From Actinomycetota bacterium (GTDB taxonomy: Bacteria > Actinomycetota > Acidimicrobiia > Acidimicrobiales > JAJPHE01): a DNA stretch of 32,020 nucleotides. Of the stretch, positions 1 through 32,020 are shown piece by piece. Numbering within the stretch: the stretch's first letter is position 1; every line of letters begins with the position of its first letter. The stretch covers positions 1-32,020 of the forward strand of contig DAHUYE010000035.1 of the NCBI GenBank assembly GCA_027315345.1, written 5' to 3'. Position numbers and translations under genes: made by a program. Under the pieces are notes generated by a model. The model was not told the origin of the DNA. It was given only the letters and a program-made list of their open reading frames with translations, and searched no databases.

Positions 1-229
1 CGGCGTTGGTCAGCTCCTGAATGCGGCGCAGCCGGTCGATGTCCATGTCGCTGTAGCGGCGGTTACCGCCCACGGTACGGGCCGGGTCCAGTAGACCCTT
101 GCGTTCATAGATGCGCAGGGTCTGGGGATGCACGCCGGCCAGCTCGGCCGCCACCGAGATGACGTAGACGGCCATCTGGCGGCGCAGCTCGTCCTCCCGC
201 CCGCCCGGTTCCGACTGACCGTCAGCCAC
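1..229 (-). CDS. hspR: HspR-type MerR-family heat-shock repressor (3' end outside window)
   Basis: Partial gene; only the first 76 codons lie in the window. Translation from a GTG at 229 gives a winged-helix MerR domain with the motifs [20 protein letters not shown] and [15 protein letters not shown], which are typical of HspR. HspR represses the dnaK operon by binding HAIR inverted repeats, usually with DnaK as co-repressor (family knowledge). It is the last visible gene of the dnaK-grpE-dnaJ-hspR order, the standard actinobacterial arrangement. An AAGGA lies about 11 nt before the GTG. The C-terminal part that would contact DnaK cannot be seen. Confidence 0.9.
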
Positions 230-257
230 GTTGATCACCGTCCTTCACCGATTCATC

Positions 258-287
258 CATACGCCCAGGTCCACTCATACGCCCAGG
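258..287. repeat. 12-bp direct repeat at the dnaJ/hspR junction
   Basis: The 12-mer catacgcccagg occurs at 258-269 and again at 276-287, an 18-bp period. The second copy holds the last codons and stop of dnaJ, and the first lies in the gap before hspR. It looks like a small tandem duplication that lengthened the intercistronic spacer. Confidence 0.7.
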
Positions 288-1399
288 CCCTCCCGGGGCG
301 CGGGAGGAAGCACCGAGGCCAGGGCCTCGACGGCCTTGCGCTGCTCCTCGTTCAACTTCTCCGGTACGGCCACCTCCACCGTTACCAACAGGTCGCCCAC
401 CCCGGTGGGGGCGTGCACGCCCCGGCCCCGGACCCGCAGGGTCCGGCCCGCCTTGGTGCCCGGGGGCACCTTCAAGGTGACCGGGGTGGTCAGGGTGGGC
501 ACCTTGATCTCGGTGCCCAGCGCCGCCTCGGCAAAGGTAACCGGGACGTTCACGGTCAGGTCCTTCCCCTTGCGCCCGAAGATGCGATGGGGCGAGATGT
601 GCACAGTCACGAACAGGTCCCCGGGCGGTCCGCCGTTGCGGCCCGGACCGCCGCGGGCCTTGAGACGGATGCGCTGGCCTCCGACCACGCCGCCGGGGAT
701 GCGCACCCGCACCTGACGCTGGCGCATCTCCACCCCGCTGCCCTTGCAGTGGTGGCAGGGCTTTTCGATCTTGACGCCGGAGCCCCCGCAGTCCGGACAG
801 GGCTGGGAGAAGGAGAACAGCCCCTGGTTCTCGTCCTTCACGCCGCGCCCGCCGCAGGTGGGACAGACGGTGGCCTTGGTGCCCGGCTCGGCGCCGGTGC
901 CCCGGCACACGGCGCACTGGGCCTCGCTGAGGACGTTGACGCTGGTGGTCACCCCGTTGGCGGCATCCTCGAAGGTCAGATGCAACTCGGCCTCGAGGTC
1001 CGATCCCTTGCGGGGCGCCCGGGCTCCTCCCGATCCGGCCCCGCTGAACCCGCCACCGCCCCGGTTGCCTCGGCCGAATATCCCGCCCAGCAGATCGGAG
1101 AGGTCATCGACATGGAACCCACCGGCGCCACCGGCACCGCCGCCGAAGCCCCCAAAGCCGGCGGCGGCCGGACCGAGCCGGCGGACTTCGTCGTATTCCT
1201 TGCGCTTGTCCGCATCGCCCAGCACGTCGTAGGCGGCGGAGATCTCCTTGAACTTGTCCTCCGATCCCGGATGGGCGTCGGGGTGGTACTGCTTGGCCAG
1301 CTTGCGATAGGCGCGGGTGATGTCCTTATCGGTGGCGGCCTGCGTCACGCCGAGGACCTTGTAGTAGTCCTTCTCGAACCACTCCCGCTGGGGGGCCAC
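275..1399 (-). CDS. dnaJ: Chaperone DnaJ (Hsp40), type I
   Basis: Co-chaperone that delivers unfolded clients to DnaK and stimulates its ATPase. The 374-residue product has the complete type I layout. A J domain (about residues 10-75) carries the HPD motif at 39-41. A Gly/Phe-rich stretch covers about 80-125. Four zinc-binding CxxCxGxG repeats start at C162, C179, C201 and C215. A C-terminal beta-sandwich substrate domain runs to about 350. The start is a GTG at 1399, with AAGGGG about 7 nt upstream inside the end of grpE; the grpE stop is only 3 bp away, so the two are translated together. It ends 45 bp before hspR. The length is normal for the family and nothing is missing. Confidence 0.97.
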   Translation of the reverse strand: MAPQREWFEKDYYKVLGVTQAATDKDITRAYRKLAKQYHPDAHPGSEDKFKEISAAYDVLGDADKRKEYDEVRRLGPAAAGFGGFGGGAGGAGGFHVDDLSDLLGGIFGRGNRGGGGFSGAGSGGARAPRKGSDLEAELHLTFEDAANGVTTSVNVLSEAQCAVCRGTGAEPGTKATVCPTCGGRGVKDENQGLFSFSQPCPDCGGSGVKIEKPCHHCKGSGVEMRQRQVRVRIPGGVVGGQRIRLKARGGPGRNGGPPGDLFVTVHISPHRIFGRKGKDLTVNVPVTFAEAALGTEIKVPTLTTPVTLKVPPGTKAGRTLRVRGRGVHAPTGVGDLLVTVEVAVPEKLNEEQRKAVEALASVLPPAPREGLGV

Positions 1400-1402
1400 G
1401 AC

Positions 1403-2097
1403 TCAGCCCCTTACCTTCACCATGGCGGCCCGCAGCACCCGGCCCCGCCACCGGTAGCCGGGACGGAACACCTCCACCACCACCGCGCCAGTCTGGTCGT
1501 CCTCGGCCGGCTCGTGCATGACCGCCTCGGCCTCGTTGGGGTCGAACTCCTGATCCAGGGGATCCACCGTCTCCAGTCCCTCCTTGGCCAGGACCTCCCA
1601 CACCGACGCCGAGACCTGGGCCAGCGTCCGGCCGGCGTCGCTGTCGGCGTCGGAATGCGACAGGGCCAAGGCGAGGGTGTCGAGGGCGGGCAGCAGCTTG
1701 TTGACCAGACCCTCGGCGGCCCGCTCCAGCTGCTCGGTCTGCTGGCGGAGCATGCGCTTCTTGTAGTTCTCGAAGTCGGCCTGGACCCGGCGCATGCCGT
1801 CGAGATATTCGTCCCGCTCGATGGTCATGGCCGTGAGCGGATCCAGCACCTCCTCCAGCCCTTGTGACTCGGCGTCACCGTCCGGCCCGCCACTGGCGGC
1901 CGCGCCGGCTCCACCGGCCGGCCCGTCAACCGAATCGCCGGCCGCGTTGCCGCCGGCCGGGTCATCGTCCGTGGGCGGCGCCGCACCGGCGCCTGCCCCC
2001 GGGTCTGGGGTACCGGAGGCAGCGTCGGTGGTCTCCTCCGCCGGAGCGGGGGAAGCGTCGGGCTCAGGCGCAGGAGGAGAAGTGGTGTCCTCGCTGC

Positions 2098-2101
<4 letters not shown>
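1403..2101 (-). CDS. grpE: Nucleotide exchange factor GrpE
   Basis: Exchanges ADP for ATP on DnaK. The 232-residue product has an unusually long N-terminal tail (about residues 1-80) rich in Ala, Pro, Gly and acidic residues, which is probably disordered. The GrpE core follows, with the coiled-coil motif [10 protein letters not shown] at 107-116 and the C-terminal beta-domain signature [10 protein letters not shown] followed by [16 protein letters not shown]. The ATG at 2101 overlaps the dnaK stop (ATGA), which indicates coupling. Core motifs are intact; the long acidic tail is the only unusual trait and is common in high-GC actinobacteria. Confidence 0.96.
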
Positions 2102-3939
<1,838 letters not shown>

Positions 3940-3972
3940 TGGTTACTCCTCTAATCTTTCTGGTACCGGACG

Positions 3973-4004
3973 ATACTAACAACCTTGAGTGCAATGTTGT
4001 CAAC
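3973..4004 (-). promoter_or_regulatory. dnaK operon promoter with degenerate HAIR (HspR) operator
   Basis: Read on the minus strand, TTGACA (4003-3998) is followed after 18-19 nt by TTAGTA or TAGTAT (3979-3973), a good sigma70-type promoter. Inside it, the sequence from 4004 to 3984 has the layout of the HAIR consensus CTTGAGT-N7-ACTCAAG. The ACTCAAG half (3990-3984) is perfect, the 7-nt spacer is exact, and the other half reads GTTGACA, which keeps 4 of 7 positions. That half overlaps the -35 box, so bound HspR would block RNA polymerase. The operator call is inference from the known consensus and the linked hspR gene. Confidence 0.7.
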
Positions 4005-4020
4005 GTTGCCGGTGCCGGGA

Positions 4021-5175
4021 TCATTCCCGTCCCAGGCGGCGGGCCACCACGACGTCCGTGGAGGAGTGGGCGACGATGGAGACGGCCACTGTCACCACGG
4101 TCAGGAGGAAAATCCGCTCGGCCCTTGAGTTGTGCGACTGGAGGACCATCAGCCCATAGACCACCGATGCGAACCCCTTGGGTCCGAACCACGCCACCGC
4201 CGCTCGCTCGGCCCAGCCAAGGGCGCTGGCGTAAAGGGACAGGGTCAGAGCGGCCGGGCGGGCTATGACGATCACGGCGGCGGCGAAGGCCCAGCCGCCC
4301 ACTCCCACGCTGACGAGGAGGGCCGGGGTGACCAGGGCGCCCAGGGCCAGCAGGGCGGCCAGCTTCAGCAGCTCGGTGATGAGCTCACCGAATCGGTGGA
4401 ATGCGTCCCGGGCCGTCGGGCTCAGAGAGGCCACCGTGATCCCCCCGACGAAAGCGGCCAGGAACGGGTTGGCCCCGGTCACCTCGCACAGGGCCAGCAG
4501 CCCCAGACCGACGGCGAAGAGCCCCAGGGGCTCGTAGAGGGCGCTGGCGGCGAAGAGGCGCGTCTGCTCGAGGCGGATGTAGGCCCACGGCACCGCCACC
4601 CCGAGGGCCAGGCCGGCCACCAGGTCCCCGGCCAGGGAGACGGCATCCAACCGGTGGTCGCCGGTGACGGCCAGGAGCACGATGACTATGGGCAGGGCGA
4701 GCCCGTCGTTCAACCCGCTCTCAGCGTTGAGCAACTGACGCAGGCGGGCCGAGACCTCCTTCCGCCCGACGATGGCGGCGGCGAAGACCGGGTCGGTGGG
4801 GCTGAGGACCGCGCCCAGCAGGAAGGCGTCCGTCCAGCCCAGACCCCCCAACCAGCGGGCCAGGACGGCAATAATGGCCAGGGTGAGCGGAAGTCCGAGG
4901 AGGAGTGTCCGGCCCGGCAGGCGCCACGCCTTGCGCAGCTGGTCGGCCCCGGCGGCCATCCCGTCCGTGAACAGGACACTGAAGAGGGCCAGGTTGGCCA
5001 GTTGCTGCACCGCCGGCTGCCTGGGCGTGAGGCTGACGACCCCCAGGACCCCGGGGCCTGCCACCAGCCCGGCGACCAGGAACAGCACGGCGGTGGACAG
5101 CACGGTGCGATGCGCCAGCTGGGACAGGAGCACAGCCACGACCAGGCTGGCGGCAAAGACGAGCACGGCGACCAC
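4021..5175 (-). CDS. Na+(K+)/H+ antiporter, CPA1/NhaP type
   Basis: Polytopic membrane protein predicted to exchange cytoplasmic Na+ or K+ for protons. From a GTG at 5175 it has 384 residues and about a dozen hydrophobic segments, starting with VAVLVFAASLVVAVLL. The ion-binding motifs typical of CPA1 are present: SPTDPVFAAA with T127-D128, and NAESGLNDGLALP with N156-D157. The open frame continues upstream to 5502, but that part is His/Gly-rich and lies under the divergent DUF389 gene, so I took the GTG next to the first membrane helix, with GGGAG about 10 nt upstream. It ends 82 bp before dnaK but need not share its control. Confidence 0.87.
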   Translation of the reverse strand: MVAVLVFAASLVVAVLLSQLAHRTVLSTAVLFLVAGLVAGPGVLGVVSLTPRQPAVQQLANLALFSVLFTDGMAAGADQLRKAWRLPGRTLLLGLPLTLAIIAVLARWLGGLGWTDAFLLGAVLSPTDPVFAAAIVGRKEVSARLRQLLNAESGLNDGLALPIVIVLLAVTGDHRLDAVSLAGDLVAGLALGVAVPWAYIRLEQTRLFAASALYEPLGLFAVGLGLLALCEVTGANPFLAAFVGGITVASLSPTARDAFHRFGELITELLKLAALLALGALVTPALLVSVGVGGWAFAAAVIVIARPAALTLSLYASALGWAERAAVAWFGPKGFASVVYGLMVLQSHNSRAERIFLLTVVTVAVSIVAHSSTDVVVARRLGRE

Positions 5176-5220
5176 GCCCGGCAGTCTCCCAGCCTCGCCG
5201 CAGCCCGGGCCGATCTGACC

Positions 5221-6507
5221 GTGCAGCCCACCGCCCAGTCTGGGGGGCGCCAGGTCCCCCGCCACTCCCCCGCCGACCGGCGTCGGATAGTGGCCGCCCT
5301 CTACCCCGGCACCGGCGAGGCGCACCACTGGTGGTTCCGCTTCAGCCTCATGATGAGCCTCTCGATGGTCGTGGCCCTCATGGGCCTGTCCGAGAACTCG
5401 GCCGCGGTGGTCATCGGAGCCATGCTCATCGCCCCCCTCATGACCCCGGTGCTGGGCATGGGGGCGGCGGTGGCCATGGCCTGGGGCCGACGGCTGCGCC
5501 ACTCCCTGTCGGCCACGGCGGTCGGGACCGTCGGCGGCGTGGCCCTGGCCTGGGCCCTGACCATGATGCTTCCCTCCTCGGACCGAGCCCTCACCGGTGA
5601 GGTCCTGGCCCGGACGAGCCCCGACCTGCGCGACCTGTTCATCGGGCTGGCCGCCGGCGGCGCCGGCGCCTACGCCACCAGCCGGGAGGACGTCTCCTCC
5701 GCCCTACCCGGGGTGGCCGTGGCCGTGGCCCTGGTCCCGCCCCTGGCCACGGTGGGCTTCACCCTGGCAGTGGGGCGGACCGATCTGGCCGGCGGGGCCC
5801 TGCTCCTGTACCTCACCAACCTGGCCGCCATCGTGCTGGCGGCCACGGTCGTGTTCCTGGTCACCGGCTTCGTGCCCGCCGGCCGGCGCCGGGCGCCGGG
5901 GATCCGCTTCGGATTGGTGGCCCTGGTGGTGGGGCTGGCCGCGGTGGCGGTGCCCCTCACCGCTCGCACACTGGGCGCCGTCGAGCACGCCGGCACCACC
6001 CGTCAGGTCACCCAGGCCGCCCTGGCGTGGCTGTCCGCCGAGCCGGGACTGCAGCTCGGTGCGGTCGAAATCAGCGGGGCCAAGGTGGCCGTGGAGGTGA
6101 TCGGCCCCCAGGCCCCCCCGGCGTCGCCCGCCCTGGTGGCGGCCCTCCAGGGGATCCTTGGACCCCAGTCGGCGGTGCAGGTCCGCTGGTTCCAGACCGG
6201 GACCAGCTCCGACGCCTCGCGCTCGCCCTCCTCGGCCCCTCTCACCGAGTCCAAACTGCGGCCCCTGGTCCAGGCCTGGCTGGCTTCGGCCCCGGGAGGT
6301 CCGAACGGCACCCACGTCACCGACATCTCTGTAAGCGGCGACAACGTCACCGTGGCCCTGACCGGGCCCACCCCTCCGCCATCGGCGTCCTCCCTGGCCA
6401 GCCTGATGAGCACGACGCTCGCCCGCACCGTGCAGGTGTCCGTGGACTGGCGAGCTCCGCCCACCAGCTCCACGACGGTCCCTGACGCCACCAGCACGAC
6501 GTCGTAG
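5221..6507 (+). CDS. DUF389 family membrane protein
   Basis: Function unknown; DUF389 proteins are integral membrane proteins. From a GTG at 5221 the product has 428 residues. The family signature is clear: GEAHHWWFRFSLMMSLS, then GLSENSAAVVIGAMLIAPLM at about 55-74. Five or six hydrophobic helices follow to about residue 245. The C-terminal 180 residues are soluble, with two weakly similar alpha/beta blocks and a Ser/Thr-rich end. No clear Shine-Dalgarno is seen, and a second GTG at 5290 is possible but would cut the conserved start. It diverges from the antiporter gene with only 45 bp between starts, so the two probably share a control region. Confidence 0.85.
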   Translation: MQPTAQSGGRQVPRHSPADRRRIVAALYPGTGEAHHWWFRFSLMMSLSMVVALMGLSENSAAVVIGAMLIAPLMTPVLGMGAAVAMAWGRRLRHSLSATAVGTVGGVALAWALTMMLPSSDRALTGEVLARTSPDLRDLFIGLAAGGAGAYATSREDVSSALPGVAVAVALVPPLATVGFTLAVGRTDLAGGALLLYLTNLAAIVLAATVVFLVTGFVPAGRRRAPGIRFGLVALVVGLAAVAVPLTARTLGAVEHAGTTRQVTQAALAWLSAEPGLQLGAVEISGAKVAVEVIGPQAPPASPALVAALQGILGPQSAVQVRWFQTGTSSDASRSPSSAPLTESKLRPLVQAWLASAPGGPNGTHVTDISVSGDNVTVALTGPTPPPSASSLASLMSTTLARTVQVSVDWRAPPTSSTTVPDATSTTS

Positions 6508-6551
6508 ACCAGGTTGGCCGTGCGGCGGGATCCACTTCGGTACGGTGGGCC

Positions 6552-9386
6552 ATGGGGTTGGATCCAGGCTGCGAGGTGGTGTTCCTCCCCGCCGATCCAC
6601 CCCGGGCCAGCCGGTTCGGGCTGTGGGGACCGGCCGTGGACGCCGGCGCCACCGACAGCATCGAGCTGGTGCTGCCGGTGGGCCAGGGAGTGCGCCGGCG
6701 CCAGGTGAAAGCCCGGTGCATAGATATGGACACCGCACTGGCCGAGCTGGTCGACCTGGAGGCGGGCTCGGCGTCGGAGACGGCCATGGCCTGGTCGGTG
6801 GCCCTCAACGCCGGCCTCGGTCTGGTGTCCCGGGGCCGGCTCCACCCCGGGGCCACGCCCGCCGGGTGGGATACCTGGCGGGCAGGACCGCTGGACCCGC
6901 CCGATTCCGAGTACGTGCGCCGTCTGGCCGAGGCCCTCCCTCCCCGGGCCCACGCCCTGCCGGTGACCGGCTCCCGGCCCCTGGCCGTCCGCTCGCCCGA
7001 GGCCCTCATCCGGGCCTGCTGGGACGCGGTGGCCGACACCATGGTCCGCACCGCGGCGGCCCCGGCCGTCATGGCCGCCCTGGCCGGCGGGGCCGGGGCC
7101 GGCCGGGCCGCGGCAAAAGCCGGTGACTCCACCGGGGTGCTGACCGCGGCCGAGCCGGTGGCCGTCGGGGCGCTGGCCGACTGGCTGGCCGAGTGCGCGG
7201 CCGGCACCGACGCCGGAGGACGCCTGGGCCTGCGCCTCGAGCTGCCGGTCGACGCGGACGACGAGGCCCGGGCCGTCCTCCAGGTCCGTAGCCGGGCCGA
7301 GCCCAGCCTGGTGGTCGACGCCGCCGAGTTCTGGCGGGCCCCGGCCGCCGTCCTGGCCCGCTTCGGGGCCCGGGCCGAGGCCGATCTGCTCCGCTCGCTG
7401 CGCCAGGCGGCCCGGGCCTGGCCTCCCCTGGAGCCGGCCCTGCGCCAGCGGGCGCCCTGGGGGGTCGAGCTGGGCGACTCGGACGTGACCGACCTCCTGG
7501 GCCCGGCGGCCGAGGCCCTGGGTGCGGCCGGGGTCGAGCTCCTCTGGCCGGCCGAGCTGATGGAGTCCGGGCTGAGCCTGCGGGCCGTGGCCGTCCCCAC
7601 GCCGTCGCCCGCCCCCGTGGCCGGAGCCGGCCTGGACCTGGCCGCCCTGGTCGAATACCGCTGGGAGCTGGCCATCGGTGACGAGGTCCTCACCGCCGAG
7701 GAGGTCGACGCCCTGGCCGAGGCCAAGCGTCCCTTCGTCCGGCTCCGGGGCCGCTGGGTGGCCGCCGACCCGGCTCTCCTGGAGAAGGCCCGCCGGCGCC
7801 AGGCCGCCCGCCGCCTGAGCGCGGCCCAGGTCCTGGCCGGGGCCCTGGCCGGGATGGTGGAGGTGGACGGGGAGCGGGTGGAGCTGGCCGTGGAGGGCCC
7901 GCTAGCCGACCTGGCCGGCCGACTTCGCCGTTTGGCCGGGGCCGATGGTCCCGGACCCGAGCCGGCCGGGGCCCCGGAGGGACTGACCGGCACCCTGCGG
8001 CCCTACCAGGCCCGAGGTCTGGCCTGGCTGGAGGAGATGTGCGCCACCGGCCTGGGGGGCTGCCTGGCCGATGACATGGGCCTGGGCAAGACCATCCAGG
8101 TCATCGCCCTTCACCTGGCCCGCCGGGCCACCGGCGCCGGCCCGACCCTGGTCGTCTGTCCCACCAGCCTGCTGGGCAGCTGGGAGCGCGAACTGGGCCG
8201 CTTCGCCCCCGACGTGACCGTCCGGCGCTTCCACGGCGCCGAGCGCCACCTGGCCGAAGTCGCCCCCGACGAAGTCGTCCTCGTCACCTACGGCGTCGTC
8301 CGCCGCGATCGCCCGGCGCTGGCGGAAATCGGGTGGGGCCTGGTGGTGGCCGACGAAGCCCAGCACGTCAAGAACCCCCTGGCCCGCACGGCCCGGGAGC
8401 TGCGCGCCATCCCCGCCGCCGCCCGGGTGGCGCTCACGGGCACCCCGGTGGAGAACCGGCTTTCGGACCTGTGGGCCATCCTGGACTGGACCACCCCGGG
8501 CCTGCTCGGTCCCCTGGAGCAGTTCCGGACCCGGGTGGCCGTCCCCGTGGAGCGCTACCGGGACCCGGAGGCCACCGAGGCCCTGGCCCGCATGACCCGG
8601 CCGTTCCTGCTGCGCCGGCGCAAGACCGATCCCGGCATCGCCCCAGAGCTGCCGGCCAAGACCGAGACCGACCGCCTCGTCCCCCTCACCCGGGAGCAGG
8701 CCACCCTCTATGAAGCGGTGGTGCGCGAGGCCATGGAGCGCATCCGCTCCCAAGAGGGCATCGCCCGCCGGGGCCTGGTCCTGGCCCTCCTGACCGGGCT
8801 CAAGCAGATCTGCAACCACCCGGCCCAGTACCTGCACCAGCCCGGGCCCATCCCCGGACGGTCGGGCAAGCTGGCCGCCCTGGACGAGCTGGTCGACATC
8901 GTCACCGGGGCCGGGGACTCCGTCCTGGTTTTCTCCCAGTACGTGGAGATGGGCCGGATCATCGAGGCCCACCTGCACACCCGCGGTATCGCCACCCGCT
9001 TCCTGCACGGCTCGGTGCCGGCCCGCCGGCGCGAGGCCATGGTGGAGGAGTTCCAGGCCGGGCTGGCCCCGGTCTTCCTCCTCTCCCTCAAGGCGGGGGG
9101 CACCGGTCTCAACCTCACCCGGGCCACCCACGTCATTCACTTCGACCGCTGGTGGAACCCGGCGGTGGAGGACCAGGCCACCGACCGGGCCTACCGCATC
9201 GGCCAGGACCGCCCCGTCCAGGTCCACCGTCTGGTGACCGAGGGCACGGTGGAAGACCGGGTGGCCACCTTGCTCAGCGCCAAGCGGGCCCTGGCCGAGG
9301 CCGTGGTCGGTTCGGGCGAGGGCTGGCTGAGCGAGATGTCCAATGACGACCTGGACGAGCTGGTCTCACTCGGAGCGGCCCGGTGA
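6552..9386 (+). CDS. SNF2/HepA-family helicase-like ATPase
   Basis: Superfamily 2 ATPase expected to translocate on duplex DNA. The 944 residues split into a long Ala/Leu-rich N-terminal region (about 1-480) that resembles the SNF2-associated domain of bacterial homologues, and a complete SNF2 motor from about 485. The motor has Walker A DDMGLGKT at 507-514, the DEAQH box at 601-605, LTGTPVENRLSDLWAIL (motif III), and a C-terminal helicase lobe with VFSQYVEMG and the motif VI region QATDRAYRIGQ near 875. All catalytic motifs look intact. The stop overlaps the start of the SWIM gene, so both are translated from one message. Its biological role is not shown by sequence; DNA repair, transcription recycling or defence are all possible. 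Confidence 0.93.
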   Translation: MGLDPGCEVVFLPADPPRASRFGLWGPAVDAGATDSIELVLPVGQGVRRRQVKARCIDMDTALAELVDLEAGSASETAMAWSVALNAGLGLVSRGRLHPGATPAGWDTWRAGPLDPPDSEYVRRLAEALPPRAHALPVTGSRPLAVRSPEALIRACWDAVADTMVRTAAAPAVMAALAGGAGAGRAAAKAGDSTGVLTAAEPVAVGALADWLAECAAGTDAGGRLGLRLELPVDADDEARAVLQVRSRAEPSLVVDAAEFWRAPAAVLARFGARAEADLLRSLRQAARAWPPLEPALRQRAPWGVELGDSDVTDLLGPAAEALGAAGVELLWPAELMESGLSLRAVAVPTPSPAPVAGAGLDLAALVEYRWELAIGDEVLTAEEVDALAEAKRPFVRLRGRWVAADPALLEKARRRQAARRLSAAQVLAGALAGMVEVDGERVELAVEGPLADLAGRLRRLAGADGPGPEPAGAPEGLTGTLRPYQARGLAWLEEMCATGLGGCLADDMGLGKTIQVIALHLARRATGAGPTLVVCPTSLLGSWERELGRFAPDVTVRRFHGAERHLAEVAPDEVVLVTYGVVRRDRPALAEIGWGLVVADEAQHVKNPLARTARELRAIPAAARVALTGTPVENRLSDLWAILDWTTPGLLGPLEQFRTRVAVPVERYRDPEATEALARMTRPFLLRRRKTDPGIAPELPAKTETDRLVPLTREQATLYEAVVREAMERIRSQEGIARRGLVLALLTGLKQICNHPAQYLHQPGPIPGRSGKLAALDELVDIVTGAGDSVLVFSQYVEMGRIIEAHLHTRGIATRFLHGSVPARRREAMVEEFQAGLAPVFLLSLKAGGTGLNLTRATHVIHFDRWWNPAVEDQATDRAYRIGQDRPVQVHRLVTEGTVEDRVATLLSAKRALAEAVVGSGEGWLSEMSNDDLDELVSLGAAR

Positions 9387-10429
9387 GCCCGCCCCGCCGG
9401 CGCCCTGCCGGCCGTCGCCCTTCCAGCCCGGGCCTGGCCCCCGGCACCCGCCGGGGCTTCGGTAAGACCCCGTGGGGAGCGGCCTGGGTCAACGCCCTGG
9501 AGACCCGGGCCCGCCTCGATCCCAACCGCCTGCCCCGGGGCCGCACCTACGCCCGGTGGGGACATGTCGGTCCCCTGACCGTGGCGCCGGGGCGGATCGA
9601 GGCCTCGGTCACCGGCAGCGCCGTGGACGCCTACCGGGTCTGGATCCGGGTGCGGGAGCTGGACCAGGCCGAGTGGGAGCGGCTCCTGGACATGATCTCG
9701 GCCCAGGTCGGCCACGCCGCCGCCCTCCTGGACGGTGAGCTGCCCCCCGAGCTGGTGGAAGAAGCCCGGTCGACCGGTGTCGATCTCCTGCCCGGACCCG
9801 GGGACCTCTCCCCCCGCTGTTCCTGTCCGGACTGGGCCGATCCCTGCAAGCACGCCGCCGCCGTCTGTTACCTGGTGGCCGATGTCCTGGATGCCGATCC
9901 GTTTGCCCTCCTGCTGCTGCGGGGCCGCTCCAGCCTGGAGGTGATGGCCGGCCTGCGGGCCCGCCGGGCCACCGGGCCGGCGGGAGTGGCCGGCTCGGAC
10001 GACTCCGACCGCGGCGTCCCGGCGGCGGCCGCCTATCGCCGCGCCCAGGAGCCGGGGCGCCCGACCCTGCCCGCTCCGCCCCTTCCCCCTCCCCACCCGG
10101 GCACCCCTCTGCCCCTGGCCGCCGACCCCCCACCCACCTCGGGCCTCAGCTCGGCCGGCCTGGCCGCCGTGGCCGGCGACGCCGCCCGGCGGGCCCACGC
10201 CCTGGCCCTGGGAGCATCCACATCGGTGGCCCTGGGCCTGGACGCCCGGACCGACCTGGCCCGGTGGGCGGCCGGCCTGACCGGGGAAGGCGCGAGGCCG
10301 GCCGGCTTGAGCCTCGAAGCCCTGGCCCGGGCCGGCGGCGTGACCAAACCTCAGCTGGAACGCGACGCCCGGGCCTGGGCCGAGGCAGGTTCGGACGCCG
10401 CTGACCCTCAGGAGGCGGAGGTGGAGTAG
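9383..10429 (+). CDS. SWIM zinc-finger protein, SNF2 partner
   Basis: Starts at a GTG that overlaps the helicase stop (GTGA). The 348-residue product has an N-terminal domain with the motif GFGKTPWGAAWVNALE, common at the start of bacterial SWIM proteins. A SWIM zinc finger follows, CSCPDWADPCKH, with ligands C146, C148, C155 and H157 (CxCx6CxH). The C-terminal half is low-complexity Pro/Ala-rich with a small helical end. SWIM fingers bind DNA or proteins (family knowledge), so this is probably the targeting subunit of the SNF2 motor encoded just before it. The catalytic or binding role of the N-terminal domain is unknown. Confidence 0.9.
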   Translation: MSPPRRRPAGRRPSSPGLAPGTRRGFGKTPWGAAWVNALETRARLDPNRLPRGRTYARWGHVGPLTVAPGRIEASVTGSAVDAYRVWIRVRELDQAEWERLLDMISAQVGHAAALLDGELPPELVEEARSTGVDLLPGPGDLSPRCSCPDWADPCKHAAAVCYLVADVLDADPFALLLLRGRSSLEVMAGLRARRATGPAGVAGSDDSDRGVPAAAAYRRAQEPGRPTLPAPPLPPPHPGTPLPLAADPPPTSGLSSAGLAAVAGDAARRAHALALGASTSVALGLDARTDLARWAAGLTGEGARPAGLSLEALARAGGVTKPQLERDARAWAEAGSDAADPQEAEVE

Positions 10430-10443
10430 AGGAGCTGCCTGGA

Positions 10444-10467
10444 TAGACTAAGTCCATGACTAAGTCC
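10444..10467 (+). promoter_or_regulatory. Leaderless promoter and twin palindromic operator of the TA operon
   Basis: A -10 like TAGACT (10444-10449) ends 6 nt before the antitoxin ATG at 10456, so the message would start at or next to the ATG; no Shine-Dalgarno is present. The sequence GACTAAGTCC occurs at 10446-10455 and again at 10458-10467, a 12-bp period. Each copy contains the palindrome GACT-A-AGTC. Two palindromes over the -10 and start codon fit an antitoxin operator for autorepression. The -35 region is poor. Confidence 0.45.
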
Positions 10468-10689
10468 GTCGGGGTCCATGAGGCCAAGACCCATTTGTCG
10501 CGCCTGTTGGACGAAGTGGCGGCCGGGGAGGAGGTCCTGATCACCCGGCGCGGCCAGCCGGCGGCCCGCCTGGTGGCCATGGCCACCGGCACGCCCCGCG
10601 CCTTCGGCCTGGACCGGGGTCGACTGACGGTGCCGGAGGACTTCGACGCCCCCCTGGACGATGAGATTCTCGACAGCTTCGAGGCCTGA
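10456..10689 (+). CDS. Phd/YefM-family antitoxin
   Basis: Labile DNA-binding antitoxin expected to neutralise the PIN toxin encoded 2 bp downstream and to repress their joint operon. The 77-residue product has the Phd/YefM N-terminal dimer and DNA-binding domain, with SVGVHEAKTHLSRLLDEVAA and GEEVLITRRGQPAARLVAM. It ends in an acidic tail, DFDAPLDDEILDSFEA, typical of the toxin-wrapping segment. The start ATG lies on a leaderless promoter with two palindromes. Length and layout are normal. It follows the SWIM gene by 26 bp, but the promoter suggests separate control. Confidence 0.93.
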   Translation: MTKSVGVHEAKTHLSRLLDEVAAGEEVLITRRGQPAARLVAMATGTPRAFGLDRGRLTVPEDFDAPLDDEILDSFEA

Positions 10690-10691
10690 GA

Positions 10692-11078
10692 ATGCGCCTG
10701 CTGCTCGACACCCACGTCTTCCTGTGGCTCCTGGCCGAACCCGAGCGGCTCGGGAGCCGGCTCGGGGCCCTAGAAAATCCCGACAACGACCTGTTGCTCT
10801 CAGCAGTGAGTTCTTGGGAGATCGCCATCAAAGCGTCGGTGGGACGTCTCAACCTGCCCGAAGATCCGAAGCGCTACGTGCCCGACCGGATGCGAGCCAT
10901 CGGAGCCGAACCCCTACCCGTGCAGCACAATCACGCCCTGGCCGTGGGCGACCTGCCCGGACTGCACCGGGATCCCTTCGACCGGCTGCTGGTGGCCCAA
11001 GCCCGGGACCTAGGTCTACACATCGTCACCGCCGATCGGCAGATCGCCCGCTACGACGTCGAGACGATCCTCGTCTGA
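10692..11078 (+). CDS. VapC-like PIN-domain toxin (ribonuclease)
   Basis: Predicted Mg2+-dependent endoribonuclease of a type II toxin-antitoxin pair. The 128-residue product has the PIN acidic set: D6 in LLLDTHVFLW, E43 in SSWEIAIK, D94 and D97 in HRDPFDRLLVAQA, and D115 in IVTADRQI. All are present, so it should be active. It starts 2 bp after the antitoxin stop, with GAGG upstream. The last codons and the stop lie in a 26-bp duplicated segment. Its RNA target cannot be read from sequence. Confidence 0.93.
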   Translation: MRLLLDTHVFLWLLAEPERLGSRLGALENPDNDLLLSAVSSWEIAIKASVGRLNLPEDPKRYVPDRMRAIGAEPLPVQHNHALAVGDLPGLHRDPFDRLLVAQARDLGLHIVTADRQIARYDVETILV

Positions 11079-11109
11079 ATGTCGTGGAGACGATCCTCGT
11101 TTGATGTCG
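11058..11109. repeat. Imperfect 26-bp tandem duplication over the toxin stop codon
   Basis: The core gagacgatcctcgt at 11061-11074 recurs at 11087-11100 with similar flanks (tctgaatgtcg against ttgatgtcg). The first copy encodes the final residues and stop of the toxin. The second lies in the 36-bp convergent gap before the bsaP stop. Confidence 0.7.
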
Positions 11110-11114
11110 GAGAG

Positions 11115-11306
11115 CTACGGGGACGAGCTCAACTCCCCGTGGCCCCGGCACCGGGCGGTCCACGCCGTCGGGGTCACTCGCACCGCCATCCGTACGCCGC
11201 AGGACGCGCAGTACCGCGGGGGCTCATAGGCGCCCCGGCACGTCCCTCCCGTCGGACACTGATCGACGGCGCGCCCGCACCCCGGGCAGAACGGGTCCGC
11301 CTCCAC
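11115..11306 (-). CDS. bsaP: Biotin synthase auxiliary protein BsaP-like
   Basis: Small Cys-rich protein of 63 residues, 5 bp after the bioB stop. It has CPGCGRAVDQCPTGGTC near the N-terminus and YCASCGVRMAVRV...WTARCRGHG near the C-terminus. That ending matches the small protein encoded after bioB in mycobacteria and corynebacteria, which supports biotin synthase, probably through an Fe-S cluster (family knowledge recalled, not searched). The GTG start at 11306 has GAGG 5-6 nt upstream, overlapping the bioB stop, so it is translationally coupled. It converges on the toxin gene. Confidence 0.8.
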   Translation of the reverse strand: MEADPFCPGCGRAVDQCPTGGTCRGAYEPPRYCASCGVRMAVRVTPTAWTARCRGHGELSSSP

Positions 11307-11311
11307 CGGCC

Positions 11312-12343
11312 TCAGATGGCGGCGGACAGGGAGCCGATCGGCATGCGCAGGTCGGCCAGCATGTTCAGATCGGCTTGGGGCGCCCGGCCCAGGGTGGTGA
11401 GGTAGTTCCCCACAATCAAGGCATTGATGCCCGCCGTCATGCCCATGGTCTGCAGATCGCCCAGGGTGATCTCCCGCCCGCCGGCATAGCGCAGGATGGT
11501 GCGGGGCAGACCCAGCCGGAACAGGGCGATCCAGCGAATGGCATCCAGAGGTCGCACGGGCCGGCGGATGGCCAGGGGCGTTCCCGGCCGAGGATCGAGG
11601 AAGTTGACCGGCACCTCATCGGGATCGAGTTCCTGCAACTGTCCGATCAGCTCCAGGCGCTGGGGGTCGCTCTCCCCCATGCCGAGCAGCACTCCGCAGC
11701 ACAGCTCCATACCGGCCGCCTTGACCTCCTGGCATGTCTCCCACCGCTCGTCCCAGCTGTGGGTGGTGACGATCTGGGGGAAGTGGCTTCGCGCCGTTTC
11801 GAGGTTGTGGTTGTAGCGGTGGGTACCGCCCTCGGCCAGGCGCTGGGCCTGGCCGGGACCGAGGATCCCGGACGAGACGGCCACGTTGAGCCCCGTCTCT
11901 TCGGTGATGAGCGGGACGAGCTCGAGGATGCGGGACAGGGTCCGCTCATCGGGGCCGCGCACGGCCAACACGATGCAGAACTCGGTGGCTCCCAGAGCCG
12001 CAGTCTCCCGGGCCGCGGCCAGGACCTCATCGGTGTCGAGAAAGGGGGTGGCCTTGACCGGTGTGTCGAAGCGGGAGGACTGGGCGCAGAAGTGGCAGTC
12101 CTCCGGACAGCCGCCGGTCTTGGCCGACAGGATGCCCTCCACCTCGACCGTGTCACCGCACCAGGCCAACCGGACCTCGTGGGCCAGAGCGGCCAGTGCC
12201 GGCACGGAACGGTCGGGTACCGCCGCCAGGGCAGCCAACTCGTCCGGGCGCAGAAGCCGCCGCTCCTCGAGCAGGGCCGCGCCGGCGCCGGCCATCAACT
12301 CCCGCACGAGAGACGGGTCTTCGGTTACTTGGCTGATCCCCAT
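11312..12343 (-). CDS. bioB: Biotin synthase BioB
   Basis: Radical SAM enzyme that inserts sulfur into dethiobiotin, the last step of biotin synthesis. The 343-residue product has the [4Fe-4S] motif CPEDCHFC with C79, C83 and C86, followed by [10 protein letters not shown]. The [2Fe-2S] ligands are represented by the Cys in [11 protein letters not shown], the Cys pair in [13 protein letters not shown] and the Arg in [23 protein letters not shown] is the substrate-loop motif. The ATG at 12343 has no strong Shine-Dalgarno. It lies 43 bp after the TenA-fold gene and just before bsaP, at the tail of the hydrogenase gene run. No other bio genes are in the window. Confidence 0.97.
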
Positions 12344-12386
12344 GGCGCCGGACGCTACAAGGACGTCGCCACCCCGTCGCCCATCT

Positions 12387-12869
12387 TCAGGCGGCCGGGG
12401 CGAGCTCTTCGCGTTCGTCCAGAAAGGCCCACCACGCCTCGGCCCCGGCCCGCAGGGCGGGGACCAACTCCTCGGCTGTCCCGGTCAGGCTGGACACGGC
12501 GTCCCACGCCCAGGCCCCGTGGCGGACATCGACCTCGGCGTGGTGGTCCCAGAACGACACCGCCGCGTCGCTCATGCCGTAGTGGGTGCGAAGGCCTTCG
12601 GCTTTGCTCAGGGCCACCTCGGCGGACTGGGACTCATCGGCCAGGTTGGCCGCCACCAGATCCCGTGCCTCTCCTTCGGGGAGCCCGGCCACCAACTGGG
12701 CCAGGAAGCCGGGCAGGTAGGCCTCGAAGTGACGGTACTGGGCGGCGTAGGAGGCCAGTTCCGCCTCCGACACCTCGCCGCGCTCCCAGCGCCGGTAGAA
12801 GGGATGGTCCAGCAGACGCCGGCCGGCCAGCGCGTCAGTCAATACGTCGTTCCCCAGTCGGTTGCTCAT
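12387..12869 (-). CDS. TenA/heme-oxygenase-fold putative metal-dependent oxidase
   Basis: A 160-residue all-helical protein that starts with the TenA/PqqC-like segment [18 protein letters not shown], then [14 protein letters not shown] (H47), [10 protein letters not shown] (E79) and [16 protein letters not shown]. The last contains H110-xxx-D114-xx-H117, the third-helix metal signature of heme-oxygenase-like diiron oxidases such as CADD and UndA (family knowledge). The first-helix Glu ligand is not obvious, so metal content is uncertain. AGGA lies about 8 nt before the ATG at 12869, and the gene overlaps the hydrogenase small-subunit gene by 35 bp while lying 43 bp before bioB. The substrate is unknown; a role in biotin or cofactor synthesis, or in oxygen protection of the hydrogenase, would be guesses. 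Confidence 0.75.
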
Positions 12870-13362
12870 CCGCAGATCCTAACGGCCGACCGACAGTCAC
12901 TCCCTGGCCGGCCGGGCGGCTGGCCAGCAGCCCGAACAGGGCGGTGGCTATGGCGTCGGGAGTCGGCGGGCAACCGGGGATCTGGAGGTCGACGGGCAGA
13001 ACAAGCTCAACCGGCCCGAGGATGTCATCGGGGGAACCCAACAGGCCGATACCCAGCGCACAGTCTCCGAGGGCGGCCACCCGCCGCGGCTCGGGCATGG
13101 CCTCATAAGCGCGGCGCAAGGCGGTGCTCATCCGGCTCGTGATCGCCCCGGTGACCAAGAGGACGTCGGCGTGCCTGGGCGACGCCACCATCCCCAGTCC
13201 GAAGCGGGACAGGTCATAGTGAGGGCCCGACGCCAGCGTCAGCTCGTGCTCACAGCCGTTGCAGGAGCCGACGTCGCAGTGCCGGATGGCCAGGCTCCCC
13301 GTCCGATGGGGCAGATCCAGCTGCCGACGCAGGCGGCGCAGATCGCGCAGCAGTGTGAACAT
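12835..13362 (-). CDS. [NiFe]-hydrogenase-like small subunit (HycG/HyfI/NuoB family)
   Basis: Electron-transfer subunit that carries the [4Fe-4S] cluster next to the catalytic subunit. The 175-residue product has CDVGSCNGCEHEL with C34 and C37, GDCALG with C101 and IPGCPPTPDAI with C131, the complete four-Cys set. The CNGC arrangement, rather than the NuoB Cys-Cys pair, favours a hydrogenase-type subunit over complex I. The ATG at 13362 overlaps the stop of the large-subunit gene (TGATG). It has no twin-arginine signal, so the complex faces the cytoplasm. The C-terminal end overlaps the next gene. Confidence 0.9.
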   Translation of the reverse strand: MFTLLRDLRRLRRQLDLPHRTGSLAIRHCDVGSCNGCEHELTLASGPHYDLSRFGLGMVASPRHADVLLVTGAITSRMSTALRRAYEAMPEPRRVAALGDCALGIGLLGSPDDILGPVELVLPVDLQIPGCPPTPDAIATALFGLLASRPAGQGVTVGRPLGSADEQPTGERRID

Positions 13363-14762
13363 CAGCGGTCCACGCAGGCGTAGCAGAGCTCGAAGCTCTT
13401 GTTGATGAGTGGGAAGTCGGGCAACAGGCTCCCGGCCGCGGCGGCGGCCACCGCCGGCCAGTTGGCAAAAGAAGCCGTGCGCAGTTGCAGACGTATCACC
13501 TGTCCGTCACGAGCCTCGAGGATGCACACGGTCCGGCCCCGTGGCCCCTCCACCACGCCGATGCCGGTCTCATCCCCCGGCCCGGCTCCGGGGATACGCA
13601 CGGCTGGACCGGGTTCAGCTCGAGACGCGGTCACGGGCCGATCCAGCAGCATCCCGAGGAGGTCGAAGGACTGCCAAAGTTCGAGCGCCCGCTGCTCGTA
13701 GCGGGCCCGGACGTCTCCGTCGGGCCGTTCGGGCAAGGCCGGCGCGAAACCGTCGTAGGAGAGCCGGCCAGAGTGGCAACGCTCGTCCCTGTCCAGGCCG
13801 GCGGCACGAGCGGCCGGGCCGACGACGCCGAGCGCCCGGGCCCGGCCGGCGTCGATCACGCCGACGCCGGCCAGCCGATCCTGGAAGGACGCATTGAAGG
13901 CCAGTTCCCGCCAGGCTCGGGCCGCGTCCGTCCGGACGGAGTCCAACTCGTTGGCCGCTCTCCGCACGGCGGAGGCGTCCCAGTCGAGGTCGCTGGCCCC
14001 GACCTGCACGGCTCCCCGAAGGAACCGGTGGCCAGTCAGAGCGTCATTGAGACGGCGGGCCCTTTCCGTCAGCGCCGCGAAGGCGGCATTGCCTGCCGCC
14101 ATACCGACCCCGGCGCAGATGGCGGACACGTCGTTCAGGTGGTTCCAGACCCGCTCGAGCTCGACCAGGATGGTGCGCACCCGCCTCAGTTCGGAAGGGG
14201 GCTCCAGCGCCAGCACCTGCTCGCACGCGTCGGCGTAGGCGATGGCATTGGTGACCGAGCAGGCCGCACAGGTTCGGGCCACCAAGGCCATCGCCTCCCT
14301 CAATCGGCGCCCCTCGGCGGCGGCCTGCAATCCGCGGTGCTTGTAGAAGAGTTGAGCGTCGAGGTGGAGGATCCGGTCACCAACTACGTGAAAGCGGAAG
14401 TGCCCGGACTCGATCACCCCGGCGTGAATCGGCCCCACCGCCACCTGGTAGGCGTCATGGCCCGACACCCGCACCGTCCAATCCTCCAAGGCCGCGCCGT
14501 GGGCGACCAGGGGCCGCATCGGACTGTGACCGTTGAAGCCGACCCCGTAGAGATCCGCGGCCTCCCGCTCGTCCCAGCCGGCGGCGGGCGCCAGGTCCAC
14601 GATGGACGGAACCGACCCTTCGACCACCGGAGCCGAGATGAGGCCGGGCGACCCGTCAGGACCGATGAGGACGGTGCGCACGACCGGTCCGGTCGCGTAT
14701 AGGGCTCCAAAGATGGCCGACCCGGACAGGGCGTCGGCCACGTCGCCGCGGTACCCACTCAC
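13362..14762 (-). CDS. [NiFe]-hydrogenase-like large subunit (HycE/HyfG family, NuoC-NuoD fusion)
   Basis: Predicted catalytic subunit of 466 residues. Residues 1-100 form a NuoC-like domain (GWDEREAADLYGVGF). The NuoD/HycE domain follows, with VGPIHAGVIESGHFRFHVV. Both nickel-binding pairs are present: C165-A-A-C168 in ARTCAACSVTN and C460-Y-A-C463 in SFELCYACVDR. The first differs from the usual CGIC. The protein ends exactly at CxxCxxR, with no tail for a maturation protease to remove. The GTG at 14762 overlaps the upstream stop (GTGA). The open frame continues further upstream but only as an antisense-like shadow of the HyfF-like gene. Confidence 0.9.
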   Translation of the reverse strand: MSGYRGDVADALSGSAIFGALYATGPVVRTVLIGPDGSPGLISAPVVEGSVPSIVDLAPAAGWDEREAADLYGVGFNGHSPMRPLVAHGAALEDWTVRVSGHDAYQVAVGPIHAGVIESGHFRFHVVGDRILHLDAQLFYKHRGLQAAAEGRRLREAMALVARTCAACSVTNAIAYADACEQVLALEPPSELRRVRTILVELERVWNHLNDVSAICAGVGMAAGNAAFAALTERARRLNDALTGHRFLRGAVQVGASDLDWDASAVRRAANELDSVRTDAARAWRELAFNASFQDRLAGVGVIDAGRARALGVVGPAARAAGLDRDERCHSGRLSYDGFAPALPERPDGDVRARYEQRALELWQSFDLLGMLLDRPVTASRAEPGPAVRIPGAGPGDETGIGVVEGPRGRTVCILEARDGQVIRLQLRTASFANWPAVAAAAAGSLLPDFPLINKSFELCYACVDR

Positions 14763-16222
14763 GACGCGCCCCGCACCAGGGCCGACACCAGGGCGCTGCC
14801 TGGCAACGAGAAGGCCACGGCCGTCAGGCCCAGCAAAAGACCGGAGGCGCCAACCGACAGGGCGACCACAGCGCCCAGACCGACCGGGTGGGCCGTGGTC
14901 CGGCGGCGGGACTTCCCGGCCAACATCTCGAGCAGGGCGTGGGCGAGCCCGAGAAAACCGAGGGCGAGAAGGGCGGCCGCCGCCGTAGCCGCCCAGGCAT
15001 GACCGGAGCCGTAGCCACCGGCCAGGATCATCACCTCGCTCACGAACAACGGGGACGGCGGCAGTCCGGCCAGAGCCCCGAGGGAGACCCCCATGGCTGT
15101 GCCGAGTCCCGGGGCACTGCGGCCGATGCCGCTGGGGGCATGACCGGCGCAACGTGGATCGTGGACCAACAAGGGCGTCGAGGCATAGAAGCCCAGCGAC
15201 TTGGCCAGAGCGTGCCCGACTATGTGCACGGCTACTCCGGCCAAAGCCAGGGGACTGCCGAAGCCGATACCCAGGGCCAGGACACCCATGTGCTCGAGGC
15301 TCGAATAGGCGAGCAGCCGCTTCCAGGCCAGGGACTGCCAGAGGAATGGAACAGCCACGGCCAGGGAGGCCAGCCCGAACACGATGAGGATCCGATGGGC
15401 CGATCTCGGACCCACCGCCGGGCCGATGGCCCGCTCGACTCTCCAGGCCACGACCAGGACAGCGGGCAACAAGGCGGCGGACAGGAGGGCCGAGACCGGG
15501 GGAGGCGCCTCCGAGTGGGCATCGGGCAACCAGTTGTGTACCGGCGCCCAGCCGACCTTGGCGGCCAGACCGACCAGGACGAGTACATAGGCCACCAGAG
15601 CCTCGTTGTGGCCGCCGGCGTAGTGGCCGAGATGGTGCCAGGACAGCCCGGCCCATCCGTCCCCGGGCAGTCCGCCGGCCAGCAGGCCCAGCCCGAGCAG
15701 GGCGACGCCGAGGCCGAGGGAGGTGAGGATCAGGTACTTCCATCCCGCCTCCAGGGCCCGAGGGCGCCCGGAGAAGCCGACCAGCAGGGCCGAGGTGGCG
15801 GTGGTGGCTTCGATCAGCAGCCAGGCCATGGCCAGGTTGCCAGCGATCGGCACCGCCAGCAGGGTGGCGATGAACACGAGCAGCACGACGTAATAGATGC
15901 GCTCGCGCCGCTGTGGGCCCACCACCGAGGTGGTCGACGTGCGCAGATACGAGGCCGAGAGCATCACACTGGCGAGGCCGACCACGCCGATGACCGGAAC
16001 CAGGATGGCTCCCAGCGCGTCGAGGGCGATCCAGCTTCCGGCCGCCGGCTGGTTCGGGACACGCAGGACCACGGCGCTGAAGGCCAGGGCCAGACCCGCG
16101 GTCAGGGCCATGCCCAGGACGGCAATCCGCTGCACCATCCTGGCGGGTATCACCGCGGTGCCGGCCGCGGCCAGCACCGGGACCGCCACCACCGACTCGG
16201 CCAGGAACAGGGCGCTAGTCAC
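14759..16222 (-). CDS. HyfF-like antiporter-type membrane subunit (NuoN/MrpD family)
   Basis: Proton-pumping type subunit of 487 residues with about 14 hydrophobic segments. Conserved charged residues of the family are present: E138 in WLLIEATT, K162 in GWKYLILTSLG, K222 in AAKVGWAPVHNWLPDAHSEA, and the lysine in FLWQSLAWKRLLAYSS. I chose GTG 16222, which overlaps the upstream stop (GTGACTAG) and has CAGGAG 5 nt before it; the ATG at 16255 has no such support. It is one of two antiporter-like subunits in this operon, which suggests ion movement is part of its function. Confidence 0.9.
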   Translation of the reverse strand: MTSALFLAESVVAVPVLAAAGTAVIPARMVQRIAVLGMALTAGLALAFSAVVLRVPNQPAAGSWIALDALGAILVPVIGVVGLASVMLSASYLRTSTTSVVGPQRRERIYYVVLLVFIATLLAVPIAGNLAMAWLLIEATTATSALLVGFSGRPRALEAGWKYLILTSLGLGVALLGLGLLAGGLPGDGWAGLSWHHLGHYAGGHNEALVAYVLVLVGLAAKVGWAPVHNWLPDAHSEAPPPVSALLSAALLPAVLVVAWRVERAIGPAVGPRSAHRILIVFGLASLAVAVPFLWQSLAWKRLLAYSSLEHMGVLALGIGFGSPLALAGVAVHIVGHALAKSLGFYASTPLLVHDPRCAGHAPSGIGRSAPGLGTAMGVSLGALAGLPPSPLFVSEVMILAGGYGSGHAWAATAAAALLALGFLGLAHALLEMLAGKSRRRTTAHPVGLGAVVALSVGASGLLLGLTAVAFSLPGSALVSALVRGAS

Positions 16223-16826
16223 GCAGGCTCCTGAGGGCGCCGGCATCACCGGCACCGAACTCGGCGAAGATCCTCTGGTGGAACACCGAGGCCACCAGGG
16301 TGAGCAGAGTCAGGTCGAGGGTGACCCCGAGCTCGATCTCCAGCGATGACCCCCCGTGCAGGGTCAGAGCGGCCAGGGCCAGGCCGTTCTCGACCAGGAC
16401 TATCCCGAGGACGTGGAACAACGTCGCCCGTCGCGTCGCCACGGTCGACACGCCGAAGGCCACCAGGGCCAGAACGCCCTGATGGGCGTAATGGTCGGCG
16501 GCGGGTGAGATCGGCACCAGCCAGGTCAGGGCCAGTGCGAATCCCAGGGCCAGCCCGGCCCGGACCGGGGCGGCCACCTTGGCGCGCACCGGGCGCAGTT
16601 CCCTGGTCCTACTGACGAGGAACATCAACAGCCCGGCAAAGGCCACCGCCCTGACCGCCAGGGCCGCCGCCGCCAGCACGTCGTTGCCGGTGCGGGCGCG
16701 GGATAGCGCCACGCCGACCAGGACCAGGGCCTGGGCCGTGACCAAGCCGACCGCGGTCGAGCGCCGGCGCACGACCACGACGCCCAGCCCGAGCACCACC
16801 AGGGCCCACACGGCCGGACCGTTCAT
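16215..16826 (-). CDS. HyfE-like membrane subunit (NuoK family)
   Basis: Membrane subunit of 203 residues with about six helices. The segment LGIVLVENGLALAALTLHGG resembles the glutamate-bearing helix of HyfE and NuoK. The ATG at 16826 overlaps the upstream stop (ATGA), and the gene ends inside the start of the HyfF-like gene. The frame stays open to 17591, but that part is Gly/Arg-rich and lies under the HycD-like gene, so it is not coding. In hydrogenase-4-type complexes this subunit links the antiporter subunits to the HycD-like anchor (family knowledge). Confidence 0.87.
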   Translation of the reverse strand: MNGPAVWALVVLGLGVVVVRRRSTAVGLVTAQALVLVGVALSRARTGNDVLAAAALAVRAVAFAGLLMFLVSRTRELRPVRAKVAAPVRAGLALGFALALTWLVPISPAADHYAHQGVLALVAFGVSTVATRRATLFHVLGIVLVENGLALAALTLHGGSSLEIELGVTLDLTLLTLVASVFHQRIFAEFGAGDAGALRSLRD

Positions 16827-17746
16827 CGGGGCGCCAACCAGGCCGCCACGCCGAGCAGGGCGAGAGCCGACCCCACACCGAGCAGCCGAGGGACGAAGAG
16901 GACCCGCATCTTGGCCACCACGGTCTCCAGCACGGCCAGGGCGCCGGCCAGCACGGCCAGAACGGCGGGCAGCGCCACCAGCTGGACGGCCACCGTCCGG
17001 CCGTGGGGAAGGAAGACCTGGGCCGCAATGACCAGCACGATCCAGTGGCGCGCCGCCGCCGCCCACTGGAGATAGGCCTGATCCCGCCCGGCGTACTCCA
17101 GGAGCGGCCCCTCGTGGATCATGGTCAACTCCAGATGGGTGTCGGGGTTGTCCACCGGTTGGCGGCCGGTCTCGGCCACGACGACGATGCCGAAGGCGAG
17201 CGCGGCCAGAGCCAGGGCCGGAGTGGCCCACGCCCCGCCCCCGGCGGTTCCGGCCACCACTCCCCGCAGGTCGGTGGTCCCCGCCGACAGCGAAGCCACG
17301 CCGAGGCTGAGCACAAGCGTCGCCTCCATGAACACGGAGATGGTGAGGTCCCGGCTGGCTCCCATCAGGGAGAAGCCGTTGCCGGTGTCCCACGCCGCGG
17401 CGGCGATGGCGAAGCGGGCCAGCGCCAGCAGCCCGACCAGGGCGAAGGCGTCGTGGCCTACCCCCCAGCCCGGGGCCACGCCGGCGGCGGGGACGAGCAG
17501 CACCGCCGCCACCATGCACGCCGCCACCGTGGCCGGGGCCCACCGGTAGACCTGGGTGGCTCCCTCCACTTCCACCGTGCTCTTGGACCACAGGCGGCGC
17601 AGCTCCCGGTAGGGCTGTAACGGGCCGGGCCCGCGCCGGCCCTGGAGCCGGGCCTTGGCCGCCTGGATCAACCCGGGCAGGAGCGGAGCGCCGAGCACCC
17701 CGCCACAGACCTGCACCGAGGCCTCGGCCAGAGTGGCGCCACCCAT
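16823..17746 (-). CDS. HycD/HyfC-like membrane anchor (NuoH family)
   Basis: Membrane anchor of 307 residues that joins the hydrogenase arm to the antiporter arm. It shows the NuoH/HycD loops ARLQGRRGPGPLQPYREL at 32-49 and ETGRQPVDNPDTHLELTMI at about 192-210, then HEGPLLEYAG. The ATG at 17746 shares one base with the upstream stop (TGATG), and the end overlaps the HyfE-like start (ATGA). About eight helices are visible. The fit to HycD is close: the PVDNP-THLELTMIHE block is typical of formate hydrogenlyase-type complexes. Confidence 0.92.
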   Translation of the reverse strand: MGGATLAEASVQVCGGVLGAPLLPGLIQAAKARLQGRRGPGPLQPYRELRRLWSKSTVEVEGATQVYRWAPATVAACMVAAVLLVPAAGVAPGWGVGHDAFALVGLLALARFAIAAAAWDTGNGFSLMGASRDLTISVFMEATLVLSLGVASLSAGTTDLRGVVAGTAGGGAWATPALALAALAFGIVVVAETGRQPVDNPDTHLELTMIHEGPLLEYAGRDQAYLQWAAAARHWIVLVIAAQVFLPHGRTVAVQLVALPAVLAVLAGALAVLETVVAKMRVLFVPRLLGVGSALALLGVAAWLAPR

Positions 17747-19695
17747 CAGACCAGCCCCAGCCGGGCCGCCACCAGAAGGAGCAGGACGACGCCCATCAGG
17801 TAGCCGACGTAGGTTCCGAGGTTTCCGGACTGCAGGCGTCTGAGCCGGGTGGCGGCGGCCATGGCGAGCCGGTGCGTGGGCGCATAGACGCGCTCTTCGA
17901 TCAGGTGGGGAACCTGACCCTGGTAGCCCACCTCCTGGAGGACTCCTGCCTCCTGGCGGCTCACCACGTCGCGCTGGGGACGCAGGACGACCTCCAAGGC
18001 CAGGCGCAGGGGCTTGGTGAAACCGGCGCCGGTCCACTCCAGTCGGCGGCTGACCACCTGGCCGCAGGCCCAGGTGGGGGCAGCGGGTGCGGCGGCCCGA
18101 CCCCGACCTCGGAGAAGCACCAGGGCACCGGCCAGGACGATGAGAAGGACAGCGATGGCCGGGCTCGGCAGGGAGCCGGTCCCGGGTAAACGCAACCCCA
18201 TCCCGACCGGTAGACCCGCCGACCAGGGCGCCAGACCGACCAGTCGCGCCAAAAGGACGCCCGGAGCCACGCCGAGGGCGGCACAGGCCAGGGCCAGAAA
18301 GGCCACCGCCCCGGCCATTCCCGCACTGGGTTGGCGGGCGTCCACCGGAGGATCCCGACGGGGCGAGCCCAGCAACACCAGACCCACCACCTTGACGAAA
18401 CAGAAGGCGGCCAGGGCGGCGGTGGCCGCCAGGGCCCCCAGGGCGAGGGCACCGGCCAGGCCATCGGCCACTCGCCCGTAGCGGGGGACGTGCACCAGGG
18501 CCTGGAGGGTCAGCCACTCCGACGCGAACCCGTTGAGGGGTGGCAGACCGGCTATGGCCATCGAGCCGACCAGGAAGGAGCCGCCCACTACGGGCACCCG
18601 GCGCAACAGTCCGCCGAGGCGGTCCAGGTCCAGGCGGCCAGCCATCCGTTCGAAGGCGCCGGCGCAGAGGAACAGCAGCGACTTGAACACGGCGTGATTC
18701 ACGGTGTGCAGGAGGGCGGCCCCCAGCGCCAGGGCGGCCCAACCGTCGGCTCCGCGGTTGCGCAGCAGCACACAGGCGCCTATGCCCATCACGATGATCC
18801 CGATGTTCTCGATCGAATGCATGGCCAGGAGCCGCTTGAGGTCATGCTCGAAGAGGGCGTAGGTCACGCCCCCCACCGCCGAGAGGGCGCCGGTGGCCAG
18901 GACGAGGATTCCCAGCCAGACCGGCAGCGGTCCGGCCCAGTCAACCAGCACCCTGACCATCAGGTAGATGCCGATCTTGATCATCACTCCGCTCATGAGC
19001 GCCGAGACCGGCGCCGGAGCGATGGGATGGGCGCGGGGCAGCCACACGTGCAGGGGCATGACCCCGGCCTTGGTGCCCAGTCCGACCAGGGCGGCCACCA
19101 CCACGACCGCTTGCAGCCCGGAGCCGGCGTGGATCACCCCGGGTGAGCCGATGGCTCCGGCTCGGGCCAGGAGAAGGACGGCCACCCATGTCCCCACCCC
19201 GCCGAGATGGGTAACGGCCAGGTAGGTGAACACCGACTGGCGGGCGTGGCGATCCTCCTGGTGGGCCACCAGGATGACCGCGGCGGGCAGCAGGGTCATC
19301 AACTCCCAACCGGCCAGCAAGGTGGCCGGGTCCCGGGCGCAGAGGACGCCCACCATGGCCAGCAGGAAGCCGGCGGTGAGGGAACCGACCGCCCGGTCCT
19401 TACCCGTCGGGCGCAGGTAGTCCCGGGCGAAGCACAGGGCCGGAGCTCCGACCAGTCCCAGAGTGCCGAGGAACAGCCCGCTCAGCGGATCCAGGCCGAG
19501 GCGCGGGGTGAGGTGGTTGGTGAAGGTCCCGCCCACGGACGTCCCGGAGGCCAGGGCCCAGAAACCGGCCACCGCCACCGCCGCCGCCCCGGCGGCCTCA
19601 AGGGAAAGGCCCGTTCGAAAGCTGGATCGGGCGGCGCACAGCAGGCCTCCGGCTCCGACCAGGGCCACGCCGGTCAGCAACAGTGCACCGATCAC
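17746..19695 (-). CDS. HyfB-like antiporter-type membrane subunit (NuoL family)
   Basis: Largest membrane subunit, 649 residues with about 15 hydrophobic segments and a C-terminal amphipathic stretch. Key residues include E131 in LAGWELMTLLP, K209 in GTKAGVMPLHVWLPRAHPIA, and K240 in PVSALMSGVMIKIGIYLMVR. This block is nearly diagnostic for HyfB/HycC rather than NuoL. The C-terminus has the HyfB-type domain with TWACGQ. The GTG at 19695 overlaps the arsR stop (GTGA). It is the first structural gene of the module. Confidence 0.92.
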   Translation of the reverse strand: MIGALLLTGVALVGAGGLLCAARSSFRTGLSLEAAGAAAVAVAGFWALASGTSVGGTFTNHLTPRLGLDPLSGLFLGTLGLVGAPALCFARDYLRPTGKDRAVGSLTAGFLLAMVGVLCARDPATLLAGWELMTLLPAAVILVAHQEDRHARQSVFTYLAVTHLGGVGTWVAVLLLARAGAIGSPGVIHAGSGLQAVVVVAALVGLGTKAGVMPLHVWLPRAHPIAPAPVSALMSGVMIKIGIYLMVRVLVDWAGPLPVWLGILVLATGALSAVGGVTYALFEHDLKRLLAMHSIENIGIIVMGIGACVLLRNRGADGWAALALGAALLHTVNHAVFKSLLFLCAGAFERMAGRLDLDRLGGLLRRVPVVGGSFLVGSMAIAGLPPLNGFASEWLTLQALVHVPRYGRVADGLAGALALGALAATAALAAFCFVKVVGLVLLGSPRRDPPVDARQPSAGMAGAVAFLALACAALGVAPGVLLARLVGLAPWSAGLPVGMGLRLPGTGSLPSPAIAVLLIVLAGALVLLRGRGRAAAPAAPTWACGQVVSRRLEWTGAGFTKPLRLALEVVLRPQRDVVSRQEAGVLQEVGYQGQVPHLIEERVYAPTHRLAMAAATRLRRLQSGNLGTYVGYLMGVVLLLLVAARLGLV

Positions 19696-20027
19696 TGGGC
19701 GCTCAGCTCACGCAGGATCGACTGCTGATTGACCAGTTGGGCGGTAATGATCTCCCGGCCGGCAGCCAGGAGATCGAAGACCCGGGGGTTCTCGACCCGG
19801 TAGTAGATGGTGGTGCCCTCCCGGCGCGATCCGACCAAGCCGATGCGACGGAGGGCGGCCAGGTGCTGAGAGGTGCTTCCCTCCCCCAGTGCCAGTTCGG
19901 CCTGCAGCCATCCGACCGACCGCTCCCCCTCCCGGAGGAGTTCGAGGATGCGCACCCGGGCCGGATGGCCGAGGACCCTGAACAGATTCGCCTTCACCTC
20001 GTGCACGGGACCGGAGGCCGGGCTCAC
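19692..20027 (-). CDS. ArsR-family regulator heading the hydrogenase-like operon
   Basis: Small winged-helix repressor of 111 residues. NLFRVLGHPARVRILELL is the typical ArsR helix, and STSQHLAALRRIGLVGSRRE (about 51-70) is the recognition helix and turn. It has no cysteine at all, so it cannot sense metals through thiols as classic ArsR proteins do. The GTG at 20027 lies 7 nt after a TATACT -10 box, a leaderless layout, and the upstream 12-12-12 inverted repeat is its likely operator. Its position resembles mycobacterial Rv0081, an ArsR regulator in front of a hydrogenase-like set (recalled, not searched). The signal is unknown. Confidence 0.92.
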   Translation of the reverse strand: MSPASGPVHEVKANLFRVLGHPARVRILELLREGERSVGWLQAELALGEGSTSQHLAALRRIGLVGSRREGTTIYYRVENPRVFDLLAAGREIITAQLVNQQSILRELSAQ

Positions 20028-20031
20028 GTAA

Positions 20032-20067
20032 ATCAGTATATCTTTAGATCTTCTCAGATACGCTGAT
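20032..20067 (-). promoter_or_regulatory. Leaderless promoter and inverted-repeat operator of the arsR-hydrogenase operon
   Basis: The plus strand reads ATCAGTATATCT (20032-20043), a 12-nt spacer containing AGATCT, then AGATACGCTGAT (20056-20067). The arms are inverted repeats matching at 10 of 12 positions. On the minus strand TATACT (20040-20035) is a good -10 box exactly 7 nt before the arsR GTG, so transcription should start at the start codon. The -35 region is weak. The stretch is strikingly AT-rich for this genome. Operator function is inferred. Confidence 0.65.
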
Positions 20068-20379
20068 ATCGAGAAGGGGGTTCCTCGGGAAGCTGATCAA
20101 CCCGGCCGTGGTGGTATCCATCGGATTGGAGCGGCTGAGGACCGGCGCACCCTGGATCGTCTACGGAGGTCCCGGCCCCGAGCCGATGACGGCAGAGGCC
20201 TCGGGCGGGGCGTCCGCCGGTGCGTCGGCCGGATCACCACCCGTGGCGCCGCCGGCCAGCTCACCGTGCACAGCGGCGGCGCCGTGCCCGACCGTGGCCG
20301 AGCCGCTTCCCACCATCGTCACCATCACCGGAGTGCACCTGGGTCTGGCGCCAGGAGGCTGAACGAGTACCAGCAGTCC
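20068..20379. other. Gene-poor stretch between arsR promoter and CMD-like gene
   Basis: About 310 bp with no gene I can support. A GTG-started plus-strand frame at 20108-20362 (84 codons) is rich in Ala, Ser, Gly and Pro, has no family motif and no clear ribosome site, so it is probably noncoding. Confidence 0.5.
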
Positions 20380-20955
20380 TTAGCTCCACCGTCCCGTCAC
20401 CCCGGGCGGCAGGGCGACCTCGAAGGTGTTGAGGATGAACGAGATGAGGCAGTAGTAGCCGCACAGGCTGACCAGCTCGACCATGCCCTGGTGACCGAGA
20501 AGAGCCGACGCCCGGTCGTAGGTCCCCTGCTCCACCCGGCCGGTCGTAACCAACTGACGGGCGACGGCGTGGATGATCGCCTCGTCCTCCCGCTCGAAAG
20601 TCGGCATCTCCCCCGCCGCGATGGCCTCGATCACGGCCTCGGCCACCCCGTGCTCCCGGGCCATGCGGGCATGCGCCCACCACTCGAACTCGGCCTTCCA
20701 GGCCGCCCCGACCGTGATGATGGCCACCTCGGTGAGCCGACGCTCAAGGGATGTGTCGAAGCGAAGCACGGCCCCGAGTTCGGACAGCGCCCGCCCGGCC
20801 TCGGGCGCATGCAGCCAGGCGTTGAAGGGACCGACCAGACTCCCCGACTCGCCCACCACATTGCCCCGTCCCGAGCCCACGATGGCGTCCCAGAGCGAGC
20901 GGGCGTCTTGACCCAACTCACCCCGGGTCAGCCCCGGCAGTCGCTCGCCACTCAT
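20380..20955 (-). CDS. Carboxymuconolactone-decarboxylase/AhpD-like protein
   Basis: Helical protein of 191 residues. The central block VAIITVGAAWKAEFEWWAHA is the CMD/AhpD-fold helix pair, but the CxxC redox motif of AhpD peroxidases is absent, so this belongs to the non-thiol branch whose functions are mostly unknown. The helix GMVELVSLCGYYCLISFILN supports the fold. The ATG at 20955 has no good Shine-Dalgarno. It is divergent from the lipase gene, 182 bp away, and upstream of the ArsR operon with a 350-bp gap, so shared transcription is unlikely. Confidence 0.85.
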   Translation of the reverse strand: MSGERLPGLTRGELGQDARSLWDAIVGSGRGNVVGESGSLVGPFNAWLHAPEAGRALSELGAVLRFDTSLERRLTEVAIITVGAAWKAEFEWWAHARMAREHGVAEAVIEAIAAGEMPTFEREDEAIIHAVARQLVTTGRVEQGTYDRASALLGHQGMVELVSLCGYYCLISFILNTFEVALPPGVTGRWS

Positions 20956-21137
20956 CCGAGCCGATCCATGGCCAACCCCCTCTTGGTGTAACCGACCCCG
21001 AATCTACCGAGGAGCGGATCGGTCTTCAGCTGGGCAGGGACCGGTCCTCCCGGCGTGGAACCCTGAAGAGTGGGTACACGCAACTGCATGCGCAGATCGG
21101 ACGGGCTCAGGCGGGCTTCGGCAAATTGAAGCCGTCG

Positions 21138-22145
21138 ATGAAGCTGGGCGTAGTGCTGTCAGGAGCCTTGGCGCTGGCTGGCCTGGCGCTGTCAGGGGCG
21201 CTGGCCCCGCCCGCCTTGGCCGGGACACAACCCACGGCCGCCGGTCCCGACGGGGGCCCACCCCTCACCGTGCCGGCCCCCGCCCTCTCTCATTCGCTCG
21301 CCTGCGTCAACGGCCGGCCCGGCCACGGCCACCACCGACCCGTTCTGCTGGTCCACGGCACCGGGCTGACCCCGGCCCAGAGTTGGGCCTGGAACTACGA
21401 GGCCGTCCTCCCGGCCGAGGGCTATCCCACCTGCACCGTCGCCTTGCCGCAGGCCGCCCTCGGTGACATCCAGGTGGCCAGTGAATACGTGGTGGCGGCG
21501 GTGGACACCATGACGGCCCGCTGGCACTCCCCGGTGGACATCATCGGCCACAGCCAGGGCGGCATCGAGCCCCGCTGGGCCCTCAAGTGGTGGCCGGGGC
21601 TGCGGGCCAAGGTGGACCACTACATCGGGCTGGCCTCACCCAACCACGGCATCTACGCCGCCGACGCCTGCGCCGACTCGGGCGACTGCTGGCCGGCGGT
21701 GTGGCAGATGGCGCAGGGCTCGCACTTCCTCACCGCCCTCAACGCCGGCGGGGAGGCGCCCGGACCCACCTCCTACACCGACATCTACTCCACGACCGAT
21801 GACCTGGTGGAGCCGGCCGCCGTCGATCCCACCGCCGCGCTGTCCGGAAGGACCAACGTGGCCAACGTGTCGGTGCAGTCCGTCTGTCCCGGCCGGTACG
21901 TCAACCACGGCGGGATGCTGGCTGACGCCGTCGTCTACGCCCTGGTCATGGACACCCTGACCCACCCCGGGCCACTTGACCCCAAGCTGGTCCCGATCAC
22001 GGTGTGCGCCCAGACCTTCATACCCGGGACCAGCCCGCCCGCCGATGTGGCCGGCAACGCCGAGGTCTACACCAACGCCGCCCAGGCCTTCTACGCCCAT
22101 CCCGGCGTGCGCTCCGAACCCCCGCTGGCGGCCTACGCCGGCTGA
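21138..22145 (+). CDS. Secreted lipase/esterase, alpha/beta hydrolase (lipase B-like)
   Basis: Exported lipase of 335 residues from ATG 21138; a TTG four codons earlier would also keep the signal. The N-terminus MKLGVVLSGALALAGLALSG, then ALAPPALAG, is a signal peptide. The mature part has the oxyanion segment LLVHGTG (HGTG at 73-76), nucleophile S139 in GHSQGG, a likely acid at D221 or D222 in YSTTDDLVEP, and H257 in YVNHGGML. Several cysteines could form disulfides. The order and spacing resemble Candida antarctica lipase B-type bacterial lipases. Fatty ester hydrolysis outside the cell is the likely role; the substrate is unknown. Confidence 0.88.
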   Translation: MKLGVVLSGALALAGLALSGALAPPALAGTQPTAAGPDGGPPLTVPAPALSHSLACVNGRPGHGHHRPVLLVHGTGLTPAQSWAWNYEAVLPAEGYPTCTVALPQAALGDIQVASEYVVAAVDTMTARWHSPVDIIGHSQGGIEPRWALKWWPGLRAKVDHYIGLASPNHGIYAADACADSGDCWPAVWQMAQGSHFLTALNAGGEAPGPTSYTDIYSTTDDLVEPAAVDPTAALSGRTNVANVSVQSVCPGRYVNHGGMLADAVVYALVMDTLTHPGPLDPKLVPITVCAQTFIPGTSPPADVAGNAEVYTNAAQAFYAHPGVRSEPPLAAYAG

Positions 22146-22291
22146 AGCGGTGGCGGCGGCGTACACCGCCTAAACGGAGGCGGCGGACGGGGCCGGAGGC
22201 GGGCGCCGGCCATTTTGCCGGGAATGTCCCTATGCTCGGGGTCGGCGCTGGGGCCGAGGGGGGCTCGGGGCCGGGAACGAAGGAGCGAGGC

Positions 22292-23290
22292 ATGCCCAAC
22301 TCCGCCCGTCGACAGAGCGAACAGGTCGGATCACTCACCGATCCTTTCGCCCGCAGTTCACTGGTGGCGGCCTACCACGTGCGCCGCTACGCCCTGCTGT
22401 ACGTCTGCGGGCTGATCGGGGTGGTGGCTCTCAGCGTCGTCCCATTCGTCAACGGATCCAGCCCGAGCCCGGCCACCGCCGGCAGTTCGCGCCTCGCCTC
22501 CGGCGGCTCCGCCAGCTCAGGCGTCTCCGGCTCGGGCGGATCCGCCACCCAGGCCTCGGTGGCCGCCGACGCCTCGGCCGCCGCCGGCGCGGGGACAGGG
22601 ACCGGGGCGGGAGCAGGCGGGGCCGGTGCGGCCGGGACCTCCGCGGGTTCGACCGGGTCGGGCGGCGTCGTGGCGTCCTCAGGCGGCTCCGCCAACTCGG
22701 GTCCCATCGGCACGGTGACGGTCGGAGGGGGCCTGACCCGGGGCGGCACCGCCTGTGGGCCCGGCGTCCGCCAGATCCCCTACTCCGCCTACGCCGATTA
22801 CTGCGAAACCAAGTTCAGCGGGAACAACGGAGGCGCCACGGCCAATGGGGTGACGGGCACGACCATCACCATTGCCGTCCGCAAGTATTCGGACTCCCAG
22901 GGGGCCAACGCCCTGGCCGTCCAGGCCGAGGGGGAGGCGGCCGGCGGGGTCAGCAGCGATGCCAACTGGGGCTACATCCAGCAGATCGTCAAGTACCTCA
23001 ACACCCAGTTCGAACTGTACGGACGTCAGGTCAAGCTGGACCTGTTCAACGGCCAGGGCAGCGGCACCAACGAGACGCTGGGCCAGGGCCAGGCGGCGGC
23101 CTGCGCCGACGCCGACACCGCCGCCAACTCGGTGCATGCCTTCGGGGACTCAACTGGGGAGGCATATTCGAGTCCCAGCCCTTCTCCGACTGCGCCCCCC
23201 GCTATCACCTCTACGTTCCCGAGGGAGCGGCCTACTACCCCGAGTACATGTACAAATCCTGGAACCCCTATGTGTGGGGCATCACCATGA
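22292..23290 (+). CDS. Membrane-tethered periplasmic-binding-like protein, N-terminal piece (frameshifted)
   Basis: The ATG at 22292 has AAGGAG 6 nt upstream, a strong start. The first 32 residues are polar, then one membrane helix (about 33-53, YALLYVCGLIGVVALSVV). A Gly/Ser/Ala-rich linker of about 100 residues follows, then the start of a type 1 periplasmic-binding domain (VTGTTITIAVRKYSDSQGAN, YGRQVKLDLFNGQGSGTNE). After VHAFG near 23145 the frame reads low-quality Ser/Pro/Thr sequence, while another frame continues the domain. The real product, if the shift is an error, joins with 23248-24153. There is no lipobox; anchoring is by an N-terminal helix with the domain outside. Confidence 0.8.
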   Translation: MPNSARRQSEQVGSLTDPFARSSLVAAYHVRRYALLYVCGLIGVVALSVVPFVNGSSPSPATAGSSRLASGGSASSGVSGSGGSATQASVAADASAAAGAGTGTGAGAGGAGAAGTSAGSTGSGGVVASSGGSANSGPIGTVTVGGGLTRGGTACGPGVRQIPYSAYADYCETKFSGNNGGATANGVTGTTITIAVRKYSDSQGANALAVQAEGEAAGGVSSDANWGYIQQIVKYLNTQFELYGRQVKLDLFNGQGSGTNETLGQGQAAACADADTAANSVHAFGDSTGEAYSSPSPSPTAPPAITSTFPRERPTTPSTCTNPGTPMCGASP

Positions 23291-24153
23291 ACTGCACCCT
23301 GATCGCCCTTGAGGTCGGTGAGTGGGCGGGCAAGCAGCTGACCTCCTATCCGACCAAGTGGGCCGGCTCGGACGGTGTCGTCCCTCTCAACGGCAAGCAG
23401 CGCAAGTTCGGGACCTACGTGCCCAACAACGCCGGTTATGAGTCCTGCGCCAACCAGATCGCCCAGGTGGAGGAGAGCCAGTACCACGTGGCCAAGAGCC
23501 GGGAGGACCAGTACGACTACGCCCTGGACGTCTCCACCTTCCCCCAGGATGCGCAGAAGGCGATCATCCAGTTTGCCGCCAACGACGACACCACCGTGGT
23601 GCTGGCCTGCGACCCGATCTCGCCCATATTCCTCACCCAGGACGCCGTCCAGCAGAACTACTACCCGGAGTGGGCCCTCATCGGAGTCGCACTGACCGAC
23701 ACCGACAATTGGGCCCAGCTGTGGGACCAGAAGGCGATCACCGGTCACCTCTTCGGCCTGTCCCAGGCTGCCTCCACCGCCTCGATCCTCGATCCCCATG
23801 CGGAGGCCTGCCGGGTGCTGGCCGCCGCCGGGGTGCCGCTCAACCCCTCCACGGCGGTGGACTATTTCGAGCTGGTCTCCATGTTCAATCAGCTCCAGAT
23901 AGCCGGGCCCGACCTCACCGCCGCCGCCATCGGCGCCAATACGGCCAAGATCCCGGCGGGCACCGGCCAGGCCGGCACCTGGAACTTCAATCAAGGCTTC
24001 CACACCGCCATCGATGACTCCCGACAGATCTACTGGGATGCCAGCGGCACGTCCCAGGCCAACGGCAAGACCGGCACCTACCTGGAGGTCTACGGAGGCA
24101 AGCGCTTCGGGCTGGGACAGTTCCCGACCGGGGAGCCGCCCTACTACCCGTAG
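23248..24153 (+). CDS. Periplasmic-binding-like protein, C-terminal piece (frameshifted)
   Basis: Continues the binding domain in another frame. Coding signal in this frame starts near 23146 (LNWGGIFESQPFSDCAPRYH), about 100 bp before the first ATG at 23248. Residues such as GITMNCTLIALEVGEWAGKQ and GTYVPNNAGYESCANQIAQV, and the tail KTGTYLEVYGGKRFGLGQFP, fit a type 1 branched-chain amino-acid or amide-type binding fold. No transporter permease or ATPase is nearby, so it may be an orphan sensor or scavenging protein. Restoring one base at the G run 23144-23147 would give one protein of about 620 residues. Confidence 0.8.
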   Translation: MYKSWNPYVWGITMNCTLIALEVGEWAGKQLTSYPTKWAGSDGVVPLNGKQRKFGTYVPNNAGYESCANQIAQVEESQYHVAKSREDQYDYALDVSTFPQDAQKAIIQFAANDDTTVVLACDPISPIFLTQDAVQQNYYPEWALIGVALTDTDNWAQLWDQKAITGHLFGLSQAASTASILDPHAEACRVLAAAGVPLNPSTAVDYFELVSMFNQLQIAGPDLTAAAIGANTAKIPAGTGQAGTWNFNQGFHTAIDDSRQIYWDASGTSQANGKTGTYLEVYGGKRFGLGQFPTGEPPYYP

Positions 24154-24208
24154 AGGACTCTCGAAGCCTGATAAAAGCGCCTCTACCGCGACGCAGCGTC
24201 TGTGCCCG

Positions 24209-24670
24209 CTACCCCGCCTCGGCCACGGCCTTGACCCGCTCCAGGGTGCTGAGCATGTCCCGCCGGTTGCGGCGCTCCCGCAGGAACCCACCCAGCGGCC
24301 GCCAGAGCTTGGTGAGGAAGTTGTCGCCCAGATCAAAGGACTCGGTGACGTCGGTGCCCCCCTCGGGGCTGGCCCGGAACTCGTAGCGCCAGGTGTTGAC
24401 GGGCCGGTCCCGCATCACGACGGCAAACTCGAAGACCTCGCCCGGTACACACTCGGTGACCTTGCACGTCGTCCAGTAGAGAACGGGCCAGGTCTCGTTG
24501 CGCTTGACGTGGCCCCGGTAGCGGGCTCCGACGGCGGGGCCGGTGGCCCCGTCCATCCACTCCGCCTCGACCACCTCGGGGCTGTACTCGCCCATCTTGG
24601 TGATGTCGCTGACCAGCCCCCAGACCTTGTCCGGCGGGGCATTCATGTGGAGGCTGACCGAGGCGCGCAT
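24209..24670 (-). CDS. SRPBCC (polyketide cyclase/START-like) protein
   Basis: Hydrophobic-ligand-binding fold of 153 residues. The N-terminus MRASVSLHMNAPPDKVWGLV, followed by SDITKMGEYSPEV, is the classic SRPBCC start. WRYEFRASPEGGTDVTESFD is the central strand pair and a long C-terminal helix ends the protein. I chose ATG 24670 over a TTG two codons earlier; AGGG lies 8 nt upstream. It converges on the binding-protein gene with 55 bp between stops. The ligand is unknown; binding of a lipid or polyketide is the usual guess for this family. Confidence 0.88.
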   Translation of the reverse strand: MRASVSLHMNAPPDKVWGLVSDITKMGEYSPEVVEAEWMDGATGPAVGARYRGHVKRNETWPVLYWTTCKVTECVPGEVFEFAVVMRDRPVNTWRYEFRASPEGGTDVTESFDLGDNFLTKLWRPLGGFLRERRNRRDMLSTLERVKAVAEAG

Positions 24671-24797
24671 GGCCAAGACCCTAATGGGGGTCGACCACCT
24701 GACTCCCTCCGTGGACGAGGCTGGTCACCGAGCCGCCAACAGGTGAGCACTGACGGAGCCAGGGCCTTGAGCCCTAAGCCCGCCCCGTTCCGCCGGC

Positions 24798-26294
24798 TCA
24801 GCCGGCTCCGCCCCCCGCCTTCAGCAACTCGGCGTAGGCCTCATCGATGTTGCGGCGCAGCCCGGCCGGGTCGGTCACCGCGGCCGGATCGGCCAGGAGG
24901 CCCATGTCCAGGGAACCGTTCTGGCTGAGGGTGGTCAGGTTGGCAGCCGTGCCCGCCACCGGCCCAAGGGGAATGCCGGCCGTGACCTGGGCCCCGGCGA
25001 TGAAGGTCGGGAAGGGCGCCCCCCGCAGGTTGGAGGTGGCCAGGTCGATCCGGGCCGCCTGCTGGCGGGCGAAGCGGGTGGTGACCGAGGTGGGCAGCAG
25101 GTTGGCCACGCCGGCCACCGAGCTCATGGCCCCCCGGCCGCTCACCCCGTGGCGGCGGGCCGCCATCAGGTCGCGCACCTGATCGAAGCGCTCCCGGGCC
25201 GTGTCGGCTCCGCCTCCGGGGACCTGCAGCGGGACCGGGGTGAAGGAGTTTCCCCCGGCCGCCTTATCGGCGCGGGTGCTGACCACGAAGGTCAGGTTGA
25301 TGGCCTCGACGGGAGTGTCCCGCTCGGCGTGATAGGCGAGGGCGCCCAGGGCGGCCCCGGCCACGAAGAAGTCGTTGACCGATCCGCCCATGGCCTTGGC
25401 GGCCGCCTTGGCCGGCTCCAGGGGGACCTGGATGACCTCCAGATGCCGGCGGCGGGAGCGATGGGTCCACAGCGGCGCCCCGGCGTTGATGCTCCGGCCG
25501 CCGGCGGCGGTGTCCAAGGTGGAGCGGATCTGGCCCACGGCGCTGCCGACCCCACCCGGAATGCGGCCGGGGTTACCCAGGAGACCGCCGACCTCTCCGG
25601 CCAGGCGGGTCACCATGCCGCCCTGGCGGCGCAGGTTGTGGCCCAGGGTCCGGGTGGCGGTGTCGAGGATGGAGTCGCTCATGTCGGCGCCGGCCTCGAG
25701 CAGCTCGCCTTCCTCGGCCGCGGCCGCCTCCGCGAAGATCGCCTCCAAATCCACATCGGGGGGCCGGGGCACCTTCCGCTCCAGGTCGGTGTACACCTCG
25801 GCCATACGCAGGGCCCCGATCCCGTCGGCCACGGCGTGGTGCTGCTTGGTGAACAGGGCGCCGCTCCCGTCGGCCAGACCCTCGATCACATAGAACATCC
25901 ACAGCGGCCGGGTGCGGTCGTAGGGCTCCTCGTAGAGCCGGGTCACCAGGTCCAGCAGCTGGCGCATGGAACCGGGCGCAGGCAGGCTCAGGTGGCGGAC
26001 GTGGTAGGCCAGATCGAACTCCGGATCGGTGGCCCACACCGGGGGGGCCAGGCGGCCCAGGCCGGGGACGACCCGTTCCCGCAGCCGGGGCACCTTGGCC
26101 AGGCCGTACTTGACCTTGGCCAGCATCAGGTCGTAGTCCCCGGGCTGGTCGAGGAGGGTCAGGATGGCCCCGCTGGGGTTCATCCAGGGGTCCTTCTCGA
26201 TGTTCCACATCAGCGCTTCCTGATCGGACATACGCCGGTCGAAGGCCATCTCCCGGGGGCGGTACTCGGTGGGGTGCTTATCGGGGGATGGCAT
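24798..26294 (-). CDS. Wax ester synthase/diacylglycerol acyltransferase (WS/DGAT)
   Basis: Transfers acyl groups from acyl-CoA to diacylglycerol or fatty alcohol, making storage triacylglycerol or wax ester. The 498-residue product has the catalytic motif HHAVADG at 152-158, preceded by FTKQ. PLWMFYVIEGL comes before it, and GGSVNDFFVAGAALGAL and NLRGAPFPTFIAGA are the conserved C-terminal blocks. GGAG lies 6 nt before the ATG at 26294. It starts 11 bp after the PlsC-like gene on the same strand, so the two form a short neutral-lipid operon. Length is typical. Confidence 0.94.
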   Translation of the reverse strand: MPSPDKHPTEYRPREMAFDRRMSDQEALMWNIEKDPWMNPSGAILTLLDQPGDYDLMLAKVKYGLAKVPRLRERVVPGLGRLAPPVWATDPEFDLAYHVRHLSLPAPGSMRQLLDLVTRLYEEPYDRTRPLWMFYVIEGLADGSGALFTKQHHAVADGIGALRMAEVYTDLERKVPRPPDVDLEAIFAEAAAAEEGELLEAGADMSDSILDTATRTLGHNLRRQGGMVTRLAGEVGGLLGNPGRIPGGVGSAVGQIRSTLDTAAGGRSINAGAPLWTHRSRRRHLEVIQVPLEPAKAAAKAMGGSVNDFFVAGAALGALAYHAERDTPVEAINLTFVVSTRADKAAGGNSFTPVPLQVPGGGADTARERFDQVRDLMAARRHGVSGRGAMSSVAGVANLLPTSVTTRFARQQAARIDLATSNLRGAPFPTFIAGAQVTAGIPLGPVAGTAANLTTLSQNGSLDMGLLADPAAVTDPAGLRRNIDEAYAELLKAGGGAG

Positions 26295-26305
26295 GGTGGC
26301 TCCGA

Positions 26306-27085
26306 TCAGGTGTCGCGGCCTGGACGGCGGTCCGCCTCGGCGTTGGGATCGCCCCGGTATCCCGGAGGGTAGGTCCGGATCAGTTCCTCCTCCGTCGGGG
26401 TCCGCCGCCGGCGGGCCTCGATGGGGAGAAGGGCCGTGATCTTCTTCATGATGGCCCGGGTGGCCACATCCGGGTCCTTGGCTGTCACCTTGAAGGGCTG
26501 ACCGACTCTCACCGTCACCACCGGCTTGGCCTGGCCCGGCCAGGGCAGGCGGGGCAGGCGCTCACTGCGGGGCCAGACCTTCTCGGTTCCCCACAGCCCG
26601 ACCGGCACCACCGGCACGCCGGTCATGGCCGCCAGCCGGGCCGCACCCCAGCGCCCCTTGAGCTCGGGGTCGAAGAAGGCCGGGCCCCGGGGGATGGTGC
26701 CCTGGGGCGCCATGGCGATCAGATACCCGGCCCGCAGGGAGTCGGCGGCCCGCTCCAGCGGCTCGTCCGAGCCGGTCCCCCGCTCCACCCGGATGCCGCC
26801 CATGGCCTTGGCGATGGCTCCGACCACCGGTACGTCGAAGACCTCCTTCTTTCCCAGGAAGCGCCCGTTCCGCCCCGACTTGGCCACCAGGTAGCTGACC
26901 GCCACCGAGTCGTAGTAACTGCGGTGGTTGAACACCAGGATGGCGCCGCCGGTGGCGGGGATGTTCTCGATGCCCTCGATGACGATGCGGGCCCAGGGAT
27001 CGAGCCCCGGCTGACTCAGAGGCCGCAGCCAGGCCTGCAGTTCCCGCCCGGCCAGTCGGACCACGCTCCCGGCACCCTCAGCCAC
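26306..27085 (-). CDS. PlsC-like 1-acylglycerol-3-phosphate O-acyltransferase
   Basis: Acyltransferase of 259 residues from GTG 27085; a TTG at 27112 would add nine residues. Motif I is FNHRSYYDS, with H54 and D59 in the HX4D pattern. Motif III reads APQGTIPRG instead of the usual PEGTR, a Glu-to-Gln change at a conserved site, so the exact acceptor may differ. PVVPVGLWGTEKVWPRS is motif IV. It would supply phosphatidate for the WS/DGAT gene that follows after 11 bp (inference). No signal peptide; membrane association through the N-terminal helix is likely. Confidence 0.88.
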   Translation of the reverse strand: MAEGAGSVVRLAGRELQAWLRPLSQPGLDPWARIVIEGIENIPATGGAILVFNHRSYYDSVAVSYLVAKSGRNGRFLGKKEVFDVPVVGAIAKAMGGIRVERGTGSDEPLERAADSLRAGYLIAMAPQGTIPRGPAFFDPELKGRWGAARLAAMTGVPVVPVGLWGTEKVWPRSERLPRLPWPGQAKPVVTVRVGQPFKVTAKDPDVATRAIMKKITALLPIEARRRRTPTEEELIRTYPPGYRGDPNAEADRRPGRDT

Positions 27086-27178
27086 ACCTGGACCGTAGGC
27101 CCAACGGGGCAATCTGTCGACGGGGCACCTTCGTCCCCCGACCCCTGGCGGCCAGGATCCGCCAGTGGGGTGGCCTCC

Positions 27179-29065
27179 TCAGCCCGAGGACTCGGGGGCG
27201 GGGTACTCCTTGGACAAGGCCGTCATCACCCCGCCCAGGGCCACCAGCGCCACCGCCCCGGCCGCTTCGACCGCCTCGGTGGAGTCCATCCCCGTAGAGG
27301 CCAGGGCTGCGCCCGAAGCCGGGGCGGTGGGCGGCACGGCAGCGGGCGGGGCCGACCCGGTGGTGGCCGGGGCCGAGGTGCCGGTGGGCCCGGCGGCGGC
27401 GCTGACGCAGACCACCCCGCTGGGCTGGCGGCGGGGCGGACCGGGCTCCTGAGTGGGCTGGGCGTTGGGCGGGACGGTGTAGGGACGACCCATTCCATCC
27501 GTGGCCAGTACCCCGTTGGACAAGCCCTGCTGGTCGATCTCCTCGGTGGAGGTGGTGTCGATGGTGATGCCGCCGGGTCCGCCCAGGACCAGTCCGTCCA
27601 GGGGCATCGGCACCGCCGGCAGCACCGGGGCGGCCGGGTTGGAAGCGGCGGCGAAGTTGAAGGCGCCGGTCAGATCCCCGACCGTCCTCCGCCTCCAGGC
27701 GCTGAGATTGGGAACCGGCGTGCCAAAGCGCGTTTCGATGAGACGGAGCTGGGAGGTGTGGTCGGACACGCCCGAATAGACCAGGCCGCCCCGGCTGTAG
27801 GGGGAGATGACCACGCAGGGAACCCGGAAGCCGAGCCCGATCGGGCCGGTGACGCCTTCGGACTCGGCCACCGAGGCGATCGGGACAGTGATGTATTCGT
27901 CGGGTGTACCCGGGGGCGCCGTCGGGGGTGGGACGTGATCGAAGAATCCCCCGTTTTCGTCATAGCTGAGGATCACGGCCGTCTTCTCCCACACGGCCGG
28001 ATTGGACAGAAGGGTGTCGAGGATGTGGGCCAAGGCGTACTGCCCGTACTGCGGCGGGGCGGCCGGGTGCTCGCAGTAGAGGAAGTCGGTCACGACCCAG
28101 GACACCGACGGCAGGGAATTGGTGGCCACGTCGATTTCGAAGTTTCCGGGAGTGGCCGGGCTCATCCCGATGGTGGGGAGCAGCGCCTTCTGATTGAGCG
28201 TCCCGGCCGAGTTGTACTGCTTGAAGTAGCGCAGGATGTTGTCCATGAGGAGGCCGCCCTCCAGGCCCTCAAGGGAATCCGGGCTCTGGTAGACCTTCCA
28301 GCTCACGCCGGCCTCCTCCAGCACCTCGGGCATGGTCTTCCAGGTGTAGGAGTTGTAGAGCTGGGGCTGGGCCGCCAAGGACCCGAAGGTCTCCACCAGC
28401 GGTCCGCCGTACTGGCCGTGGGGATCGAGCATCCCGGACATCCAGTACAGCCGGTTGGGGTAGGTGGGCCCGATGACCGAGCAGTGGTAGGCGTCGCAGA
28501 CGGTGAAGGCGTCGGCGAGGGCGTAATAGAAGGGCAGGGTGGAGCGGTTGTAGTGGCCCATGATGATGGGAGCGTTGGCCGCTCCATCCACCGCCACGTG
28601 GGTGCGCAGCCAGTTGTCCATGGCCCCGTTGTTCCAGCACCGGTGCTGGGGTCCCCAGTCATGGGTCGGGTCGTTGAGCCACTGGCCGTCGTGGGTGGCA
28701 TCCTCGAGCAGCTCGAAGGGCGAGGTGTAGCCCACGCTGGTGGCGCCCACCCCCGGCTCCCACCCGAACTGGTTCCAGATCGGATAGCTCTTACCGCCGA
28801 CCTGTTGCTCGAGCACGGTGGGGTCATCGAAGCCGCGCACACCGGACAGGGTGCCGAAGTAGTGGTCGAAACTGCGGTTCTCCTGCATGACGAAAACGAA
28901 GTGCTCTATATCGGACAGGTCCCCACAGCCGGCCGGGTCGGAGGCGGCGAAGGCCCGGTCGACCACCGAGGCCAGCCAGGAGTCGAGGCCGGTGGCCCCG
29001 AGGCCGATAGCGGCGGCCGCCCCCAGGAACTTCCTCCGGCTGAGACCTCTACTGACTGACGCCAT
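27179..29065 (-). CDS. Tat-exported phospholipase C-like phosphoesterase with C-terminal sorting-like tail
   Basis: Acid-phosphatase/phospholipase C superfamily enzyme of 628 residues. It begins with a twin-arginine signal (SRRKFLGAAAAIGLGATGLD; RR at 10-11). The catalytic start HFVFVMQENRSFDHYFGTL (E62-N63) is followed by THDWGPQHRCWNNGAMDNW, a metal-site block, and YSGVSDHTSQLRLIETRFG. A Pro/Ala-rich linker covers about 535-587. The end is LASTG (588-592), then a hydrophobic stretch AVEAAGAVALVALGGVMTAL and a short tail with one lysine, which looks like an LAxTG sortase signal but lacks a strong basic tail. It probably cleaves phospholipids or other phosphoesters outside the cell. Confidence 0.92.
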   Translation of the reverse strand: MASVSRGLSRRKFLGAAAAIGLGATGLDSWLASVVDRAFAASDPAGCGDLSDIEHFVFVMQENRSFDHYFGTLSGVRGFDDPTVLEQQVGGKSYPIWNQFGWEPGVGATSVGYTSPFELLEDATHDGQWLNDPTHDWGPQHRCWNNGAMDNWLRTHVAVDGAANAPIIMGHYNRSTLPFYYALADAFTVCDAYHCSVIGPTYPNRLYWMSGMLDPHGQYGGPLVETFGSLAAQPQLYNSYTWKTMPEVLEEAGVSWKVYQSPDSLEGLEGGLLMDNILRYFKQYNSAGTLNQKALLPTIGMSPATPGNFEIDVATNSLPSVSWVVTDFLYCEHPAAPPQYGQYALAHILDTLLSNPAVWEKTAVILSYDENGGFFDHVPPPTAPPGTPDEYITVPIASVAESEGVTGPIGLGFRVPCVVISPYSRGGLVYSGVSDHTSQLRLIETRFGTPVPNLSAWRRRTVGDLTGAFNFAAASNPAAPVLPAVPMPLDGLVLGGPGGITIDTTSTEEIDQQGLSNGVLATDGMGRPYTVPPNAQPTQEPGPPRRQPSGVVCVSAAAGPTGTSAPATTGSAPPAAVPPTAPASGAALASTGMDSTEAVEAAGAVALVALGGVMTALSKEYPAPESSG

Positions 29066-29282
29066 CGGATGGGAGCCCCTTCCTCGACCCGGGGGCGGAG
29101 CTTACGAACCGGCTCAGCCGCCAAAACCCGCCCTACCCTGAACAGTCGGCGTCGTCACCGTGAACATGAGGTCGCATTCCGACAAAGGGGAGATGGTCCA
29201 ACTCGGGCCCGGTCGGGCGAAGGCCTCCTCGGATGCTTCGGAGATGGCCGGGCCCTGCAGGTCACCGAGCAGGTCGGTCCCG
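29066..29282. other. Intergenic stretch between phospholipase-like gene and decayed fragment
   Basis: About 215 bp that, with the fragment next to it, separates the phosphoesterase from the DUF455 gene. A 42-codon plus-strand frame from 29167 has no recognisable motif. GGAAGGGG at about 29078-29085 on the minus strand may be the distant ribosome site of the phosphoesterase. I see nothing else. Confidence 0.4.
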
Positions 29283-29409
29283 TCAGTGGCGGGCGGACCT
29301 CAGAGGTGAGGCCGGGCGGCTCCGGCCCTCCAGCCCGTCCATGCGGTCCCCCAGACGGCCCTCCAAGGAGTCCAGATCGCGCTCTGTCGCCACGTCGGCG
29401 GGTCCGACG
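29283..29409 (-). pseudogene. Decayed partial copy of the coiled-coil membrane-protein gene
   Basis: Translated on the minus strand, this reads ADVATERDLDSLEGRLGDRM then DGLEGR and an unrelated Arg/Pro-rich end before a stop at 29283. The first part closely matches ADVATKGDLDALEGRLGGRI in the intact gene at 30311-30652. The DNA is alignable over about 29322-29399. It has no start of its own and lacks both the N-terminal domain and the membrane helix, so it is a remnant. Confidence 0.65.
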
Positions 29410-30246
29410 CTACCGAGAGGGTGCAACGGTCCTTGAGCCGGCCACCAGGGCCAGGCGGGCGGCCCGCTCCTCCTCGGCGGCCAGGGGGACATGCGCCTCG
29501 TCGATGTCCTCATCGCTGAAGCCGGCCAGCTTGCGGAACTGGCGGGCGTCCTCTTTGGACTCCTCGGCCCGCCCGGCGCTGGAGAAGATCTTGTCCACCA
29601 GGCGCTGGAACTCCAGGGCCCGCTCCCGCCGCTCAGGGTCATCGGCGGTGAGGCGGCGAAGCCAATCCGATCCCATCTTCACGTGGGTGACCTCATCGGC
29701 CAGCATCCAGTCCTCGCAGAAGGTGAGGACCGGGTCCCCCGCCGCCTGGCCGAACTTTCGCATGGTGGCGAACACGTCGATGGCCAGGCCCTCGATGCCC
29801 CGGTTGACGGCGGTGAGGCGCAGGGCCGGGTCGGGGTTGCAGGCGGCCTGGTAGAGGCCCCGGCCCTCCCCGAACTCACCGATCTCGGTGCCCATCCACT
29901 CGGCCAGCTTGATGGAGATCTCCACGTGGCGGGACTCGTCCCAGCACTGGCGGGCCATGTCCAGCTTCAAGGCGTAGGGGGCCTCGTGCTCACCGGCGCC
30001 GGTGTCGAAGTCCCAGCAGGTCCGCCCGGCTCCCTCCAGGGCCTGGACCTCGCCCATGAAGATGCCGTGCATGAGGCCCCGGGCCCGGTCCAGGCTGTCC
30101 TCGTCATCGGGGGAGAAACGGGGCGCCCGCTGGTAGTTACCGTTGTTCTGGGGCCCGGAGCGTGGGTCGTTGGTCCGCTCGGACTCGTGGATCCAGGCGA
30201 AGCGGGCGTCCCGGGCCAGCTCGTCCACCGGCAGAAACCTCTTCAT
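29410..30246 (-). CDS. DUF455-like ferritin-fold diiron protein
   Basis: Helical protein of 278 residues with ferritin-type metal ligands: E66 in FMGEVQALEG, E104-xx-H107 in CWDESRHVEI, E152 in RGIEGLAIDVF and E185-xx-H188 in LADEVTHVKMG. This E...ExxH...E...ExxH set predicts a carboxylate-bridged diiron centre. The ATG at 30246 has AAAGGGGG about 5 nt upstream; the longer open frame (to 30516) lies under the next gene and is not coding. DUF455 function is unknown; diiron oxidase or hydroxylase chemistry is the usual expectation. It ends with an Arg-rich tail. Confidence 0.85.
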   Translation of the reverse strand: MKRFLPVDELARDARFAWIHESERTNDPRSGPQNNGNYQRAPRFSPDDEDSLDRARGLMHGIFMGEVQALEGAGRTCWDFDTGAGEHEAPYALKLDMARQCWDESRHVEISIKLAEWMGTEIGEFGEGRGLYQAACNPDPALRLTAVNRGIEGLAIDVFATMRKFGQAAGDPVLTFCEDWMLADEVTHVKMGSDWLRRLTADDPERRERALEFQRLVDKIFSSAGRAEESKEDARQFRKLAGFSDEDIDEAHVPLAAEEERAARLALVAGSRTVAPSR

Positions 30247-30310
30247 CAGGCCCCCTTTGTGTTGCTTGGGGCCAATGTTAGGCCGGCCCCCGGGGCGAAG
30301 GAGCTGTCGA

Positions 30311-30652
30311 TCAGAGGTGGGGTAGGGCGGCCACCAGCCCCATGGCGGCGATGAGGGCGCCGGCGAAGCTCCAGGTCTGGACCCGGGCCACGTGCTCGAT
30401 CCGGCCCAGCACCCGCTCCTCCATCGCCTCCATGCGGCCACCCAGCCCGTCGATGCGGCCGCTGAGGCGGGCATCCAACGCTTCGATCCGTCCGCCGAGG
30501 CGGCCCTCGAGGGCATCCAGGTCCCCCTTGGTCGCCACGTCGGCCCACCCCACGGGCGGAAGCAGTTCCATCAGAGAGTTGGCCCCCGACTGACCGAGGA
30601 CCCCCTCCAGGAGTTGGTGCAGGCTGTAGCGGGACTGCTCATCTATGGCCAT
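30311..30652 (-). CDS. Small coiled-coil membrane protein
   Basis: Product of 113 residues with three parts. The N-terminal helical domain reads MAIDEQSRYSLHQLLEGVLG, then LMELLPPVGWADVATKGDL. A coiled coil follows, with repeats such as LEGRLGGRIEALDARLSGRI (about 48-85). A single C-terminal membrane helix is WSFAGALIAAMGLVAALPHL. GGAGGGG 5 nt before the ATG at 30652 fixes the start. Similar hypothetical proteins are common in actinobacteria (recalled); function unknown. It sits just upstream of the DUF455 gene, 64 bp away, and a fragment of a sister copy lies on the other side of that gene. Confidence 0.8.
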   Translation of the reverse strand: MAIDEQSRYSLHQLLEGVLGQSGANSLMELLPPVGWADVATKGDLDALEGRLGGRIEALDARLSGRIDGLGGRMEAMEERVLGRIEHVARVQTWSFAGALIAAMGLVAALPHL

Positions 30653-30742
30653 GGTGCCCCTCCGGACCGGTCGGAATCAACTGTTGAGGGGGAAGGAAGT
30701 TCAACCTACGAAGGACTTGTAACGGCTGCCGAGCCAGGCGCT

Positions 30743-32020
30743 TCACGCCGCCGCCCGGAACAACGACGGCCGTGACGCCGGCGGAGCCGTAGTAGCCAGC
30801 ACCGTCCCGTTGGGCCGGTGGAAACTCAGCTCGACATTGGCGTCACCACTGGCCCGGTATCCCTGATGGACCAGAGAATGGTGTCGACCACACAGCAAGG
30901 CCCCATTACTGACATCGGTCGGCCCGCCTTCCTCCCATTCGACCACGTGGTGGATGTCAGTAATGCCCCGCTGACAACCAGGGAAGCGACACCGCCCTCT
31001 ATCCCGCACCGTGATGGCCCGGCGCTGGGCCGTGGTCCAGTCCCGGACCTTGCGACCCAGATAGAGAGGCTCACCACCTTCGCGGATGAGGTGGGTGATG
31101 AAGCTGGCATCACAGGCGATGCGGGCGGCCACCTCTTTATCCAGGGGTGATCCATCCACCAGCTCCGCCGGCCCGCCCGGCAGACCGGAGCTATCCGCCA
31201 CCTCGGCCACCAGGTGTACCAGGTAACGGTCAGCACCAGACGCGTGGCCTTCCCCTATATGGGCCATGGCCACCGCCACGCCGTCCATGAACGCATCCGC
31301 CCGGGTCTGGCCATACTTCACCCGCCAGTCCAACTCCGCCGAGAGGTCGACCCCCTCATCGTGCGCACGTGCAGACTGGTCATCGGACTCCGCCGGCGCT
31401 CCCGGGAAGGCGTCCTCGCCACCAGAGCCCTCATCGTGCGCACGTGCAGACTGCCCATCGGCCTCCGCCGGCGAGTCGGGGAAGGGGTCCACGCCACCAG
31501 AGCCCTCATCGTGCGCACGTGCCGACTGCCCATCGGCCGCCGCCGGCGCCTCCGGGAAGGGATCCTCTCCACCCGGGGGTGCCATAAAGGCCCGCAGCAT
31601 GGCCTCGACCGCGGCCAGCTCGTCATTGCTCAGGGTGGCCCGGAGCTGGCCCAGTCCGTGATGGCCCTTCCAGATACGTATCTCCCGGCGTTCGGGTTTG
31701 TCATAGGGACCACCCCGCTCCTGGGAGGCGAGGGCGGCGTAGTAGCGCACGGCAGCTTCCACATCGTGCACGGTGCCGGAACGGGCCAGTTCCACCAGGG
31801 CGGTATCCACCTCGGTCGAGGCGTCATCGAGTGAACAGATGGCCCGGGCGGCTGAATAGGAGATCTCCGCGCTGGCAAAGGCGTCATGGACCACGCCACG
31901 CCGGGACAGCTCATGGGCCAGACGCAATTTCTCATAAGCGGTGGAGCGAGCAAGACCACACCGCCACGAAAGCCAGGCGGCGCAGTGCAACTGACCGTCG
32001 GCGGCCCAGCCCTCGTCACG
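30743..32020 (-). CDS. DUF222/HNH endonuclease-domain protein (13E12-type, 5' end outside window)
   Basis: Open through the right edge; 425 codons are visible. The N-terminal DUF222 region has WLSWRCGLARSTAYEKLRLA and EISYSAARAI. The C-terminal HNH nuclease domain is CRFPGCQRGITDIHHVVEWE followed by LLCGRHHSLVH, with the zinc-site cysteines and the HH pair present. Between them is an acidic insert of three 25-residue tandem repeats (see 31353-31577). Members of this family are often multicopy and associated with genome plasticity in mycobacteria (REP13E12). Whether the nuclease is active is not known. The first in-window start-like codon is a TTG and probably not the true start. Confidence 0.9.
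   Translation of the reverse strand, partial: RDEGWAADGQLHCAAWLSWRCGLARSTAYEKLRLAHELSRRGVVHDAFASAEISYSAARAICSLDDASTEVDTALVELARSGTVHDVEAAVRYYAALASQERGGPYDKPERREIRIWKGHHGLGQLRATLSNDELAAVEAMLRAFMAPPGGEDPFPEAPAAADGQSARAHDEGSGGVDPFPDSPAEADGQSARAHDEGSGGEDAFPGAPAESDDQSARAHDEGVDLSAELDWRVKYGQTRADAFMDGVAVAMAHIGEGHASGADRYLVHLVAEVADSSGLPGGPAELVDGSPLDKEVAARIACDASFITHLIREGGEPLYLGRKVRDWTTAQRRAITVRDRGRCRFPGCQRGITDIHHVVEWEEGGPTDVSNGALLCGRHHSLVHQGYRASGDANVELSFHRPNGTVLATTAPPASRPSLFRAAA
31353..31577. repeat. Three 75-bp tandem repeats inside the DUF222-HNH gene
   Basis: The block starting ccctcatcgtgcgcacgtg occurs at 31353, 31428 and 31503, exactly 75 bp apart, so each copy keeps the frame. Each encodes about 25 residues of the form GGxDxFPxxPAxxDxQSARAH followed by DEG. 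Copies differ at several positions, so the array is not brand new. Confidence 0.9.

Follow-up and report, generated by a model that had tools for sequence, protein, structure and literature searches.

A CADD/PabS-type gene with an internal in-frame deletion between hydrogenase-type genes and bioB in an actinobacterial genome

What does a small protein with a heme-oxygenase-like fold do between hydrogenase-type genes and bioB? The question arises from a contig of an Actinomycetota bacterium, of which a stretch of 32,020 nucleotides (here called the window) was analyzed. The original prediction had placed a short open reading frame with a putative diiron site at this position, and both the frame, which starts with ATG, and its location between the two neighbors were borne out (Table 1). 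The frame is coding: from its first residues onward the translation aligns with 30 or more orthologues, and its GC content at the three codon positions (0.75, 0.50, and 0.87) resembles that of the neighboring genes.

Table 1. Coordinates of the CADD/PabS-type gene, its deletion junction, and the adjoining genes within the window
Feature	Position	Strand	Basis and remarks
CADD/PabS-type gene with internal in-frame deletion, 160 aa	12387..12869	-	Sequence matches and orthologue alignment; Y25, K89, E79, H110, D114, and H117 kept
Deletion junction near codon 79, GCC GAT GAG TCC CAG	12627..12641	-	About 54 codons of every close orthologue absent; probable slippage between imperfect 9-bp repeats
NuoB/HyfI-like subunit gene, upstream neighbor	12835..13362	-	C-terminal tail enters the CADD-type gene by 35 bp; neighbor, not a functional part
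bioB, downstream neighbor	11312..12343	-	TIGR00433 above its cut-off; 43 bp past the stop codon; neighbor, not a functional part

The 160-residue protein is a member of the heme-oxygenase-like group and is closest to the CADD/PabS family of self-sacrificing p-aminobenzoate (pABA) synthases. Pfam assigned Haem_oxygenas_2 (5e-11) and TENA_THI-4 (4e-5), and NCBIfam assigned the CADD family TIGR04305 (1.5e-22) at 80 bits, a score under the curated cut-off of 200 bits, as are those of the full-length orthologues of the order (95-120 bits). By both sequence and structure, the best PDB match was CADD (CT610) of Chlamydia trachomatis (1rcw and 8va9, ~2e-13 by sequence). Descent from this family is thus supported by the best family match, the best PDB match, and the grouping of the protein with full-length orthologues. 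Among these, the closest relatives belong to the same order (e.g., L013 and L078, the latter being the nearest in the tree) and share about 50% identity with the window protein over the common columns. A further relative is NePabS (NE1434) of Nitrosomonas europaea, a full-length Fe/Fe enzyme shown to make pABA (PMC11965152), which has the family and the sacrificed residues in common with the window protein. TenA, PqqC, and UndA share the helical fold, but for a full-length orthologue their Foldseek values lie at 1e-5 to 1e-4, versus 1e-11 for CADD. The assignments as TenA-type thiaminase or PqqC were rejected, given that TENA_THI-4 reached just 4e-5 and that both rank under CADD by sequence and structure. 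The same holds for an UndA-type fatty acid decarboxylase, which is absent from the PDB sequence matches, ranks well under CADD with the full-length orthologue model, and would find its ligand set incomplete here. The fold group and the comparison with CADD put forward in the original prediction therefore stand, CADD being nearest in both sequence and structure, while its functional readings do not.

The main feature of the gene, overlooked in that prediction, is the in-frame absence of about 54 internal residues that are present in every close orthologue. The match to CADD (~231 aa) falls into two pieces, with residues 13-81 of the query corresponding to CADD 15-83 and residues 72-152 to CADD 135-217, so that CADD residues 84-134 are left without counterpart. 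In an alignment with 32 full-length orthologues (from relatives of which six were in genome contigs and further ones in whole genomes), a gap of 54 columns opens in the window protein, spanning invariant E, P, H, F, and Y as well as other highly conserved positions. The segment is likewise present in NePabS and in all full-length orthologues of the order, which measure about 210-216 aa. We surveyed split matches in three overlapping samples, drawn from the order (397 genomes), the class (395), and the phylum (396), and the family model (216 positions) matched every strong orthologue in one piece, with the window genome alone giving two (3-79 and 134-215). Two distant and weak matches at the class level (G417 and G595) are also in pieces, yet lie within open frames of more than 200 codons. 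Searches of the window genome found neither the missing middle piece elsewhere (to E-values up to 10) nor a second CADD-like protein.

The junction itself is suggestive of how the segment may have been lost. In orthologues such as L068, the segment is preceded by GCC GAC GAG and followed by GCC TAC GAG TCC CAG, and in an ancestor of similar sequence, slippage between these imperfect 9-bp repeats would yield the in-frame junction. It is also conceivable that the population carries a full-length CADD/PabS gene, an ordinary pABA synthase, and that through an artefact of assembly, consensus, or strain a deleted path or a minority allele ended up in the contig. The draft genome consists of 106 contigs and is the only one available from its genus, and all conserved positions outside the gap are intact, as expected of a full-length working gene; against this, the deletion is exactly in frame and the junction repeat is imperfect and about 9 bp long, and we consider such an artefact unlikely. 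An imperfect repeat of this length is too short to collapse an ordinary short-read assembly.

In CADD, Y27 and K152 are consumed to make pABA (PMC11965152), and the metal set consists of three His and three carboxylates (PMC11965152, PMC13108848). Both sacrificed residues have equivalents in the window protein, Y25 for Y27 and K89 for K152, and these are invariant in the 32 orthologues. For the six metal ligands, numbered as we take them to be in the CADD structure and then placed on the alignment, the correspondence is partial. The HxxxDxxH residues H110, D114, and H117 were located as originally claimed and align with CADD H174, D178, and H181. Two other residues attributed to the metal site fared worse. 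H47 occupies a variable position, where orthologues have H, F, Y, L, I, V, S, and others, and E79 aligns with CADD E81 in the first piece of the match and with E142 in the second, being thus a single residue where two separate ligands belong. H88 and Y141 of CADD have no counterpart. The position of Y141 is Tyr in the full-length orthologues of the order and Phe in NePabS; at that of CADD Y170, the window protein has F106, and NePabS likewise has Phe (F177). With H88 gone and E79 alone for E81 and E142, the three-His, three-carboxylate set is incomplete and, as judged from the aligned residues, the metal site is damaged rather than intact.

AlphaFold was run for the full-length orthologue L013 and for the window protein with equally shallow alignments of seven sequences each. 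The L013 model was confident (pLDDT 94.7, pTM 0.90) and matched CADD best in the PDB (TM 0.91, E ~1e-11), well ahead of PqqC, TenA, and UndA. For the window protein, CADD was still the best structural match, but with 54 residues missing the complete seven-helix bundle was not obtained and the predicted fold was poor (pLDDT 65.9, pTM 0.46), which suggests a disturbed fold in this model. The low confidence may in part be due to the alignment, whose other rows all carry the missing segment.

The short protein could nevertheless still make pABA or carry out a related oxidation, with a site rebuilt from E79, H110, D114, and H117, either mononuclear or across a dimer. The retention of Y25, K89, and all other conserved positions outside the gap, the short branch, and the presence of folate genes without PabB would be in keeping with this, and some enzymes of the superfamily have been reported with mononuclear iron (PMC13108848). 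However, H88, Y141, and one of E81/E142 are lost, and in the reported mononuclear case the missing ligands are those of the third ligand helix (PMC13108848), a helix that is intact in the window protein. Moreover, the predicted fold is poor and no other genome has such a form. Activity of this kind appears distinctly improbable to us, and the more specific proposal of a naturally shortened working CADD of ~160 aa, with one Glu standing for two, a rebuilt metal site (mononuclear or shared across a dimer) for making pABA, and no PabB in the genome, even more so.

Signs of decay were sought in the remainder of the protein. Of the columns with conservation of 95% or more among the orthologues, 34 are represented in the window protein, all without change, and the branch of this protein is not accelerated (terminal branch of 0.29 substitutions per site; root-to-tip distance of 0.56 versus a median of 0.89). 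With free decay along most of the branch, several of these positions would be expected to differ. Three readings are thus left, namely a recent deletion, a product still in use, or a deletion that the population does not really have, and the sequence alone does not separate them. The full retention of conserved columns and the kept frame are also expected of a working product.

The neighbors offer little help in assigning a function. According to the original prediction, a diiron protein at this position might protect the hydrogenase from O2 or act in pimelate or biotin supply with bioB. The genes are on the same strand, with a 35-bp overlap with the HyfI-like gene and a 43-bp gap to bioB, and a scan of the junctions found no promoter-like or terminator-like sites between them, so co-transcription is possible, which would not alone imply a common task. 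However, the loci of about 30 orthologues, examined with up to ~10 kb of flanking sequence depending on the contig ends, contained neither bioB nor hydrogenase-type genes, i.e., there is no preference for either neighbor. Conversely, the most similar hydrogenase operon, in the relative G022, adjoins neither CADD nor bioB, the CADD gene of that genome being on another contig, and the bioB loci of four relatives (G001, G047, G203, and G123) adjoin neither CADD nor hydrogenase genes. The C-terminal tail (~25 aa) with which the HyfI-like protein enters the CADD-type gene is missing in two homologues (G022 and G047), which end before it, as expected of a lineage-specific join, and this is what the arrangement looks like. 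An all-against-all BLAST of orthologue neighbors yielded no cluster that points to a function; most clusters of at least three loci reflect the close relationship of the genomes or consist of ORFs in the wrong frame. The two roles are thus without supporting evidence and largely refuted by the survey, and we regard them as very improbable.

Several other genes of the window may be mentioned. The hydrogenase-type operon (13362-20027, minus strand) is of the membrane-bound, complex-I-like type, with HyfB, HyfF, HyfG-like, and HyfI-like genes and an ArsR-type regulator gene (19692-20027); a similar operon with the regulator occurs in G022. Its large subunit has both CxxC pairs (RTCAAC and ELCYACVDR). 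Two adjacent small ORFs (10456-11078, plus strand) resemble, by eye, a Phd/VapB-type antitoxin and a PIN-domain toxin, and a wax ester synthase/DGAT-type gene, an acyltransferase gene, and a phosphoesterase-family gene follow in a row at 24798-29065 (minus strand).

The distribution of CADD was compared with that of PabB. We searched for PabB with TIGR00553 and read the results by hand, counting a second chorismate-binding match of more than 180 bits beside the TrpE-like one as PabB. By this rule, PabB was absent from 27 of the 29 CADD-bearing relatives (one of these, G380, being only 58% complete) versus 24 of the 53 relatives without CADD. Fisher's test gave p ~1e-5 overall and 8e-4 when restricted to genomes with a completeness of 90% or more, values that are optimistic since the genomes tested are related to each other. 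It seems that a CADD/PabS-type synthase takes the place of PabB in this actinobacterial group, and this complementarity within the order is the most useful by-product of the analysis. The two CADD-bearing genomes with PabB (G074 and G116) have a full-length CADD plus an extra PabB-type match over the cut-off, in a frame of ~600 codons; in G116 this frame also matches Aminotran_4 and looks like a PabBC fusion.

The window genome itself has just one chorismate-binding protein, scoring above the TrpE cut-off (TIGR00564), and no PabB, along with dihydropteroate synthase (folP), folB, and folK. That PabB is missing does not in itself demonstrate a working window gene, because about half of the relatives without CADD (among the relatives G001-G058) also seem to be PabB-less by the hand-read bit-score rule. 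The two other genomes of the same taxonomic family (G001 and G002) are among these, having neither CADD nor PabB, and keep dihydropteroate synthase; life without both is therefore possible there. G000, G001, and G002 have a second class IV aminotransferase, a candidate PabC that was rejected because its scores stay under every curated cut-off and several subfamilies fit it about equally well.

Taken together, we favor the reading, at a probability of roughly 60%, that the window gene is a recently inactivated CADD/PabS-type pABA synthase and not a partner of the hydrogenase or of biotin synthesis. Its ancestor would have been a self-sacrificing pABA synthase that, judging from the family, supplied pABA for folate. 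In the intact enzyme, the dimetal site activates O2 and a radical arrives at a Tyr, the side chain of which is cleaved to become the ring of pABA (PMC11965152, PMC13108848), with the amine given by a Lys; this chemistry has been shown for Chlamydia and Nitrosomonas (PMC11965152, PMC13108848) and, by analogy, probably extends to the orthologues of the order. About 54 codons would then have been lost in frame, probably via slippage between the two imperfect 9-bp repeats, which would have taken away the last portion of the first ligand helix, a pair of short helices, and the beginning of the second ligand helix. The fusion product would retain the Tyr and the Lys together with the HxxxDxxH on ligand helix three, but would have a single Glu in place of the two required and would lack H88; the canonical dimetal site should not form, and the protein would most likely be inactive as a pABA synthase. 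As no other conserved position has decayed, the loss would be recent, and the cell would presumably import pABA or use another route. Speaking against inactivation are the lack of a PabB to take over, the 34 intact columns, and the kept frame.

The occurrence of CADD-type pABA synthases across an actinobacterial order, mostly in genomes without PabB, extends the Chlamydia/Nitrosomonas route to uncultured environmental bacteria, and the window gene amounts to a natural deletion test of the enzyme. Should the short form be dead, the lineage must rely on pABA from outside or on some unknown route; should it be active, the dimetal model would call for revision.

Follow-up and report, generated by a model that had tools for sequence, protein, structure and literature searches.

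What does a short, AT-rich and partly symmetric stretch of DNA do directly upstream of an arsR gene? The stretch lies in contig DAHUYE010000035.1 of an Actinomycetota bacterium, within a window of 32,020 nucleotides (the whole of the DNA analysed here). Comparison with orthologous loci suggests that it is very probably a switch to which ArsR binds, and that binding would shut off both the regulator's own leaderless gene and the genes of a respiratory complex.

The AT-rich inverted repeat

The first-pass annotation described an inverted repeat of the form 12-12-12 at positions 20032-20067. On recounting, the arms at 20032-20043 (ATCAGTATATCT) and 20056-20067 (AGATACGCTGAT) pair at the same 10 of 12 positions, around a 12-nucleotide spacer. 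The AT-rich island that was said to accompany the repeat is also present. Positions 20028-20067 are 32.5% GC, versus 70.7% for the window, and only two of the 31,981 possible 40-nucleotide windows are lower in GC; both (starting at 20029 and 20030) overlap the island.

Taken alone, the repeat is marginal as a statistic and close to chance. The whole window contains 164 repeats with at least 10 of 12 positions paired and a spacer of 0-20 nucleotides, including seven with a spacer of 12 and four whose arms are at least half AT. When the local 56 nucleotides are shuffled 2000 times with their dinucleotide composition kept, 4% of the shuffles contain at least one equally good repeat, and the best score is matched by 51 of 400 shuffles. 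Because the repeat by itself is near chance, these statistics are not taken as proof; it is the comparison of orthologs that places the feature above chance.

A conserved 20-bp dyad

One search for orthologs yielded 38 loci, from which L032-L037 (a close type) and L038-L041 (a remoter type) were used. Among 296 genomes of the window's class, L003 is the only class-mate above 46% identity besides the window itself. A search of 349 genomes from the class to which the L032 genome belongs gave matches in 53, and 30 loci were taken, 27 of them new (L079-L105). With L084 repeating L037 and with L103 left out, the training set comprises 32 sequences and does not contain the window. A close group of 12 (the window, L003, L032-L036 and L079-L083) was chosen as the nearest.

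A MAFFT alignment of seven upstream regions, with 45% mean identity and three invariant columns, was uninformative by itself, so an ungapped motif search was used in its place. The search for palindromic motifs in the 32 orthologous arsR upstream regions, window excluded, returned the 20-bp motif ATCTT(A/C)nAAnnTTn(T/G)AAGAT. Scored with this window-blind motif, the site at 20040-20059 on the minus strand, whose halves are ATCTGAGAAG and ATCTAAAGAT, reaches 19.3 bits. None of 2000 shuffles equals this score, and the site is the only match of at least 8 bits in the whole window. We regard it as the predicted ArsR operator. A search without imposed symmetry recovers the same motif, which correlates at 0.96 with its own reverse complement, and the log-likelihood of that search is 304 for the real sequences, versus 48-63 in 12 shuffled sets.

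The earlier proposal to look for a similar repeat in front of orthologous operons is thus borne out by sequences other than the window, and the dyad centre, at 20049.5, is exactly that of the 12-12-12 repeat. The shape is another matter. The predicted operator is made up of the 12-nucleotide "spacer" plus the four base pairs of arm next to it on either side (ATCT/AGAT), and these 20 bp are the conserved part. Conservation does not extend to the outer 8 bp of either arm, which pair at 6 of 8 positions in the window versus 0-5 of 8 (mean about 1.7) in 23 other orthologs. The feature is confirmed as real, with its shape slightly misread. The register at 20048-20067, one mismatch away from the pattern, was rejected as an operator with a motif score of only 4.8 bits, and a third register at 20032-20051 scores -4.6 bits. 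A terminator or a hairpin in the RNA was also rejected: the scan shows no terminator-like site, and the predicted start lies downstream of the dyad.

Within the 146 nucleotides before arsR, 23 of the 32 orthologs have a site of at least 18 bits, and three have weaker sites (8.6, 12.1 and 13.6 bits). The other six have no site in these 146 nucleotides. In five of the six, a site of 15.7-27.1 bits lies in another part of the 3.3-kb locus, again upstream of arsR, although at 15 bits a scan of such loci yields chance matches too where they are AT-rich. In L102, where arsR follows hyfG-hyfI, no site is found in the locus scanned. The gene hyfB is divergent from arsR in six loci; in three of these the arsR-hyfB intergenic region has sites of 22.3, 23.7 and 25.2 bits, and in the other three the sites are weaker, at 13.6-16.3 bits. 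The window site is itself less symmetric (5 of 10 inner pairs) and weaker than most ortholog sites.

The predicted leaderless promoter

Leaderless actinobacterial promoters have a TANNNT box about 7 nucleotides before the start codon. The window holds an ordinary example of this arrangement, without any difference: TATACT (20035-20040, minus strand) ends, as had been pointed out, exactly 7 nucleotides before the GTG start codon of arsR (20025-20027, minus strand), and there is no Shine-Dalgarno-like motif. The GTG would then supply the first bases of the mRNA. No -35/-10 pair came out of a scan for such promoters, and the box has no -35 match.

The geometry is shared by the nearest relatives. 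A TANNNT ends 6-8 nucleotides before the start codon in all 12 members of the close group, and exactly 7 in nine, whereas in 2000 shuffles the number of such members averages 1.15 and never exceeds 6. No Shine-Dalgarno-like motif is seen before the arsR start in this group, and in most of the close orthologs the position of the start is kept, 18 codons before LGHPAR. Among 17 remoter orthologs, only two have TANNNT at 6-8 nucleotides; some have a Shine-Dalgarno-like motif, and four have no definable start. The contrast between 12 of 12 and 2 of 17 indicates that the leaderless form is a trait of the close group and not of the whole family.

The predicted operator is located directly upstream of the -10 box. 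The overlap of repeat and promoter that was first described therefore applies to the wider repeat, which covers the -10 box, whereas the 20-bp operator shares a single nucleotide with it. The combination of a probable autoregulatory operator with a leaderless start, as originally proposed, is supported as a prediction by these comparisons.

Occurrence in the genome

The pattern ATCTNNNNANNTNNNNAGAT is found in one place in the 3.84-Mb assembly. When one mismatch is allowed, there are seven places, two of them overlapping in the arsR promoter, versus one for a reversed control. The five places elsewhere include one of 18.2 bits, inside a 526-amino acid coding ORF, and four of at most 7.1 bits. 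The suggested genome search thus leaves the exact pattern at the arsR promoter only, and one strong site outside coding sequence. With a single such site, the putative arsR operator looks like a local switch, unlike Rv0081, for which PMC6177252 reports more than 700 binding sites. A genome search with a profile of 23 sites (R1), which is too short for sensitivity, hit 3 of 10 genomes when E values up to 5 were accepted. It gave nothing in G000, the genome of the window, where the window site itself was missed.

The ArsR protein

The gene arsR (19692-20027, minus strand) encodes a regulator of 111 amino acids with the winged helix-turn-helix of the ArsR family (Pfam HTH_5, 1.2e-10; 41.6 bits, cut-off 22). 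The closest solved structure is Rv0081 (6jmi, 1.8e-21; next, 2.1e-13), and the match spans residues 5-110 of 111. With a profile of eight orthologs the gap widens, to 1.6e-29 versus 2.8e-16.

The protein contains no cysteine, as had been noted, and the eight aligned orthologs hold a single, non-conserved one. By eye, the C-terminal helix has no histidine, so a metal site of the SmtB alpha5 type is absent. SmtB/ArsR metal sensors have alpha3 Cys or alpha5 His/Asp/Glu ligands, which the protein does not match, having no Cys and no His in the C-terminal helix, and the lack of a metal-binding Cys/His site is as expected of the Rv0081 type. As far as the sequence goes, the earlier view that the signal is not a thiol-bound metal holds.

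The Hyf-like operon

Downstream of arsR on the same strand are genes for a Hyf-like complex. The hyfB/NuoL-like gene (17746-19695; Proton_antipo_M, 1.3e-41) begins with a GTG that overlaps the arsR TGA, at the junction CAGTGATCGG. It is followed by hyfC/NuoH-like (16823-17746, start inferred; NADHdh, 2.2e-33), a hyfE-like membrane subunit gene (16215-16826, start inferred), hyfF/NuoN-like (14759-16255; Proton_antipo_M, 1.4e-35), the hyfG-like large subunit gene (13362-14765, start approximate; Complex1_49kDa, 2.3e-26) and hyfI/NuoB-like (12835-13362; Oxidored_q6, 2.7e-26). The hyfE-like gene has no Pfam match and is conserved between hyfC and hyfF in all six loci L032-L037, which share the gene order arsR-B-C-E-F-G-I. 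At 23 of the 27 further loci (L079-L105), a hyf gene lies within 1.5 kb of arsR.

The HyfG-like protein carries RTCAAC and a terminal CYACVDR, and the corresponding motifs, R-x-C-x-x-C and terminal C-Y-A-C-x-D-R, are present in all seven sequences compared (the window and L032-L037). The maturation factor HypD, which a [NiFe] hydrogenase of group 4 would be expected to have in its genome, is not found in G000 (97.7% complete) and is absent from six of eight genomes of the arsR-hyf type. It is likewise absent from six of the seven genomes in the HyfG comparison, where completeness is given for G000 only. In those six, the Hyf-like complex combines a four-Cys site with the lack of a [NiFe] maturation factor.

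Other arrangements also occur. In L005-L008 and L102, arsR lies behind hyfG (or hyfG-hyfI) and does not head the operon, and the terminal Cys pair seems to have been lost from the large subunits of L005-L008, as judged by eye in the upstream stretches only. In the window, hyfI is followed on the same strand by TENA/haem-oxygenase-like and radical SAM/BATS genes (11312-12869), for which tblastn gave no match in the available stretches of L032-L037.

Operator letters and the recognition helix

The letters of the half-sites vary with the recognition helix of the regulator. In a pooled search of 80 upstream regions, from which eight near-duplicates had first been removed, motif positions 5 and 6 were masked and sites of at least 10 bits were kept; these came from 26 of 33 regulators with a TSQH helix, 31 of 46 with LSQ and one with MSQ. 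At the masked half-site position 5, TSQH regulators have T in 45 of their 52 half-sites, and LSQ regulators have G in 46 of 62. Thus, TSQH is associated with ATCTT half-sites and LSQ with ATCTG half-sites, which ties the operator to the regulator. Remoter Rv0081-like regulators (53 upstream regions) have a 20-bp dyad of equal geometry with TTGA/ATCTGA half-sites. In the window site, one half is ATCTG and the other ATCTT. Because the TSQH and LSQ groups are also lineages, a single ancestral change, as opposed to repeated change, could explain the split.

A more far-reaching and rather doubtful idea is that TSQH regulators form a separate DNA-specificity class among the Rv0081-like, non-metal ArsR proteins. 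They would guard a Hyf-like complex that has all four metal-ligand [NiFe] cysteines and no HypD in the genome, and so might hold another cofactor and act on another substrate. The signal for ArsR might then be that substrate, or a redox state set by it, and the mixed operator of the window might be a transitional site.

Predicted mechanism

We put at roughly 0.85 the probability that an Rv0081-type ArsR represses its own leaderless arsR-hyf operon through the predicted operator at 20040-20059. RNA polymerase would use the TATACT box and start at or beside the GTG, and this promoter would drive arsR-hyfB-C-E-F-G-I. An ArsR dimer of the Rv0081 type would bind the 20-bp dyad, which adjoins the -10 box on its upstream side, and block polymerase sterically, so that ArsR would repress its own gene. 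Since arsR and hyfB overlap in one operon, repression would extend to all genes of the Hyf-like complex. Relief would presumably come from a ligand or state other than a Cys-bound metal.

It is improbable that some other regulator owns the operator and co-controls the arsR-hyf promoter, with ArsR binding elsewhere. The dyad accompanies arsR in divergent as well as co-directional layouts, the letters of its half-sites vary with the recognition helix of ArsR, and the equal dyad geometry among remoter Rv0081-like regulators also argues for ArsR.

If ArsR does bind at 20040-20059, it is quite unlikely to act there as an activator. The site is in the -35 to -10 stretch, and a dimer bound between these elements normally blocks polymerase. 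Activation has been proposed for Rv0081 at some targets, such as Rv3334, but autorepression of Rv0081 is reported in the same source (PMC6177252). Most improbable is that the repeat arose by chance in an AT-rich promoter and serves as no operator. The local shuffles described above would permit this (4%, and 51 of 400 for the best score), but the match of a window-blind motif at the exact dyad centre, equalled in 0 of 2000 shuffles, argues against it.

Comparison with known systems

Repression by ArsR would follow a known pattern. PMC6177252, citing He 2011, reports negative autoregulation of Rv0081 and binding of the protein to an inverted repeat in the Rv0081 promoter; the counterpart in the window is the conserved dyad, a predicted operator. 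In Mycobacterium tuberculosis, Rv0081 heads Rv0081-Rv0088 (hyc, a predicted formate hydrogenlyase), just as arsR heads a hyf/hyc-like operon here. A regulator that by eye is very close to Rv0081, in L137, has ATCTGATAAATTTTTCAACT before arsR-hyfI-hyfB. The window ArsR is 43% identical to it and has a TSQH helix with ATCTT-type half-sites, whereas the Rv0081 type has the recognition helix LSQQ. The gene order also differs: hyfI is last in the window and does not adjoin arsR, in contrast to arsR-hyfI-hyfB in L137 and L040. The Rv0081 type is further marked by hypoxia/DosR/MprA control and a large regulon; on the side of the window, the 20-bp pattern gives the one exact place and the five one-mismatch places elsewhere noted above.

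The metal-sensing repressors SmtB, ArsR and CzrA have the same winged-helix fold and regulate their own promoters through a short dyad operator, as is predicted for the window. In contrast to them, the window ArsR has no Cys or C-terminal His ligands, and the genes predicted to be under its control encode an electron-transfer complex instead of a metal pump.

The type of switch is thus already described for Rv0081, and the arsR-hyf operator is very probably a further example of an ordinary kind with an unusual target complex. Among the matches listed, there is no paper on the arsR-hyf operon in these environmental lineages. The analysis gives a concrete predicted 20-bp operator for a widespread Cys-free ArsR class that is unstudied outside mycobacteria, in which changes in the operator go along with changes in the recognition helix, and it places a Hyf-like energy complex under one testable switch. 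Because of the relation to Rv0081, the signal could be sought in harmless environmental relatives.

Further observations on related loci

L094 (1413 and 1903) and L097 (1383 and 1884) each have two operator-like sites, before arsR and between arsR and hyfB. Near-perfect operators also precede arsR without any hyf gene in the available flanks, in L082 (1469-1488) and L083 (1468-1487), and in L081 (187-206), a locus formed by a short contig end. Among the neighbours in L082 and L083, a divergent SulP-like permease can be made out by eye, and in L083 also a His-rich CDF-like protein.

The closest arsR-hyf relatives of the window are found in Thermoleophilia MAGs (L032, ArsR 82%), and among 295 sampled class-mates only L003 has a close copy. 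This distribution points to possible horizontal transfer of the arsR-hyf genes at 12835-20027 (minus strand).
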